A DNA stretch of 37,339 nt from a virus, in IMG/VR virus record IMGVR_UViG_3300033571_004293, positions 1 to 37,339 of that record; one strand, written 5' to 3'. Position 1 is the stretch's first letter; each line of letters opens with the position of its first letter. Positions 1 through 37,339 of the stretch are shown piece after piece. A program made the translations under genes and the position numbers. Below the pieces are notes generated by a model. That model saw nothing but the letters and a program-made list of their open reading frames with translations, made no database searches and was not told the DNA's origin.

Positions 1-87
1 CTTCATTGAGTGGTTGGAGTCTCGTGGCATGGTTCGTGCCAGCGAGACAAAGACTGGCGAGGGTGGTGCGTTGCACGTTCACATCAA
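1..87. repeat. Left copy of 87-bp terminal direct repeat (circular overlap)
   Basis: These 87 bases are identical to the last 87 bases of the window. The repeat lies wholly inside one reading frame that continues correctly across the joint, so it behaves as the overlap of a closed circular contig rather than a separate biological element. A true physical terminal repeat cannot be excluded without reads. Confidence 0.95.
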
Positions 88-385
88 TCGTGATGCGTTT
101 GATGATGATGAACATATCCGCAGGTTTGAACGTCATCTGCTTGATGCCGTGTCGGGTTTGACGAATGGTGACGGATACTCAAAGTATCTGTTTCTGGATA
201 TGTCACTAATCGACAGTGCATACGCACGTTATGAACCGAATCCAGATTGGCATTACGCCAGATGGTTTGCCGTTGCCGTGAACCGTTCAACTGTTGAGGT
301 TCGTTGTTTCTCGGATTTGTGTGACCCACGAGATGCACTTCTTGTGGTGAGCATAATTCTGCGAAAGACAAAGGAGAACAAGTGA
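1..385 (+). CDS. GS-fold amidoligase A, C-terminal part (gene split by contig ends)
   Basis: This is the second part of a 227-residue protein whose start is at 36954; bases 2-385 encode residues 101-227. It carries the later motifs of the glutamine-synthetase-like COOH-NH2 ligase (amidoligase) superfamily: a G-A-L-H-V-H segment (H125, H127 of the joined protein) and a V-E-V-R segment (E199, R201) that usually help bind ATP, metal and phosphate. The family joins a carboxylate to an amine at the cost of ATP. At 227 residues it is shorter than its neighbour amidoligase because it lacks the cysteine-rich head. The stop overlaps the GTG start of the next gene. The substrate cannot be told from sequence. 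Any annotation that treats base 1 as a true end will truncate it. Confidence 0.75.
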   Translation, partial: FIEWLESRGMVRASETKTGEGGALHVHINRDAFDDDEHIRRFERHLLDAVSGLTNGDGYSKYLFLDMSLIDSAYARYEPNPDWHYARWFAVAVNRSTVEVRCFSDLCDPRDALLVVSIILRKTKENK

Positions 386-597
386 CGGTCAGAAATGACG
401 GTCAGTACAAGACGGTGGTTTCACCTGACGGTACTGGCTGGAAAGTGACGCTGTGGTTTGGTGAGTATCTACTTGACGGTGGTTTATTCAACGACTATGG
501 TTCATGCTGGAGGTGGGCGTTCAAGCGTCGCACCGAACACACACAAGGTCTGATGAGCGAGGAAGGCTCATTGGGGTTTATTGTTCCAGAACAATAA
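382..597 (+). CDS. Hypothetical protein, 71 aa
   Basis: The protein starts at a GTG that overlaps the stop of amidoligase A (GTGA overlap), with AAGGAG at 371-376, so it is probably translationally coupled. It is rich in Trp, Gly and Tyr and has no recognised domain. Its last codons (Ile-Val-Pro-Glu-Gln-stop) are formed by the 22-bp palindrome at 577-598, so the C-terminus is constrained by that DNA element. Its position between two amidoligases suggests a role in the same module, but that is inference. Confidence 0.65.
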   Translation: MTVRNDGQYKTVVSPDGTGWKVTLWFGEYLLDGGLFNDYGSCWRWAFKRRTEHTQGLMSEEGSLGFIVPEQ

Positions 598-598
598 A
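577..598. promoter_or_regulatory. Palindromic element, copy 1 of 3
   Basis: The core TTATTGTTCCAGAACAATAA at 578-597 has perfect 9-bp arms around a central CA. At this copy the arms extend to 10 bp. The same 20 bases occur at 35335-35354 and 35886-35905. This copy overlaps the end of the 71-residue gene and lies 36 bp before the start of amidoligase B. A DNA-binding dyad (operator) is my preferred reading. As RNA it would be an A/U-rich hairpin without a U tract, so it would be a poor terminator. Confidence 0.6.
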
Positions 599-634
599 TC
601 AACAACACACAACAACAAACACAGGAGAAATCAA

Positions 635-1783
635 ATGACAACAGACAACACAATCAACGAGGAACCGATTGAGGAACCGCCGTTCTGCAACTGCGAATGG
701 TGCGATACCGAAATCGCAACCGAGGATGATGTGCAGTACGTCAATGAACTGCAGTTGTGCAACGACTGTCACGACCACGCTGTTCCGTGCGGTCGTCGTC
801 GCTGTTCAACGGTGGTCGACACCTACAGCGAGGGGTTGTATTACATTGACCAGACGAACACTTCCGTGTGCAGTGACTGTGCAGACAGTTACTACACGTA
901 CTGTTCCACTCATGACACGTACCGCAACAATGGTGACCATTGTTCATACTGTCGTGAGGACGAGGAGGAGTACGACTATGACGGTGGCAGTGGTGTTCAC
1001 AGTTACTCGTACAAGCCGAGTCCTGTGTTTCACGACTTCATGCAACAGCGCAAGGTGTTGTTCAATCGTGACAACGGCACAAACCCAATGACTGGGTTTG
1101 AGTTGGAGATGGAGTACTGCAACGCAGATTCCGACGACACGGTGACTACATTGACCGACATCTTTGGTGACTTTGTTTACTTCAAGACTGACGGTTCACT
1201 GAACGACGGTGTGGAGATGGTCTCGCATCCAGCGAGCATCAACTTCCTGCGGTCGCTTGAGTGGAATCGTCTGAGCGAAGTAACCAGACTCGGTGTTCGT
1301 TCCTCTAATGCACCTGGTGGCACTTGTGGTCTCCACGTTCACATTGGCAAAGCGTTCTTTGCTGGTCAAGAGACAACCTTCTACCGATTCTTGAACATGT
1401 TCTACTCATTCGCAGAGCAGTGGAAAATTATCGGCGGACGTGACAGTCACTACGGCAGATTCCTTGACCCTGAGGATGCAAACATGTTGCACAGTGTCAA
1501 GGCTATGCGTCGTAATGGTCACGGCTCATCTCTTGGTGGCGAACGATATGTCGCAGTCAATTTGCAAAACCGTCACACAGCAGAGTTGCGTTTCTTCAAA
1601 GGTACACTCAACCCTGCGACACTGATGGCACGAATTGAATCCGTTCACGCTGTTGCACGATTCGCCAAAGATTCACGATTCAAGTTCAACCCGAAGTCTT
1701 TGACTTGGGAAGCGTTCCGTGAGTACACAACTAATGAGGGCTACGAAGCGTTCAATGCCCTCGCAACAAAGAAAGGTATATAA
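635..1783 (+). CDS. GS-fold amidoligase B with N-terminal cysteine-rich zinc-binding-like domain
   Basis: The protein has 382 residues. The ATG at 635 follows AGGAG (623-627); an upstream in-frame ATG at 581 lies inside the palindrome and is less likely. Residues 18-106 hold twelve cysteines in pairs (C18/C20/C23, C42/C45, C52/C57, C79/C82, C90, C103/C106), like tandem treble-clef or zinc-ribbon folds. Residues 153-345 match the amidoligase core: G154-x-E156-x-E158, D186-G-S-L, G192-x-E194 followed by S-H198-P, H234-V-H236, and E317-L-R319-F. The same motif series appears in amidoligase A, so the two are diverged paralogues. The superfamily forms amide or peptide bonds using ATP. The next gene, 2 bp downstream, is a glutamine amidotransferase, the usual partner that supplies ammonia. 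The acceptor is unknown. Confidence 0.8.
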   Translation: MTTDNTINEEPIEEPPFCNCEWCDTEIATEDDVQYVNELQLCNDCHDHAVPCGRRRCSTVVDTYSEGLYYIDQTNTSVCSDCADSYYTYCSTHDTYRNNGDHCSYCREDEEEYDYDGGSGVHSYSYKPSPVFHDFMQQRKVLFNRDNGTNPMTGFELEMEYCNADSDDTVTTLTDIFGDFVYFKTDGSLNDGVEMVSHPASINFLRSLEWNRLSEVTRLGVRSSNAPGGTCGLHVHIGKAFFAGQETTFYRFLNMFYSFAEQWKIIGGRDSHYGRFLDPEDANMLHSVKAMRRNGHGSSLGGERYVAVNLQNRHTAELRFFKGTLNPATLMARIESVHAVARFAKDSRFKFNPKSLTWEAFREYTTNEGYEAFNALATKKGI

Positions 1784-1785
1784 CA

Positions 1786-2658
1786 ATGTGTCTATTGACA
1801 TTCGCCCATGAGGGTGTGACTCCAGACCTTGATGCTCTCAAGACTGGTGCAGAGAACAACCCCGATGGTTTCGGGTTTGCCATTCATGCTGGTTCACATA
1901 TTGTGAAGTGCAGTGGTTTGGACTTTGACCAAGTGATTGAAGAGTTCATCAAGCAACGAGCCATTCACAGCGGACCAATGCTGTTTCACTCGCGTATCAC
2001 TACGCATGGTGGAACATCAAAGGCAAACTGTCACCCATTCCAAATCGGTCGTGACCGCCTGAGTGTGCTTGCACACAACGGTATGTTGCCGATTGCTGAG
2101 GATAAGGGTCGCAGTGATACTCGTATTCTTGCGGAGGATTTGCTTCCTTCGTACGGTGGTGTGTCTGCACTCAATGGCAAGAAGTTCCGCAAGAAACTCA
2201 GCAAGTTTGCCGAGGGTTCCAAACTCGTCATCTTGACCGCCAATAGTTCTAGTGCTAATCCATTCTGGATTATCAACGAGAACCTTGGCTCATGGTCTGA
2301 TGGTGTGTGGTGGTCTAACTCGTCATACAAGTGGTCACGCAAATCATACGCTTGGTCAAACACGTACACGTCTGGTTGGTCATCATCAACTGTGATTGAG
2401 AAGTCTGTCACTCCAGTTGACGACGCACCAAACGCTGATGAGTTCTGGCATGACAAGTGGATGTGTCAGGGTTGTGGCATAGTTGAGTATGTTGACGATT
2501 TCAATGTCGACCAATTTGACTGGTGCACCAACTGTGACACTTGCTGGTTCTGTCACGACCCACGCAAACTGTGTCGCTGTCAGCACTACGAGTACCATTC
2601 GGAACCAATGCGCAACTTTTATGATTCGCTAGTTGACTTAGAGGAGGAAGCCTTCTAG
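1786..2658 (+). CDS. Class II (Ntn) glutamine amidotransferase with C-terminal cysteine-rich tail
   Basis: The protein has 290 residues and starts Met-Cys; Cys2 becomes the N-terminal nucleophile after Met removal, as in the GATase II family. Conserved glutaminase motifs are present: N25-P-D-G-F-G30, H68-S-R70 followed by H74-G-G, an H83-P-F element and A96-H-N-G99. The domain hydrolyses glutamine to release ammonia for a synthetase partner. No synthetase is fused to it, but two amidoligases lie immediately upstream in the same operon. Residues about 230-275 add a new cysteine-rich segment with repeated CxxC pairs, echoing the cysteine-rich head of amidoligase B, so the two may dock or share a zinc-dependent scaffold (inference). 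A middle stretch rich in Trp and Ser has no known counterpart. Confidence 0.85.
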   Translation: MCLLTFAHEGVTPDLDALKTGAENNPDGFGFAIHAGSHIVKCSGLDFDQVIEEFIKQRAIHSGPMLFHSRITTHGGTSKANCHPFQIGRDRLSVLAHNGMLPIAEDKGRSDTRILAEDLLPSYGGVSALNGKKFRKKLSKFAEGSKLVILTANSSSANPFWIINENLGSWSDGVWWSNSSYKWSRKSYAWSNTYTSGWSSSTVIEKSVTPVDDAPNADEFWHDKWMCQGCGIVEYVDDFNVDQFDWCTNCDTCWFCHDPRKLCRCQHYEYHSEPMRNFYDSLVDLEEEAF

Positions 2659-3347
2659 TGCAAATCGGTTACAAACAATTCGACAAACTAGTTCAGGAGA
2701 TAACAAACAAAATGGATAACAAGAAGTACAACAAGGGAATCACTACTGTCGTCATTGACATTGAGTATGATTTGGACGAGTCACTCAGACCGAATCGTAG
2801 TCTGCTCAAGCAGAAACTTGCCGAGGTCATTGACAACAGTACACATCTGTCACCTTATAGCGATTACATTCGTGGCGAGGACGGATTGTACATTCAGGAC
2901 GAGGACGGTAACTACAAGAAAAAGGAAACTTCATCTTTGATGTTGACTCGTATTCAAGTCAAGAACCTTGATGATGACGTCGTGTCGTCACTTGACAAGC
3001 GTGTCGTTGACAGTTGCAAAGAGTCTCGCCTATACAAGATGGACTTCAACCTCTTGGACACACTCAGAAGTGCACTGTGTCAGTACACCACGCATTGGAA
3101 TGTCAAGGGTGACTCCATCATTTCACTGCGTGACATTGACGGTGAGGACGTGTCGCTTAGTCTAAATGATGCTATCATGATTATCAACGATAGATACAAT
3201 GACTTGCGATACAAATTGAACGACCTTGCTCGTGAGGAAATGTTGAACATAATTCGCCAGTTTCTCACTGACGAACTTGGTGATATTCAATTTGAGAACA
3301 ACCGATTCGTTCACAACGAGTTGGCAGACAACAACGATTTGTCCTAG
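2658..3347 (+). CDS. Hypothetical protein of the amidoligase operon, 229 aa
   Basis: The GTG start shares its G with the preceding TAG stop and follows a strong GAGGAGG (2641-2647), so it is coupled to the amidotransferase. The protein is acidic and hydrophilic, with no signal peptide, membrane segment or cysteine cluster. Two or three helical stretches at about 120-210 could be coiled coil. I do not recognise the family. Its place right after the amidotransferase makes it a candidate partner or substrate of the amidoligases, which is inference only. Confidence 0.7.
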   Translation: MQIGYKQFDKLVQEITNKMDNKKYNKGITTVVIDIEYDLDESLRPNRSLLKQKLAEVIDNSTHLSPYSDYIRGEDGLYIQDEDGNYKKKETSSLMLTRIQVKNLDDDVVSSLDKRVVDSCKESRLYKMDFNLLDTLRSALCQYTTHWNVKGDSIISLRDIDGEDVSLSLNDAIMIINDRYNDLRYKLNDLAREEMLNIIRQFLTDELGDIQFENNRFVHNELADNNDLS

Positions 3348-3356
3348 GAGGAACAA

Positions 3357-3659
3357 ATGACAACACAAACCAATGACACACCGTTTGATTACGGTTACAA
3401 GAGCAGTGACTATGTTGCTGTAGATATCCAACCACTTGGTACATATCAGTTGTACCAGTGGATACGTCTCGAGAATTGTGAGGAATGGCAACTCAACTTC
3501 CGTTCCGTGTACGGCGACTTCGTTTCGCTTGCGTACACAATCACAATGTGGAATGTATCTGAGGAAGGGCTGATTGAATTGGGTCTTGACCCAGCCAAGA
3601 TGCAGGACATCGGATACTCATACTCGGGCAACACACCTGGCGTACCGTCAGAATTGTAA
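3357..3659 (+). CDS. Hypothetical protein, 100 aa
   Basis: This ORF follows a strong TAGGAGG (3345-3351). The protein is rich in Tyr, Trp and Gly with no recognised domain or membrane segment. It lies 9 bp after the previous gene in the same rightward operon. The function is unknown. Confidence 0.65.
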   Translation: MTTQTNDTPFDYGYKSSDYVAVDIQPLGTYQLYQWIRLENCEEWQLNFRSVYGDFVSLAYTITMWNVSEEGLIELGLDPAKMQDIGYSYSGNTPGVPSEL

Positions 3660-3673
3660 CAAGGAGAAACCAA

Positions 3674-3940
3674 ATGAAATTAGCAGAACGAACAATGAAA
3701 GCAGAGAAGTTCCGTGAGGACGCTATTGCAATCGGATTGAGTAACTACTTGTCCGATTACAATTTCAAAATCAAACCGAGCGAGGTGCTCGCCGCGATTG
3801 CCGACAAGGACGGTGGCAACGGTGAGAACTATTTGCTGTGGGGTGACGTTGCTCATCTTGGTGAACGACAGATTGCATGGATGATTGAAACTTTGGCTGA
3901 CCAAATTGTTGAACTCATCGCTGACACATTCAAAGGATAA
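3674..3940 (+). CDS. Hypothetical protein, 88 aa
   Basis: AAGGAG precedes the ATG at 3674. The protein is mostly helical in appearance, with a basic N-terminus and a hydrophobic C-terminal helix (about residues 66-86) that looks amphipathic rather than transmembrane. I see no known domain. It is tightly spaced with its neighbours in the early operon. Confidence 0.65.
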   Translation: MKLAERTMKAEKFREDAIAIGLSNYLSDYNFKIKPSEVLAAIADKDGGNGENYLLWGDVAHLGERQIAWMIETLADQIVELIADTFKG

Positions 3941-3944
3941 TGAC

Positions 3945-4166
3945 ATGGACAACGCACTACCGTACCTAGAAGTACAGTTGACACTTGACGAACTGCGAGC
4001 AGTGGTCAAGTCGTTGAGTATCGGAACAGACCAACTGGCTAGAAAGAGTTCACGCTTGGGTGATGACCCACGTTCCAAAGAGATTGCACGTGAGTTCGTG
4101 CTACTCGCTGGTGCGAAAGCGGAGTTTGAAGAAGTCCTGCTGGGAGCAATGAAGGAGGACAAGTAA
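3945..4166 (+). CDS. Hypothetical protein, 73 aa
   Basis: The ATG at 3945 is chosen over an earlier in-frame start because it follows AAAGGA (3932-3937) and avoids a 56-bp overlap with the upstream gene. The product is a small charged helical protein with a Leu/Val heptad-like pattern, possibly a dimeric helical bundle. No family is recognised. It is the last gene before a 150-bp intergenic region. Confidence 0.6.
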   Translation: MDNALPYLEVQLTLDELRAVVKSLSIGTDQLARKSSRLGDDPRSKEIAREFVLLAGAKAEFEEVLLGAMKEDK

Positions 4167-4181
4167 AGATTTGTGGTGGGC

Positions 4182-4206
4182 GGTCACGTATGTGGCGTAC
4201 GTGACC
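4182..4206 (+). terminator. GC-rich stem-loop after the unknown-gene cluster
   Basis: GGTCACGTA (4182-4190) pairs perfectly with TACGTGACC (4198-4206) around a 7-nt loop. There is no T tract behind it, so it may be a weak or factor-dependent terminator, an RNA stability element, or an operator dyad containing CACGT/ACGTG. It lies in the 150-bp gap 4167-4316 between the 73-residue gene and the Rpf-like gene. Confidence 0.4.
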
Positions 4207-4289
4207 ACCCCCACACAGTAAACCCAGGGGGAGAGGTTCACCTTCGGACATAAGACTAACACACCGTTTGCGTAGTCGTGTCAACGTGA

Positions 4290-4312
4290 CCTTTCCACCT
4301 TCACGAAAGGAG
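4290..4312 (+). promoter_or_regulatory. Possible RBS-sequestering hairpin upstream of the Rpf-like gene
   Basis: CCTTTC (4290-4295) can pair with GAAAGG (4305-4310), which overlaps the AAAGGAG ribosome binding site (4306-4312) of the secreted transglycosylase. If it forms, translation would be restrained until the hairpin opens. The stem is only 6 bp with a 9-nt loop, so this is tentative. No convincing sigma-70-type promoter was found in 4167-4316. Confidence 0.3.
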
Positions 4313-4316
4313 TGCC

Positions 4317-4865
4317 ATGAGGAAACTTGTAGCAATCTCAATCATCACATCAACCCTGATGCTGTCGCCACCTGCTCACGCAGACGACAGCGCAACAACG
4401 ACAACATATCCACCGACAAAAGAACAAAAGGCAAAACTTGAATACTGGTATCAATCAAACGACCCACGCACCCCACCCTCTAGGTACTGGGATGCGCTCG
4501 CTAAATGCGAAACAGGAAACAACTGGCAGAACAAAGGTCAGTGGTCTGGTGGTCTGGGCATCTACCAACGCACGTGGTATGAGTTCGGTGGCTACGACTA
4601 TGCGAAGCACCCTTGGCAGGCTTCGTATGTTCAGCAACTGGTTATCGCAAACCGTATCTCGCTGTTTGGGTACAAGTGGAAGAACCGATACCGCACATGG
4701 GACGACAAGGTGGCTGGCAGGGGAATGGTCAAGTATCCTGTCCGCTACTTCGGTTGGGGGTGTGCCCGAGAAACCACAGGAAACCCCTGTGGGAGGCTCC
4801 CAGACGGCTCCAAAGGGTACTTCCGCCCATCACGTGCCTGGGTCTCTAGGAACTGTACAAATTAG
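4317..4865 (+). CDS. Secreted Rpf-type transglycosylase-like protein
   Basis: The 182-residue protein starts with a Sec signal peptide: a basic Met-Arg-Lys start, a hydrophobic core to about residue 17, and a likely cut after A-H-A (residues 20-22). A Thr/Pro-rich linker follows. Residues 57-115 match the resuscitation-promoting-factor/lysozyme-like fold (Transglycosylas family): W-D-A-L-A-K-C-E65-T-G-N-N-W, then G-G-L-G-I-Y-Q-x-T-W. E65 is in the position of the catalytic glutamate. Such enzymes cut the glycan strand of peptidoglycan outside the membrane and are characteristic of Actinobacteria. Three cysteines (C64, and two near 149 and 158) may form a disulfide. Being in the early arm and exported, it is unlikely to be the classical endolysin. 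It could remodel the wall or act on neighbouring cells (inference). Confidence 0.8.
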   Translation: MRKLVAISIITSTLMLSPPAHADDSATTTTYPPTKEQKAKLEYWYQSNDPRTPPSRYWDALAKCETGNNWQNKGQWSGGLGIYQRTWYEFGGYDYAKHPWQASYVQQLVIANRISLFGYKWKNRYRTWDDKVAGRGMVKYPVRYFGWGCARETTGNPCGRLPDGSKGYFRPSRAWVSRNCTN

Positions 4866-4900
4866 GGCGTTGACACGTGACGTGCTAGTCTCCCGACCAC

Positions 4901-4928
4901 GGGGGAGGGGGACTACAGGGGGTGGGGG
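4901..4928 (+). other. Four G5 runs: potential G-quadruplex
   Basis: Runs of five G occur at 4901-4905, 4907-4911, 4918-4922 and 4924-4928, with loops A, ACTACA and T. This meets the classical pattern for an intramolecular quadruplex. The middle part, five G then ACTACA then five G, resembles the G7-ACTATA-G7 element at 33554-33573. It lies in the 135-bp non-coding gap 4866-5000. A TTGACA hexamer at 4870-4875 has no suitable -10 partner. Confidence 0.6.
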
Positions 4929-4947
4929 CAGTAGACCAAGATGCGTT

Positions 4948-4965
4948 CCGCACCTCAGGGTGCGG
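4948..4965 (+). other. Stem-loop in the leader of the 175-aa gene
   Basis: CCGCACC (4948-4954) pairs with GGTGCGG (4959-4965) around the loop TCAG. It sits 36 bp upstream of the next start codon, right after the G-quadruplex-like element. There is no T tract, so termination is not indicated; an mRNA end or regulatory role is possible. Confidence 0.4.
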
Positions 4966-5000
4966 ACACGCAAATCACAGATACAGTTAGGAGAATAGAG

Positions 5001-5528
5001 ATGGTTGCTAGTCCGATTGGTTGTGGTGTTGAAGACCACGCCGAGTCCTGTCTGTGTGATGTAGTCATCACCAAACCGACCACGTTTGCTATGGGTTTCA
5101 GTGACCTGAAGTTCTACGATTACATCTCCGCCAAGGTTGGCTTCGCCAGTCCCTTTACAGGTGAATCGTTGGCAGACTTCATGACAAAGTACCTTGATGT
5201 ATTTGCGGAAATAGACAGGCTTCAGAAACTGGAATCAAAAGCCCGAGCAGGTTTGCTGCAACCGATAACGGAGGAACACCCATTCCACCGTGTGAACAAT
5301 CGCAACACCAAACTGTCGGAGGAACAGTTTGAATGGCTGAAGGAACAGATTGTGTCTGGAGGCGGACCTACCGCTACTGCTAGACTTATGATGGAACTTC
5401 ACGGAATCAAAATCAACAAGTCATACGTCAACAAACTTCGTATGCGTATGAAAGAAAGCGGAGAATATGATTATCGAATCTCTCAACGACGAGACAGTGG
5501 TTTGGGTTCGTCAGTCGTGGCTGAATGA
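5001..5528 (+). CDS. Hypothetical protein with HTH-like C-terminus, 175 aa
   Basis: The ATG at 5001 follows TAGGAG (4988-4993); an earlier in-frame start at 4941 would run through the leader hairpin. Residues 1-20 contain several Cys and His (C8, H13, C17, C19) that could bind a metal. Residues about 105-155 look like a helix-turn-helix: a helix with Q-F-E-W-L, a Gly-rich turn, T-A-T-A-R-L, then a putative recognition helix around Y-V-N-K-L-R-M-R. A DNA-binding role next to the replication genes is plausible but not proven. Its 3' end overlaps the nuclease gene by 62 bp. Confidence 0.6.
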   Translation: MVASPIGCGVEDHAESCLCDVVITKPTTFAMGFSDLKFYDYISAKVGFASPFTGESLADFMTKYLDVFAEIDRLQKLESKARAGLLQPITEEHPFHRVNNRNTKLSEEQFEWLKEQIVSGGGPTATARLMMELHGIKINKSYVNKLRMRMKESGEYDYRISQRRDSGLGSSVVAE

Positions 5529-6327
5529 TGCCATGCTGTGTCCCGAACGTGCTCGTCTAGGAGTGCTCAAACCTGAGTGGCGTAGCGGTAGCGATGCCAC
5601 AATTCTCGGCACAGCAGTTCACACTGCGATTGAACAAGTGTTGTTGGGTGCGTGTGCAACCAGCGACATCAAAGATGCGTTCACTATCGGCTTGAAAGAA
5701 GCGATGGAGAAAGAACCAAACTTCAAGTTCAATTCAATGGATAGCATTGACGACATGAAAAAGTACGGTGCGTTGATGTGCGATTCGTTCGTGCGTGACA
5801 TCTACCAGTACGTTCAGCCAGGTGGCGAGGTTGAGAAAACATTCGCCACTCATCTGAACACGGTCACCAATCCAGCAGACGGACAGACCGTTCGTATCAT
5901 GCTGTCTGGAACGATGGACTATCTTCAACCTGATGGAACTGTGTGGGATTGGAAAACATCTGCTCGCAAGTACAGTCAGGGTGAGAAGCAACGTCAAAGC
6001 ATTCAAGCCAGTGTCTACTGCTATGCTGTAGTCAACAATGGTTGGGCGAGCGGATGGCCTGCTCGTTTCAACTATGGAGTCATGACACGCACTAACAACA
6101 GTGCGGGTCAAATAGTTCCTGTCGTGCGTACAGAGTCGCATGCTAGGTGGTTACAATCACAGGTGACCAATATCGTGCTGTCAGGTTTGGCAGTCGGTAT
6201 GGAAAACCCGTGGTTCGCCAATGACCAGAACAATCTCTGTTCATCCAAGTGGTGTAACTTCTGGTCAATCTGCAAAGGCTCAAGCGTAAGCGAGAGCGAC
6301 AACACAATCCCCGAGGAGGGACAATAA
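5467..6327 (+). CDS. Cas4/RecB-like PD-(D/E)XK exonuclease with Fe-S cysteines
   Basis: The protein has 286 residues, and GCGGAG before the ATG supports the start. The motif order is that of the RecB/Cas4 nuclease family: C25 near the N-terminus, H52 in G-T-A-V-H, D151 in G-T-M-D-Y, D161-W-K163-T as the (D/E)xK motif, a Q-rich helix with Q-A-S-V-Y (QhXXY-like), and a C-terminal C-x4-C-x5-C cluster. Together with C25 these four cysteines should hold a 4Fe-4S cluster, as in Cas4 and AddB. Such enzymes resect DNA ends. Here it heads the replication/recombination block, so a role in recombination or host DNA breakdown is likely. No CRISPR array or other cas gene is present. Confidence 0.85.
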   Translation: MIIESLNDETVVWVRQSWLNDAMLCPERARLGVLKPEWRSGSDATILGTAVHTAIEQVLLGACATSDIKDAFTIGLKEAMEKEPNFKFNSMDSIDDMKKYGALMCDSFVRDIYQYVQPGGEVEKTFATHLNTVTNPADGQTVRIMLSGTMDYLQPDGTVWDWKTSARKYSQGEKQRQSIQASVYCYAVVNNGWASGWPARFNYGVMTRTNNSAGQIVPVVRTESHARWLQSQVTNIVLSGLAVGMENPWFANDQNNLCSSKWCNFWSICKGSSVSESDNTIPEEGQ

Positions 6328-6722
6328 TGGATAAGGATAAGTCCATCATCACACAGGTCAGTGCAAAGATTGCTTGCGACCTGACAGACAAAGCACTCAC
6401 AACCGAACAGAAGGTTGATGAGTTTGGGATTCTGTTTGAAGCAATCACCGACATCATGTTCACCAAGATTTATGGTGGCATGACCATTGAAGAGCAGGCA
6501 GTTGAAACAGTCAAGCAAGCGTTTGACGGTGCTGTTGAATTGACAGTCAAGGTGCGTGGAACCCAACACGGTCCACTTCCTGAGTGGCTCATCACGGCAT
6601 GCAAGCGTGACGGTGTTACGGAAGTTTATGACAACCGTGACTCTCTTGCACAAAACCCGAAGCGTCCTTGGTTCAAAGCAGTGAACGACAAGGACAAGGC
6701 TTACTGGGCTCCAAAGAAGTAG
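6327..6722 (+). CDS. Hypothetical protein with remnant zinc-ribbon tail, 131 aa
   Basis: GAGGAGGG precedes the ATG, which overlaps the nuclease stop (TAATG). Residues 1-70 are helical and acidic. The C-terminal part (about residues 88-131: a Cys, then D-N-R, N-P-K-R-P-W-F-K, and A-Y-W-A-P-K-K) resembles the zinc-ribbon tails often found on phage proteins next to replication genes. Only one cysteine of the usual four is left, so the fold would have to stand without zinc. The function is unknown; a DNA-binding accessory for the adjacent helicase or nuclease is a guess. Confidence 0.6.
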   Translation: MDKDKSIITQVSAKIACDLTDKALTTEQKVDEFGILFEAITDIMFTKIYGGMTIEEQAVETVKQAFDGAVELTVKVRGTQHGPLPEWLITACKRDGVTEVYDNRDSLAQNPKRPWFKAVNDKDKAYWAPKK

Positions 6723-6725
6723 CCC

Positions 6726-7781
6726 ATGAGACTTTCCGCAGAAGCAATTCAAGCGGGATGGGAGAATGTTGGGACGGAACCTGTCGGGGGTTCCGTCCCT
6801 TCACCCATTTCGGAATACCGCCACTACACACCACTCGCTGAAGCCGCACACAGTTTTGTTCACTGGGCACAAACCCCACAAGAACGTATCTATTTGGGCA
6901 TTGACCCAATCGACCAGGAGATGCGTGGCATCGCACCTGGTGAGTTGGCAATGATGTTGGGCTACAGTCACGGTGGTAAGACACTCGCATTGTTGCACTG
7001 CCTGCAACAGAATCGTGACAAGAAGGTTGCGTTCTTCATCCCTGATGAACCCAAGACCTTGGTGCTTACGAAACTGACCTGCATGTATCACAACATTGAT
7101 GCACGAGAACTGGAGTCACGTGTCGCAGACGACGACAAGGATGCAATCAATCTGTTGCGTTCCACAGCCGAAGAGGACTTCTCCAATCTCGCAGTGTTTG
7201 ACCAACCGTTGCTACCGTCCGACATGGAACGTGCCTACGGTGAAGTGTGTGACGTGTGGAACTCCAAACCAGACCTGGTGGTCGTTGACTATCTGGAGTT
7301 GGTGGAGGCTGGCGAGCAGGTTCCCGATAAGGCAAACTTCCTCAAAGGCTTCGGTCGTCGCCACGATGTTCCAATGCTGGTGCTACACCAGACATCTAGA
7401 ACGTCTGGCGCGAACGGTCACAAACTCACCATGTCATCTGGTGCGTACGGTGGTGAACAGCAGGCAACTTCAATCATTGGTGTACGACGCAAGAAGTATG
7501 AACTGATGGCTGAAATCATTGACCTGAAAGACCGCCTTGACCGCAACCACAGCGAGAAGGCACAGGAACGTCTCGACATGTTGCAATATGAGTTGCGTAT
7601 TCACGAGTACACGCTCACCCTGAGCCTGCTCAAGAACAAGCGACCTGCTGGTGGCTTGGTCGATGACGTTGACTTTGAACTGGACATCCGAACAGGCAGA
7701 CTGTGGGAACTCAAGGATGGCGAACTGCCAGACCAGTACCTCAGGACGAAGGCATCATGGACACAGCAACAGATTCTGTAG
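6726..7781 (+). CDS. DnaB/RecA-fold replicative helicase-like ATPase
   Basis: The protein has 351 residues. It carries a Walker A motif G79-Y-S-H-G-G-K-T86, a Walker B-like strand ending L-V-V-V-D-Y-L-E-L (about residues 178-187), and a following V-L-H-Q-T-S-R element typical of motif H3 in DnaB-type SF4 helicases. The region upstream of the ATPase core is only about 60 residues, so the DnaB N-terminal domain is missing, as in several phage helicases. It is placed between the nuclease and the primase and would unwind the fork together with that primase. A RadA/KaiC-like role is an alternative. Confidence 0.8.
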   Translation: MRLSAEAIQAGWENVGTEPVGGSVPSPISEYRHYTPLAEAAHSFVHWAQTPQERIYLGIDPIDQEMRGIAPGELAMMLGYSHGGKTLALLHCLQQNRDKKVAFFIPDEPKTLVLTKLTCMYHNIDARELESRVADDDKDAINLLRSTAEEDFSNLAVFDQPLLPSDMERAYGEVCDVWNSKPDLVVVDYLELVEAGEQVPDKANFLKGFGRRHDVPMLVLHQTSRTSGANGHKLTMSSGAYGGEQQATSIIGVRRKKYELMAEIIDLKDRLDRNHSEKAQERLDMLQYELRIHEYTLTLSLLKNKRPAGGLVDDVDFELDIRTGRLWELKDGELPDQYLRTKASWTQQQIL

Positions 7782-8659
7782 AAACCGTAGAGCGGTTCAT
7801 AGAACTGTTTCGTGGACGTGGAGATGTGTACGGTGCATGGGGTGGTGGCTGTGTCCGCCAAGCGTTGACACCTGAAACATTCCGCCGACACCTGATGGGT
7901 GAAGAACTAATTGGGGTTTACCCAATCGTGCCTCGTCAAGGCGAACATGTATGTGTGTGGGGTTGCTCCGACATAGACGTGGACGACCTTGATTCGGCAC
8001 GTAATCTTCAAACCGCACTGCAAATCAAAGATGTTCCATCATGGGTTGAGAAGACCGCACGTGGCTATCACGTGTGGGTATTCTCCGACACCCTAGTGCC
8101 AGCATCCACGATGCGCAGAGCGTTACTAGCCGCACACCAAGCAATCCAATACCCTGCCAAAGAAGTGAACCCCAAACAGGAAACACTGAACGGCGGTGTC
8201 GGAAACTATGTGCGACTCCCATACCCAGCAGGACTAATGGGCATGCCAGAGAACAGATTCATTCTGGACGACGAAGACCAACCAATCACATTGGAAAAGT
8301 TTGTCAACTCTGCAATCCTGTTCCGCACCACACTGCCACAGTTGGACAGCATCGCCAAACTGTACCGTCAACCCGAACAGCAGACCATCACCTTCTCAGA
8401 GGAGACACCTCAACTGAAAAGAATGTTCTCCAAGATGACCGCAATACCGTACGTCATCTGGCGAGACGGACCAGTTGCTGGCGCAGACAGGTCATCGACA
8501 CTGTTCAAGTTGGCATCATTTCTGAAGAACGATGGACTGTCACCAGAAGAAGTTCTGGTTGTGGTCACCAACGCAGACATGCGATGGGGTAAGTTTCATC
8601 AGAGAGTTAACGGCGAGAAAGATTTACGCCACCTAGTTGAGAAAGCATTCGGTGCGTAA
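7757..8659 (+). CDS. Archaeo-eukaryotic primase (AEP) superfamily protein
   Basis: The ATG at 7757 follows AGGACGAAGG; an in-frame start at 7703 would overlap the helicase by 79 bp. The 300-residue protein has the AEP signature: D72-x-D74 in a C-S-D-I-D-V-D strand, H105 in R-G-Y-H-V-W (the usual S-G-x-G-x-H position), and an N-Y-V-R-L-P segment near residue 155. It resembles the small primase domains found in phages and in TOTE-type conflict systems. It should synthesise primers for replication. No polymerase gene was found, so the host replicase or extension by the AEP itself must finish the job. Confidence 0.75.
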   Translation: MDTATDSVETVERFIELFRGRGDVYGAWGGGCVRQALTPETFRRHLMGEELIGVYPIVPRQGEHVCVWGCSDIDVDDLDSARNLQTALQIKDVPSWVEKTARGYHVWVFSDTLVPASTMRRALLAAHQAIQYPAKEVNPKQETLNGGVGNYVRLPYPAGLMGMPENRFILDDEDQPITLEKFVNSAILFRTTLPQLDSIAKLYRQPEQQTITFSEETPQLKRMFSKMTAIPYVIWRDGPVAGADRSSTLFKLASFLKNDGLSPEEVLVVVTNADMRWGKFHQRVNGEKDLRHLVEKAFGA

Positions 8660-8991
8660 TGAAACACACTGTCAAAATCCCAGTCAAACCCAAGGTGAAA
8701 GACCGTCCACGCATGACACGGCGTGGGCGGGTCTTCACCCCCAAACGCACCCTGGAATACGAGGCTGTAATTGCGGACGCATGGGACGGACCAATCTTTG
8801 AAGGTCCAGTCAGCATGGACATCATCTTAGAAAACAACAACGTCACCATCACCGTATCCGATACGCCAGCAAAGCCCACGGCTTTGCGTGGCGACATCGA
8901 CAACTACGTTAAGTCCATCATGGACGGATTGAACGGCATCGCATACGTTGACGACAAACAGGTACGCCGACTCAAGGTGGTGAAGAAGTGA
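8659..8991 (+). CDS. RusA-like Holliday junction resolvase
   Basis: The protein has 110 residues. The family pattern is clear: an R-P-R with T-P-K near the N-terminus, then G78-D79-I-D81-N-Y-V-K-S-I-M-D89-G-L-N-G and Y-V-D98-D99-K-Q-V. The aspartates bind the metal ions that cut four-way junctions. The start overlaps the primase stop (TAATG). It resolves recombination or replication intermediates before packaging. Confidence 0.9.
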   Translation: MKHTVKIPVKPKVKDRPRMTRRGRVFTPKRTLEYEAVIADAWDGPIFEGPVSMDIILENNNVTITVSDTPAKPTALRGDIDNYVKSIMDGLNGIAYVDDKQVRRLKVVKK

Positions 8992-9464
8992 GCAAAAATT
9001 CAGACTGGGATATCCCAGCACGAAAGTTCAAACCATCCACCCCACACTTCGGAACCGACCTCAAGTTCGGCAAACAAGGTGAAAAACTAGTCAACGCATT
9101 CCTCGGAAGTCTCGATGACCGTTCCTTTGAAGTGAAGACAGACCGCTACAGAAACGGTCGCATGGCAGTAGAGGTCATGCAGAATCCACGCCGACAACTA
9201 GGACCAGACCTACAACCACTGTGGAAACCATCAGGCTTGATGGTCACCAAAGCACACTGGTGGGTATACGTGTACACACTCAACGGCGACTACGGCGCAT
9301 TCGTTGTCGTATCTGTGAAGCGTCTCAAGAAGTACATCCGCAAAAACAAATCCCGACTAGCCTTGATGGACTTTGCAAAATCGTCCGACAATCCAGCCAG
9401 GGGATACTTGTTAGAAGCGGAGGATGTAATTCAGATGCTAATCAGCCCTGATTACGATGAGTGA
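8988..9464 (+). CDS. PD-(D/E)XK-type nuclease, phage family
   Basis: The 158-residue protein starts at a GTG overlapping the resolvase stop (GTGA). Residues 27-110 fit a phage PD-(D/E)XK family: a helix with G-E32-K-L-V, strand F-E48-V-K50-T-D52-R, a short hairpin then V-E62-V, and W-K-P-S-G-L followed by A-H-W-W-V-Y-V. This is the K-P-S-G / W-W pattern seen in such enzymes. It is a probable endonuclease acting in replication, recombination or host DNA degradation. The exact metal ligands are my assignment. Confidence 0.65.
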   Translation: MSKNSDWDIPARKFKPSTPHFGTDLKFGKQGEKLVNAFLGSLDDRSFEVKTDRYRNGRMAVEVMQNPRRQLGPDLQPLWKPSGLMVTKAHWWVYVYTLNGDYGAFVVVSVKRLKKYIRKNKSRLALMDFAKSSDNPARGYLLEAEDVIQMLISPDYDE

Positions 9465-9829
9465 TGGTAGAACCACCGAAACGGATTAAACCAATCCTTT
9501 CAAGCCGAGACAAATCGGAACTTGAAGAACTAATGGAACTCAGACCCTACGAGGAAGTTCCAATTACCGACCCCAACTTAGATGAAGTTCTGGACGCAAT
9601 CCTCAGGCACTTTGAAGCCTTAGAGGAGCGAGAACAATGGGTCGTCCGAGGGGTCGTCATGCAAGGTCAATCCTTGCAGGACGTAGCGGACGAACTCAAC
9701 CTATCCAAACCCCACGTGTGGCGGATAAGGAACAAAGCATTTGATACACTAAGACAGGCGATGGAGCAAGATGGCATCATCACCTCCCACCTAGAATTCC
9801 TACAAAACCCAGGAGATTACAATGACTGA
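9461..9829 (+). CDS. Sigma-70 region 4-like HTH regulator
   Basis: The start is GTG 9461 or ATG 9464; both overlap the upstream stop. Of 122 residues, 50-100 look like sigma region 4: L-E-E-R-E-Q-W-V-V, then Q-S-L-Q-D-V-A-D-E-L as the first helix of the HTH, and S-K-P-H-V-W-R-I-R-N-K-A as the recognition helix. Sigma region 2 is absent. As the phage has no RNA polymerase, this is the best candidate for a protein that redirects host RNA polymerase to late genes. A terminase-small-like or other HTH role is the alternative. Confidence 0.65.
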   Translation: MMVEPPKRIKPILSSRDKSELEELMELRPYEEVPITDPNLDEVLDAILRHFEALEEREQWVVRGVVMQGQSLQDVADELNLSKPHVWRIRNKAFDTLRQAMEQDGIITSHLEFLQNPGDYND

Positions 9830-10016
9830 GGAAACCCCCCAAGAAGAACAAACCACACCAGAAGACACCGTTGTCGATGTCATCTGGGTTGTTGCCCACA
9901 TTCTCGCAATCATCAACTTCATTGAGAACACACACGGTCTAGAAGCAATCAACGATATTGCTCGCCTTGCCGCATACCTTGAAGTCAACATGAGGGCTGA
10001 AGAAGCAAAGAACTAA
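9822..10016 (+). CDS. Hypothetical acidic protein, 64 aa
   Basis: CAGGAG precedes the ATG at 9822, which overlaps the end of the sigma-like gene by 8 bp. The protein has an acidic Glu/Thr-rich start, then a hydrophobic helix at about residues 17-34 that includes charged ends, so a peripheral or short membrane segment is possible. No family is recognised. Confidence 0.55.
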   Translation: MTEETPQEEQTTPEDTVVDVIWVVAHILAIINFIENTHGLEAINDIARLAAYLEVNMRAEEAKN

Positions 10017-10192
10017 TGGCACGTCAGTTCACTATCGCATTTACAGTTGATGTGGACATGGCACAAGTCTTGAAGATGCTCGATGCCTTCTACGGCAGAG
10101 AGAATGTTGAAGTTGGACACGGTGTTCATATCAATGCAATACCGCACAATTGGATGGTAATTCACAATGACAGACCCAAACGACTGGATTAA
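10016..10192 (+). CDS. Small hypothetical protein, 58 aa
   Basis: This short frame starts at an ATG overlapping the previous stop (TAATG) and stops at TAA 10190-10192. The product begins M-A-R-Q-F-T and has an alternating beta-like start followed by a helix and a V-E-V-G-H-G-V-H strand, a pattern like a small ferredoxin-fold protein. The frame is open throughout and fits the tight gene spacing. The function is unknown. Confidence 0.55.
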   Translation: MARQFTIAFTVDVDMAQVLKMLDAFYGRENVEVGHGVHINAIPHNWMVIHNDRPKRLD

Positions 10193-10445
10193 AGATTTGA
10201 TTCCACCAGACCAGGTGGAACAGATGGAAACAACATCACGTAAAATTATGGACGGACATCACACCGTCTACGAGATGACGTTGATGATGTCAGAAGAAGA
10301 CATGGTAACCGCAGTCCGTGCCATGCACGGAATGCGAGTTGGGTCAACGGACGCATGGATGATGGGACTGTCAATCCTGTCGGCGTTGGTTGACTCAATG
10401 GAAGATGCACTGCTGGAGGGTGGTGTCGACATTGAAAACTATTAG
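10167..10445 (+). CDS. Hypothetical protein, 92 aa
   Basis: The ATG lies inside the previous short gene (26-bp overlap). The protein is Met-rich and acidic and looks all-helical, with M-M-S-E-E-D and L-S-I-L-S-A-L-V segments. No domain is recognised. Confidence 0.55.
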   Translation: MTDPNDWIKDLIPPDQVEQMETTSRKIMDGHHTVYEMTLMMSEEDMVTAVRAMHGMRVGSTDAWMMGLSILSALVDSMEDALLEGGVDIENY

Positions 10446-10770
10446 ACCAGTCATTATCCAATGGCTTGATGCCTACAGTGAAGATGGAATCTGGGAAGAA
10501 GTAGACGAACTACTCTTTGAAAAACACCTACAAATCAGTATCGGTTACCCACTACGAGTAGACGACTACTACGTGATGCTCGCATCAACCATAGACCCCA
10601 GTGCCACCACCTGCTTTCAAGCCATGGTTATCCCGTTGGGAATGATTCGCTCAGTAGTAGAAGTAACAGGCGGAGAAGAATTGTTCAAAGATGAAGACAT
10701 CTTGGACTTCATCGAATCCGCAACAATCAGACTGGCATCACGATTTGAATTTGAGCAACGCAATGATTAG
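10432..10770 (+). CDS. Hypothetical protein, about 112 aa
   Basis: The start is uncertain. I favour TTG at 10432, downstream of GGAGGG (10414-10419), giving a short overlap with the preceding stop. GTG at 10420 or 10423 and TTG at 10390 are alternatives. The product is acidic with mixed helix and strand character and no recognised family. Confidence 0.5.
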   Translation: MKTIRPVIIQWLDAYSEDGIWEEVDELLFEKHLQISIGYPLRVDDYYVMLASTIDPSATTCFQAMVIPLGMIRSVVEVTGGEELFKDEDILDFIESATIRLASRFEFEQRND

Positions 10771-10849
10771 CAAAGCAATCCTGTTTGTAATCATGTTTGA
10801 TATTGGATTGATTATATGGTTGCACAGTTATCCGAGACACAAACAATAG
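10763..10849 (+). CDS. Possible 28-aa single-span membrane peptide
   Basis: The ATG lies 5 bp before the end of the upstream stop. The peptide has a charged start, a hydrophobic core of about 17 residues (A-I-L-F-V-I-M-F to I-I-W-L) and a basic tail ending P-R-H-K-Q. This layout fits a small membrane peptide such as a holin accessory. It is too short to be certain. Confidence 0.35.
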   Translation: MISKAILFVIMFDIGLIIWLHSYPRHKQ

Positions 10850-10851
10850 TC

Positions 10852-10917
10852 ATGCTCCTCACTGTAACTGCGATAGTGCTCACGTTTGTTCTGCTGGAGA
10901 TATTCCGTGGATTTTGA
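10852..10917 (+). CDS. Possible 21-aa hydrophobic peptide
   Basis: This frame begins 2 bp after the 28-residue frame and is almost wholly hydrophobic (L-L-T-V-T-A-I-V-L-T-F-V-L-L). It is the last candidate of the rightward arm, facing the endolysin gene. No ribosome site stands out, so it could be chance. Confidence 0.25.
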   Translation: MLLTVTAIVLTFVLLEIFRGF

Positions 10918-10923
10918 TGAAAT

Positions 10924-10944
10924 GCACAACGCATATCGTCGTGC
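10924..10944. terminator. Imperfect stem-loop at the convergence point
   Basis: GCACAACG (10924-10931) pairs with CGTCGTGC (10937-10944) with one A-C mismatch around CATAT. It lies between the rightward early arm and the leftward late arm, where a bidirectional terminator is expected. No T tract follows on either strand, so the call is weak. Confidence 0.25.
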
Positions 10945-11507
10945 TATGGCTTCTTCTTTGATGCCTCTGCAAATGCTTGAATTGCTTTCACAACAACCTC
11001 TGGCAACTTATCGCCTGTGGAATACTGCCAGTGCCACGCCTCAAACTCAGGTGAAGAGGCGTCACCCGTCTGCAAAAAGAAACCATACCTTGGAGCGTTT
11101 TCGCAAAGCCATGCGAGAGTTTTTCCGCTCTTCACATCAAGGTCAATCGCTAGACCCAAACCATGATTTGAAGTTCCTGGAATACCGCTTGGTGATTTAC
11201 CTTTCCGAAGATACCAAGTTTTACCCTGATACTTTCTGGTCACCCTAGGGATACGTCCCTCATCTTCTAACAAGTAGCGTTCGTTGAACATTTCCAACTG
11301 ACGTTGGAATGTTCTGTAGTCGCCAATGTTTTTGAGTGTGATGCCTGCTTTCTTTGCTTCCTTGTACATCAAGTTGAAGCACAAAGCCGCCCACTTCCAC
11401 ATCTCCCCACCACATTCAATCTTCGACAACTTGGACTTCGGAAGTTTCCCATTGTCCACACCCTTTAGGTCTTTGGGAATCGACATCCTTGACTCTGGAT
11501 ACTTCAT
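10944..11507 (-). CDS. Endolysin: M15-family (VanY-like) peptidase
   Basis: The 187-residue protein carries the zinc-peptidase signature S113-x-H115-G-L-G-x-A-x-D122 and a later E156-A-W-H159-W-Q-Y. These are the two histidines, the aspartate ligand and the catalytic acid of M15 D-Ala-D-Ala carboxypeptidases and L-Ala-D-Glu endopeptidases. There is no signal peptide, so it needs a holin to reach the wall. It is the last gene of the late transcript. A cell-wall-binding domain is not evident; the first 60 residues are a helical region of unknown use. Confidence 0.85.
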   Translation of the reverse strand: MKYPESRMSIPKDLKGVDNGKLPKSKLSKIECGGEMWKWAALCFNLMYKEAKKAGITLKNIGDYRTFQRQLEMFNERYLLEDEGRIPRVTRKYQGKTWYLRKGKSPSGIPGTSNHGLGLAIDLDVKSGKTLAWLCENAPRYGFFLQTGDASSPEFEAWHWQYSTGDKLPEVVVKAIQAFAEASKKKP

Positions 11508-11508
11508 G

Positions 11509-11796
11509 TCACCACTTCACCTTGTCTGCCCAGTACGCCGCAGACATTTTGCCCTTGGCGATGTTGCCTGCATGACGAGCCTTGAACGACTTACGGCGAG
11601 CCGCATACGATGCGGATTCGCCAGCCTTCTTCGGAGAACCCTTCACACCCTGTTGACCAAAACGAATCGTCTTCACCTGCGACCCCTGTTTCGCAACTAC
11701 AATATGAGACTTCTTTGGATGTGTCGGCGTAGCCTTCGGTTTGTTATACCCAGATACACCAGCCCTGGCGAGTCGTGGGTCTTTACGGGATGCCAT
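11509..11796 (-). CDS. Small basic phage protein, 95 aa
   Basis: The protein is very rich in Lys, Arg, Gly and Ala with no acidic clusters. Its start (D-P-R-L-A-R-A-G-V-S-G-Y-N-K-P-K), a core I-R-F-G-Q-Q-G-V, and an end F-K-A-R-H with M-S-A-A-Y-W-A-D-K-V-K-W follow a pattern I recall from short conserved proteins of aquatic podophages, of unknown function. It starts 1 bp inside the end of the giant gene. It may bind DNA inside the head or sit on the virion. Confidence 0.7.
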   Translation of the reverse strand: MASRKDPRLARAGVSGYNKPKATPTHPKKSHIVVAKQGSQVKTIRFGQQGVKGSPKKAGESASYAARRKSFKARHAGNIAKGKMSAAYWADKVKW

Positions 11797-14700
11797 TACT
11801 GTGCCCTTTCAATGTTGAGTCGCTTGGACTTCTCTGATTGCTTCTGACGTTTCCTGGCCATAACAGTAGACCTTTGCATCTGCGGAGTTACCTGCCTGAT
11901 TGGAATACCAGCCCAGTTCATAGCCGCATATCCGCTGAAACCACCATCAACAGGTGGGAACAATCTGTTCGCTTGACCCAATGTTGGAATCAAACTTGTC
12001 AACATGTACATTCCCTTTTCAGAGGCAACCGCTTCTCCCTGTTGGTTGTATTCAAGTTGACCCATTGCCGCAAGCAAAGGAATCACAGCCTTGTTAGCAC
12101 CAGTCACCTTGTAGTAACGGTCAGAGAAATTCTGTCCAGTAAAAAACTTCTTACCAGCAAAGAACTCCAATGGTGCACGAACACCAGGGTTTACGTAACT
12201 CAATAATGTTGAAGGTTTGGAAATGTTTCTCAAAACATCTTCAGCAGCATTTTGCGGAAGGTCTGGCATGAACACGTTAGACCCACCAATCGGAATAGCA
12301 CCACCTTGTTGCATCCATTCAGGCATATTAGGAATAGGTTGACCAGCAATATTCAGTGCAAACCGATTGTAAATGAGGTAAGCCTTTGGATTGGAGAATC
12401 TGTTCACCAATTGCAACGGAAGGTTGCGCGACATCCAGGTCCAGAATGGAATAATTCCACGAACAGCCTCATCCATTACTGTCGGGTCATTGTAGTCAAA
12501 CAGGTAACGCTTTACACGTGCGAACGAATCGTTGAACTCCATACCTTTCTTGGCTGAATCAAAAGCAAAAATGAAACGAGCAGAACCTTCGATACGTTGA
12601 CCAGTCTTGCGACTCAAGTTCAACACTGGATTATCAACCAGTGTTGAACCACCCTTCTTTACAAACTCCGACAACGCTTCTTCTGTTCGTCCACCACCAA
12701 GGGCAAAGTAAACATTCTTTGCAATTTCAGCCTGCGCTCGTTGTTCCTGCGGAATCCAAGCCAACCATTTTTCAATAGCACGTTCATCAGAAGACATCAA
12801 AGCCTCACGGAAAGAACCCCACAACTTCAAACCTTCAGTCATGTTTGCAACATCTGCGCCACCAGCAAACATTTGGAATGTGTTGCTGATTGCGTTGCGC
12901 AAATGGAAACCAGGAGTTGCAGTTGCATAAGCCTTGAAGAATCTTGTATATCCGCTCATGAATCTGCTCAATTCATTTGCAACAGCACTACTGCGAATGC
13001 GTCCAATATTTTCCAATGTTGTAACAAATTCACTATTGCCATACAAACTTGGCATTCCCAACTCAGCCAAAGATTTTTGACCCTTGTTCAACCCAAGTTT
13101 CTTTGCCATCTTCTCATAGCCATCTTCCCAAGGCTTGAGAATATTATTCTGAACAATACCCTCACTCAAAGAATCCAACCTGAACTTGGCATGTTGACCT
13201 CGCATGGACTCAATCAAGAATCTACCTTCAGCCTCAAACGCTCTGGACACAGCCTGATTCACGGGGTCTTCCAAATCGCCAGCAGTCAACTTCCCAAAGA
13301 ACTCACGATTCGCTTCAACCCACTTAAAGATGTCAACCCACATGCCAGTCTTTGTATCTGTGATTCCCTTCGTCTTGAGAACATCTTTCCAACCAGCAGG
13401 CAGACTTGACAATACATCACCAATCTGCTTCCTGGTGGATTTCATTTCTTCAATCAAATTAGGTATTCCACCAACCCTGTCAGTTGGTCCATAAAGTGCT
13501 TCTTCTAAGGTGAATATGCTGTCATATTGACGAGCAACATTATCAGCCGCATCATCTGCGGCTTTAGTTAACTTGGCAACGTCCTTACGTGCTCCCTCAA
13601 CAGACTTGAACAATCTTTCCCAACGCTTCTTATATGCATCATCTGTCAACTTTGACAATACAGCAAGACGTTTCTTTGCTTCAGTACGCAAAGCATTGTT
13701 AGCCTTTTGAATTTCAACTTGCTTATTGCCCATAGCGAGAGCGGAATCAATAGTTCCCTGTGCCTGAACACGCTGTTCTTCAAGGGACAATTTACGTTCA
13801 ACAAGTTGAGGTTTAGCCGCTTTGTACTCAGCCTCAACACCCTCTCTAAAACCAGGTACTGCAGAAGTTGACGCACCAGGAGTTCCCTCTTTAATAGACT
13901 TCTCAACATCTTTTGCGCGAGTACGCAATTGATTCATAGCAGTTTTGAAATCTTCGCTCAATGGGTCTTTCAAAGATGGAGGAACAGTAAACCCACGTGA
14001 TTCCATGGCAGAAATAATTCTGTTAAGAACTTTTTCTGCCGACTCACGAGAATCGTTGCCCTTTGTAATAATGTCTTGAATTTCAATCTCGACATCGGAA
14101 GCAGACTTTCGTGCCGTTTGTGCATTTGCGACAAGAGTATCCTTGTTCTTTAACATTTGGAAATACTCTTCAAGATAGTAGGCATCGTGCATCGTATTTG
14201 CTCTTGCAATTACAGCACTTTCAGGAGTGGAATCAAACGCTTCTTTAATCGCATTTCTGCGAACAGTCACCAAACCAGAATCAAGATTTATAGTCTTGTC
14301 AATCGATTTAGCCTTATCAATAAAAGTTTGCAAAGAGTCTTTTGTGAACACGGGCAACTGTCCGTTGCGTCCATGAACAAGAATATCCATTTTCTCCAAC
14401 GCCGATGCGCGAACTTGAGGGTCAAGTGAAGCAATAAAAGCACGTTGCACATCAGCCTTCTGCTTCATCTGTGCAATCTGTGACTTCAATTCCATAATCT
14501 GTCGCTTTACGGCAACAGATTCCCCATATCCAACTTTTGCGAGTCTCTTGTCACCCTTGGTAACCATACCCTTCAGCGTCTTTAAACGTGCTTCACCTGA
14601 TGCAATCTGAGAATCAAGACTAGCAAGAGTTGCATTGAGGCGACGAGCCTCATCTGGTCCAACCGTACGTGTTGAGAACTGATATTCAATTTGCAACTTG

Positions 14701-17700
14701 GACTTACGCAAGTTTGCAATTTTTTGCTCAGTATCATATTTTTCACGAACAACAGCACGACGCCTATCACGTATGTTTGTTGCTTCTTTTTCATTTTTTG
14801 CAACAAATAATTCAAGACGAGAAATTTCTTTCTGTGTTTCCGAAATTGAATCATCAAGGGTTTTCAGTGTGTTTGTTGCCCTACGAATTGAAGCAGCAGG
14901 TTTATCGTAGGTTCCAGGAACATTGTAAAGTGCTCGCCATTCGGCATCACTAAAAGTGATTGCCTCTTTCACGATTGTTCCATCTGGATTCTTACGCTCA
15001 ATTACAGCAAAACCTGACAAATCATCTGGAGTACCAATCATTTGATATTCGTCCTGCAAACGTGCCAACTCTTCCTCGTTCGCCGTGATTTGCTCCGCAA
15101 TTGCAGCACGTTCTTCTGTGCGCAAAATCAAGTTTTCATCAAGTTCATTCTTCAATCCCTCAATTGTTGTTTTGAGATTTTCAACACGTTGAGAATGAAG
15201 ACTTGTTGTTTTCATTAAACTATCAACTTTGCCAGCATCAACAGTTCTAAAACCATTTCTGAAATTGTTAACAGACAAATCAAGTTCAGCCAAAGCAACA
15301 AGTACATCAACAGTTTCTCTGTCCTTCATTGCCTTGAGATACTCTGGAGAAGAAGTCAATTTCTTGTACGCATCAATGCGGGCGGCTCGACGAGCCTTGT
15401 ATTCTTTTGAAGCCTTATTGAAAACAAATTCTGGCTCAGTCATATCAGGTCCGTATTCAACAGCCATGCCATCAATTTGTTTTTGTACACGTTCCGCTTC
15501 CGCATCCAACTGCAAAGCCCTAGACAACAAACCTTCCTTGTCTTTGTATCTGCCAGGAATGCGAGCCGCATCACCCTCCAACTGGTCTGCAATGCTATTC
15601 AACCAATCAATATAACCACTTGCGGTTGTTGTCCTAAAAGAACCAACAGGATTCTCAAGCCATTTATAAACATCAGTGAATGGGTCAACAAGTCGTTCAA
15701 GTGCAGAAACTTGTTGCCTTGCCCTTGCCTTGGCAGTATCAAGAACACCAATAGACAAAGCAGAAATACCAGCCTCAGCGGTTCCAGCCCTGTTGTAGGT
15801 TGCACGTGACATGGTTGTTTGTGTCGTCAACAACGAATCAAGAAAATTATATACATCACTTTCTGAAGCCATCGGATGGAATGGACCAATAGCAGATTTG
15901 CGCCCACGAACCTTTGCAACTTTTTCAGTTGCAGAAGTAACCTTGTAAGCCTCTGTGACTTTTCCAGGTTCAACCAAAGCCGCTTTCTTGACAGCGGCGT
16001 TTTCCGCCTGTCTTGCAACATCCTCAACAGTGAGCGCAACCTGAGTAGTGCGCCCACGTCGACCAATGCGTTCACCAGAAATACCCTTAAGAGTTTCGAT
16101 AATTTTTCCAGCACTCATACCAGTTGTTTCATCTGGATATGCACGTTTAAACCAAGGAATCAAAACCTCTTCCTCGTAACGACGACGCATCATTGCCGCT
16201 GGAGTCCAGTTCTTATTCTTTGATTCTGGAAGATTACGATATTCACGCATCTTCTTCAACCAATCTGGATGCTTTTCCTGCAACCATGCTGTAATTGAAG
16301 CAACACTTTCATCAGTTTCAGACAAGGCTTTAAAATTCCTGGTCTTCATTCTCATGTATCCATCAATCAACATTTGTGGGTCGTCGCCAGTAAGGCGAGG
16401 ACCAAGAATACGATTGACAGCAGAATTGGTTGCTTCGCCCTGCATGACCGAATCAACAACTTCACGGAAAATGGAGGAGACAGAACCAGGAGTCTCCGTG
16501 TCTACCGCACCACGCATTCTTTCTGAAAACAATTGCCTCATCGATGTAAGTGCGGATTCAGCAATTTCAATATCGTCACGGTATCTGTAAGCAGAATCCA
16601 GATACTTTTTGGCAACATTACGTACAACATCATTGTACATTTTTTCTGTTGGAATGTTTCCAAGTGGCAACATCAACCTTGACAATGTATCCATTGTTGC
16701 GTGAACCTCGGACACGAGATTATAACGCATAACCTCATCAAGTAGTTCATTCTTTATTTGCTGACCATATTCAGCACCCTTGCGAAGACGCAACAATCTC
16801 TTTGCACGTGAACCAGAAAAAGCGTTAATCAATTTTTCTCTTTGATTCTGATACTTGATAATTGTTTGCCGTGCAGTCAACTTGATTGTTTCGTTAGTAC
16901 CACCAATGGCGGTTTCTCTCTTTAATATTTCTGCCTTGACTCTATTGATTTCGTTCTCAATAGAAGCAAGGTCATCCTCAATACTTGCACCACCAAACAT
17001 TTTCTTAACTTGACCCATCTTGACAACTTCTTCCGAAGCGTCAATCATTCTGTATTTGCGTTGAGTCAAATCTCCAAGTTCTTTTTTCAATTTCTGCAGT
17101 GCTTCAAAATCTTTTTCAAGATTTTTAGCCCTGCTAGGATTCAGGTACTTTGGAGTATCAATTTGCCTAAAGTGCTCGTCTCTAATTTTCAACATTGCAT
17201 CACGCAGTTCGTAAAGACCCCACGTGTCAATGTCCATGCCCATTGCTCGCATGCCATCAAGTGTTTGTGCCACAAATACATCTTGTTCAAGTTCTTGAAT
17301 AATCTGTGACGGGTAACGTGAGTCCGCATTGATTCGCGCAATACGAACATCCTCTGCTATTTGTTCGGCAGTTCTCGGTACATCAACCCCGTCAATGACA
17401 TCAAACTCACGTTTTGCCCATCTCTCGCTGTCATTAATTTTTTTATTAATTTTCGACCAAGCAGAATCGACGGATGTAAATCTGTCGATTTCAGTTGTTG
17501 CTTCTTCGACGATTCCATCCCACTTGTCATCAAACATTGTGACACTTTTAATCTGTGCTTTCTGGACCAATGACTTTTCAATATCCGAGTCAACTTGTGA
17601 GGCTCGTTTCGCTACTTCAACAAGTCGCAACAACCTATCCCGAACCCCATCTGGCATCTTGTCGAGCGAACCGTAGATGCGCATGTCGCGCATAATCAGA

Positions 17701-20315
17701 TGTGCCGCCAATTCACGAGCATTTCTCAACGTAGCATCATGCGACATACCCTCAATTAACGCTCTTGAGAAATCTTCATAACTCATGGCGAATGAACGCT
17801 CTTGCAAAAGTTTTGCACCGCCGTACGCAACACGTTCGCCCTTTTTACTTGTTTGCTCCCATACGGTTACGGCAATTTCGTTCCACAATTTTGCCGCATC
17901 ACTATTTGATGCGAGTTCTTTTGCAAACCAATCACGGAAAGATTCAAATGTATACATCCCAGAATCTGGAAAGTTCATCAACATCTTTGCACGTACAGAT
18001 GGGTCTAAACCAGAAGCACCAGCAATTGACCTAATAGCATTGTAGACATCAGCACCAGGAACATCATCCTTAAAAACTATACCCTTGATTGCTTTCGCTA
18101 TATTCTCTTCAACCATTTGACCGCTTGAAATAGCGGTAACAAATTGTTTTTCAAGAATATCAAGTTGGCTTGTTGCGTCCGTAAGTTCTTTTACAAGATT
18201 ATCAACAATTGATTGTTGGTCTCCGACAATTCCGTTCGCCAAATCTGCAAATGCTTTGCTTGCTTTGTTGTCCAGGTCAAGATTTTGAATGCGAAGTTTC
18301 AGATTGTCGATTGTGTCAAAAAGATTCTGAATCAAAACTGGTCCAGAAGCGGCAGGCAAACCTTCTGACTTAATCCATTTAGCACCAGCAGTTCCGAACA
18401 TTTCCATGAACTGTTTTACCAACGGGTCTGCCGCATCCTCAGCACCAAGGGCCTTAATTACTGCATCCATATTGAAATCTTCTGGAGTTAATCCAAGCGT
18501 ATCAACCACGTTTGCGCGCAACCAAGGATTGTCGTGTCCATAAAACATTCTTCCAAACGAATCTTGCATTTCGGATAGACGAGCCATTGCATCCGACAAT
18601 TGTGCAGAAAGCAAATTGAATTTGTCTTCCATTTCTGTAACTGCAAGACGACGAACACCCAGGTCTGCTAAACCAGATTCCATTTTTGGAATTGAAGCCT
18701 CCATCTCTTTGGAAACTTTTTCTAATTGTTTGACCAAATCTTCAATGGCAGATTTTTTATCCTTCAAAGATTGTGCTACACCCTCAACGGATTCACGAAC
18801 CAGTTTTCTTGCATCATCAACAGCCATGGAATCAACAAAGGTTGATTCCCATTCTGCATCACGACCAAAATTGATAACACCAGCATCTTTTAGATACTTG
18901 TAACGAGACAGTGTTGCAATCTGTTTTGAATAGTCCTCAACATATGAGGTCATTAATTTCTGAATATCTGTTTCAAAGAAGTTGCCCTGGAACCCAGCCT
19001 CACGAGCAATTTGATTCAAACGTGAAACCGTCAAATCATCTTTTTCCAAAGTTTTTCCAAAAAACTTGCTCTTCTCAACCAACCCACGAGTCTTGAACGC
19101 ACCACCCTCGTCGATAGCACCATCCTTAACAAACTGTTTGAACAAATCATTTGCGTGTGGATTATTTAAATCGTTTATATATTTAAAAGCATCTTCAGAC
19201 AGTACTCGCGGAATATAACCATCACGAACAAAACCAAACTTTAATGCTGGGTCAATCTGTTGAGCAACAGTATCAACCTCATCGTACAAAGTCTTTAGGA
19301 AATTTTTCCAAACCTCAGCCGCCCGCACCTCATCAGCAGTTGCCATAGCGGCAACAGCAGGTTCCTCAATTACACGATAGAGAGACCCACGGTAAACCTC
19401 AAATCCTTTAGGAGCCTCTTGCTCCAATGTATTTGCGAGCCGTGTAGTGGTATTGCGTAGTGTTTCACCACTGATTGCACGTGCAGTATTTTCCCAGTTC
19501 AACAACTTAATAATTCCAGCGGCCTCTTCTGGGCTGGCAAGTCCACGAGCAAGGCGAAGTCTTGCCTCGTGCAGTGACTTGTTCATGAACTTTCCTTGGA
19601 GCGTTTGTCCAAGTCGTGTCTCTGAAGTTGCTATACGAAACTTAGCCAATGCACGTTCTGCTCGCATTCCAACACCTTCGGAAAATGGAACACGAACAGC
19701 AGGCAATTTCTTCCCAAAAAAATACACGCCACTCTTATTCAATCCAAGGCGAGATAAATCTTCAGCACTTAAAGCCGCACGACCAAGACGAGCCGCAGAA
19801 GCGGCAAGTGCATTATCACCAGTTGTTTCAAGAACTTTACCAGCAAGAGCAAGACGACCAGAATATCCAGCAAAGTGACCCGCACCAAAAGTCATATAGG
19901 TCAATGGGTCAGTTGCAACATCTCCAGCAAAACCAATCAAACGGTCAAGCCAAATCATTCCCGTATTCGGATTGAAAGCCTTACCAAAACCGTATTCTTT
20001 GTCGCTTATATTTTTCTTGAAATCAGACCAGGAAACTTTTGTGGCAGGGTCGCCATCTAGCGAATTAGCCGCCTGTTCCAGTCCAGCAACAACAATCTTT
20101 CCAGGAAGTGCAATCTTTTCCAGACCACTCAAAACACCCTGAAGTGCTGACGCACCAAGACCAGAACCGCCACCAGATGTTTGTTGACGTTGAACTATCT
20201 CTGCAGGCAACCTTCCAGGTGCTGAACCAACAGACCGCCCAAAGGAAACGCCTCCGCCCTGAGAAGCCTTCAGGCGGGCAAGTTGATACCTAGGGTCATC
20301 ATACGGATTAGCCAT
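11796..20315 (-). CDS. Giant 2839-aa internal virion / polyvalent-type protein
   Basis: One open frame of 8.5 kb, 23% of the genome. The N-terminal 250 residues are Gly/Ala-rich with a D-R-L-I-G-F-A-G-D-V-A-T-D-P segment. Most of the middle, from about residue 490 to 2300, is Lys/Glu/Gln-rich helix with long coiled-coil stretches. The C-terminus is different: G-F-H-L-R-N (2469-2474) and I-I-P-F-W-T-W-M-S-R-N-L-P (2621-2633) resemble the C-terminal modules (LPD38-like) of phage polyvalent proteins, which are packaged and injected with DNA. The end is basic. No protease, lysozyme, helicase or methylase motif was seen. Its place after the tail genes fits an ejection protein that crosses the cell envelope. 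G-T-A-A-C-G lies 14 bp before its start. Confidence 0.7.
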   Translation of the reverse strand: MANPYDDPRYQLARLKASQGGGVSFGRSVGSAPGRLPAEIVQRQQTSGGGSGLGASALQGVLSGLEKIALPGKIVVAGLEQAANSLDGDPATKVSWSDFKKNISDKEYGFGKAFNPNTGMIWLDRLIGFAGDVATDPLTYMTFGAGHFAGYSGRLALAGKVLETTGDNALAASAARLGRAALSAEDLSRLGLNKSGVYFFGKKLPAVRVPFSEGVGMRAERALAKFRIATSETRLGQTLQGKFMNKSLHEARLRLARGLASPEEAAGIIKLLNWENTARAISGETLRNTTTRLANTLEQEAPKGFEVYRGSLYRVIEEPAVAAMATADEVRAAEVWKNFLKTLYDEVDTVAQQIDPALKFGFVRDGYIPRVLSEDAFKYINDLNNPHANDLFKQFVKDGAIDEGGAFKTRGLVEKSKFFGKTLEKDDLTVSRLNQIAREAGFQGNFFETDIQKLMTSYVEDYSKQIATLSRYKYLKDAGVINFGRDAEWESTFVDSMAVDDARKLVRESVEGVAQSLKDKKSAIEDLVKQLEKVSKEMEASIPKMESGLADLGVRRLAVTEMEDKFNLLSAQLSDAMARLSEMQDSFGRMFYGHDNPWLRANVVDTLGLTPEDFNMDAVIKALGAEDAADPLVKQFMEMFGTAGAKWIKSEGLPAASGPVLIQNLFDTIDNLKLRIQNLDLDNKASKAFADLANGIVGDQQSIVDNLVKELTDATSQLDILEKQFVTAISSGQMVEENIAKAIKGIVFKDDVPGADVYNAIRSIAGASGLDPSVRAKMLMNFPDSGMYTFESFRDWFAKELASNSDAAKLWNEIAVTVWEQTSKKGERVAYGGAKLLQERSFAMSYEDFSRALIEGMSHDATLRNARELAAHLIMRDMRIYGSLDKMPDGVRDRLLRLVEVAKRASQVDSDIEKSLVQKAQIKSVTMFDDKWDGIVEEATTEIDRFTSVDSAWSKINKKINDSERWAKREFDVIDGVDVPRTAEQIAEDVRIARINADSRYPSQIIQELEQDVFVAQTLDGMRAMGMDIDTWGLYELRDAMLKIRDEHFRQIDTPKYLNPSRAKNLEKDFEALQKLKKELGDLTQRKYRMIDASEEVVKMGQVKKMFGGASIEDDLASIENEINRVKAEILKRETAIGGTNETIKLTARQTIIKYQNQREKLINAFSGSRAKRLLRLRKGAEYGQQIKNELLDEVMRYNLVSEVHATMDTLSRLMLPLGNIPTEKMYNDVVRNVAKKYLDSAYRYRDDIEIAESALTSMRQLFSERMRGAVDTETPGSVSSIFREVVDSVMQGEATNSAVNRILGPRLTGDDPQMLIDGYMRMKTRNFKALSETDESVASITAWLQEKHPDWLKKMREYRNLPESKNKNWTPAAMMRRRYEEEVLIPWFKRAYPDETTGMSAGKIIETLKGISGERIGRRGRTTQVALTVEDVARQAENAAVKKAALVEPGKVTEAYKVTSATEKVAKVRGRKSAIGPFHPMASESDVYNFLDSLLTTQTTMSRATYNRAGTAEAGISALSIGVLDTAKARARQQVSALERLVDPFTDVYKWLENPVGSFRTTTASGYIDWLNSIADQLEGDAARIPGRYKDKEGLLSRALQLDAEAERVQKQIDGMAVEYGPDMTEPEFVFNKASKEYKARRAARIDAYKKLTSSPEYLKAMKDRETVDVLVALAELDLSVNNFRNGFRTVDAGKVDSLMKTTSLHSQRVENLKTTIEGLKNELDENLILRTEERAAIAEQITANEEELARLQDEYQMIGTPDDLSGFAVIERKNPDGTIVKEAITFSDAEWRALYNVPGTYDKPAASIRRATNTLKTLDDSISETQKEISRLELFVAKNEKEATNIRDRRRAVVREKYDTEQKIANLRKSKLQIEYQFSTRTVGPDEARRLNATLASLDSQIASGEARLKTLKGMVTKGDKRLAKVGYGESVAVKRQIMELKSQIAQMKQKADVQRAFIASLDPQVRASALEKMDILVHGRNGQLPVFTKDSLQTFIDKAKSIDKTINLDSGLVTVRRNAIKEAFDSTPESAVIARANTMHDAYYLEEYFQMLKNKDTLVANAQTARKSASDVEIEIQDIITKGNDSRESAEKVLNRIISAMESRGFTVPPSLKDPLSEDFKTAMNQLRTRAKDVEKSIKEGTPGASTSAVPGFREGVEAEYKAAKPQLVERKLSLEEQRVQAQGTIDSALAMGNKQVEIQKANNALRTEAKKRLAVLSKLTDDAYKKRWERLFKSVEGARKDVAKLTKAADDAADNVARQYDSIFTLEEALYGPTDRVGGIPNLIEEMKSTRKQIGDVLSSLPAGWKDVLKTKGITDTKTGMWVDIFKWVEANREFFGKLTAGDLEDPVNQAVSRAFEAEGRFLIESMRGQHAKFRLDSLSEGIVQNNILKPWEDGYEKMAKKLGLNKGQKSLAELGMPSLYGNSEFVTTLENIGRIRSSAVANELSRFMSGYTRFFKAYATATPGFHLRNAISNTFQMFAGGADVANMTEGLKLWGSFREALMSSDERAIEKWLAWIPQEQRAQAEIAKNVYFALGGGRTEEALSEFVKKGGSTLVDNPVLNLSRKTGQRIEGSARFIFAFDSAKKGMEFNDSFARVKRYLFDYNDPTVMDEAVRGIIPFWTWMSRNLPLQLVNRFSNPKAYLIYNRFALNIAGQPIPNMPEWMQQGGAIPIGGSNVFMPDLPQNAAEDVLRNISKPSTLLSYVNPGVRAPLEFFAGKKFFTGQNFSDRYYKVTGANKAVIPLLAAMGQLEYNQQGEAVASEKGMYMLTSLIPTLGQANRLFPPVDGGFSGYAAMNWAGIPIRQVTPQMQRSTVMARKRQKQSEKSKRLNIERAQ

Positions 20316-20337
20316 ACCCTAGAGAGAATCGTTACAT

Positions 20338-21267
20338 CTATTGAAGATACTTGACCATAGCGTCAAGTTCATCCATAGTGGGAGTCCTGCCAACCCTCTT
20401 ATAGGCGTTGAGCACACCCTCCCGAACTGCGCTTTCTGCTTCGGAAGACTGCTGTGCTCGCCATTTAGCGGCATCTCGCTGCCTAAGCCCACCAGAACCA
20501 TACAAATAATCTTTGTAGGATTTGATTCGCTGTGGAGTAACCGACTTTTCGTACTCTGCTAGTTTCTTATTTCCCTTGTCCCTGTCAGCCTGGAATTCAT
20601 GTTCCCCATAGTGTTTCAATATTCCCTCTGGACTAATTGCACCTTCTATTGTCGTAACAAAAGCATCGGCTGGGTCAGTCAAAAATTGTTGCCAACCACT
20701 GGCTTTTTGCTTCAAAGCATCCTCGATACCAGTTTGATATTTTCTTTCACCAAACTGATAATTGAATAAAGCCTTCTGATAATCCTGGTCAGCCTTCAGG
20801 GCATCAAGTGCATAAGACTTTCCACTTTTGCGAAGTTGTTCAATAACCTTGACTTGACTTTCAGGAAGTGGAACAGTTTCAGAAGTATATAAATCCAACG
20901 GAGAACTGACACCAAGTTTTGTGAAAACATCCTCATTCTTCAATGAAGACTTTTCTTCTTGAAGTTTTTTAGCCAATGATTTCAACGTAGTTGCCTGCAT
21001 TTGAGAATCGCCAATAAATCCATTGTCGTCTGGTTCTTGTTGGTCAATAAACGCTTGAATTTGAAACTCGTTGTAACCTTGTTCCACCAAACCCATTAAC
21101 TCCTGAATTGTTTGAGGAGTATCTGGGGAATCCGCATATTGATTCCACAAAGCAGAATTTGTTCCACCAGACATTGGATTGTAATTTCCAGACAAGTAAG
21201 CCAAAAGAGTTGCACGTTGTGCCTGTGGGACAAGTTTTAAAAGTTTTTGTATTTCCTTGGGGTCCAT
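20338..21267 (-). CDS. Hypothetical virion-associated protein, 309 aa
   Basis: The ATG at 21267 follows GGAGG (on the minus strand); a TTG four codons upstream is less likely. The protein is largely helical: charged and Gln-rich with a possible coiled coil at residues 110-240 and a basic C-terminal third. It has no catalytic motif. It is wedged between the giant protein and small helical proteins, the usual place of internal core proteins of podophages, so a core or ejection role is inferred. Confidence 0.55.
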   Translation of the reverse strand: MDPKEIQKLLKLVPQAQRATLLAYLSGNYNPMSGGTNSALWNQYADSPDTPQTIQELMGLVEQGYNEFQIQAFIDQQEPDDNGFIGDSQMQATTLKSLAKKLQEEKSSLKNEDVFTKLGVSSPLDLYTSETVPLPESQVKVIEQLRKSGKSYALDALKADQDYQKALFNYQFGERKYQTGIEDALKQKASGWQQFLTDPADAFVTTIEGAISPEGILKHYGEHEFQADRDKGNKKLAEYEKSVTPQRIKSYKDYLYGSGGLRQRDAAKWRAQQSSEAESAVREGVLNAYKRVGRTPTMDELDAMVKYLQ

Positions 21268-21268
21268 A

Positions 21269-21856
21269 TTATCCTCCAAATGCTTTCAAAAGATTTGCAA
21301 GTGCAACCGCTTGGTCGTACTTTGCGTTTGCCTTGTTTGCAGTACGACCTTCTTCATATGTTCCACCCATGATGTTAATCAGATTCTGAAAAGCATCAGC
21401 CTGACCCTGCCCTTGTGTATTCAACATAGAAGCAAACTGCTGTGTTGGCGTAGTATCAACACCCTGCGTTTGCAACAACTGCTGTAACTGCGGGTCAGTT
21501 GCGGTATTTTGTGCCTTCATATTTGCCCAAGGATTCTGTTGTTTGGACAAAAAAGCAATCAATGTTGCATAGGCATCATTGATTGTCTTCTTACCTTTCT
21601 TTACGGCAGAACTTGCTCCAGCACCAGTTCCAGCACCCTGTCCAGTCAACATTGCGTATGTTGCCTTATCTGCGTTAGACGTCAAATCTTTGGTAGATGT
21701 TCCAGCGGAAAATTTTGGTGAAACACCAACAATCATTCCCTTATTGTCATACTGGAAATCTTCTGGTGTCATTCCAGCAAAATCAATAAACGGTACAGTT
21801 TTTGCAATTTCTTTATCGGAGTAACTTTGACCCCTATAGTTATTGTCAGTAGCCAT
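21269..21856 (-). CDS. Hypothetical virion-associated protein, 195 aa
   Basis: The protein has a polar start, a Gly/Ala-rich flexible middle near residues 72-86 and a Gln/Asn/Thr-rich helical end. No enzyme motif is present. It overlaps the regulatory region of the next gene, and its stop is 1 bp before that start. Internal virion protein by context only. Confidence 0.55.
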   Translation of the reverse strand: MATDNNYRGQSYSDKEIAKTVPFIDFAGMTPEDFQYDNKGMIVGVSPKFSAGTSTKDLTSNADKATYAMLTGQGAGTGAGASSAVKKGKKTINDAYATLIAFLSKQQNPWANMKAQNTATDPQLQQLLQTQGVDTTPTQQFASMLNTQGQGQADAFQNLINIMGGTYEEGRTANKANAKYDQAVALANLLKAFGG

Positions 21857-21864
21857 AATTCCTC

Positions 21865-22302
21865 CTAGTTAAACCAACTCTTGTTGGCATTCAATATTCC
21901 AGCAGTTTCTGCAATACGAGCATTCTTTGCCGCTTGCAATTCAGCCATGCGTTGGTTGTATAGTGCGTTAATTTCCGCATCACTGAAACCAAGTTGTTGT
22001 AAAGTCTGGTCATAGTCTTCTTGATTTGCAAACATTTCTGCAGTCTTTGTATTTGCCAAATCAGTTAAACCACGTGCATATAAACCAGACTGCACATTGG
22101 GACCAGCCAATCCCCTACGTGAAAATTGATTTACCAAATTGGGTGTTTCAATCTCGAACTTTTTATTGATATTGAAAGCATTGCGGTCGCCACGTTGTCT
22201 TGCCAGAAAACGCTTATATGCGTTTTGCGCAAGACCACTAGCACGTTGCTTGTTGTATCCAGTTCGCGCATTGTTGAATGCCGTGAAATCCATTGTAGCC
22301 AT
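21865..22302 (-). CDS. Hypothetical internal virion-like protein, 145 aa
   Basis: TAGGAG on the minus strand precedes the ATG. The protein is helical, rich in Ala, Asn, Arg and Gln, with a G-L-A-G-P-N-V-Q-S-G-L-Y-A-R-G-L-T-D-L motif in the middle. This resembles short internal proteins that lie beside ejection proteins in other podophages, but no family can be named firmly. Confidence 0.55.
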   Translation of the reverse strand: MATMDFTAFNNARTGYNKQRASGLAQNAYKRFLARQRGDRNAFNINKKFEIETPNLVNQFSRRGLAGPNVQSGLYARGLTDLANTKTAEMFANQEDYDQTLQQLGFSDAEINALYNQRMAELQAAKNARIAETAGILNANKSWFN

Positions 22303-22311
22303 ATTGTTCTC

Positions 22312-22872
22312 CTAAACTCCGCCCGCATATACAACAGAGAGATAAGTTTGCTTACCAGTTGCACCAACTGCGCCCACGTTTAGTGCACCACCAGAGTTTT
22401 GATAAGCGTTAAGTTCTATATAGTCACCAGGAATAAGTTTGACTGCTGTATATATTGAGCATCCAGAACCAGATATTGTTCCATTATTGGGAGCCATCGA
22501 CAACGCAATAGCAAGACCATTCAGGAACACACTGATGTATCGAACCCCTGTTGCGTTTGCATCAAAACGTGCGCCAGCAGAAATCTGATACACACCGCCA
22601 AGTGAGTTTGGAATAGTGATTCGTGAAGTGTTGGTTGTTGTCGAATGAAAACTGTGTGTATCAAAATCTTCAACGTCACTTGCTCCAAAAGTTATAGCGG
22701 TTGAAGTTGCAGTCGTCAAGGACTGTGTAGTGTTCTTATATAAACCACAACCAACAACATTGTCTAAAGTTTTCAAATAACTTTTAAGCGATGTAAAAGT
22801 TGTCTGAAGCGGAAGCGCATCGCTTCCGTTAAAGTTCAAATATGTTGGGGCTGTCCAAGTTGCTCTGGGCAT
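22312..22872 (-). CDS. Tail fibre/spike head protein, C1q-like jelly roll
   Basis: The protein has 186 residues. After about 45 residues it is beta-rich: G-V-Y-Q-I-S-A-G-A-R-F, Y-I-S-V-F-L-N-G, L-I-P-G-D-Y-I-E-L-N-A-Y-Q-N, ending in a Y-L-S-V-V-Y strand. This strand order is that of the C1q/TNF-like knobs at the tips of phage fibres, which bind receptors as trimers. Next to two other fibre proteins it is likely the receptor-facing part. Confidence 0.65.
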   Translation of the reverse strand: MPRATWTAPTYLNFNGSDALPLQTTFTSLKSYLKTLDNVVGCGLYKNTTQSLTTATSTAITFGASDVEDFDTHSFHSTTTNTSRITIPNSLGGVYQISAGARFDANATGVRYISVFLNGLAIALSMAPNNGTISGSGCSIYTAVKLIPGDYIELNAYQNSGGALNVGAVGATGKQTYLSVVYAGGV

Positions 22873-22878
22873 AACGAC

Positions 22879-23595
22879 CTACGAATAATCCAAAGTAATA
22901 CTGAGAACTGGTGTATAACCAGTTGATGGACCCTGCCAGCGACTCCAATAGTTATCTGTTGTGCCGCCAGCGGTTGACCATCCAGATGAAACACCAGACA
23001 TAGCGATGTTCACAATGCCACCGACAGCAAGGTCGTTGGCAACCTCTTGACCGAATGTTGTTCCCAGGTTGAACGTATATGTGCTTCCCTGTGTGTACGT
23101 ATCCGCACGTGAAAGGTTTGGCGAGAAGTCAAGGTTTGAATATGATGGTGCACCAGAGTTGAAAGTTCCAGTATATAAACCCAGATACAAAGTGTCGGTA
23201 AAGTTGTTCGTACCAGAAGACGTGTCACGCTTCAGAGTCAAACTTGCAGACTTTACAACTGGACGAGTTGCCAATGCAATTGCCCACAAAGAGTTTACAC
23301 CATAGTTGAATACAGCAACACGTTCAGCACTAGTACCAAAACTTCCAATGTACCCATAGTTTGCTGTACCTGTGGGGTTCCAACCAGTACTATCAAATGT
23401 TTCAACATCGGTAATGTTAAAGTTGTACGTTACTGGGTCAGACTTGTTCCATACTGTAGTCCACACACCGCTGGAGTTCTTGACCGAAACACTCGTGGGG
23501 TTGACCCAAGCACCACCGTTCTTTACAGAAACGGCGGTTCCATCTGGAACAAGAGTCCAAACACCACTAGAGTTTTTAACGTACAAAGTTGACAT
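22879..23595 (-). CDS. Tail fibre / receptor-binding protein, 238 aa
   Basis: The ATG at 23595 is preferred because an earlier in-frame start would overlap the next fibre gene by more than 150 bp. Residues 1-50 contain two copies of a V-K-N-S-S-G-V-W-T unit, seen in phage fibre stems. The remainder is Ser/Thr/Gly/Tyr-rich beta structure resembling a carbohydrate-binding jelly roll. The ribosome site is weak. Confidence 0.6.
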   Translation of the reverse strand: MSTLYVKNSSGVWTLVPDGTAVSVKNGGAWVNPTSVSVKNSSGVWTTVWNKSDPVTYNFNITDVETFDSTGWNPTGTANYGYIGSFGTSAERVAVFNYGVNSLWAIALATRPVVKSASLTLKRDTSSGTNNFTDTLYLGLYTGTFNSGAPSYSNLDFSPNLSRADTYTQGSTYTFNLGTTFGQEVANDLAVGGIVNIAMSGVSSGWSTAGGTTDNYWSRWQGPSTGYTPVLSITLDYS

Positions 23596-23596
23596 A

Positions 23597-23953
23597 TTAA
23601 ATCTTAATCCAGATATCCCCGTTACTACCACCAGTAGCAGTAGATGTCGACACTGTAATTGTGTTGCTTGCTGTAAAGATTCCAGAAGCACCAACACCAG
23701 GAGTTCCCAGGTTTGTTCTTGCTGCCGCCGCTGTACTTGCGCCAGTACCACCATTTGCTACAGCAACAGTACCAAGCAACTTAGATGCAGGGAATGTGAT
23801 GGACAACCCAGTAAGGGTTGACCATCCAGTACCGTCAATGTGAATAGTGCTACCTTCGGCAAACACTTTTAAGTTGTTGAAGTTGGTGTTAACCGCTGTC
23901 GGGTCAGCAATTGTGTTGTTTGAAAAACTTGTAATAGTTCCTACTGAAGCCAT
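23597..23953 (-). CDS. Tail fibre adaptor-like protein, 118 aa
   Basis: The protein holds A-V-N-T-N-F-N-N-L near the start and the classical fibre motif V-A-N-G-G-T-G-A-S-T-A-A-A-A-R-T-N-L-G at about residues 65-83, common in phage tail fibres. It probably forms a trimeric stem joining the tail tube to the tip proteins. Its ATG overlaps the stop of the tail-tube gene (TAATG). Confidence 0.7.
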   Translation of the reverse strand: MASVGTITSFSNNTIADPTAVNTNFNNLKVFAEGSTIHIDGTGWSTLTGLSITFPASKLLGTVAVANGGTGASTAAAARTNLGTPGVGASGIFTASNTITVSTSTATGGSNGDIWIKI

Positions 23954-25605
23954 TATGCCCTAACCTTTCTTGGTGAATATTTCAATGTCATACTATCGAT
24001 ACCCCAGTATCGTGAACCAGAAGAACCACTCGGTCCGTTAATTACCATCTGTGCAGAACGGGCCAACCCCAAAGTTGAGATTGTTTTAACAAACGAACCA
24101 ACATTCGGTGAACTCCAATAGTTCACATTCCACTGTCCAACACCCCACACCAAAGCCGTAGCACCAGCACTGCTACCAGAACCAGTCAATGGAACAGTGA
24201 TAGTTTTTTGCACACCACCAGCAGACTCCTCATAATCATGATAAACGTCAACCGTCATAGTGCGTGTAGTAGGAACCTGCTTTAAAACAAAATCTGGTCG
24301 GCGGAACATCTTCTTCTGCGAATAAGAACCGCCATCAATCCAACGTGTACGATAATAAGAAGTGAACAACTCGCTAGAAGATGTAGTTGAAATTGCATCA
24401 GTATCGTAGTTGTAGTCATCAACCTTCAAGATTGCAGAAGTATTTGGATGCAAAGCCAATCTTAAAACTTCTCCGTTTGATGCAATAAATGTGCAACCAC
24501 CAGCAATACCGTAGTTACTACCACCAATAGTATTTGCGAACCTTGTCCAACTACCAGACCTGCCGATGCTGGGGTCATACACAAACGAGGTAGTTGGATA
24601 AGTAACGCTTGTGGTTGTGGAATATGGAACGCTCACCCAGATTCTTCCAGCAATCTCATTCACGTAATGAGAACCCTTGGATGTACTATTGATTTGGTTC
24701 AACTGAATAGCGGTCAACAAAGGTTCAAAAAGATTGACCAAACCCTTGCCATTGAACCACATCAAACCATCAGTGCTTGACCAAAAGAAAACACCACGCT
24801 CAGTAACTGCTACACACTGAGGGCTAAGACAACCAACTTTTCTAGACACTTCAACAACCTGGAATGTTGTTGAATCGTAACCAAGCAACATGTATGTCGC
24901 ATTGTCCTTGAAAATCAACAACGCTCCGTTGAACGATGCAAGACCAGTAATACCACTAGAACCATCATTGATATCAATGTAATCCAAACTTGCCCACGAC
25001 TCAGGACTGTTGGGATGTGACCACCTAAGACGATTTGGAAACGCTGTAGAGTTCTCGTTTGTATCTGCGACAAACAACTTGCCAGCATGAGAAATAACCA
25101 AGTTAGCCTTAGGCATATGAGTGCCAGTTGGTGTCTGATACGACTCCTGCCAAGCACCAGTAGCACTAACAGTCAACGCTGTAGTTGTGGTTCCATTAAA
25201 CTTATATCCAGCAGTACCAGAAGCACCGACAGCGATATAACAGTTTGTTCCCCATTGGGCGAATGACGCACCATAAGGTGCAGTCACCGCCAATGCCACA
25301 GAAGAAACAGTAAGGTTAGTGTTGGTGTTTGCGGTATCTGACGCAAATACAGTAGAGCCAGTGGAAATCATTGCAAAGCGACTAGACCCATAAAACGGAT
25401 ACATTGACTTTGGAGTCCAGGTAGCCGACACTGCGCTGGTGTTTCGTCGGCGCATAGCACCACGAGAGAACAACCCACCACGTGGGTCAATCTCCATATT
25501 CAACAAATCAGGTGACTCATTATCAGCCAATTGAAACTGGTCAGACCGAAGATTCAGTCCGCCAGTAAAATCATCTTGACGAAACAAACGCAGATTAGAA
25601 GCCAT
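23953..25605 (-). CDS. Tail tube/nozzle protein (tail tubular protein B-like)
   Basis: The protein has 550 residues from the ATG at 25605, which overlaps the upstream stop (TGATG); an earlier in-frame start exists at 25641. It begins F-T-G-G-L-N-L-R and continues D-N-E-S-P-D-L-L-N-M-E-I-D-P-R-G-G, the start pattern of podophage nozzle or stabilisation proteins. The rest looks like a beta-propeller of Trp/Gly-rich blades. It lies directly after the connector protein, as in T7-like tail modules. Confidence 0.7.
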   Translation of the reverse strand: MASNLRLFRQDDFTGGLNLRSDQFQLADNESPDLLNMEIDPRGGLFSRGAMRRRNTSAVSATWTPKSMYPFYGSSRFAMISTGSTVFASDTANTNTNLTVSSVALAVTAPYGASFAQWGTNCYIAVGASGTAGYKFNGTTTTALTVSATGAWQESYQTPTGTHMPKANLVISHAGKLFVADTNENSTAFPNRLRWSHPNSPESWASLDYIDINDGSSGITGLASFNGALLIFKDNATYMLLGYDSTTFQVVEVSRKVGCLSPQCVAVTERGVFFWSSTDGLMWFNGKGLVNLFEPLLTAIQLNQINSTSKGSHYVNEIAGRIWVSVPYSTTTSVTYPTTSFVYDPSIGRSGSWTRFANTIGGSNYGIAGGCTFIASNGEVLRLALHPNTSAILKVDDYNYDTDAISTTSSSELFTSYYRTRWIDGGSYSQKKMFRRPDFVLKQVPTTRTMTVDVYHDYEESAGGVQKTITVPLTGSGSSAGATALVWGVGQWNVNYWSSPNVGSFVKTISTLGLARSAQMVINGPSGSSGSRYWGIDSMTLKYSPRKVRA

Positions 25606-26309
25606 CAGGTTCCAATCTGTTTGCCAAGCGACTGCAACCAATAGTTGAAACTTGGACCAGGACGACCGCTCGACATGACCATAGGACGATGCGACTCAGG
25701 GCGCATCAACTCACGACGAGCCAAAGCAACAGCCTCATCAAACGACTGCTTATACACGGCAGACAACTCGGTATCTTCCTGACGCTTGTACGCCTGAGAT
25801 ACCGCATAATAAATCAAAGCATGATGCAAACGGTCATCGCAATCAGGTTCCAACACGCCAGTCGTATCAGTAACCCACGCATAAGTAGGTTTACGATAAC
25901 CACGCACATTCAACGTGTACACCATATCTGGCTTTGGGAACAGGTGAATAGAACCAGCCCAATGCGCAAAGTACAACGGGCGACTTGCTGTATCTGTGGT
26001 GTTCAACCAAATCTTTTCAGCATCATCGTAATCAATCAACGTAAGACGGAAACCGCCAGCGGTGCTATCAACCATGCTGGTAATCTCTCGGAAGTTACCA
26101 GACCCAATAGAAGAAAACGCATACTCACGTGTATCCGCTATTGTTGACAATGTTGTTGACGTTTCGTAAAACGACCAACGACGCTCAAGATTAATCATGC
26201 GGTCAAACCCATCACGCAAATAGGTTTGAATCAACGACAGGGGAAGGTCCACCTCGTCCATGTCCACAATTTCGCGGACTGTATCAACAATGGAACTGGT
26301 AGTCGTCAT
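25605..26309 (-). CDS. Head-tail adaptor (tail tubular protein A-like)
   Basis: The protein has 234 residues: a helical N-terminus (about 1-45), a strand-rich middle with Y-D-D-A-E-K-I and a W-A-G-S-I-H-L-F-P-K-P-D segment, and a C-terminal helix pair with H-H-A-L-I-Y-Y-A-V-S-Q-A-Y-K-R-Q-E-D. This is the pattern of the gp4/gp11-type adaptors that bind under the portal. Gene order, between capsid and nozzle, agrees. Confidence 0.65.
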   Translation of the reverse strand: MTTTSSIVDTVREIVDMDEVDLPLSLIQTYLRDGFDRMINLERRWSFYETSTTLSTIADTREYAFSSIGSGNFREITSMVDSTAGGFRLTLIDYDDAEKIWLNTTDTASRPLYFAHWAGSIHLFPKPDMVYTLNVRGYRKPTYAWVTDTTGVLEPDCDDRLHHALIYYAVSQAYKRQEDTELSAVYKQSFDEAVALARRELMRPESHRPMVMSSGRPGPSFNYWLQSLGKQIGT

Positions 26310-26551
26310 TCTGCCTCAACCTCATCTACATCTGGAACATCAATCTTTAGCGACCGAATGTGACCAATGCAGTAATCCGTACCCTTGGCACGTGGACCCT
26401 CGCAAGTGTCCTCGTTTGCAATACAGCGATTGCGCCCCACATAGGGTGCGCCAATCGGTGCAGGTCGTGACCCGTAAGCCGAATTTGCTGGCTTAGCATC
26501 CCGAACGCTAGGTTCTCCATACAGTGTGTGTGCTAGTTTTTGACTCATCAC
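26306..26551 (-). CDS. Small cysteine-containing head/connector protein, about 80 aa
   Basis: The start is GTG 26551 or ATG 26548. The middle carries R-C-I-A-N-E-D-T-C and C-I-G-H-I-R, so three Cys and one His could hold a zinc ion. The C-terminus is acidic. It overlaps the adaptor gene by 4 bp, which suggests a joint product ratio. A GTAACG box lies 13 bp upstream, and no clear ribosome site is seen. The role is unknown. Confidence 0.55.
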   Translation of the reverse strand: MMSQKLAHTLYGEPSVRDAKPANSAYGSRPAPIGAPYVGRNRCIANEDTCEGPRAKGTDYCIGHIRSLKIDVPDVDEVEAE

Positions 26552-26575
26552 ACATAGGTGGATTCGTTACTAGGG

Positions 26576-26698
26576 CTACTTGCGCTTCTTCTTCTTGGCT
26601 TTTGAACCGTATTCTTTCATACGTTCCTTAGAGCCTTCCGACTTTTCGTGGCTCTTCATACCCTTCTTAGAAAGATACTTCTCGCCCTTAGCACTCAT
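26576..26698 (-). CDS. Lysine-rich 40-aa protein
   Basis: This short frame starts at an ATG that overlaps the stop of the upstream basic gene (TGATG) and ends at TAG 26576-26578. Fifteen of its 40 residues are Lys or Arg, with M-K-S-H-E-K-S-E and a poly-Lys end. It likely binds nucleic acid in the head. The coupling overlap supports it as a real gene. Confidence 0.6.
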   Translation of the reverse strand: MSAKGEKYLSKKGMKSHEKSEGSKERMKEYGSKAKKKKRK

Positions 26699-27048
26699 CA
26701 GTAATCCCTGGAACGACGCGGTGCACGAGCAGGTGCACTCTTCTTTGCACCCTTGACAGGGGACTTGGGCTTTGGAACCATTGACGACTTCTCAGCCTTA
26801 TTGCCCTTTGTTGCGGCTTTAATACCACCAACAAGACCAGCACGTGCCGCCTTGTACTTTGCACTACCACGAGGGCCAGCAGTCTTTGTCAAATATGCGT
26901 CAATCTGGCGCATACCCTTAGCCTTGGGCGACGAAGCAGATGCCTTCTTATCAGCACCTGCACCAAGACGACCAGCCTTAGATGAAGCAGACTTTGAAGG
27001 AATCGAACGTGCAACTTTGCTTGGCTTCTTAGAACCTTTTTCCAACAT
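26698..27048 (-). CDS. Basic Lys/Ala/Ser-rich protein, 116 aa
   Basis: AAGGAG precedes the ATG. The sequence is histone-tail-like: many K-K, S-K, P-K and R-R pairs with few hydrophobics except a short M-R-Q-I-D-A-Y-L segment. Coming straight after the capsid gene, it may condense packaged DNA or decorate the head. There is no enzymatic motif. Confidence 0.6.
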   Translation of the reverse strand: MLEKGSKKPSKVARSIPSKSASSKAGRLGAGADKKASASSPKAKGMRQIDAYLTKTAGPRGSAKYKAARAGLVGGIKAATKGNKAEKSSMVPKPKSPVKGAKKSAPARAPRRSRDY

Positions 27049-27071
27049 TGTTTTCTCCTTGAGAAGGTTTT

Positions 27072-27099
27072 GGGGGACTGGACCGAAGCCCAGTCCCCC
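27072..27099 (-). terminator. Strong UUCG-capped hairpin after the capsid gene
   Basis: On the minus strand GGGGGACTGG pairs perfectly with CCAGTCCCCC, and the inner GC/GT pair closes a TTCG tetraloop, giving about 12 bp. It is 22 bp downstream of the capsid stop. No T tract follows, so it may act as a partial terminator or protect the 3' end of abundant capsid mRNA. Confidence 0.55.
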
Positions 27100-27120
27100 G
27101 AATTGAACCCAGTATTACTA

Positions 27121-28062
27121 CTAGGCGGTCTTTGCAGTCAACTTGCCCTGCTTCGCACGGTTGCGACAGGTCAGGTTGCCGTACGACAAGATAAGCGCAT
27201 AGCGAGCATCGGTGTTCTCGGGACGGATGAAGTCCGTCTGTGCGAACCACTTGTCGCTGTGACCCACAAGCGTGAGGTACTTGCTGTTGAGGAAGTACAT
27301 CACACCAGCCGTACAACCCGTGTCGTACATGACAGGAGCGGCCTTGAACAGAAGGTTTTGGAACCCTTGGTCAGCGGTCTTCGTGTCGGTGTAACGGAGT
27401 TGCGGTTGGAGCAGCGTCTCGTACTTCTCAAACAGTGTTTGAGTCGTGAGGATAACGTCTGGGTGGTCATTACCAACCGAGGTCGTGTTGTAAGCGGTCA
27501 ACATCTGCGCCACCGTCAAAGCGGTTGCAGTTGTTTCCTTGTATGAACGCCACCAAGTGTTGGTCGACGTTGCATCAATACCACCAACAGAACCAGTGTT
27601 GTCAACGATGTTTGCCAAGCCGTTCCAGTTCTTGCTGGAGTTGCCAGTGCCATCTCCGAAGAACATGGTGTTCATGCCCTCACGAATTGACTCTTCAGCC
27701 TGCATAATCTTTGCTTCCAACAGGTTGATGATTTCCTGTTCGCCGTTGTTCTGTGCTTCTTCAATACCAGTGATTGCGATAGAAGCAGCGTACTGCTTCC
27801 AATCGTATTCAGCCGCTGTGATACCCGACTGCGCCGTGAGCGAAATCGTGTCAGTACCAGTGTACGAACCAACGGTTGAGTTGGTTCCGTAAATCAACGG
27901 CTCAACAATCTTCACACCGCCATTGACCATACGGATACGACCCTTATCGGTCAACCAGTACGTCAACGGGCGAGCCGTAAATACGTTGTCGGTAAGTTGT
28001 GCACGGTAGTTGCTCAGGGTCGTTGAAAGAAGAACCTGAAGTGAATCTCCATGAATTGGCAT
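27121..28062 (-). CDS. Major capsid protein, HK97-fold type
   Basis: The protein has 313 residues. AGGAGG precedes the ATG. Typical features are an N-terminal arm with helices, a glycine-rich loop region, a spine helix around E-A-Q-N-N-G-E-Q-E-I-I-N-L-L-E-A, a W-N-G-L-A-N-I segment and a P-D-V-I-L-T-T-Q-T-L-F-E-K-Y motif common in this fold. It sits right after the scaffold gene. A pore-side basic end (N-R-A-K-Q-G-K-L) closes it. No delta-domain protease is encoded. Confidence 0.8.
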   Translation of the reverse strand: MPIHGDSLQVLLSTTLSNYRAQLTDNVFTARPLTYWLTDKGRIRMVNGGVKIVEPLIYGTNSTVGSYTGTDTISLTAQSGITAAEYDWKQYAASIAITGIEEAQNNGEQEIINLLEAKIMQAEESIREGMNTMFFGDGTGNSSKNWNGLANIVDNTGSVGGIDATSTNTWWRSYKETTATALTVAQMLTAYNTTSVGNDHPDVILTTQTLFEKYETLLQPQLRYTDTKTADQGFQNLLFKAAPVMYDTGCTAGVMYFLNSKYLTLVGHSDKWFAQTDFIRPENTDARYALILSYGNLTCRNRAKQGKLTAKTA

Positions 28063-28078
28063 AGTAGCCTCCTAAAAG

Positions 28079-28855
28079 TTAAGACATGCCCAGTTGGTTT
28101 TTAGCCGCACTGAAAGCATCTCGTAGTGATGTAATTGGACCAGCATCTGGGGTAGAACTCTTTGCAGGTGAAGCACCAGAAACAACAGCATTCTGTCGCT
28201 TAGAACTGACAACCGCACCCTGCTTCTTGGTCTGGTCCTCTATCACCTTCTGGCTTACAGCCTTCTGTTGAAATAGACGGTCAAACGCAATCTGCTTGTA
28301 CACGGCTTCAATGTCTGTGCGACCTTGTGCTAGTGCAACTGAAACAACTTCATTTGCATCAAAGTCTTCCCCATATTTGGTTTGCAACGAACCTATTGTG
28401 CGTTCCAACTCTTCAAGTGCCTGACGTTCTTCAAAAGAACGCAGACGACTTTCAAGTTGCTTGTACTGCTTTTCCATCGGGTCTGCGAAGAAGTCATCTT
28501 CTTCCAGACTGTCAAGATTCTCATTGACACCATAGTGTCCCTTGAGCAGTTCAATAGTTTGTAACGGGTCATTGTCCAACGCTTGTTGGATTGCTGTTGC
28601 AAACTGCACTTGTTTACGTTGTTCTGACAACTCCTGTGTCTTACGGGTATAGTCCGCTTGACGCTGGTAGCCAGAAAGGGCTTCCTTGAGTGGGACTTCA
28701 ACTTCGTCCCCATCAACAATTACCTTGACATACTTGTCAGCGTATTCATCAATGGGCAGAAAGTCAATAGACTCAAATTGCCCTGTTTCCTCATCTCCTA
28801 CGGCTTGTCCGAAATCGGGTTCCGTGGCTTCGGTATCAAAAATTTCTTCGCTCAT
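28079..28855 (-). CDS. Capsid scaffolding protein
   Basis: The protein has 258 residues, acidic and helical, with D-G-D-E-V-E-V-P-L-K-E-A-L-S-G-Y-Q-R-Q-A-D-Y-T near residue 50, a segment typical of phage scaffolds, then a long coiled coil to about residue 130 and a basic tail. Placed between portal and capsid genes. It would direct head assembly and leave or be degraded before packaging. A GTAACG box is 45 bp upstream. Confidence 0.75.
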   Translation of the reverse strand: MSEEIFDTEATEPDFGQAVGDEETGQFESIDFLPIDEYADKYVKVIVDGDEVEVPLKEALSGYQRQADYTRKTQELSEQRKQVQFATAIQQALDNDPLQTIELLKGHYGVNENLDSLEEDDFFADPMEKQYKQLESRLRSFEERQALEELERTIGSLQTKYGEDFDANEVVSVALAQGRTDIEAVYKQIAFDRLFQQKAVSQKVIEDQTKKQGAVVSSKRQNAVVSGASPAKSSTPDAGPITSLRDAFSAAKNQLGMS

Positions 28856-28902
28856 CGCTCCAGAGTCCTAGTTAGTGGTTGCTCTATGTATATGCAAAAG
28901 CG

Positions 28903-30735
28903 TTACATCTGAGTGTTCGGCAAACCGACCTGACTCTGAAGAGCGGCAAGAACACCATCTGGCATGGACGTAGGCATCGGCATACCACCAGTAGGAATCT
29001 GCTGTTGTTGTTCCATCATTGCTTGAAGAGCCATAGGGTCAACTGGTGGCATACCACCCTGGTTTGGTGGACCTTGCGGTGCACCCTGTGGTGGCATTCC
29101 AGGTTGCTGTTGCTGTTGCGCCAAAAACGCTTCAGGCGTTTTGACGCCAAATCCAAACTGAAGAATGTGGCGAGCCAGTGCATTGGGGTCAACGACGCCC
29201 AGTTGCACAAATGGAGCCAAAGCATCAACCATTTGGAGAGCCATCTGGCGACGGAACGATTCATTTACTGGCTGAGTAGAACCAGCCTCAACCTCAAAGT
29301 CGAACTCGCCAAGGATGTAATCGCGGTCAAAGGTAACCCAAATCGGCATCGCCTGAGAACCCACCACACGTACAACCTGTTCACCAGTCATGAACTGCTG
29401 AGCAAGACCAATCAAACGCTTGGCACAGTCAGCAATCACTCGCTCAACTGCAGCAAGTTTGTCCGATGTACGTGCGTTAGCCGCATCTTGAATCATTGCC
29501 GCTTCAGTGGCTGTGCGATTGATTTCGGATACTCCACCACGCATAAACTCTGCAACGCCAGAAATTCGGTCAATGTCCTGCATGATGACACCAGACATGT
29601 TGTACATATCGGGTGGGTTGACAACTGCTGGCATTGGAGTGATAACACCACCAAGTGGTTCATCTCCCACAACTGGAACCATCACATTGTCTTCATCGCT
29701 TTCCAGCGCACTACGACCCTGTGGGTCAAAAGCAGACTCCTTGTAAAGCCACTTACGGGAGAATCGCTTGCGATGATTCATCATCTGGGTACGTGTTGAG
29801 TTCAGTTCATATTGCAGAGGCTCAATAGACTCAAGTTCACCAATAGGGTAAAAATGTTCGGGTACATCGTAATTGCGCAACATGACGAATGGATGGGCAT
29901 ACCCGTATTCCAGTTTCATTGGGCTAACCAAGAAGTTGTCGGAACCGTCGCAGAAGATTGCGACAGTTCCCTTGCGGATATCGTAGAATTCCCAAACGTC
30001 CACGTAAGCGTTGTCATTGTGCTTGGCAATCTTTGCCCTATTGGATTCGCCATCCCACTTCGACCAACTTGTAGGTGCGGCATCCATGCGAGCCTGACGG
30101 TTATAACGCTTATCGTTCTGAACTTCTACCATTGGCCTGCGCACTCGGTGCGCAATCCAGGTCAGTTCATCTACCGCAGTAGCGTCTGGGTCCACAAATA
30201 CATCAAAGGGGGAAATGCGCTCAATGAATGGGCGGTCTTCTGTGACGACTACTTCCGTTTCTTCTGAGAAACCTTGGGTTGGGTCAACAGAATCGTCATG
30301 CTCAACGGAGGGGTCAGGGTTTGCAATTTTTTCTTCTTCAACAAAACGATACCCAACCTTCAGCCACCCATGTCCAACAATCAGGTAGTCGTCAACTGCT
30401 CGTCGCAAATGCGCCTGACAGTCAAAGTGACGCCACCAGTAATTAACAATTGCTTCTGTAATGATTGCTCTGTCGCCATCTTCTGGCTTTCGTGCACCAA
30501 CGGTAATCTTTGGATGGTTAACAGAGATTGACGGAGCGATGACGTTAATCGTAGAAAAACAAATGTTGACAAGCAGACGGTCTTCTTCCGATAGTTCGTC
30601 GTAATGCTTTCCCTTGTACAGGTCAAGCATTCGTCGCCAAACCTGGTCATACTTTTCATCACGCCTCCAACGGCGTGACTGTTCAATCTTGTCTCGGTAA
30701 CGACCAAGAATTTCGCTGTTGCGTTGACGGGCCAT
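28903..30735 (-). CDS. Portal protein
   Basis: The protein has 610 residues. It has an N-terminal basic helix, a core with W-W-R-H-F-D-C, D-Y-L-I-V-G-H-G-W-L-K-V-G-Y and R-I-S-P-F-D-V-F-V-D-P-D-A (a typical portal motif), then a helical crown. The last 90 residues are Gln/Pro/Met-rich and likely flexible. It forms the dodecameric ring through which DNA enters and leaves. Located two small genes downstream of the terminase block. Confidence 0.85.
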   Translation of the reverse strand: MARQRNSEILGRYRDKIEQSRRWRRDEKYDQVWRRMLDLYKGKHYDELSEEDRLLVNICFSTINVIAPSISVNHPKITVGARKPEDGDRAIITEAIVNYWWRHFDCQAHLRRAVDDYLIVGHGWLKVGYRFVEEEKIANPDPSVEHDDSVDPTQGFSEETEVVVTEDRPFIERISPFDVFVDPDATAVDELTWIAHRVRRPMVEVQNDKRYNRQARMDAAPTSWSKWDGESNRAKIAKHNDNAYVDVWEFYDIRKGTVAIFCDGSDNFLVSPMKLEYGYAHPFVMLRNYDVPEHFYPIGELESIEPLQYELNSTRTQMMNHRKRFSRKWLYKESAFDPQGRSALESDEDNVMVPVVGDEPLGGVITPMPAVVNPPDMYNMSGVIMQDIDRISGVAEFMRGGVSEINRTATEAAMIQDAANARTSDKLAAVERVIADCAKRLIGLAQQFMTGEQVVRVVGSQAMPIWVTFDRDYILGEFDFEVEAGSTQPVNESFRRQMALQMVDALAPFVQLGVVDPNALARHILQFGFGVKTPEAFLAQQQQQPGMPPQGAPQGPPNQGGMPPVDPMALQAMMEQQQQIPTGGMPMPTSMPDGVLAALQSQVGLPNTQM

Positions 30736-30929
30736 TACTTAGAGCCACGTCCAAATGCCGTGTCACTCGGGTTCAACGCTCGGAGAATCGGCGGAATCAC
30801 TGCCGCCACTGCCGCCCAAACCAAATCCTTCGGATTTGTGTTCCCTGCCAAAACCAGGGTCAAAACTGCGGCAAGACCAGACCGACCATAAGAAGCAAGA
30901 GCAGCCTTTTGTGCATTCGTGAGTTTCAT
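30735..30929 (-). CDS. Small holin-like membrane protein, 64 aa
   Basis: The protein starts M-K-L-T-N-A-Q-K-A-A, then has two hydrophobic stretches (about 18-29 and 36-46) joined by G-N-T-N-P-K-D-L, and ends R-A-L-N-P-S-D-T-A-F-G. This layout is common in short phage membrane proteins often labelled holins. Its ATG and stop are coupled to neighbours by 1-bp overlaps. It may permit the M15 endolysin to cross the membrane. Confidence 0.5.
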   Translation of the reverse strand: MKLTNAQKAALASYGRSGLAAVLTLVLAGNTNPKDLVWAAVAAVIPPILRALNPSDTAFGRGSK

Positions 30930-31126
30930 TATTCCTCCTTGGCATTATGCCAACCTATATGAGAATCCAACTTGGTTCCAATCCCATCAACCTTTTCAAG
31001 CACGTGGGTAAGAATGTGCCGTGACTCTGCATGCTGTTCTGTGTTCTCCTTACGGAGACGCTGTAATAGAACAACTACAGGTCCAGAAATCACGGCTACG
31101 ATGATTGGGACAAGCCAGGACAACAT
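30929..31126 (-). CDS. Single-span membrane protein, 65 aa
   Basis: Residues 3-22 form one hydrophobic helix, followed by R-L-R-K and a soluble charged tail with a heptad-like V-L-E-K-V-D-G-I-G-T-K-L stretch. This resembles short membrane proteins of actinophages that are sometimes suggested to be holins or lysis partners. With the preceding gene it makes a two-gene membrane pair. Confidence 0.5.
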   Translation of the reverse strand: MLSWLVPIIVAVISGPVVVLLQRLRKENTEQHAESRHILTHVLEKVDGIGTKLDSHIGWHNAKEE

Positions 31127-31129
31127 GCG

Positions 31130-31369
31130 TCACACCCAACGAGTCCCAATAGGTTCAGCAGTAATCCCATTGGCAGAGGCTTCCTCCACCTGCTTTTGGG
31201 CACGTTCCCGAACCGTAGGACCATGAAAGTCCTCCTTGCCATACGTAAAACCAAGGTTGATTCCACGTACATGACATTTAAAACATAGTTCGCCACGGCG
31301 AGGCAATTCCTCTGCCTCAAACTGTTTTCCGCATTCAACGCAGGCAAAAATCTTCATATAAGAACGCAT
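31130..31369 (-). CDS. Zinc-ribbon protein, 79 aa
   Basis: C-V-E-C near residue 10 and C-F-K-C near residue 29 form a four-cysteine zinc site. The rest is a helical tail. AGAAGG is a plausible ribosome site. It is one of two small zinc ribbons that flank the large terminase gene, so a packaging or DNA-binding accessory role is possible. No family name is safe. Confidence 0.6.
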   Translation of the reverse strand: MRSYMKIFACVECGKQFEAEELPRRGELCFKCHVRGINLGFTYGKEDFHGPTVRERAQKQVEEASANGITAEPIGTRWV

Positions 31370-31374
31370 AGTCG

Positions 31375-32955
31375 TTACCTTCTGGTATTGAAAGCACCAA
31401 TAGCCATCTTTGGCTCGGTCTTTTCGATGATAAATTGCTCAAACCACATAACACTGCCATGAGGTGGAGCCTGTTCCACAGTGTACTCAGGAGACCACAC
31501 ATGCTTCAACATCTGGTTACCAATAGCCAGAGACATAACCCTGTCATCATGAGGTGACCCATGCATCTTGCCATTGGATTCACGAACGAATGTTCGCAAC
31601 TCAGCAATAGTGTTCTTGTCATACAGGAACAGTTCCTGGTCACGCAACGCCTTGGAAAGTTCGTCAATAGCCAGAGGCTTTGACTGGGCTGTAGTGCGCC
31701 AACCAAGCATCTCTGTACTTTGCGGAACACGATGAGCCAAACGACGCTGACGATAGATGTTCTTATACCCAGCCCGTTGCAAAGCCTTGAGCGTGGTCAG
31801 ACCGTGGTTATTGTTTTCAACTGCAACCAAAGCGATGTTGTACCAGTGACCAAGGGCATACAGCACATCGCTACCGAACAGGTCAGGGTCAATATGCCCA
31901 TGCCAATGCGCTACGACCTCTTCAGTCGTTGCGTCAATCACATGCACAGAACTGTAGTCACCATGCCCCAAACCCTCAGCAACGTCAGCACCCACGCAAT
32001 ACACATGACCCAACTCTGGGAACTCCCAGATAGCCAACTCTCCACCATCCTCACGAAACTCATACACATTCTTACCAGACAGTGCATGCAGATACCCACG
32101 TTTGGGTTCATCGGTTTCAATATTACGCAAAACCTCAAGGTCAAACACAGGACGACCAGAACGGATGAACGCCTCATCAGGGTCAGAAGGATATTCCTGG
32201 GCAAGTTGCCAGTCCGTCAACTGACGTTTCTTAGCCTCGTACCATTCATCGTCACGGTCACCAGCAGACCAGGGAAAGAAGATTCCCTTGAAGTTGTTAG
32301 TCCCAGTCTGGGAACCAACCCACAGACTATGAAAGATGTTGCCTTCACCGTTAGCGGTACTGAGACAGATGACGCGACCACCAACGTCAGCAATCGGTTC
32401 AATAGAAGCCCACGCTTCGTCGCTGTTTGGCAAGAACGCCATTTCGTCAATAACCACACGGTACACCGACTCGCCACGAGCAGGGTCATTACCGCTTGGA
32501 AGCGACTCAATAGCCGACTCGTTGGAGAACATAATCTTTAACTGGTTGTCGCTAATTAGTGCTGGACCTCGAGATTTCATCCACTGAGGAAGCATCTTGT
32601 AACCGTACTTGGACTTCTGAAGCAACTTGGCTGCCTCACGTTCCGTACGGCTCAACATAACAATAAACCTATCGGCCCAGAAGAATGTCTCCCAGAATGT
32701 AAATGCTGCCGCAAGGGTAGAGAATCCAATCTGGCGAGCCTTGAGGACGATGCTGTAGCGTTCGTTAATCCAAGCCCTGGCTGTCTCAATCTGGGCTTCA
32801 CGCATCTCAAAGAGAATGCGTCCACGTTCAGGGTGGCGGATAAACCAATACGTGCTACAGAAGTGGGTGAACCCATCTAGCAAATCCTGTGGGTCTTCCG
32901 AAGCCCCTCTGCATTGTCGCCATTCCTTCTCGTTGAGAAGTTCAGCAAGATTCAT
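31375..32955 (-). CDS. terL: Terminase large subunit
   Basis: The protein has 526 residues. The ATPase domain shows a K72-A-R-Q-I-G-F-S-T80 Walker A-like loop, V-V-I-D-E171 Walker B and S-T-A-N-G (199-203) coupling motif. The nuclease domain shows G-A-D324-V-A-E-G, V-E380-N-N-N-H-G and H-D470-D471-R, the acidic triad of the RNase H-like fold. It cuts the concatemer and drives DNA into the portal. The small zinc-ribbon gene overlaps its start by 1 bp. Confidence 0.9.
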   Translation of the reverse strand: MNLAELLNEKEWRQCRGASEDPQDLLDGFTHFCSTYWFIRHPERGRILFEMREAQIETARAWINERYSIVLKARQIGFSTLAAAFTFWETFFWADRFIVMLSRTEREAAKLLQKSKYGYKMLPQWMKSRGPALISDNQLKIMFSNESAIESLPSGNDPARGESVYRVVIDEMAFLPNSDEAWASIEPIADVGGRVICLSTANGEGNIFHSLWVGSQTGTNNFKGIFFPWSAGDRDDEWYEAKKRQLTDWQLAQEYPSDPDEAFIRSGRPVFDLEVLRNIETDEPKRGYLHALSGKNVYEFREDGGELAIWEFPELGHVYCVGADVAEGLGHGDYSSVHVIDATTEEVVAHWHGHIDPDLFGSDVLYALGHWYNIALVAVENNNHGLTTLKALQRAGYKNIYRQRRLAHRVPQSTEMLGWRTTAQSKPLAIDELSKALRDQELFLYDKNTIAELRTFVRESNGKMHGSPHDDRVMSLAIGNQMLKHVWSPEYTVEQAPPHGSVMWFEQFIIEKTEPKMAIGAFNTRR

Positions 32956-33074
32956 TAATCATCGTCCTTGTATTTGGGAGGCTTCTGCTTAGGATGACAC
33001 TCGGGACAATACTGCCACGACTCGGGATACATGTTCCCGCACATCTCACAGGTATCAAACTTATAGTCGTACAT
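32955..33074 (-). CDS. 39-aa zinc-ribbon protein between TerS and TerL
   Basis: This short frame starts at an ATG overlapping the TerS stop (TGATG) and ends in TAA overlapping the TerL start by 1 bp. It has two CxxC pairs (C9/C12 and C23/C26), a short Trp/Tyr-rich loop and a Lys/Asp tail. Its tight coupling on both sides argues that it is translated. It may be a third terminase component or bind the packaging site. Confidence 0.65.
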   Translation of the reverse strand: MYDYKFDTCEMCGNMYPESWQYCPECHPKQKPPKYKDDD

Positions 33075-33505
33075 CAGACAACCTTGAAGTTGCGGAACTC
33101 TTTCTCACGAGTAGCCATCGCCGCAATCAACTCGTCCAACTCGGCATCAGACAAATCCTTGGTTGGTTTGTCGGACTTCACCTGGACCGTAGGCGGAGCC
33201 ATACGGTTCGTTGCCTGAAGATACAGTTGCGCAGACTTAGTATCCCCATCCAAAGCCTTAGCGTACAAAGTGTCCAAAAGACGCTGAGTTCGTTCAGGAG
33301 ACCCCTGAATTGTTTGTACACGGTCTTCCCACTCCTTCAGGAACGCAGGACGCTTTTCCCAACGCCTGAGAGTTTTCACGTCAACGCCCAAATGTACTGC
33401 CATCTTGTTCTTAGAAGCAGGTTCCCTCTCGCTAGGCGTTGTGCAAAGCCAGTCTAGATACTCTTGTTGGGGTTGAGTGAGAATCATTTCTGGTGAGTCT
33501 TTCAT
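33074..33505 (-). CDS. terS: Terminase small subunit-like protein
   Basis: The protein has 143 residues. Residues 8-60 (Q-Q-E-Y-L-D-W-L, then M-A-V-H-L-G-V-D-V-K-T-L-R-R-W-E-K) form a helix-turn-helix of the kind that binds the packaging site. Then come a helical stretch for oligomerisation and an acidic-to-basic tail. First gene of the leftward late arm, two genes before TerL. The pac or cos site is probably close by. Confidence 0.75.
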   Translation of the reverse strand: MKDSPEMILTQPQQEYLDWLCTTPSEREPASKNKMAVHLGVDVKTLRRWEKRPAFLKEWEDRVQTIQGSPERTQRLLDTLYAKALDGDTKSAQLYLQATNRMAPPTVQVKSDKPTKDLSDAELDELIAAMATREKEFRNFKVV

Positions 33506-33706
33506 ATAAATGTGTATTTGCGTTACTAGTGGGAATCATTCTCATGTAACGAAGGGGGGGACTATAGGGGGGGATGAAGAAAACCGCCCACCTGTCGGTG
33601 GCGGTTCTTGAACGGGTTCCGCAGTTACATGCGGGGAGCCGTCAGGCGGACCCGCATCATGTTCCAGTTAAGCACAACTGGGCTTAGTAACGATTTGGAG
33701 AATTGT
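33506..33706. promoter_or_regulatory. Structured divergent region between late arm and the 33.7-kb cassette
   Basis: These 201 bp without a gene hold: GTAACG boxes on both strands (33521-33526 minus, 33546-33551 plus) and a third at 33687-33692; G7-ACTATA-G7 at 33554-33573; a stem AACCGCC/GGCGGTT with inner ACC/GGT (33582-33606), followed by TTTTCTTC when read leftward; a stem CCGCA/TGCGG (33619-33634); and an overlapping alternative stem ATGCGGG/CCCGCAT (33629-33657) with a nested GCC/GGC. It is the natural place for divergent promoters and for the packaging site next to TerS. No clean -35/-10 pair was seen. Confidence 0.5.
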
Positions 33707-33928
33707 ATGGGAATGTATGAAGAGCGTATTGTTGCAAATGTTAAGTCCTACAAGGGACCAGGCACAAACAAGACCGTCAACGGTAAGTGCAACGAGAAGG
33801 GCTACCCAACAGTGGGTGGCATTAGCGGTAGTGGTGATGGGCGGTCTGCTCGGAGCGTTGTTGATGGCGTTGCACGGCCTGCTACTGTGGTTTCTCCAAT
33901 GGCTAAGCAAAAGGGTGTTGTTGACTGA
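33707..33928 (+). CDS. Hypothetical small protein, 73 aa
   Basis: TTGGAG precedes the ATG at 33707. The protein is polar and Gly/Val/Lys-rich, with a K-S-Y-K-G-P-G segment early and S-P-M-A-K-Q-K near the end. No domain is recognised. It opens the short rightward cassette whose genes overlap one another. Confidence 0.5.
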   Translation: MGMYEERIVANVKSYKGPGTNKTVNGKCNEKGYPTVGGISGSGDGRSARSVVDGVARPATVVSPMAKQKGVVD

Positions 33929-34107
33929 TGGCATCCAAGAAGTCAATGAAGCCAGGTGGCGGTGGCCGCTTCGCAAAGTTGGAAAAGTCTCTAAAGGGAG
34001 AGGTGAGCAATCCTGCGGCTGTGGCTGCTTCGATTGGTCGTAAGAAGTACGGGAACAAAAAGTTCCAGGCAATGGCAACGAAAGGACGGAAACGTCATGG
34101 CAAGTAA
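33928..34107 (+). CDS. Small basic protein, 59 aa
   Basis: The ATG overlaps the preceding TGA (TGATG). The protein starts M-A-S-K-K-S-M-K-P-G-G-G-G-R-F-A-K-L and has N-P-A-A-V-A-A-S-I-G-R-K-K-Y-G then a basic end. It is similar in style to short virion-linked basic proteins of phages. It overlaps the next gene by 11 bp. Confidence 0.6.
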   Translation: MASKKSMKPGGGGRFAKLEKSLKGEVSNPAAVAASIGRKKYGNKKFQAMATKGRKRHGK

Positions 34108-34294
34108 GAAGAATGGCGCAGGCGCAGTTAAGGGACAAGGATATGTTCCGTATGTGGCTAAGGGTTTTGCTCCTCACAATTTTAATGAACTTCAGCACCG
34201 CAGTGACTGGGGTTCTTCCAGTCACGCACCCAAGGGTGGCGCACGTGTGATTCGTGGCGCAATCGTCACATCCGAACCACGCACCTGGAAGTAA
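34097..34294 (+). CDS. Hypothetical protein, 65 aa
   Basis: The ATG at 34097 follows AAAGGA (34081-34086) and lies within the previous gene. It is polar and Gly/Ala/Ser-rich with basic residues spread along it, and ends P-R-T-W-K. No domain is recognised; by context a minor virion component. Confidence 0.5.
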   Translation: MASKKNGAGAVKGQGYVPYVAKGFAPHNFNELQHRSDWGSSSHAPKGGARVIRGAIVTSEPRTWK

Positions 34295-34297
34295 TCA

Positions 34298-34636
34298 ATG
34301 ATTGTTCAAAAGCAACCAGCACAAACACTCGGAGCATTGAATGCTTCAACAACTGTGTTGAATGTTGAAGACTCGGACCACATCACCGTCACAATTAACG
34401 GTACATGGGCTGGGACGATTGGTTTTCAATGTGCAGCAAACGATAACGTCAGTTATCATCCGCTGGCAATGGTTGCTACATCATCGACTAGTCGAACAAC
34501 TGCAGTTACATCCACGACAATCAACGGTATCTGGGTAGCCAACTTTCATGGTGTCACTAACTTTAAGGTGGTCATGACAGCATACACATCGGGGACTGCT
34601 ACGGTCAACGTGTTTAGTACCCGAGTTTCCAAATAG
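34298..34636 (+). CDS. Beta-sandwich virion-type protein 1 (tandem duplicate), 112 aa
   Basis: The protein is Thr/Ser/Val-rich with alternating strands: L-G-A-L-N-A-S, I-T-V-T-I-N-G-T-W, T-I-G-F-Q, I-N-G-I-W-V-A-N and M-T-A-Y-T-S-G-T-A-T-V. The same strand series is seen in the next gene, so the two arose by tandem duplication. This looks like a decoration, fibre or Ig-like domain. Its rightward direction, opposite to all other virion genes, is odd. Confidence 0.55.
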   Translation: MIVQKQPAQTLGALNASTTVLNVEDSDHITVTINGTWAGTIGFQCAANDNVSYHPLAMVATSSTSRTTAVTSTTINGIWVANFHGVTNFKVVMTAYTSGTATVNVFSTRVSK

Positions 34637-34968
34637 TGCTTACAAAGAATCCAACAGCAACATCACTGGGTGCATTGAACGCAACAGCATCAATCCTGAC
34701 GGAAGACGCTGACGTAGTCGCATTCTCAATCACAGGAACCTTCTCAGGAACCATCACCTTTGAAGCAACAAACGACAACACCAACTGGTTCACATTCGCT
34801 GTAGTCAATTCAGCAAGTGCCGACCGCAAATCAGGAGTCACAACCACAACCACCACAGGCTACTGGTTCCACGAAGTAACAGGATTCCTACAGTTCCGCA
34901 CACGAATGAGCGCATACACATCAGGAACAGCATCCGTCAAATTCACCACAATGCGGTACGAAAAATAG
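34636..34968 (+). CDS. Beta-sandwich virion-type protein 2 (tandem duplicate), 110 aa
   Basis: The GTG start overlaps the preceding TAG by 1 bp. It aligns along its length with the previous protein: L-G-A-L-N-A-T, F-S-I-T-G-T-F-S-G-T-I-T-F, T-G-Y-W-F-H-E and M-S-A-Y-T-S-G-T-A-S-V-K. The two proteins may form a heteromer. A terminator follows. Confidence 0.55.
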   Translation: MLTKNPTATSLGALNATASILTEDADVVAFSITGTFSGTITFEATNDNTNWFTFAVVNSASADRKSGVTTTTTTGYWFHEVTGFLQFRTRMSAYTSGTASVKFTTMRYEK

Positions 34969-35020
34969 ATTAAACCCCTATGCGGAAAACCGCAAACCAA
35001 AACAAACCCAAACCCTGAGA

Positions 35021-35045
35021 AACCCCACAAACAGTGGGGTTTTTC
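35021..35045 (+). terminator. Rho-independent terminator
   Basis: AACCCCAC (35021-35028) pairs with GTGGGGTT (35034-35041) around the loop AAACA and runs into TTTTTC. It ends the rightward cassette 53 bp after its last gene. A smaller stem TGCGG/CCGCA (34981-34994) precedes it. Confidence 0.85.
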
Positions 35046-35334
35046 TATATCCGCAGATACATCACAAAAGCCCACCAGACACGCTGAGAAGCCATATAAA
35101 CGACACTGGAGTCCCACACATACAAAGGGGGCGGCCCATCTATCGGGGCAGAATACAAAAAGTAACCCAGACCGCTCTGCGACAAAGGAGTCCCTTAGGC
35201 GCATCTGGGGGGCGGGGGGGCATATACCCCCATCGGGTCGGCGCACCTATTTCCCTTGTATTTGCGGTCTTTGGTCGGGAACGGTCGCCAAACCGAAAGG
35301 TCGTGCATATATAGGGCGAGGGCAGTGCCAGTGT
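35046..35334. other. 289-bp non-coding region before the early arm
   Basis: No convincing gene on either strand; the minus-strand frames here have no ribosome site. It contains a G6-C-G7 run (35207-35220), a weak stem TTTGG/CCAAA (about 35270-35295) and a TATATA at 35308-35313 without a matching -35. As the sole sizeable gap ahead of the early arm it is the best place for an early promoter or an origin, but I cannot point to either with confidence. Confidence 0.4.
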
Positions 35335-35354
35335 TTATTGTTCCAGAACAATAA
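35335..35354. promoter_or_regulatory. Palindromic element, copy 2 of 3
   Basis: TTATTGTTCCAGAACAATAA, identical to the copies near 578 and 35886, with 9-bp arms. It lies 41 bp before the first gene of the early arm, a position that suits an operator. Flanking CCAG (35329-35332 region) and CTGG add a short outer arm on this copy. Confidence 0.6.
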
Positions 35355-35395
35355 CTGGCGGTGCTATCACCAAAACAAAACAGAAAGGGGCAATC

Positions 35396-35875
35396 ATGCC
35401 TACAAATACAACAAAAGCACTTCCGAAGTGGCAAGCGAAAGTTAGGAAGTTAGCGGAGGCGGTCACTGAGACTACTTCTGCTCACTTGCTGGCAATCGTG
35501 GAACTTTGCACTGCAATCAATGGAGATAACGCTAAGCGTTCTTTCGCAATCGTTGAGTGTGGAGTGGAAAACTCGGACATCTCCAAAGGCAACAAAGTTG
35601 TTGAAGCGATGGCAATGAGCGATGAGTTCGCAGATGCGGTGAATGGTGAAGTTTCCGAGGATTCGGAGTTTGAGCCGTTCACTTCTTTGAACAAGGCGTA
35701 CTTTGCGGCAATCACGGTTGTTGGCAAGGACAATCGTGGCAATCAGGAAACCAACCGAAAAGAAAAGAAAGAAAAGACAGTTTCAATCACACGTGGGCAG
35801 GCTCGCAAGGCTCTCGCAAAGACTGGAAAGAAAAGGTTCACGGCTGACGAGGTTCTCAAGGCTCTCGGACTCTGA
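35396..35875 (+). CDS. First early-arm protein, 159 aa, unknown
   Basis: AGAAAGGGG precedes the ATG. The N-terminal two thirds are helical and neutral to acidic; the C-terminal 45 residues are very basic (K-E-K-K-E-K-T, then R-G-Q-A-R-K-A-L-A-K-T-G-K-K-R-F-T-A-D-E-V-L-K-A-L), which looks like a short helix-turn-helix or DNA-binding tail. Being the first gene behind the palindrome and flanked by a second copy, it could be the protein that binds the palindromes (inference). Confidence 0.6.
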   Translation: MPTNTTKALPKWQAKVRKLAEAVTETTSAHLLAIVELCTAINGDNAKRSFAIVECGVENSDISKGNKVVEAMAMSDEFADAVNGEVSEDSEFEPFTSLNKAYFAAITVVGKDNRGNQETNRKEKKEKTVSITRGQARKALAKTGKKRFTADEVLKALGL

Positions 35876-35885
35876 GACTGTCTGG

Positions 35886-35905
35886 TTATTGTTCCAGAAC
35901 AATAA
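35886..35905. promoter_or_regulatory. Palindromic element, copy 3 of 3
   Basis: The same TTATTGTTCCAGAACAATAA as at 35335 and 578. It begins 10 bp after the stop of the first early gene and 100 bp before the next start. An outer GGT/ACC extends the dyad imperfectly here. Confidence 0.6.
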
Positions 35906-35935
35906 ACCGAAACAACACGGCTGAGTCGTGTGCGT

Positions 35936-35988
35936 TCCACATCGGCAGTGATGTCGGTGTGGACGACACTCAACTCAGATAGTTGAGT
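35936..35988 (+). other. Pair of stem-loops in the 35.9-kb intergenic region
   Basis: TCCACATCGGCA (35936-35947) pairs with TGTCGGTGTGGA (35952-35963) over 12 bp with two G-U pairs and a GTGA loop, which is a GNRA-type tetraloop. Five bases later ACTCAACT (35968-35975) pairs with AGTTGAGT (35981-35988) around CAGAT. The second stem is followed at once by the leader 12-mer AGAAAAGAGAAA (35989-36000) and the next ATG. These look like RNA structures for mRNA processing or protection. Confidence 0.55.
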
Positions 35989-36005
35989 AGAAAAGAGAAA
36001 ACATA

Positions 36006-36290
36006 ATGGACAGTGTAAGAAAGGTTCACGACGAACTCAAGATTCACGACGAACTCGCAGAGTTCTTGGAATTGTTTCATGACGAGTATGCGCCCTACAA
36101 TGGGGTTCTCGTTGAGACAATTCCGATTCGTTTGATGGAATGGTTGCAGAACTCAACCATCACCATCATGGGTCGTGCAAACGGTGGGGAGTATTCGCTT
36201 GAGGTTGCTTGCGGACTCATTGAAAAAGTGCGAGGGTTTGCAGTGTTGGAACTGGAAAGCAGGGAAATGAGAAAAGTTCTGAACGCTTAG
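36006..36290 (+). CDS. Hypothetical protein, 94 aa
   Basis: A 12-mer AGAAAAGAGAAA ends 5 bp before the ATG and seems to serve as a weak ribosome site. The protein is acidic and helical with repeated H-D-E-L motifs near the start (V-H-D-E-L, then I-H-D-E-L). No family is recognised. It is flanked by structured intergenic RNA on both sides. Confidence 0.55.
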   Translation: MDSVRKVHDELKIHDELAEFLELFHDEYAPYNGVLVETIPIRLMEWLQNSTITIMGRANGGEYSLEVACGLIEKVRGFAVLELESREMRKVLNA

Positions 36291-36296
36291 TCGTTG

Positions 36297-36348
36297 CAGA
36301 CTCCACCACATGGATAGTGTCCCCCTGCTATTCGTGTGGTGCGGTCTG
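36297..36348 (+). ncRNA. Long stem-loop with C-rich loop, possible ncRNA or RNA switch
   Basis: An inner stem pairs 36304-36317 with 36328-36341 over 14 bp (two or three G-U pairs) around the 10-nt loop TGTCCCCCTG. An outer stem CAGAC/GTCTG (36297-36301, 36344-36348) extends it with one small bulge. There is no open frame across it. It is not a tRNA: no cloverleaf arms fit. It could be an mRNA end, a processing site or a small RNA whose C-rich loop pairs with G-rich leaders. Confidence 0.45.
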
Positions 36349-36368
36349 TGCCGAACGGTGCAGAATGG

Positions 36369-36381
36369 CTAGACAATCTAG
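36369..36381. repeat. CTAGACAATCTAG dyad, copy 1
   Basis: A 13-bp element with CTAGA/TCTAG arms around CAA. An identical copy lies at 36885-36897. This copy precedes the 49-residue gene and is followed by the AGAAAAGAGAAA leader (36390-36401). Confidence 0.5.
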
Positions 36382-36404
36382 TCATCAACAGAAAAGAGAA
36401 AGAA

Positions 36405-36554
36405 ATGACAGAGAATCAATTTCAAGCGTGGGCGGATTTCGTTCTGGACTCTCGGAGTGCAGAGCGTGACGCTGAGCAGTTCGTTGAGGACTGTGACGCT
36501 CGCCTCGCTCAGCAGGAACTGAGCACGGCTCGCTCAGCAACCAAGTGGGCGTGA
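36405..36554 (+). CDS. Small acidic protein, 49 aa
   Basis: The ATG at 36405 follows the shared 12-mer leader; an in-frame start at 36336 would run through the hairpin. The product is acidic and helical with many Ala, Glu, Asp and Gln. No family is recognised. It is the shortest gene in the right-end group. Confidence 0.5.
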   Translation: MTENQFQAWADFVLDSRSAERDAEQFVEDCDARLAQQELSTARSATKWA

Positions 36555-36562
36555 CCCTGCTT

Positions 36563-36594
36563 GTGGGACACGGGACTTCGGTTCCGTGTCTCAC
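36563..36594 (+). other. 14-bp hairpin with UUCG tetraloop
   Basis: GTGGGACACGGGAC (36563-36576) pairs with GTTCCGTGTCTCAC (36581-36594) over 14 bp with two G-U pairs around TTCG, closed by C-G: an exceptionally stable RNA fold. It lies 9 bp after the 49-residue gene. No T tract follows, so it likely protects or delimits mRNA ends rather than terminating. Confidence 0.65.
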
Positions 36595-36645
36595 GGGGAG
36601 TGCCACACGGTATTCCGCAAATACAAACAGAAAAGAGAAATCAGA

Positions 36646-36888
36646 ATGGACACTTATTTGTACGAGGTTCGTGAGGCTGACACGCCTGTCGTTGTGCAGG
36701 CTGGGTCAATCGTTGGCTCAACTCGCAAGACTTTGACGAGGGCGTTGGCTTTCCAGAAGGCTCGGCAGTTTGCGAACATGGAAGACAAGAACTTTGAGGT
36801 GGTGACGTGGTGGCTGAATGGAAGTGGCTACTTCATTTACTGGGATTTGGAACTTGTGTTCCCTGATAAGAGCGAGGAGAATGACTAG
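36646..36888 (+). CDS. Hypothetical protein, 80 aa
   Basis: The 12-mer AGAAAAGAGAAA (36629-36640) precedes the ATG by 5 bp; an earlier in-frame start at 36586 lies inside the hairpin. The protein is alpha/beta in look, with Y-L-Y-E-V-R at the start, a helix with A-L-A-F-Q-K-A-R-Q-F and a W-W-L-N-G-S-G-Y-F-I-Y-W end. No family is recognised. Confidence 0.55.
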   Translation: MDTYLYEVREADTPVVVQAGSIVGSTRKTLTRALAFQKARQFANMEDKNFEVVTWWLNGSGYFIYWDLELVFPDKSEEND

Positions 36889-36897
36889 ACAATCTAG
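36885..36897. repeat. CTAGACAATCTAG dyad, copy 2
   Basis: Identical to 36369-36381. This copy includes the TAG stop of the 80-residue gene and precedes the CAAACAA repeats and amidoligase A. Confidence 0.5.
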
Positions 36898-36906
36898 CCA
36901 TTGAAG

Positions 36907-36941
36907 CAAACAACAAACAACAAACAACAAACAACAAACAA
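36907..36941 (+). repeat. Five tandem CAAACAA units in the amidoligase A leader
   Basis: Five perfect 7-bp units end 12 bp before the start codon. CA-rich runs stay unfolded as RNA and often aid translation. A related but irregular CA-rich stretch (601-622) precedes amidoligase B. This is not a CRISPR: units are short and have no spacers. Confidence 0.8.
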
Positions 36942-36953
36942 AGGAAAACAGAA

Positions 36954-37339
36954 ATGACATACAAGCATATCAAAAGGTACCGCGACGACAATCCCAAGTG
37001 GGTGTTTCATCACATTGGTGGTGAGCGTTGTCGTTCACCTCGCAAGGGTTCCACATACTTTGGTGTTGAGATTGAGTTTGAGCGACTTGGTTCTGAACAG
37101 CCAGAGTTGGAGGCTATTGCTCGTGAGTTGAAGCAGAAGTTTCCGTGGTTGTGGGTGAAGCATGACAGTTCGTTGATGAACGGATTTGAGGTTGTGTCTC
37201 ACCCAATGACACGTGGTTTCGTTGATGAACAGTTTCATAAACAGGAACCGAACTTCATTGAGTGGTTGGAGTCTCGTGGCATGGTTCGTGCCAGCGAGAC
37301 AAAGACTGGCGAGGGTGGTGCGTTGCACGTTCACATCAA
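36954..37339 (+). CDS. GS-fold amidoligase A, N-terminal part (continues at base 1)
   Basis: The ATG at 36954 follows AAGGAAAAC. The frame runs off the window after 128 residues, and on the circle joins 1-385 in the same frame (total 227 residues). This part holds the early amidoligase motifs: F-G37-V-E39-I-E41-F, H70-D71-S-S-L, G77-F-E79-V-V-S-H83-P and the H125-V-H127 element, which recurs in the repeat. These match amidoligase B one for one. Residues 1-35 are basic with a single Cys, in place of the cysteine-rich head of amidoligase B. It may be the catalytic core acting with that paralogue and the amidotransferase. Confidence 0.75.
   Translation, partial: MTYKHIKRYRDDNPKWVFHHIGGERCRSPRKGSTYFGVEIEFERLGSEQPELEAIARELKQKFPWLWVKHDSSLMNGFEVVSHPMTRGFVDEQFHKQEPNFIEWLESRGMVRASETKTGEGGALHVHI
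37253..37339. repeat. Right copy of 87-bp terminal direct repeat
   Basis: Identical to bases 1-87. An exact overlap inside a coding frame is what assemblers leave on circular or circularly permuted genomes, so the unit length is 37252 bp. Confidence 0.95.

Follow-up and report, generated by a model that had tools for sequence, protein, structure and literature searches.

What does a phage gain from two amidoligases encoded beside a glutamine amidotransferase, and is such a locus a system of a new kind? We addressed this question in the window, i.e., the whole 37,339-nucleotide stretch of viral DNA analysed here, which derives from an uncultivated phage, probably of freshwater actinobacteria; relatives carry WhiB, which points to actinobacterial hosts. 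We identify the locus as an early cassette of a kind already known from phages, with amidoligase and GATase genes, lying beside replication genes. Bases 1-87 of the window are identical to 37253-37339, giving an 87-bp terminal overlap, and gene A continues in frame across the terminal join as a single 227-aa ORF (36954 through to 385). The open reading frames and this in-frame join place A, B, GAT, and X where the initial annotation had put them:

36954..37339 (+): amidoligase A, first part, carrying on through the circular join; compact glutamine-synthetase (GS)-fold ligase with no cysteine head, assigned on the basis of phrog_16683
1..385 (+): amidoligase A, second part; bases 1-87 repeat 37253-37339
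382..597 (+): 71-aa ORF between A and B; its GTG start overlaps the A stop
635..1783 (+): amidoligase B, 382 aa; LIM-like cysteine-rich head and GS-fold ligase domain
1786..2658 (+): GAT, class II glutamine amidotransferase (Ntn hydrolase, Cys2) with a cysteine-rich tail, 290 aa; starts MC
2658..3347 (+): protein X, 229 aa; its GTG overlaps the GAT stop and it is translationally coupled
4317..4865 (+): putative secreted Rpf-type transglycosylase-like protein (PF06737, 8.9e-13), ~1.7 kb behind GAT

The two ligases had been described as a pair within one transcript. Both are present in the expected order, but the 71-aa ORF intervenes and they are not directly adjacent; moreover, a terminator-like hairpin lies between them at 549-575, so that a single transcript for A and B is not proven. 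A promoter scan of the window gave no more matches than chance, and terminator-like sites exceed the shuffle mean with no clear meaning. The 71-aa ORF is an orphan by profile, although over 26 residues it weakly resembles the small ORF that precedes B in two related loci (L018 and L020); its membership of the F19 family, which is found upstream of B elsewhere, was ruled out.

Amidoligase B, which starts at an ATG preceded by AGGAG, matched Amidoligase_2 (PF12224; 1.3e-5, 25.7 bits) above the Pfam cut-off of 22 bits, as well as phrog_16683 (3.5e-30). Its ligase domain models as a GS fold: the model (pLDDT 86.5) matched YbdK (3.3e-6), which is the closest solved structure for both ligase types, together with glutamine synthetases, glutamate-cysteine ligase, PafA and the depupylase Dop (4.0e-4 to 6.2e-4), and the structures predicted for the phage tf and CW02 amidoligases. 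Single-protein scans found no relatives of either A or B and alignments were required instead. Across 56 B sequences, residues E156, E158, K184, D186, E194, H234, H236, R269, N309, E317, and R319 are invariant and R304 is nearly so; window B keeps every family-invariant residue, and all of the metal/ATP motifs (ExE, DGS..G.E, H.H, and E.R) are present. The cysteine-rich head on B and tail on GAT noted initially are real, with the head (approximately residues 18-105) matching LIM-type zinc domains (2cup, 1.5e-5).

The amidotransferase matched GATase_4 (1.6e-8) and aligns to the GlmS glutaminase with its catalytic residues intact. Its glutamine-site residues C2, R70, N98-G99, and D111 are invariant, in agreement with the earlier assignment as an Ntn amidotransferase with Cys2. 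Alignment and modelling identify GAT as a GlmS-type class II glutaminase whose site is intact; it is a stand-alone domain with no synthase fused. A single-protein scan of genome_contigs with GAT returned no match, and hence neither a cellular relative nor a prophage host came to light.

Amidoligase A scored below the cut-off for PF12224 (E 0.047, 14 bits) and matched phrog_16683 (3.6e-13), the same PHROG family as B. The A-type ligase also models as a GS fold, based on the ortholog from locus L019 rather than the window's own A (pLDDT 79; match to YbdK with probability 1.00, E 2.7e-3). All eight A-type sequences keep the metal-site equivalents E, E, E, H/H, and E, in addition to two arginines. 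However, the equivalent of R269, invariant in B, is lost in all eight, and those of N309 and G232 are also lost in window A, which otherwise shows the same metal/ATP motifs as B. The initial description of two GS-fold amidoligases with the same motif series is thus upheld for the predicted fold and the metal-site residues, but not for these three positions in A; neither an absence of the GS fold nor a lost metal site was found for either ligase type. A-type sequences occur in just seven more contigs, six of which are distinct; they lie upstream of B in each and form a separate clade (support 0.82-0.86). In the one close pair tested, dN/dS was 0.24 compared to 0.23 for B, suggesting that the A-type evolves under purifying selection in that pair. 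As an addition to B and GAT, the A-type ligase is rare yet conserved.

We examined 109 distinct loci with room to see the order of B and GAT: GAT lies just downstream of B in 104, lies just upstream in one, and is missing from four. A B-type ligase is encoded at all of the GAT loci retrieved or listed (85/85), indicating that the pairing is not due to chance, and its position beside GAT is almost obligatory. Cysteine-rich heads on B and tails on GAT are usual among relatives; the two showed no correlation (rho -0.12), and no B-GAT fusion, sought among relatives as proof of partnership, was found. Of the gene set whose conservation in related phages was at issue, B and GAT occur together in nearly all. 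The relatives define a minimal unit of B and GAT, its invariant residues, its near-obligatory adjacency, and the rare extra ligase; they also define a conserved neighbouring gene, which in most of them encodes a peptidoglycan hydrolase.

At 47 of 55 loci, the 2.5 kb behind GAT contain a gene for a lysozyme-like or Rpf-type protein, with two unrelated families occupying one slot, and the Rpf-type protein at 4317..4865 is a possible functional neighbour of the cassette. Such neighbours form part of a backbone that is syntenic within one phage lineage, and the distant members L003, L004, L006, and L007 lack them; they are therefore weak evidence for a role in the cell wall. The slot directly behind GAT, filled by X in the window, holds other uncharacterised proteins of 130-270 aa in relatives. 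Single-protein scans detected no relative of X, and hhalign comparison with the families filling this slot gave no match.

The idea of a phage pathway for amidation or ligation holds up, together with the gene identities and predicted fold. We tentatively propose, at somewhat short of an even chance, that GAT supplies B with ammonia and that B amidates or ligates a carboxylate on a peptide, most probably in the host cell wall, early in infection. GAT would release ammonia from glutamine beside B, whereupon B would activate a carboxylate with ATP as an acyl phosphate and then amidate it or link it with an amine. Docking or substrate binding may be the role of the LIM-like head on B and the cysteine tail on GAT. 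A could be another GS-fold ligase that has diverged and works on a different carboxylate, or else an ATP-binding partner subunit. The most likely substrates would be carboxylates (of D-isoglutamate or diaminopimelate) in the stem peptides of peptidoglycan or in its precursors. The initial annotation suggested peptidoglycan stem peptides or a host protein; the peptidoglycan target that we favour is inferred, and a change to the wall early in infection may bring resistance to rival phages or premature lysis. Consistent with this reading are the B-GAT adjacency, the invariants of both proteins, the fold models, the tf and CW02 matches, selection on the A-type, and the hydrolase neighbours, including that of the window; the lack of a B-GAT fusion and the residues lost from A count against it, and GAT could act as a hydrolase instead of passing ammonia to a separate protein.

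Several other readings were weighed against cell-wall amidation. The ligases may instead modify a host (or phage) protein, with B placing an amide or an amino acid on the carboxylates of a protein recognised by its head, by analogy with PafA, the GS-fold Pup ligase of actinobacteria. LIM-type heads usually bind proteins, B matches PafA and Dop structurally, and WhiB indicates actinobacterial hosts; yet YbdK and other small-molecule ligases outscore PafA and Dop, and a GATase partner suggests ammonia rather than a protein amine as the nucleophile. The B and GAT pair also occurs in phages of bacteria that are not known to pupylate, such as Methylophilales. We regard protein modification as unlikely. 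Production or amidation of a small molecule by the cassette (a peptide-like metabolite, or a nucleotide or base precursor), e.g., a counter-defence or DNA-modification compound, seems to us a credible if rather unlikely alternative: the closest solved structures include YbdK and glutamate-cysteine ligase, whose substrates are small molecules, the cassette sits early beside replication genes, and the Marvin pair is cited in PMC10580990 as suggested to act in secondary metabolism, but no recognised base-modification gene (DpdA, TET/JBP, or thymidylate-synthase-like) was found among the replication-module genes scanned.

GAT might work backwards, trimming gamma-glutamyl or amide groups from peptides instead of donating ammonia, such that the cassette cuts and religates them. 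Its stand-alone domain would suit this role and a phage GATase is filed under degradation in PMC5498523; with all glutamine-site residues invariant and a ligase almost always adjacent, however, we consider this very unlikely. It is similarly very unlikely that A is a decaying duplicate without activity, as the loss of the R269 equivalent from all A-type sequences and of two further residues from the window copy might suggest, given that all eight retain the metal site and two arginines, the clade is distinct, and the tested pair indicates purifying selection. Conversely, A and B might be the two ligases of a single enzyme assembled with GAT on a shared zinc-domain scaffold, in which A performs a second, different ligation to yield a doubly modified product in a rare phage branch. 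This quite improbable reading draws on A keeping the metal site while lacking the invariant arginine of B; if true, the product would be one not made by the ordinary B and GAT pair.

Compared to characterised enzymes, the window ligases share their fold and residue pattern with the YbdK/glutamate-cysteine ligase 2 family and glutamine synthetase, but these differ in having 8-16% identity, no zinc head, and known small-molecule substrates. The chemistry proposed for cell-wall amidation is comparable to LtsA-type peptidoglycan amidation. MurT has a Mur ligase fold and GatD is a class I glutaminase, both unrelated to the folds of the window enzymes. The proposed chemistry is nevertheless like that of MurT-GatD of Staphylococcus, in which a ligase and a glutaminase carry out glutamine-dependent amidation of a stem-peptide carboxylate (PMC3267633).

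Among phages, the claim of an undescribed system does not survive: two amidoligases with a GATase are published, alongside an ATP-grasp ligase and GGCT, as the "peptidoglycan modification cassette" of RIO-1, PSA-HP1, LUZ24, tf, PA11, phiEco32, and CW02 (PMC5498523, PMC3890496, PMC11945000), and the B and GAT pair is present in Marvin-group and OM43 phages. The window shares with the published cassettes two GS-type ligases and a class II GATase in one early cluster. In contrast, the whole record contains no GGACT/PF06094 match for GGCT; on this basis, we file the locus as a related variant rather than a full member. Pfam or PHROG scans of window genes showed no ATP-grasp ligase among those covered, and X has no family match. 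The second ligase of UFV-P2/LUZ24-like phages is a COOH-NH2_lig (PF14395), which was not found in the window. What is new here is a variant with a rare, compact A-type second ligase and without detectable GGCT and PF14395 ligase. OM43 phages MEP401 and MEP402 and over 30 metagenomic relatives encode an amidoligase (PF12224) directly before a GATase near replication genes, as in the window, but differ in their longer ligase N-terminus, single ligase, and Gram-negative host (PMC10580990). Such cassettes are widespread and suspected of altering the host cell wall; for the phage members, the cited cassette literature reports no substrate, product, or activity and repeats the cell-wall role as a hypothesis (PMC5498523, PMC10580990). 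The Marvin-group (cluster S) mycobacteriophages encode a cysteine-headed amidoligase, gp105, directly before a class II GATase with a cysteine tail, gp106, like B and GAT (29-33% identity). They differ in having one amidoligase beside the GATase, with no A-type and no X in the stretch examined. As their host is Mycobacterium smegmatis, the function of this shared pair could be examined in a laboratory strain.

The two ends of the 37,339-base viral record are identical over 87 bases (1-87 = 37253-37339), and gene A, a compact amidoligase of the glutamine synthetase (GS) fold, reads through the terminal join as a single open frame of 227 amino acids, as proposed in the initial annotation. The record is therefore a circular or terminally redundant assembly with its cut point within gene A. 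The positions previously assigned to B, GAT, and X were likewise reproduced, although a small ORF and a hairpin between A and B had been overlooked.

36954, through the join, to 385: A, amidoligase
382-597: 71-amino-acid ORF between A and B
549-575: hairpin resembling a terminator
635-1783: B, GS-type amidoligase with a cysteine-rich head
1786-2658: GAT, class II glutamine amidotransferase
2658-3347: X, coupled protein

B and GAT are separated by a 2-base gap, and GAT and X overlap. Given the hairpin and the small ORF, a single transcript for the cassette is no more than likely.

B matched Pfam Amidoligase_2 (1.3e-5) and phrog_16683 (3.5e-30); A fell below the Pfam cut-off, yet matched the same PHROG (3.6e-13). 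GAT matched GATase_4 (1.6e-8) and phrog_25883 (5.3e-31). In profile searches against solved structures, GAT hit the GlmS glutaminase domain (1.3e-8) and the B head hit LIM-type zinc domains (1.5e-5). The top solved-structure match of the B AlphaFold model (mean pLDDT 86.5) was YbdK (3.3e-6); lower-ranked matches were glutamine synthetases, gamma-glutamyl-methylamide synthetase, PafA (the Pup ligase), and Dop. The window's A crosses the join, and the A-type fold was read from an ortholog in the related locus L019 (pLDDT 79; residues 135-160 poorly modelled), whose first match was also YbdK.

We fetched 80 of the 456 IMG/VR relatives of GAT that passed, and collected further loci through A-type and B alignments. 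All 85 loci of the first set, named phages included, encode a B-type ligase as well as GAT. All sets together held 123 distinct B genes, 109 with room downstream; an ORF rule placed GAT less than 600 bases downstream of B in 99 of these 109. In five more (L007, L071-L074), where the ORF start had been called too far upstream, tblastn located GAT directly downstream of B, and in L163 a weak GAT match lay directly upstream. GAT was absent near B in four of the 109 (L136, L155, L166, L167). The head contains at least six cysteines in 88 of 116 B genes. Named carriers of the pair include the Marvin group (cluster S mycobacteriophages), Methylophilales phages MEP401/402, and a podovirus from Manatee Spring.

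A-type genes occur in at least seven other contigs (six distinct), a lower bound as some contigs end too soon upstream, and in every case lie 276-465 bases upstream of B. They separate clearly from B, scoring 244-363 bits with the A-type profile but just 111-137 bits with that of B, and form one clade (support 0.82-0.86), with a dN/dS of 0.24, similar to B, in the single close pair tested. Equivalents of B residues E156, E158, E194, H234, H236, R304, E317, and R319 are kept in all eight A-type proteins; that of R269 is missing from all eight, and the window's A additionally lacks those of N309 and G232. The clade, the dN/dS, and the kept and lost residues together indicate that A is a maintained, GS-like protein with an altered active site.

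X had no convincing match in Pfam or PHROGs and no relative in phage or IMG/VR searches. In relatives, the slot behind GAT usually holds an uncharacterized protein of 130-270 amino acids; by hhalign, slot families F27, F29, and F57 seem distantly related to each other and F110 at most weakly, and X showed no relation to these four.

The cassette stands at the beginning of the rightward early genes of a phage that also encodes a P22/SU10-like portal, terminase, DnaB-type helicase, PD-(D/E)XK nuclease, RusA, VanY-type endopeptidase, and, within its replication module, an AEP-TOTE type primase (7703-8659; 9.6e-19). Elsewhere, a 2,839-amino-acid ORF (11796-20315, minus strand), about 23% of the genome, probably encodes a virion-internal protein, and two adjacent small proteins alike in sequence (34298-34636 and 34636-34968) are probably a tandem duplication. 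Among 55 relatives with 3 kb available after GAT, 47 carry within 2.5 kb an SLT_3 lysozyme-like or Rpf-type transglycosylase protein with a hydrophobic N-terminus; the two families share a slot about 1.7 kb behind GAT without detectable kinship.

4317-4865: Rpf-type protein, window
L058:7623-8042 and L011:5305-5877: peptidoglycan hydrolases in the same slot, related loci
L084:6990-7271: WhiB-like gene near the cassette of a related locus (PF02467, 1.2e-13)

The WhiB-like family is present in 29 related contigs and, together with the Rpf-type domain, points to actinobacterial hosts.

With predicted structure, residues, and gene order established from sequence and models, we infer the coupling of GAT to the ligases, their substrate, and their purpose. 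GAT would release ammonia from glutamine; B would activate a carboxylate with ATP and then amidate it or join it to an amine; A would perform the same chemistry on another group or support B. The likeliest target, tentatively, is the cell wall. The hydrolase neighbour fits this theme but is weak evidence, since the genomes that carry it have a syntenic backbone in common and it is missing from distant members; a small molecule or a protein may be the target instead.

A seven-gene "peptidoglycan modification cassette", which includes two amidoligases (one described as gamma-glutamyl) together with an ATP-grasp enzyme, GGCT, and GATase, is common to RIO-1, phiEco32, 7-11, PA11, tf, LUZ24, PaP3, and CW02, and was hypothesized to serve peptidoglycan change and superinfection exclusion (PMC5498523). 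UFV-P2 carries COOH-NH2_lig, Amidoligase_2, GATase, ATP-grasp, and GGCT-like genes (PMC3890496), the same module was described again in PMC11945000, and an amidoligase-GATase pair was reported in OM43 phages, citing Iyer 2009 and the Marvin paper (PMC10580990). In our reading, none of these four papers includes an experiment that demonstrates the substrate. Compared with the published cassette, the window locus is reduced, with no GGCT or PF14395 ligase detected, and its second ligase is of a different type. On the basis of the published gene content and the match of the predicted B fold to the amidoligases of phages tf and CW02, the window locus is close kin to the published cassettes, a reduced variant that probably works like them.
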